A DNA stretch of 11,117 nucleotides, from the NCBI GenBank assembly GCA_003445555.1, contig DMDI01000242.1:1-11117 (forward strand). Direction: 5' to 3'. This stretch comes from Desulfotomaculum sp. GTDB lineage: Bacteria; Bacillota; Desulfotomaculia; Desulfotomaculales; Nap2-2B. Shown in pieces: positions 1 through 11,117 of the stretch. The first letter of the stretch is position 1. The number at the start of each line of letters is the position of its first letter. A model generated the notes under the pieces. It did no database searches and was not told where the DNA came from. It worked only from the letters and a program-made list of their open reading frames with translations. The position numbers and the translations under genes were made by a program.

Positions 1-603
<603 letters not shown>

Positions 604-610
604 GCATATC

Positions 611-639
611 TTATAGATTTAGTAAAAAGGTAATATAAT
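611..639 (+). promoter_or_regulatory. Possible sigma-A promoter ahead of the DRTGG/PHP cassette
   Basis: A perfect -10 hexamer TATAAT lies at 634-639, 22 bp before the ATG at 661, in the gap after the NfnB-like gene. The hexamer 17 bp upstream (TTATAG, 611-616) is a poor -35 match and there is no TGn extension. It may be a weak or activator-dependent promoter for the cassette. No terminator is visible after the upstream gene, so readthrough is also possible. Confidence 0.35.
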
Positions 640-660
640 TAGGGAAGCAAGGCGAGAATT

Positions 661-1017
661 ATGAACTTAAGAGACATCCAAAGAATTCTTAAGGCTGAAG
701 TGCTTTGTGGTGAGCAATGGCTTTCGCGGGAAGTGAAGACCGGATTTGGATGCGACCTGATGAGTGAAATGCTGGCTTTTGCCGGTTCTCATACCCTTTT
801 AATTACTTCCCTGACTAATGAACATGTAATCCATACCGCCGAAATAATGGACGCGGTAGGAGTAGTGTATGTTAGTGGAAAACAACCGGCGAAAGAAATA
901 ATAGAAAAAGCTAATCATAATAATATACCCCTTTTATCCACCCCCTTTTTAATGTTTGAATGTTGCGGTTTGCTTTTTACCAGCGGACTTAAGGGGTGTA
1001 AAAGGGGTAATCCCTAA
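661..1017 (+). CDS. DRTGG-domain protein (first copy)
   Basis: A 118-residue stand-alone DRTGG-domain protein, a small alpha/beta fold also found beside CBS domains and in phosphotransacetylase N-termini, where it probably binds ligand. The characteristic start (L-R-D-I-Q-R-I-L, then a short strand and GCDLMSEML at about residues 30-38) matches the GD-L-S-V-M core of the family, and the rest alternates strands and helices up to a C-terminal FEC-CGLLFTSG segment. The function of stand-alone copies is unknown to me. It is the first gene of a cassette whose fourth gene (2860-3198) is a second DRTGG protein. The ATG has only a weak purine-rich site (AAGGCGAG) upstream. Its stop overlaps the next start in TAATG (1015-1019), implying translational coupling. 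Cytoplasmic; no membrane segment. Confidence 0.82.
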   Translation: MNLRDIQRILKAEVLCGEQWLSREVKTGFGCDLMSEMLAFAGSHTLLITSLTNEHVIHTAEIMDAVGVVYVSGKQPAKEIIEKANHNNIPLLSTPFLMFECCGLLFTSGLKGCKRGNP

Positions 1018-1487
1018 TGAATCACCTAAATGAAGAGGCTGAAAGTAAGCCCCAGTTAAAACTAGAGTTTGAAATAAAAGAAAGGGATTTTAGCGTAGCC
1101 GGAGAAGCAGCCTCAAAGGTTAAAAAAACGTTGCAGCAGTTGGGTTTAATGCCGGAGGCAGTTAGAAATATAGCCATAATCATTTATGAAGCGGTAATGA
1201 ATGTGGTTATTCACGCTACCCACGGACAGCTTAAAGTAATTATTATACCCGAGCAGGTCACGGTTTTAACCGAAGATGAAGGGATAGGGATTTCTAATGT
1301 AGAACTGGCCATGAAGGAAGGATATTCAACTGCTCCCCTTGAAATACGGGAAATGGGCTTTGGAGCCGGAATGGGTTTACCCAATATTAAGCAATGCTCC
1401 CATAAATTAAATGTTAAGTCTCAGGTAGGAGTAGGTACGGTTCTAGAAGCAATAGTATATTTGTCTTCTAAAGATAGAAAAAGTTAA
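1017..1487 (+). CDS. RsbW/RsbT-like HATPase (anti-sigma-factor-type serine kinase fold)
   Basis: A 156-residue protein consisting of one GHKL ATPase domain. The N-box is EAVMNVVIHA (residues 58-67, with E58, N62 and H66). The G1 box is EDEGIGI (86-92) and the G2 box GFGAGMGLPN (114-123). This compact form without a HisKA dimerisation helix is typical of RsbW/SpoIIAB anti-sigma kinases and RsbT switch kinases, which phosphorylate STAS-domain partners. Neither a STAS protein nor a sigma factor is in the window, so the partner is unknown. The start overlaps the stop of the previous gene (TAATG), and the next gene follows after 14 bp. I infer that it is the signal-output or switch component of the cassette with the hydrogenase-like protein at 1502. 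Confidence 0.85.
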   Translation: MNHLNEEAESKPQLKLEFEIKERDFSVAGEAASKVKKTLQQLGLMPEAVRNIAIIIYEAVMNVVIHATHGQLKVIIIPEQVTVLTEDEGIGISNVELAMKEGYSTAPLEIREMGFGAGMGLPNIKQCSHKLNVKSQVGVGTVLEAIVYLSSKDRKS

Positions 1488-1501
1488 GGTAGGAGTAATT
1501 T

Positions 1502-2860
1502 ATGTCTTATTACTTTCATTCAATAACCCTTGATTATGAAAAATGTAAGGGATGTACAAATTGTATTAAAAGTTGCCCTACAGAGGCTATCCGCGTTCAC
1601 GGCGGTAAAGCCAAAATAATAGGAGAACGCTGCATTGATTGCGGTGAATGTATCCGGGTTTGTCCCTATAACGCTAAAATTGTAGTTACCGATAGCCTGG
1701 ACAAGCTTTCCGAATTTAAGCATAAAATTGCCCTGCCAGGTCCTACTTTTTACGCCCAATTTAAAGAAGAGGGAAACATGGAAAACATTCTTGAGGCTTT
1801 TTTAAGCCTAGGTTTTGATGATGTTTTTGAGGTTGCGGTAGCGGAAGAAATAGTATCATTTATGACCCGTCATTACTTAATTACGAATAAACCAAAAAAA
1901 CCGCTTATTTCTTCGTATTGTCCGGTTATTTTACGCTTAATGCAAATTAAGTTTCCCGGACTTTTAGGCCAGGTTTCACCTTTTATGACTCCCAGGGAAA
2001 TAGCCGCCAGGTTAGCCAAGGAAGAGGCCGTAAAAAGTGAGGGTATTTCTTATAAAGACATTGGTGTTTTTTCTATTTCCCTTTGTCCGGCCAGAGTGAC
2101 CGAAATGAGGCTACCAATGGGCCTAAAAAATTCCGCCGTTGACGGGGTTTTTAATATGTCTTTGGTATACAAAGATATACTTAAGCAATTAACTAAAAAT
2201 CGTAAAAAAGAAAATAATAAGAATTTACAAAAGGCAACTGGTGCAGGAATGTCTTGGGGTTACATTACCGGAGAGGCTAAAGCGTTGAATTATGGTTCAA
2301 CTTTAGCCGTTTGCGGTATTCATAATGTGGTAAGTTTATTGGAAGAAATAGAAAGGGGTGAATTAAAAGACGTTGATTTTCTCGAACTCCGGGCTTGTAC
2401 CGGCGGGTGCGTAGGCAGCCCTTTATGTATCCAAAATGTATTTGTAGGCCGGGTAAGGTTAAAATATTTGGTTGATAAGTACCGGACAAAAACACCGTAT
2501 TACCAGAAAAGTGAGATGTTAAATTTTTACCAACAGGGCAGATTTTTTTCTACTGAACCTATCTACCCTAGGCCAGTAATGAAGCTTGATGAGGACGTAT
2601 CTAAAGCCCTGGTTAAAATGGAACGTTTAGATAAAATAACTAATGCACTGCCAGGCCTGGACTGTGGTGCCTGTGGCGCCCCAAACTGCCGGGCCTTGGC
2701 TGAAGACATTGTCCGGGGTTTGGCCGTTGAAACTGATTGTATTTTTAAGTTAAGGGAAAGGGTACAAATTTTAGCCGAAGAAGTACTCGATTTAGCGCGC
2801 AAAATGCCTCCGGCAATGGGTGATGACGCATCAAAAAAAAGAGAGGCAGGAGGAAAGTAA
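1502..2860 (+). CDS. [FeFe]-hydrogenase-like iron-sulfur protein with degenerate H-cluster motifs
   Basis: A 452-residue soluble protein with three parts. Residues 15-54 form a 2x[4Fe-4S] ferredoxin: CKGCTNCIKSC (15, 18, 21, 25) and CIDCGECIRVC (44, 47, 50, 54). Residues 75-310 resemble the iron-hydrogenase large-subunit domain. Residues 388-413 are an Fe4S domain (C388, C391, C396, C413), as in RnfB and corrinoid Fe-S proteins. The three H-cluster signatures are recognisable but altered: L1 is SSYCPVI (C140), L2 is SLCPARVTE (C195) and L3 is RACTGGCVG (C299, C303). The four cysteines expected to hold a [4Fe-4S] cluster survive, while the catalytic Cys before C140 and the Lys after C195 are lost. 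It is probably not a hydrogenase but an electron-transfer or sensing relative. An RBS (GGTAGGAGT) precedes the ATG. It is flanked by an ATPase and a DRTGG gene, the latter overlapping it. Confidence 0.85.
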   Translation: MSYYFHSITLDYEKCKGCTNCIKSCPTEAIRVHGGKAKIIGERCIDCGECIRVCPYNAKIVVTDSLDKLSEFKHKIALPGPTFYAQFKEEGNMENILEAFLSLGFDDVFEVAVAEEIVSFMTRHYLITNKPKKPLISSYCPVILRLMQIKFPGLLGQVSPFMTPREIAARLAKEEAVKSEGISYKDIGVFSISLCPARVTEMRLPMGLKNSAVDGVFNMSLVYKDILKQLTKNRKKENNKNLQKATGAGMSWGYITGEAKALNYGSTLAVCGIHNVVSLLEEIERGELKDVDFLELRACTGGCVGSPLCIQNVFVGRVRLKYLVDKYRTKTPYYQKSEMLNFYQQGRFFSTEPIYPRPVMKLDEDVSKALVKMERLDKITNALPGLDCGACGAPNCRALAEDIVRGLAVETDCIFKLRERVQILAEEVLDLARKMPPAMGDDASKKREAGGK

Positions 2861-3198
2861 TGACGCTTGGTGAGATGGTTATTTTACTTAATTTTGAAAC
2901 TTTAACGGGCGAAGTTAATTTGGATAAAGAAGTAAAGTCGGGATATGTTTCTGACCTTTTGTCTGATGTTATTGCCAATATTGAAGAAGGTGCCGTTTGG
3001 ATAACCATTCAAAGACACATAAATATTTTAGGGGTAGCTAAGCTTAAAGATATTGTAGCGATTATTATTCCGCGCAAGCTTGAATTAGAGCAAGAAGTTA
3101 TTGAAAGAGCTAAAAGTGAAAAGATTGCTATTTTAAGAGATTTTCGTCCGGCTTTTGAAATTAGCGGTCTTATTTATAATGCTTTAAAAAGAGGCTAA
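2860..3198 (+). CDS. DRTGG-domain protein (second copy)
   Basis: A 112-residue stand-alone DRTGG protein, homologous to the first gene of the cassette (661-1017). The shared pattern is a V-K-[ST]-G-[FY] turn followed by a D-L-[ML]-S motif: GFGCDLMSEML in the first copy, GYVSDLLSDVI (about residues 28-38) here. Outside the core the two have diverged, so this is an old duplication or a heterodimer pair. The start overlaps the preceding stop (TAATG, 2858-2862), and the AGGCAGGAGG ribosome site lies inside the end of the hydrogenase-like gene, giving strong coupling. No catalytic motif or membrane segment is visible. A ligand-binding or scaffold role in the cassette is inference. Confidence 0.8.
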   Translation: MTLGEMVILLNFETLTGEVNLDKEVKSGYVSDLLSDVIANIEEGAVWITIQRHINILGVAKLKDIVAIIIPRKLELEQEVIERAKSEKIAILRDFRPAFEISGLIYNALKRG

Positions 3199-3202
3199 AA
3201 AG

Positions 3203-3940
3203 GTGAAAGGCTTTTTTTGTGATTTTCATATTCATTCAACCCTTTCACCATGTGCCAGTCTGGAAATGTCTCCTCAAAATATTATTAAAAAGGCTAAAGA
3301 GGCGGGCCTGGATATTATTGCCATCACCGACCATAACATGGTGGAAAATGCTATTTATGTTCACGAGCTAGGGAAGAAGCTTGGTTTAACCGTACTATTT
3401 GGTATGGAACTACAGACTTGGGAAGAAATACATCTCTTAGTTTTATTTGATAATTATAAGACTGCTTTAGATTTTCAAAGCGAAATTTATGAATTCCTGC
3501 CGGCGGTTAAAAACAACCCGGTATATTTTGGCGACCAGGTGGTAGTGGATGAAAATGACAACATTGTGCGCATAGAAGAAAAGCTGCTTTTAAATTCCGC
3601 CCAGATTTCGCTTGATGAAGCTGTTTCCAGGGTTAAGTTAAAAGACGGGTTGGTTATCCCTTCTCATATAGACAGCCAAACCTTTAGTATTATAAGTCAA
3701 CTGGGTTATGTACCGGAAAATCTTTCCTTTGATGCTTTAGAAATACGTGATAAACAAAAAATAAAGGAGCTTTTACCGCTTGTTAACTTGAAAGGCATTC
3801 CCTTTGTTACTTTTTCTGACGCCCATTATCTTATAGATATAGGTAAAAGAAGAACTGTTTTTTATCTTCAAGAACCAAGCTTTAAAGAAATAATTAAGGC
3901 CCTAAAATTTAAAGAAGGACGCTATTTAGACTTTAATTAA
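3203..3940 (+). CDS. PHP-domain metal-dependent phosphoesterase
   Basis: A 245-residue PHP-domain protein. The metal-binding motifs appear in order: DFHIHST (H9, H11), ITDHN (D43, H44), GMELQTWEEIH (E69, H77), SHID (H155) and FSDAHY (D206, H208). All expected ligands are present, so it should be an active trinuclear-metal phosphoesterase like YciV/RNase AM or histidinol-phosphate phosphatase relatives. The substrate cannot be read from sequence. The GTG start has an AAGAGG site 8 bp upstream, only 4 bp after the DRTGG stop, so it belongs to the same operon. Its position between an Fe-S sensor-like protein and a kinase-type ATPase suggests it turns over a small phosphorylated molecule or a phosphorylated partner in this pathway, which is speculative. 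Confidence 0.87.
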   Translation: MKGFFCDFHIHSTLSPCASLEMSPQNIIKKAKEAGLDIIAITDHNMVENAIYVHELGKKLGLTVLFGMELQTWEEIHLLVLFDNYKTALDFQSEIYEFLPAVKNNPVYFGDQVVVDENDNIVRIEEKLLLNSAQISLDEAVSRVKLKDGLVIPSHIDSQTFSIISQLGYVPENLSFDALEIRDKQKIKELLPLVNLKGIPFVTFSDAHYLIDIGKRRTVFYLQEPSFKEIIKALKFKEGRYLDFN

Positions 3941-3957
3941 ACTGCCTTAAAGCAGTT
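3940..3957 (+). repeat. Short perfect inverted repeat between the PHP and ATPase genes
   Basis: AACTGC and GCAGTT form a 6-bp stem around the loop CTTAAA, directly at the stop codon of the PHP gene. No T-run follows, so it is not an intrinsic terminator. It could be an mRNA-processing or stabilising hairpin, or a chance repeat. It argues against the TTG at 3956, inside this repeat, as the start of the next gene. Confidence 0.4.
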
Positions 3958-3979
3958 GATTAAGTTGGGATTTAAAACT

Positions 3980-4510
3980 ATGATGGCTGAAATATGCGAC
4001 CACATTATGGATATAGCTATTAATTCTATAACGGCAGTAGCAAAAAAGATAGATATCTTTATTGTGCAAGATAAAAAGCAAGATATACTTACGGTAAGAG
4101 TGGTAGACAACGGAAAAGGAATGACCGGGGAGATATCTGAAAAAGTACAAGACCCTTTTTTTTCAACGAAAACTAGTCGCAAAATAGGATTAGGGATTCC
4201 GCTTTTTAAGGGGACAGCTGAACATTGCGGAGGTGATTTTTATTTAAAAAGTAAATTAGGAGAAGGTACCGAAATATTTGCTTCCTTTGCCCTGAGTCAT
4301 CCAGATTTACCACCTTTAGGTAATCTCAAGGACACTATTCTGGTGCTTATTATTAGCAATCCAGAAGTAAATTTTAGTTTTTCTTATATAATTAATGGAA
4401 AGAATTTTACGTTAAATACTAAAGAAATAAAGGCTCAGTTGGGAGACGTACCCATAAGCCACCCGGAAGTAATAAAATTTATAGGCCAATATCTTGACGA
4501 AAATTTATAA
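3980..4510 (+). CDS. Histidine-kinase-type HATPase (stand-alone)
   Basis: A 176-residue protein with an N-terminal GHKL ATPase domain and a C-terminal extension of about 70 residues that I do not recognise. Motifs in order: N-box HIMDIAINS, G1 DNGKGM, F-box DPFFSTK, G2 GLGIPLFK, then a G-E-G-T strand. The F-box makes it histidine-kinase-like rather than RsbW-like, but there is no HisKA helix and no phosphoacceptor His box, so the phosphorylation target is unknown. I chose the ATG at 3980 (ATG at 3983 is equivalent) because relatives begin a few residues before an H-I-x-D-I-A-x-N-S box; in-frame TTG codons at 3956 and 3965 are possible but lack ribosome sites. Related ATPases sit beside NAD-linked [FeFe]-hydrogenase genes in many Clostridia, and here hydC follows. 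Confidence 0.8.
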   Translation: MMAEICDHIMDIAINSITAVAKKIDIFIVQDKKQDILTVRVVDNGKGMTGEISEKVQDPFFSTKTSRKIGLGIPLFKGTAEHCGGDFYLKSKLGEGTEIFASFALSHPDLPPLGNLKDTILVLIISNPEVNFSFSYIINGKNFTLNTKEIKAQLGDVPISHPEVIKFIGQYLDENL

Positions 4511-4530
4511 TTTAGTTAAATTTATTATTA

Positions 4531-4559
4531 TTGAGAGATCGTAGAAAGTTTTATGTAAA
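4531..4559 (+). promoter_or_regulatory. Candidate promoter of the hydC-hydB-hydA operon
   Basis: TTGAGA (4531-4536) and TGTAAA (4554-4559) are separated by 17 bp, in the 183-bp gap between the ATPase gene and hydC. The -35 matches five of six consensus bases, the -10 only four of six. The rest of the gap is very AT-rich and holds two purine-rich ribosome-like sites, at 4576-4583 and 4677-4684. The second serves hydC. Confidence 0.4.
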
Positions 4560-4570
4560 TAGTTAAACTA
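4560..4570 (+). promoter_or_regulatory. Palindrome at the putative hydC transcription start (operator candidate)
   Basis: TAGTT-A-AACTA is a perfect inverted repeat lying immediately downstream of the putative -10. Its left part, TAGTTAAA, recurs as a direct copy at 4513-4520, upstream of the -35, so the two copies bracket the promoter. That layout suits a repressor or redox regulator, but the region is AT-rich and chance matches are likely. It does not fit the Rex consensus well. Confidence 0.3.
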
Positions 4571-4693
4571 ACCATAAAAGGAGATGACCATTTATACAAG
4601 ACTTAAAAGACAAAATAATTTACACTCTCATTAAGAATGTTAAGAAAGGTGCAGAAGTATGAGTTATATTTTGAATAAAGGAGGAATAAATAC

Positions 4694-5188
4694 TTGGACG
4701 CAAAAGATGGCGATCTACTAAAAGAATTTACTTCGGAACAAATTGCAAAAATGGATGAAATTATTAGCAAGTACAAAGGTAAACCAGGAGGATTAATTCC
4801 GGTTTTGGAAGAGGTTCAGGTAGCTCTTGAATATTTGCCTATTTCTGTCCAGAAAAGAATCGCTGAAGGATTAGATCTTCCGTTGAGTCGTGTTTATGGG
4901 GTAGTGACTTTTTATTCATTTTTCACAATGACTCCCCGGGGCAAACATTTGATACGCGTGTGCTTGGGTACGGCCTGTTATGTTCGAGGGGGTAAAGCTA
5001 TTGCTGAAAAAATAGAGAAGGAGTATGGTGTGAAAAAAGGTGAAACGACCGCTGATAGAATGTTTACTTATGAAACAGTTAGATGTGTTGGTGCTTGTGG
5101 ATTAGGACCGATGGTTCTTGTGGATGATAATGTTCACGGAAGAGTAAAACAAACAAAAGTCAAGGAGCTATTAAATCAATATGATTGA
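4694..5188 (+). CDS. hydC: HydC, NuoE-like [2Fe-2S] subunit of NAD-linked [FeFe]-hydrogenase
   Basis: A 164-residue homologue of the NuoE/24-kDa subunit. The N-terminal helical part (residues 10-75) contains the conserved LIPVLEEVQ...LP and VYGVVTFYSFF segments. The thioredoxin-like part carries four [2Fe-2S] ligands: C90 and C95 (CLGTAC), C131 and C135 (CVGAC). HydC docks on HydB and is essential for the NADH-linked bifurcating hydrogenase HydABC of Thermotoga, Acetobacterium and Moorella. The start is TTG at 4694, supported by AAAGGAGG at 4677-4684 with 9 bp spacing; no better ATG is in frame. The length is normal for the family. It opens the structural operon, followed after 24 bp by the small [2Fe-2S] protein. 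Confidence 0.93.
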   Translation: MDAKDGDLLKEFTSEQIAKMDEIISKYKGKPGGLIPVLEEVQVALEYLPISVQKRIAEGLDLPLSRVYGVVTFYSFFTMTPRGKHLIRVCLGTACYVRGGKAIAEKIEKEYGVKKGETTADRMFTYETVRCVGACGLGPMVLVDDNVHGRVKQTKVKELLNQYD

Positions 5189-5212
5189 TAAGCAAAAAGG
5201 AGGGAAGTAACT

Positions 5213-5596
5213 ATGGCAAAGCTTACGATAGAAGATTTAAGAAAGATCAAGGAAAAAGTTCACGCCGAAACCTCCTTAAGAGAGGGTGGCTGGAGAGTAA
5301 AGGTGACCGTTCATATGGGAACTTGTGGTATTGTCTCCGGGGCAAGGGAAGTTATGAGCGCGTTGATAAAAGAGATTGAAGAGGCAGGCGTAACGGATGT
5401 TATGGTGTCAACATCTGGGTGTATGGGGTTGTGCAGCAGGGAGCCTTTGGTTACTGTGGAAGTTATGGAACAAGAGCCAATTAAGTACGAATATATGAAT
5501 CCAAACAAGATGAGACAGGTTTTCAAAAGACATATTTTACAGGGAGAGGTTCAAACCCCATTTGTTCTGGCCAAAGGTGCAGAAATTATAAAGTAG
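5213..5596 (+). CDS. Thioredoxin-like [2Fe-2S] ferredoxin-domain protein of the hydrogenase operon
   Basis: A 127-residue protein resembling the N-terminal thioredoxin-like [2Fe-2S] domain of HydB, and the small extra gene found between hydC and hydB in several clostridial operons (sometimes called HydD or HymA-like). The visible cysteines are C38 (HMGTCGI), C70 and C74 (SGCMGLC). The fourth ligand, usually five residues after C38, is glycine here, so a classical four-Cys cluster cannot form from these residues alone. My recollection is that close relatives share this three-Cys pattern. The ATG has an AGGAGGG site 8 bp upstream. An auxiliary electron-transfer or structural subunit is inferred; its need for activity cannot be judged from sequence. 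Confidence 0.8.
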   Translation: MAKLTIEDLRKIKEKVHAETSLREGGWRVKVTVHMGTCGIVSGAREVMSALIKEIEEAGVTDVMVSTSGCMGLCSREPLVTVEVMEQEPIKYEYMNPNKMRQVFKRHILQGEVQTPFVLAKGAEIIK

Positions 5597-5615
5597 TAAA
5601 AATGTGATGTATTAC

Positions 5616-5645
5616 GGCATTATGCCTTAGTTTTATAATGCTTTT
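5616..5645 (+). other. Intercistronic hairpin before hydB
   Basis: GCATTAT (5617-5623) pairs perfectly with ATAATGC (5635-5641) across an 11-nt loop, followed by TTTTA. The 5' arm also lies inside the 11-bp palindrome GGCATTATGCC (5616-5626), so two alternative folds exist. The stem is weak and AT-rich with a short T-run. It may be a leaky attenuator or a processing site tuning the hydC:hydB ratio, not a full terminator. Confidence 0.35.
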
Positions 5646-5692
5646 ATACGAGAATGACTTCAAAAAATTGAGATAAGGAGGATTATGCACAG

Positions 5693-8600
5693 TTGAAGGT
5701 GTTTCGGGCGCATTTATTACTTTGCGGAGGGACAGGTTGCCATGCTTCTGGAAGTCTTGCTGTAAAGAAGGCTTTGATTGCTGAACTGGATAAACAAAGT
5801 CTTTCAGAAGAAATTAAAATTGTTGAAACTGGTTGTAATGGATTTTGTGCCTTGGGTCCTATTATGGTGGTCTATCCGGAAGGCGTCATTTATACGCTGA
5901 TCAAGCCAGAGGATATTCCGGAATTAGTTGAAGAACATCTCGTTAAAGGAAGGCTTTTACAGAGACTCCTTTATAAAGAACCAATCACAGAAAAAATCAT
6001 TCCCACCATGCAGGAGGTACCCTTTTTTGCTCTTCAGGAATTAAGAGTATTAAGAAATAGAGGTCTTATCGACCCAGAAAGTATTGATGAGTACATTGCC
6101 AGGGATGGTTATGCCGGGATGGCCAAGGCCTTATCTGACATGTCCCCAGAAGCAATTATTAAAGAAGTTTTGGACTCAGGATTGCGAGGAAGAGGCGGAG
6201 CAGGTTTTCCTACCGGTCTTAAGTGGAAGTTTGCCGCACAGTCTAAGGGGGATATAAAATATGTCCTTTGTAATGCCGATGAGGGTGACCCTGGTGCCTT
6301 CATGGACAGAAGTGTCCTCGAGGCTGATCCCCATGCTGTTATTGAGGGTATGATCATTGCCGCTAAAGCTATTGATTCCCATAAAGGTTACATTTACTGT
6401 CGTGCCGAATATCCACTGGCTATTCAACGTTTGAATATTGCCATCGCCCAAGCAAAAGAATATGGACTTTTGGGAGAAGATATTCTAGGAACCGGTTTTG
6501 ATTTTGATCTTGAAATTTACCAGGGGGCGGGAGCCTTTGTCTGTGGGGAAGAAACGGCTTTAATGACTTCTATTGAGGGAAAAAGAGGAATGCCCAGGCC
6601 AAGACCCCCTTTTCCAGCTGTTTCAGGACTGTGGGGGAGACCAAGTATTTTAAACAATGTTGAAACTTTAGCTAATATTGGCCAGATCATATTAAGGGGT
6701 AGTGCCTGGTATGCCAGTGTGGGTACAGAAAAAAGCAAAGGGACCAAGGTCTTTGCCCTTACAGGCGATGTAAATAATATTGGTTTAGTAGAAGTTCCCA
6801 TGGGAACCGCGCTGGGAAGTATCATATATGACATCGGAGGAGGTATCCCTGGTGGAAAGAAGTATAAAGCCGCTCAATTGGGTGGGCCATCAGGTGGTTG
6901 TATTCCCGTTCAGCATTTAAATGCACCAGTTGATTATGAAAACATAGTAGAATTAGGGGCCATTATGGGGTCTGGTGGCTTGATTGTCATGAATGAGGAC
7001 AAATGTGCTGTGGATATGGCCCGTTACTTTATGGAATTTTGTCAGGAGGAATCCTGTGGAAAGTGTACCCCTTGTCGTGAGGGAACAAAAAGAATGCTTG
7101 AGATCCTCACCAACATTACTTTAGGGAAGGGTAAAGAAGGGGATATTGAGCTTCTCGAAGAACTGGCCAGAACCATTAAAGATTCCGCTCTTTGCGGACT
7201 CGGTCAAACGGCTCCTAATCCTGTTTTGAGTACCATCCGTTATTTCAGGGATGAATATGAGGCCCATATAAGGGATAAGCGTTGCCCCGCGGCAGTTTGT
7301 GCTGCTTTATTTAAGTCGCCCTGTCAGCATACCTGCCCGGTTGAAATGGATATCCCGTCTTATGTCGCTCTAGTTCAGGCAGAACGTTTTGAAGATGCTT
7401 ACAAGGTTCTTCTAAAGACCAATCCCTTTCCTTCTGTTTGCGGAAGGGTTTGTGATCACGAATGCCAGTCAAAGTGTCGAAGGGGACAGGTGGACGAGCC
7501 AGTTGCTATAAAGTATCTAAAGCGGTTTATTACCGATAATGCGGTAAGGCCTAAAATAGAACCAGTTCCTAAAACCAGAAAAGAAAAGATTGCCGTGGTT
7601 GGCGCGGGCCCTGCCGGTTTGACAGCGTCACGAGATCTGGCGCTGCGGGGCTATAAAGTCGTTGTATTTGAAGAACTTTCAGAACCCGGGGGGATGCTTC
7701 GCTGGGCAATCCCTGCTTATAGGCTTCCCCGTAACGTTTTGAAGCAAGAGATTGATAACATTCAGGCGCTAGGCGTGGAGATTATGTGCAACACGCGCGT
7801 GGGAAAAAATATTTCTTTTGAAAAAGTTAACGAAGAATTCGATTATATTTACTTAGCTCCTGGCGCGCATAAGAGCCAGAGAATGGGAGTTGAAGGAGAG
7901 GACATCAAGGGTGTTTATGGTGGGGTTGAATTTCTAAGGGATTTTAATACCTATGAAGACGCCTGGTTGAAAGGTGAAAAAACACTTGGCGCAAGAGTGG
8001 CCGTAATTGGTGGTGGAAATTCAGCTATTGATGCCGCTCGTTGTGCCGCTCGTTTAGGTGTTGAAGTTATTATACTTTACCGTCGTCTAAGACAAGATAT
8101 GCCTGCGGCAATAGAGGAAATTGAAGCGGCGGAAGAAGAGGGAGTCAAGATTGAGTACTTAGTGGCCCCTATTAAGATTAATGAAAATAATGGAAAGGTA
8201 AGTGGGATTACTTGTCAACGGATGAAGCTTGGTGATTTTGACCGAAGCGGAAGAAAAAGACCTGTACCTATTGAAGGTTCCGAATTCACGCTTAGTGTGG
8301 ATACTGTCATCGCTGCCATCGGTCAGGTATCAGATCTGACTTTTGTTCCTGATAATAGCGGCGTGAAAGTTAATAAATGGGATTGTTTTGAGTTGGCAAG
8401 CGGGAGTAAATCCCAAACAACAAATCCTAAATTCTTTGCGGGTGGAGATGCCGTTACAGGGCCGGATACGGTGATTGGGGCAATTGCCGCGGGACATAAG
8501 GCGGCAAAAGATATTGATAACACTATCAGGATAAGCAATGGAGAACCGTTATATGAGGCACCTTCGGAAGAGGGGATTGACATCCCGCTTATCATTGATG

Positions 8601-8749
8601 AAGAGGTAAAGGAATGTCCTCAAACAAAAATGCCGAAAATAAAAGGTGCTGCCAGGCGAAATAGTTTCGATGAAGTAGAACTTGGTTTCATCCGGGAAGA
8701 GGCCATCCAGGAAGCGCGTCGCTGCCTGCGATGTGATGCAGAAATTTAA
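5693..8749 (+). CDS. hydB: HydB fused to an NfnB/GltD-like FAD/NAD(P)H module
   Basis: A 1018-residue flavin/Fe-S subunit. (a) Residues 1-90: thioredoxin-like [2Fe-2S] domain with C11, C16, C48 and C52. (b) About 110-520: NuoF-type NADH/FMN domain with GRGGAGFPTG (165-174), DEGDPGAFMDR (196-206), GAGAFVCGEE (278-287) and the [4Fe-4S] ligands C455, C458, C461 and C501. (c) About 540-620: an NfnB/GltD-type N-terminal Fe-S domain with C544, C548, C583, C587, C591 and C595. (d) 633-940: an FAD/NAD(P)H oxidoreductase with GAGPAG (637-642), GGGNSAID (773-780), YRR...DMPA and GGDAVTGP (917-924). (e) A tail ending RRCLRCD. Ordinary HydB has about 600 residues and ends in a 2x[4Fe-4S] ferredoxin, which is missing here. 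The start is TTG, 11 bp after AAGGAGG (5675-5681). HydB takes electrons to NAD(H) and is the bifurcation site in HydABC; the fused half suggests NADP(H) as well, which is inference. Confidence 0.92.
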   Translation: MKVFRAHLLLCGGTGCHASGSLAVKKALIAELDKQSLSEEIKIVETGCNGFCALGPIMVVYPEGVIYTLIKPEDIPELVEEHLVKGRLLQRLLYKEPITEKIIPTMQEVPFFALQELRVLRNRGLIDPESIDEYIARDGYAGMAKALSDMSPEAIIKEVLDSGLRGRGGAGFPTGLKWKFAAQSKGDIKYVLCNADEGDPGAFMDRSVLEADPHAVIEGMIIAAKAIDSHKGYIYCRAEYPLAIQRLNIAIAQAKEYGLLGEDILGTGFDFDLEIYQGAGAFVCGEETALMTSIEGKRGMPRPRPPFPAVSGLWGRPSILNNVETLANIGQIILRGSAWYASVGTEKSKGTKVFALTGDVNNIGLVEVPMGTALGSIIYDIGGGIPGGKKYKAAQLGGPSGGCIPVQHLNAPVDYENIVELGAIMGSGGLIVMNEDKCAVDMARYFMEFCQEESCGKCTPCREGTKRMLEILTNITLGKGKEGDIELLEELARTIKDSALCGLGQTAPNPVLSTIRYFRDEYEAHIRDKRCPAAVCAALFKSPCQHTCPVEMDIPSYVALVQAERFEDAYKVLLKTNPFPSVCGRVCDHECQSKCRRGQVDEPVAIKYLKRFITDNAVRPKIEPVPKTRKEKIAVVGAGPAGLTASRDLALRGYKVVVFEELSEPGGMLRWAIPAYRLPRNVLKQEIDNIQALGVEIMCNTRVGKNISFEKVNEEFDYIYLAPGAHKSQRMGVEGEDIKGVYGGVEFLRDFNTYEDAWLKGEKTLGARVAVIGGGNSAIDAARCAARLGVEVIILYRRLRQDMPAAIEEIEAAEEEGVKIEYLVAPIKINENNGKVSGITCQRMKLGDFDRSGRKRPVPIEGSEFTLSVDTVIAAIGQVSDLTFVPDNSGVKVNKWDCFELASGSKSQTTNPKFFAGGDAVTGPDTVIGAIAAGHKAAKDIDNTIRISNGEPLYEAPSEEGIDIPLIIDEEVKECPQTKMPKIKGAARRNSFDEVELGFIREEAIQEARRCLRCDAEI

Positions 8750-8768
8750 TGGAGAGGAGAAAATATTG

Positions 8769-10523
8769 ATGTCATCAGTAACCATAACTATAGATAATAT
8801 CAAAGTTGAAGCGGAACCGGACAGCACCGTGTTAGAAGCGGCAAAAAAAGTAGGCATTAAAATACCAACCTTGTGTGCCTGGCCTGAGATTAAACACATC
8901 CCTGGCGCTTGCCGGGTTTGTGTTGTAGAGGTTGAAAAAATGCCTAACCTAGTTGCGTCTTGTGTATACCCTGTTAATGAGGGTATGGTTGTCAAAACAA
9001 ACACGGAGCGGGTCCGCAAAGCAAGAAGAATGAATGTGGAACTTCTTTTGGCAAACCATCCACCAGAGTGCAATTTTTGCATCAGAGGAGGCAATTGTGA
9101 GCTTCAAAAGGTGGCAGAGCAAGTCGGCGTAAAAACAGTGAGGTTCGAATATCCTGTTTTTAACAAGGAAGAAATGATTGACCAGTCTAGTCCTTCTATT
9201 GTTCGGGATAACAGAAAATGTATTAACTGTCATCGTTGTATTACCGTCTGTGAATCTATTCAGACAGCTGAAGTCCTAACCGCTGCCTGGAGAGGAAGTG
9301 ATGTAAGAGTGGTGCCAGCCTTTGATCTTCCTCTTAACGAGACAAATTGTACTAACTGTGGTCAATGCGTTATGGCTTGCCCCGTTGGTGCCCTTTACGA
9401 GAAAGACGATGTAGATGAGGTTTGGAAGGCACTTCAGGATCCTTCAAAGCACGTGGTGGTGCAAGAGGCCCCGGCCATACGCGCTGCCTTGGGAGAGGAA
9501 TTCGGGATGCCTCCTGGCTCTTTGGTTACAGGGAAGATGATTGCCGCCCTTCGCAGACTCGGATTTGATAAAGTTTTCGATACAAACTTTACTGCCGACC
9601 TCACCATTATAGAGGAAGGAAACGAGCTTCTGAAAAGAGTCAAGACAGGGGGAGTACTTCCTTTGATTACTTCCTGTAGTCCTGGATGGATAAAGTTTTG
9701 TGAGCACTTTTATCCCGACCTTTTGGAGCACTTATCAACCTGCAAGTCTCCGCAGCAAATGTTTGGAGCTATGGCAAAAACTTATTACGCCGAATATGCT
9801 GGCATTGATCCAAAAGACATTACGGTGGTTTCCATTATGCCCTGTACCGCAAAAAAATTTGAGGCTCAAAGGCCCGAGATGTGCGATAGCGGGTACCGTG
9901 ATGTAGATTACGTGTTAACCACCAGAGAACTGGCCCGGATGATTAAAGAAGCGGGGATTGATTTTATCAATCTTCCTAATGAAGCTTACGATGCTCCTAT
10001 GGGTCAATATACGGGTGCGGCCACAATCTTCGGTGTCACAGGTGGTGTTATGGAAGCAGCTCTGCGCACCGTTTATGCCGTAGTCACAGGGGAAAACCTG
10101 AAAGATCTTAACATAAGGCCTGTACGCGGGCTGGAGGGATTGAAAGAAGCTACTATCCCCGTGGGAGAACTAGGGAATGTTAAGGTGGCTGTAGCCCACG
10201 GTTTGGGGAACGCCCGCAAGATCATGGACCAAATTCGGGAAGGAAAGAGCGATTATCATTTTATTGAGATTATGGCTTGCCCAGGAGGATGTATAGCCGG
10301 CGGTGGAGAGCCCATCCCTACAAATAATGAAATCCGGACACTTCGTACGGAGGCTCTTTATTTAGATGACGTTGAAGTACAGGATTTCCGTCAGTCTCAT
10401 GAAAATCCCGCTATTAAAGAAGCCTATGATAAATTTCTGAAGGAACCACTAGGTCACAAATCTCATAGGCTTCTCCATACCCATTATACCAAAAGAGGTT
10501 TGGAGTTGCCGCATAAGGAATAG
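8769..10523 (+). CDS. hydA: HydA, catalytic subunit of [FeFe]-hydrogenase
   Basis: A 584-residue enzyme that reversibly makes H2 from protons and electrons. Domains: plant-type [2Fe-2S] (C36, C48, C51, C65); His-Cys3 [4Fe-4S] (H97, C101, C104, C110); 2x[4Fe-4S] ferredoxin (C151, C154, C157, C161 and C194, C197, C200, C204); and the H-cluster domain from about 220. The signatures are intact: L1 TSCSPGW (301-307), L2 MPCTAKKFE (357-365), L3 EIMACPGGCIAGGG (500-513). The serine in L1, where many enzymes have a second cysteine, is as I recall common in multimeric NAD(P)-linked enzymes. There is no C-terminal [2Fe-2S] domain like that of the Thermotoga subunit. I chose the ATG at 8769 because GGAGAGGAG precedes it (8751-8759) and the [2Fe-2S] domain starts there; an in-frame upstream codon at 8682 would overlap hydB by 68 bp. 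The H-cluster needs HydE, HydF and HydG, not seen here. Confidence 0.95.
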   Translation: MSSVTITIDNIKVEAEPDSTVLEAAKKVGIKIPTLCAWPEIKHIPGACRVCVVEVEKMPNLVASCVYPVNEGMVVKTNTERVRKARRMNVELLLANHPPECNFCIRGGNCELQKVAEQVGVKTVRFEYPVFNKEEMIDQSSPSIVRDNRKCINCHRCITVCESIQTAEVLTAAWRGSDVRVVPAFDLPLNETNCTNCGQCVMACPVGALYEKDDVDEVWKALQDPSKHVVVQEAPAIRAALGEEFGMPPGSLVTGKMIAALRRLGFDKVFDTNFTADLTIIEEGNELLKRVKTGGVLPLITSCSPGWIKFCEHFYPDLLEHLSTCKSPQQMFGAMAKTYYAEYAGIDPKDITVVSIMPCTAKKFEAQRPEMCDSGYRDVDYVLTTRELARMIKEAGIDFINLPNEAYDAPMGQYTGAATIFGVTGGVMEAALRTVYAVVTGENLKDLNIRPVRGLEGLKEATIPVGELGNVKVAVAHGLGNARKIMDQIREGKSDYHFIEIMACPGGCIAGGGEPIPTNNEIRTLRTEALYLDDVEVQDFRQSHENPAIKEAYDKFLKEPLGHKSHRLLHTHYTKRGLELPHKE

Positions 10524-10534
10524 ATCTTATGTAC

Positions 10535-10563
10535 TTGAAAAAGTAAAAGATTTGTTTTATAAT
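10535..10563 (+). promoter_or_regulatory. Strong sigma-A-type promoter for the regulator/maturation operon
   Basis: TTGAAA (10535-10540) and a perfect TATAAT (10558-10563) are separated by exactly 17 bp, starting 12 bp after the hydA stop. Transcription should begin near 10570-10572, so the genes downstream of hydA have their own transcript. It is the best promoter match I see in the window. Confidence 0.8.
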
Positions 10564-10570
10564 TAATTTA

Positions 10571-10720
10571 AATCAAAGTAAGCCCTGCGAGAAGGGATGG
10601 CCTGATTCCAAGGGGTGTTTAAAAAAGTTGTTTTATTTACTTTAAAACCCACTTTTCGCGTGGCGAGAAGTGGGTTTTTTGTTAAACAAAAAGGACCGGA
10701 AAAAAGGGGATTTGAATAAA
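10571..10720 (+). promoter_or_regulatory. Structured 5' leader with terminator/antiterminator pairing (riboswitch-like, unassigned)
   Basis: About 150 nt lie between the predicted start of transcription and the regulator's TTG. AAAGTAA (10575-10581) pairs with TTACTTT (10637-10643). Inside, CCCT (10583-10586) and AGGG (10593-10596) form a hairpin whose loop is GCGAGA. The segment GCGAGAAG (10587-10594) is an exact copy of the first eight bases of the terminator's 3' arm (10663-10670), so it can pair with the 5' arm CTTTTCGC (10652-10659) and block the terminator. This is the signature of transcription attenuation by a ligand, tRNA or protein. I compared it from memory with SAM, fluoride, THF, ZTP, Moco, cobalamin and T-box patterns and found no convincing match. 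An independent small RNA of about 105 nt ending at the terminator is the alternative. Confidence 0.6.
10644..10680 (+). terminator. Intrinsic terminator upstream of the hydrogenase-system regulator
   Basis: CCCACTTTTCGC (10648-10659) pairs with GCGAGAAGTGGG (10663-10674) as 12 bp with one G-T wobble and a 3-nt loop. AAAA before the stem can extend it into the run of six T at 10675-10680. It ends hydA transcripts and, because it lies inside the leader of the next operon, also controls entry into the regulator gene. Confidence 0.88.
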
Positions 10721-10972
10721 TTGACCCAAACACGGATTGGGGTAGTAGGAGTAGTGATAACTGACCGTAAAAACCAGTCGGCTAACGTTAATAATATTTT
10801 AAGCGAATATGCTCAAATTATTATTGGCCGAATGGGTATTCCTTACCGGGAAAAAAATCTGGGAGTAATAGCTTTAATCATTGAAGGAAACACAGACGAA
10901 ATTGGGGCCATGACCGGTAAGTTAGGTAGTTTAAAAGGCGTACAAGTAAAAACAGCCCTTGTTTCTAAATAA
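10721..10972 (+). CDS. TM1266-family iron-only hydrogenase system regulator
   Basis: An 83-residue ACT-like/NikR-C-like protein of the TM1266 family, named 'iron-only hydrogenase system putative regulator' because it sits beside [FeFe]-hydrogenase maturation genes. Family features are clear: R-I-G-V-V-G-V-V-I near the start, then VNNILSEYAQIIIGRMGIPY, GVIALIIEG and a final GKLGSLKGVQVKTALVSK. It has no DNA-binding domain of its own; the family name is from genomic context and its mechanism is, to my knowledge, not established. I chose the TTG at 10721 because AAGGGGA ends 10 bp upstream and the length equals the family norm of about 80. An in-frame TTG at 10712 is too close to that site, and the in-frame GTG at 10670 lies inside the terminator stem. 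The next gene starts 81 bp later. Confidence 0.9.
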   Translation: MTQTRIGVVGVVITDRKNQSANVNNILSEYAQIIIGRMGIPYREKNLGVIALIIEGNTDEIGAMTGKLGSLKGVQVKTALVSK

Positions 10973-11053
10973 AAACATATTTTAATGGTATCTCATGGCG
11001 GCAACTTTTTTCTATCATAAGATGAAAACTTATTTTTTTAAAGGAGGATAAAA

Positions 11054-11117
11054 ATGTCCAACCGGTGGGAAGAAGATTTTTTAGGAACGCTGCCTATCCC
11101 TATTGAAGCCTATTATG
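11054..11117 (+). CDS. aspA: Aspartate ammonia-lyase/fumarase-family protein, 5' end
   Basis: Only 21 codons are inside the window. AAGGAGG (11041-11047) lies 6 bp before the ATG. The peptide has E-x-D-x-LG, then P, I, and E-A-YY at residues 17-21, matching the strongly conserved start of aspartase and class II fumarase (E-x-D-x-LG-x-x-x-[IV]-P-x-x-A-YYG). In many Clostridia an aspartase gene lies between TM1266 or hydE and hydG/hydF, so with the regulator upstream aspartase is favoured over fumarase. Aspartase converts aspartate to fumarate and ammonia in the cytoplasm; why it travels with H-cluster assembly genes is not shown by the sequence. The 81-bp gap upstream holds only a very weak hairpin with a T-run. 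Confidence 0.75.
   Translation, partial: MSNRWEEDFLGTLPIPIEAYY

Follow-up and report, generated by a model that had tools for sequence, protein, structure and literature searches.

HydABC hydrogenases, StnABC transhydrogenases and NfnAB are among the closest described relatives of the system analysed here. Bifurcation to ferredoxin by HydABC has been explained by a mobile ferredoxin-like tail, and a C-terminal 2x[4Fe-4S] ferredoxin-type domain (IPR017896) is required of BfuB (PMC9304861). Bifurcating HydB chains are further recognised by A/E232, M234 and GGPSG (T. maritima numbers; PMC7311640), and these signatures, together with the N-terminal [2Fe-2S] cysteines, are lost in non-bifurcating HydB. 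A Zn-stabilised linker has been reported for StnB/HydB. In NfnB, a Glu is the reported ligand of the FAD-proximal [4Fe-4S] cluster. The StnABC/Nfn-Bfu enzymes of Sporomusa ovata (8oh5), Caldicellulosiruptor (9bov) and Thermococcus sibiricus (9n5u) combine a HydBC-like core with a permuted GltD module, which is joined in Stn to a NuoG-like subunit (StnC) in place of HydA.

In the window, the stretch of 11,117 nucleotides analysed here, the GltD module is instead joined to HydB itself, and a hydA gene is present. The features are as follows:

1..603, + strand: 3' end of an NfnB-type gene, a separate enzyme
661..4510, + strand: accessory genes (DRTGG, HATPase, Fe-S/H-domain-like protein, DRTGG-like, PHP, HATPase)
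4694..5188, + strand: hydC, NuoE-like [2Fe-2S] (Pfam)
5213..5596, + strand: small Trx-like [2Fe-2S] protein, HndB-like (Pfam, profile match)
5693..8749, + strand: hydB::gltD fusion gene, 1018 aa, TTG start as listed
5693..5977, + strand: N-terminal Trx-like [2Fe-2S] domain, C11, C16, C48, C52 (Pfam, Cys conservation)
6170..6679, + strand: NuoF/51K FMN and NADH domain, GDPGAFMDR with A202 and M204 (Pfam, alignment)
7013..7267, + strand: NADH_4Fe-4S domain, C455, C458, C461, C501 (Pfam, alignment of fusions)
7265..7300, + strand: HydB linker H525-C536 (HIRDKRCPAAVC), the tail exchange point (alignment)
7289..7549, + strand: Fer4_20 domain, C544, C548, C583, C587, C591, C595, K610, two [4Fe-4S] expected (Pfam, alignments)
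7586..8494, + strand: FAD/NADP(H) oxidoreductase domain, GxGPxG 637-642, GGGNSA 773-778, R797, R798 (Pfam, alignments)
8657..8737, + strand: C-terminal segment ending CLRC (C1011, C1014), permuted counterpart of the NfnL N-terminal segment
8769..10523, + strand: hydA, group A6-like, H-cluster motifs present, start probably ATG 8769
10670..10972, + strand: TM1266-type iron-only hydrogenase system regulator

The open reading frame list gives frame 5693-8749 as uninterrupted over the whole 1018 aa. Pfam domains follow in the order 2Fe-2S_thioredx, Complex1_51K, SLBB, NADH_4Fe-4S, Fer4_20 and Pyr_redox_2; the same search detected no C-terminal 2x[4Fe-4S] ferredoxin domain, the IPR017896-type dicluster of BfuB, in the fusion protein, and Fer4_20 with Pyr_redox_2 stand there instead. 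The window's contig belongs to a 70%-complete genome in 310 contigs, a setting in which an assembly or binning artefact could join two genes, and the first-pass annotation had named a sequencing join or frameshift as what might undo the fusion. We give such an artefact a negligible probability and reject it on the near-identical proteins listed, the junction scan and the phylum-wide matches. Four proteins (P0001-P0004) match the fusion at 100% identity on contigs of up to 61,475 bases, the best 120 of 8000 scored proteins have lengths of 997-1025 aa and share 79-100% identity with it, and a same-genus genome (G001) carries it at 94%. The junction scan found the fusion in frame and without a stop at 73 of 80 loci; it occurs in 64 of 398 genomes of the phylum (E <= 1e-275), and cultured species such as Pelotomaculum terephthalicicum also have it. 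The HydB-GltD fusion is real and widespread, a single frame in which a HydB core is followed by a GltD-type FAD/NADP(H) module.

The NuoF-type half ends at residues 525-536, as had been proposed, and the GltD half begins exactly where the HydB ferredoxin tail would start. Within the linker, H525, C531 and C536 are invariant in 42 fusions and common to the solved HydB chains. The four cysteines of the N-terminal [2Fe-2S] domain are likewise invariant among the 42 aligned fusions; this domain, the FMN/NADH domain, the NADH_4Fe-4S cluster and an adjoining BfuC (hydC) are features of the Bfu family that the locus possesses. GDPGAFMDR and GGPSG align with the solved bifurcating HydB chains, in agreement with the A/M/GGPSG signature of PMC7311640. 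Y340 of the window corresponds to Phe in three solved bifurcating hydrogenase HydB chains and to Tyr in StnB, and lies in the vicinity of Phe367 (T. maritima HydB), another residue criterion of PMC7311640. Judged by these alignments, the FMN/NADH site and the bifurcation signatures of HydB remain and the ferredoxin-docking tail is gone. The retained site also bears on whether the enzyme could be an NADP-only hydrogenase, with the FMN as a relay or relic and NAD(H) unreactive. NADP-linked [FeFe]-hydrogenases do exist, as the unfused six-gene HydABCDEF of M. thermoacetica is reported to reduce NADP+ (Rosenbaum and Mueller 2024), but a relic site would not account for FMN/NADH motif residues that are invariant across 42 fusions, and we hold this reading to be improbable.

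The partner genes are alongside, as first noted. HydA scored 910.9 bits against the group-A6 model (cut-off 765) and has the H-domain and the three H-cluster motifs of [FeFe]-hydrogenase group A (TSCSP, MPCTAKKFE and EIMACPGGC), and hydC lies upstream of the fusion. The extra Trx-like [2Fe-2S] subunit encoded between hydC and hydB presumably resembles that of the Hnd-type tetrameric hydrogenase of Desulfovibrio fructosovorans, whose HndC is not known to carry a GltD module. Relatives of the accessory genes adjoin the fusion at locus L038 and in Moorellaceae. In G001, a complete nfnAB pair stands directly upstream, so conversion of NADPH to reduced ferredoxin would be possible elsewhere.

The second half had been described as an NfnB-type module, and the protein as uniting flavin centres from two bifurcating systems. 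While the Fer4_20 and FAD/NADP(H) domains are indeed common to NfnAB, the details differ. K610, which the window shares with all 42 aligned fusions, aligns without gaps to K170 of StnC (8oh5_C), and the position is Glu in 3 of 3 NfnB-type rows. The EAxRCxQC-type Cys segment is N-terminal in the NfnB-type rows and C-terminal in the fusion, where the CLRC tail was correctly located (residues 1011-1014); with the GltD half as query, query residues 452-489 align to residues 6-43 of 4ylf_B, preceding its main domain. The fusion complex also lacks NfnA. Because of the Lys and the C-terminal Cys pair, we reject an NfnB-type bifurcating FAD and assign the module, by sequence, to the Stn transhydrogenase type, which is circularly permuted and has a Lys ligand, although the top-scoring PDB matches to the GltD half (384, 349, 348, 340 and 329 bits) do not cleanly separate StnC from NfnL. 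The cluster ligand sets of this half are predicted from homology, with a ligand numbering that we take to be that of dihydropyrimidine dehydrogenase. NADP(H) binding, also claimed at first, is likely from the GGGNSA motif and R797/R798; two Arg are important for NADP according to PMC8965080. An AlphaFold2 model of the fusion alone (42 sequences) reached a mean pLDDT of 89.7 and a pTM of 0.86, and its structural matches agree with the sequence-based assignment. The last model residues that VIA-align paired with three HydB-type chains were 1014-1015, values that describe end points only.

The resemblance to Stn suggested in the first-pass annotation is genuine for the HydBC-like core, the permuted GltD and the Lys at the FAD-proximal cluster, but does not extend to the arrangement of the subunits: the Stn GltD part sits in StnC, and StnB retains its ferredoxin tail. 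The assignment also weighs on the proposal that two bifurcating flavins in one complex couple H2, ferredoxin, NAD(H) and NADP(H). One chain does hold a HydB FMN core and a GltD-type FAD, and the outer [4Fe-4S] of the GltD half could still offer ferredoxin a docking site, as has been proposed for NfnB. However, the Lys and the permuted Cys pair point to the StnC type, whose FAD is reported as a non-bifurcating flavin in PMC10482914, and the ferredoxin domain is absent from the fusion. We see only a slim chance for this proposal. Since ferredoxin meets StnB/HydB at the very domain that the fusion has replaced, ferredoxin coupling would be the least likely of the activities first envisaged.

Moorella offers a natural tail swap. 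Its NADP-dependent formate dehydrogenase has a beta subunit of 76 kDa and uses NADPH as sole reductant (PMC13040438); like the fusion, this subunit combines NADH_4Fe-4S with a Lys-type permuted GltD (L151), but it has no FMN domain and its partner is the formate dehydrogenase alpha subunit. The M. caeni counterpart is 710 aa long with the same module type. The HydB-GltD fusion itself is present in 10 of 11 Moorella genomes. The eleventh (G057), which we take to be M. thermoacetica DSM 521, encodes a mosaic HydB of 619 aa at this same locus, in which a fused-type core is followed by a ferredoxin tail. Compared with the fused operon of M. caeni, HydA is 93%, the HydB core 89% and HydC 71% identical; the 2x[4Fe-4S] tail is 74% identical to that of the other HydB of M. 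caeni, and over its first 123 aa the mosaic HydB shares 76% identity with the small Trx protein that the fused operon encodes. By elimination, we identify the mosaic locus as the trimeric HydABC of M. thermoacetica, which thus shares its locus with the fusion of its relatives but has a tailed HydB. This trimer is reported to be an NAD+ and ferredoxin enzyme (Wang et al. 2013). Because a HydABC with an 89% identical core works with NAD+ and ferredoxin, this type of core should support the reaction of NAD at the FMN, and what differs is the tail. The six-gene cluster of G057 (L170), taken as HydABCDEF by its gene number, encodes a 592-aa HydB that carries a ferredoxin tail and is not fused. We therefore reject the identification of the fusion with the published hexameric NADP+-reducing hydrogenase, as the putative M. 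thermoacetica genome lacks the fusion and its six-gene HydB is unfused.

We lean slightly towards a HydABC variant in which NAD(H) at the FMN and NADP(H) at the FAD, the latter in place of ferredoxin, exchange with H2. What can be read from the sequence is the domain order, the FMN/NADH signatures, the absent tail, the Lys-type permuted GltD with its NADP signature and the adjoining HydA; the electron path, the use of both nucleotides in one complex and any tight coupling of the reactions are what we infer from them. A Stn-type NADP(H) module would have taken over the place of HydB's ferredoxin-docking tail, with the linker as the point of exchange. H2 would turn over at HydA, and an Fe-S chain would lead to the HydB FMN, where NAD(H) reacts; a second route would run over the HydB/HydC [2Fe-2S] clusters and then the module's pair of [4Fe-4S] clusters, ending at a non-bifurcating FAD with its NADP(H) site, NADP(H) substituting for ferredoxin. 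The sum would be 2 H2 + NAD+ + NADP+ = NADH + NADPH, reversibly. The literature searched contained no biochemical test of a HydB-GltD fusion.

The same parts could also form an uncoupled hydrogenase of dual specificity, in which H2 reduces NAD+ at the FMN or NADP+ at the FAD independently, without bifurcation. Without the tail, the enzyme falls outside the bifurcating core as defined in the literature (non-bifurcating homologues are without B2-B5), and at low H2 either nucleotide could yield H2 uncoupled: the computed pH2 limits (25 C, pH 7, textbook-type potentials) are ~3 Pa for NADH and 3.3 kPa for NADPH, beside ~100 Pa for NADH with NADPH and ~16 kPa for NADH with ferredoxin. However, the fusion keeps the N-terminal [2Fe-2S] cysteines and A/M/GGPSG that non-bifurcating HydB has lost, and we consider uncoupled operation unlikely.

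A search for such fusions beside hydA had been suggested; it returned hydA downstream at 41 of the 73 in-frame loci. A formate-dehydrogenase/NuoG-type (molybdopterin) partner accompanies the fusion at 11 of 73 and an alpha subunit is absent within 4.5 kb at 9 of 73, and this variety argues that the module is not tied to hydrogenase. CPxGC is present in 40 of 41 aligned HydA rows of relatives (the remaining row has no letters there), rows that were chosen for the presence of motif 1 and so leave out the HydA of L106, in which the pattern did not match. On a tree of the core (106 rows, 6 truncated dropped), the fusion label has to change 5 times, and well-supported branches force 3 of these changes, on a quick tree with many open forks; shuffled labels gave a mean of 29.6, and 0 of 500 were as low as observed. 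The GltD tree (60 rows), equally quick and with many open forks, needs 5 changes, at least 1 of them forced, and groups L107 with formate-dehydrogenase-type modules. The window and G001 fall on the core tree inside a mostly Syntrophales/delta clade (15 rows, support 97), apart from their genus mates G002 and G003 in a 7-row clade (100). This placement makes a horizontal transfer, in one direction or the other, likely.

Tentatively, and with rather less than even confidence, we suggest that the fusions may form a large, unrecognised sister class of HydABC/Bfu with NADP(H) in place of ferredoxin, comprising hydrogenases and, where the alpha subunit is a different one, formate dehydrogenases that bifurcate or confurcate with NAD(H) and NADP(H). 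In that case, the ferredoxin port would be an exchangeable cassette that attaches at the HydB linker, and the HydABC of M. thermoacetica, a textbook bifurcating hydrogenase, would be a recent back-swap out of this class. A natural class of this kind makes it testable whether the core bifurcates alone and the tail merely picks the partner, for which Moorella provides nearly matched enzymes with either tail. With NADH and NADPH together, syntrophs and acetogens would gain a different operating range, and such enzymes may give bacteria a way of balancing hydrogen with two nicotinamide carriers rather than with ferredoxin. In databases, the fusions are annotated as NuoF, HndC or FAD-dependent oxidoreductase, and genome-based models will therefore take them for ordinary bifurcating hydrogenases or for complex I.

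The window, from a genome of 1.69 Mb in 310 contigs (70% complete) that shares its order with Pelotomaculum terephthalicicum, contains a hydB::gltD fusion gene and part of a gene of NfnB type:

5693-8749, forward strand: hydB::gltD fusion, 1018 aa in a single frame
1-603: 3' end of the NfnB-type gene

From N- to C-terminus, Pfam domains of the fusion protein are Trx-like [2Fe-2S], NuoF-type FMN/NADH, SLBB, NADH_4Fe-4S, Fer4_20 and Pyr_redox_2. Accessory genes, hydC and a gene for a small Trx-like protein lie 5' of the fusion, while hydA lies 3' and encodes all three H-cluster motifs. Both the domain order and the hydA motifs confirm the first-pass annotation, which had described a HydB-GltD fusion adjoining a catalytic HydA. 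Between the DRTGG and HATPase genes is an Fe-S protein (1502-2860) with an Fe_hyd_lg_C match and an FeS domain; together with these neighbours it is likely an H2/redox sensor set, and relatives of the set occur beside the fusion in Moorellaceae.

The best 120 of 8000 scored protein matches were of the same length class as the fusion (79-100% identity). A full-length match was present in 10 of 41 same-order relatives (own genome counted), and at all nine other same-order loci retrieved hydC precedes the fusion and hydA follows it. Across the phylum, a match at E <= 1e-275 was present in 64 of the 398 genomes with a completeness of 80% or more, representing 42 of 268 genera; contig ends truncate a few of the matches. 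Scanning named species genomes with the junction alignment gave at least 80 loci. Among the matches listed, 73 of 80 loci were fused in frame and seven were not, which argues against the sequencing join or missed frameshift that had been raised as a refutation. The in-frame fusions among the matches listed span at least 22 phylum labels (taken from record titles, with 'Deltaproteobacteria' counted as Myxococcota), and five lack a label. The fusion is real and common. The window protein shares about 82% identity with proteins of Syntrophales type but 57-58% with fusions from two genomes of its own genus (G002, G003); judged from these identities, it was probably acquired or exchanged by lateral transfer.

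The proposed database search for NuoF-GltD fusions beside hydA recovered many: hydA lies 3' in 41 of the 73 fusions among the matches listed, directly in 37 and after one or two genes in four. For the remainder of the matches listed, the partner was a molybdopterin/NuoG-type alpha subunit (11/73) or the N-terminal alpha domain alone (1/73), an alpha subunit was not found within 4.5 kb (9/73), or a contig end lay <1.5 kb away (11/73). Two FDH-type partners (L081 8541-11285; L051 2539-4139), each 3' of a fusion, are split where a TGA falls within CARL*H, surroundings that we take to resemble the selenocysteine site of FDH; they are probably selenocysteine formate dehydrogenases, the formate counterpart of the hydrogenase. 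At L065 (2214-3781; Chloroflexota, recorded as Dehalococcoides sp. JdFR-54) two methylenetetrahydrofolate reductase genes follow the fusion and an alpha subunit was not found; at four Syntrophales/delta loci (L050, L053, L054, L055) hydC and/or trx accompany it, with no alpha subunit found <=4.5 kb downstream. A second, short NuoF-type HydB (about 530-566 aa) accompanies six fusions, having its own hydA in L041 and L042 and lying between fusion and hydA in L060, L062, L095 and L109.

The GltD half aligns unpermuted to StnC (8oh5_C) from the first Cys motif through CLEC, and K610 falls on StnC K170 in a gap-free alignment. Against NfnL (4ylf_B, 5jca_L), the C-terminal segment of the fusion matches the NfnL N-terminus, before the main domain; the module is therefore circularly permuted relative to NfnL. 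In 27 of 30 GltD-type rows the K610 column holds Lys and the two C-terminal columns hold Cys (15 fusion, 7 Stn-like and 5 FDH-type, two of the latter being one protein); the three NfnB-type rows have Glu at the K610 column and an N-terminal EAxRCxQC. The module is accordingly not of the NfnB type first assigned to it. The RR signature is missing in one Stn-like row (L138) and is RH in one fusion (L040). By homology, and by analogy with dihydropyrimidine dehydrogenase, we presume that C544, C595, C1011 and C1014 ligate the outer cluster, and C548, C587, C591 and K610 the inner one. With the other ligands assigned to these clusters, H525, C531 and C536 (invariant in 42 aligned fusions) are left for a putative Zn linker, the StnB/HydB linker being described as Zn-binding. 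Because these residues would belong to the linker, the module sits at the very point at which other HydB proteins begin their mobile ferredoxin tail. PMC10482914 names K170 of StnC as a ligand of the cluster adjacent to FAD, places Glu there in NfnB and describes the StnC FAD as the non-bifurcating flavin. The likeness to Stn noted earlier is real; a second bifurcating centre is not supported. A 932-aa protein of another genome (G018; L148 2193-4988) combines an NADH_4Fe-4S piece, a GltD-type oxidoreductase and a C-terminal methyl-accepting chemotaxis signalling domain, and is possibly a redox sensor.

Among solved structures, the core of the window protein is closest to the HydB chains from the Acetomicrobium NiFe enzyme and from the hydrogenases of A. 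woodii and T. kivui. Aligned to solved chains, its GDPGAFMDR and GGPSG agree with the bifurcating type of PMC7311640. Bifurcating BfuB is defined by a ferredoxin-type domain in PMC9304861, so the fusions lie beyond the range of that survey and would not count as bifurcating by its definition. No account of such a fusion next to a HydA was found in the accessible literature.

Strain DSM 21394 (locus L061) is titled M. thermoacetica in its record and named M. caeni in PMC11328732; its genus carries the fusion in 10 of 11 genomes, one copy being cut off after residue 603. Seven Moorellaceae loci share the order hydC, HATPase, trx, hydB::gltD, hydA. The eleventh genome (G057), which we take to be M. 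thermoacetica DSM 521, has at the same locus hydC (71%), a 619-aa hydB and hydA (93% identical), with flanking genes 87-98% identical. By sequence, its HydB is a mosaic of three stretches. The first, residues 1-123, matches the small Trx protein of the fused operon at 76% identity; the second, residues 124-557, matches the fused core at 89%; and the third, residues 558-619, matches the ferredoxin tail of the other M. caeni HydB at 74%. Since this HydB nests within the fused Moorellaceae clade of the core tree (9 rows, support 98), its ferredoxin tail is derived. The 619-aa form is shared by a protein cluster of 24 members (97%) and by one protein at 89%. G057 has two HydB-type genes at E <= 1e-150, the second in a six-gene cluster that fits a hexameric NADP+-reducing enzyme; the trimer would therefore be HydABC. 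According to PMC13040438 and PMC11328732, two soluble hydrogenases are present in M. thermoacetica: the first bifurcates with NAD+ and ferredoxin, and the second reduces NADP+. All isolate genomes of that study are reported to carry a trimeric bifurcating hydABC. The genomes of the genus suggest that the hydB of this trimer is the fused form in most Moorella species.

The sequences show the order of the domains, the signatures for ligands and cofactors, the neighbouring genes and the tail swap. In the electron flow that we propose, H2 would react at HydA, NAD(H) at FMN and NADP(H) at FAD, and the GltD module would accept electrons that elsewhere go to ferredoxin. The NfnB-type gene may link NADPH to ferredoxin; in a same-genus genome (G001) both members of such a pair are complete, and the NfnA-like (281 aa) and NfnB-type (480 aa) genes lie directly 5' of the hydrogenase cluster (L038 15089-17352). 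Calculated with the usual potentials, NADH plus NADPH are in balance with H2 near 100 Pa.
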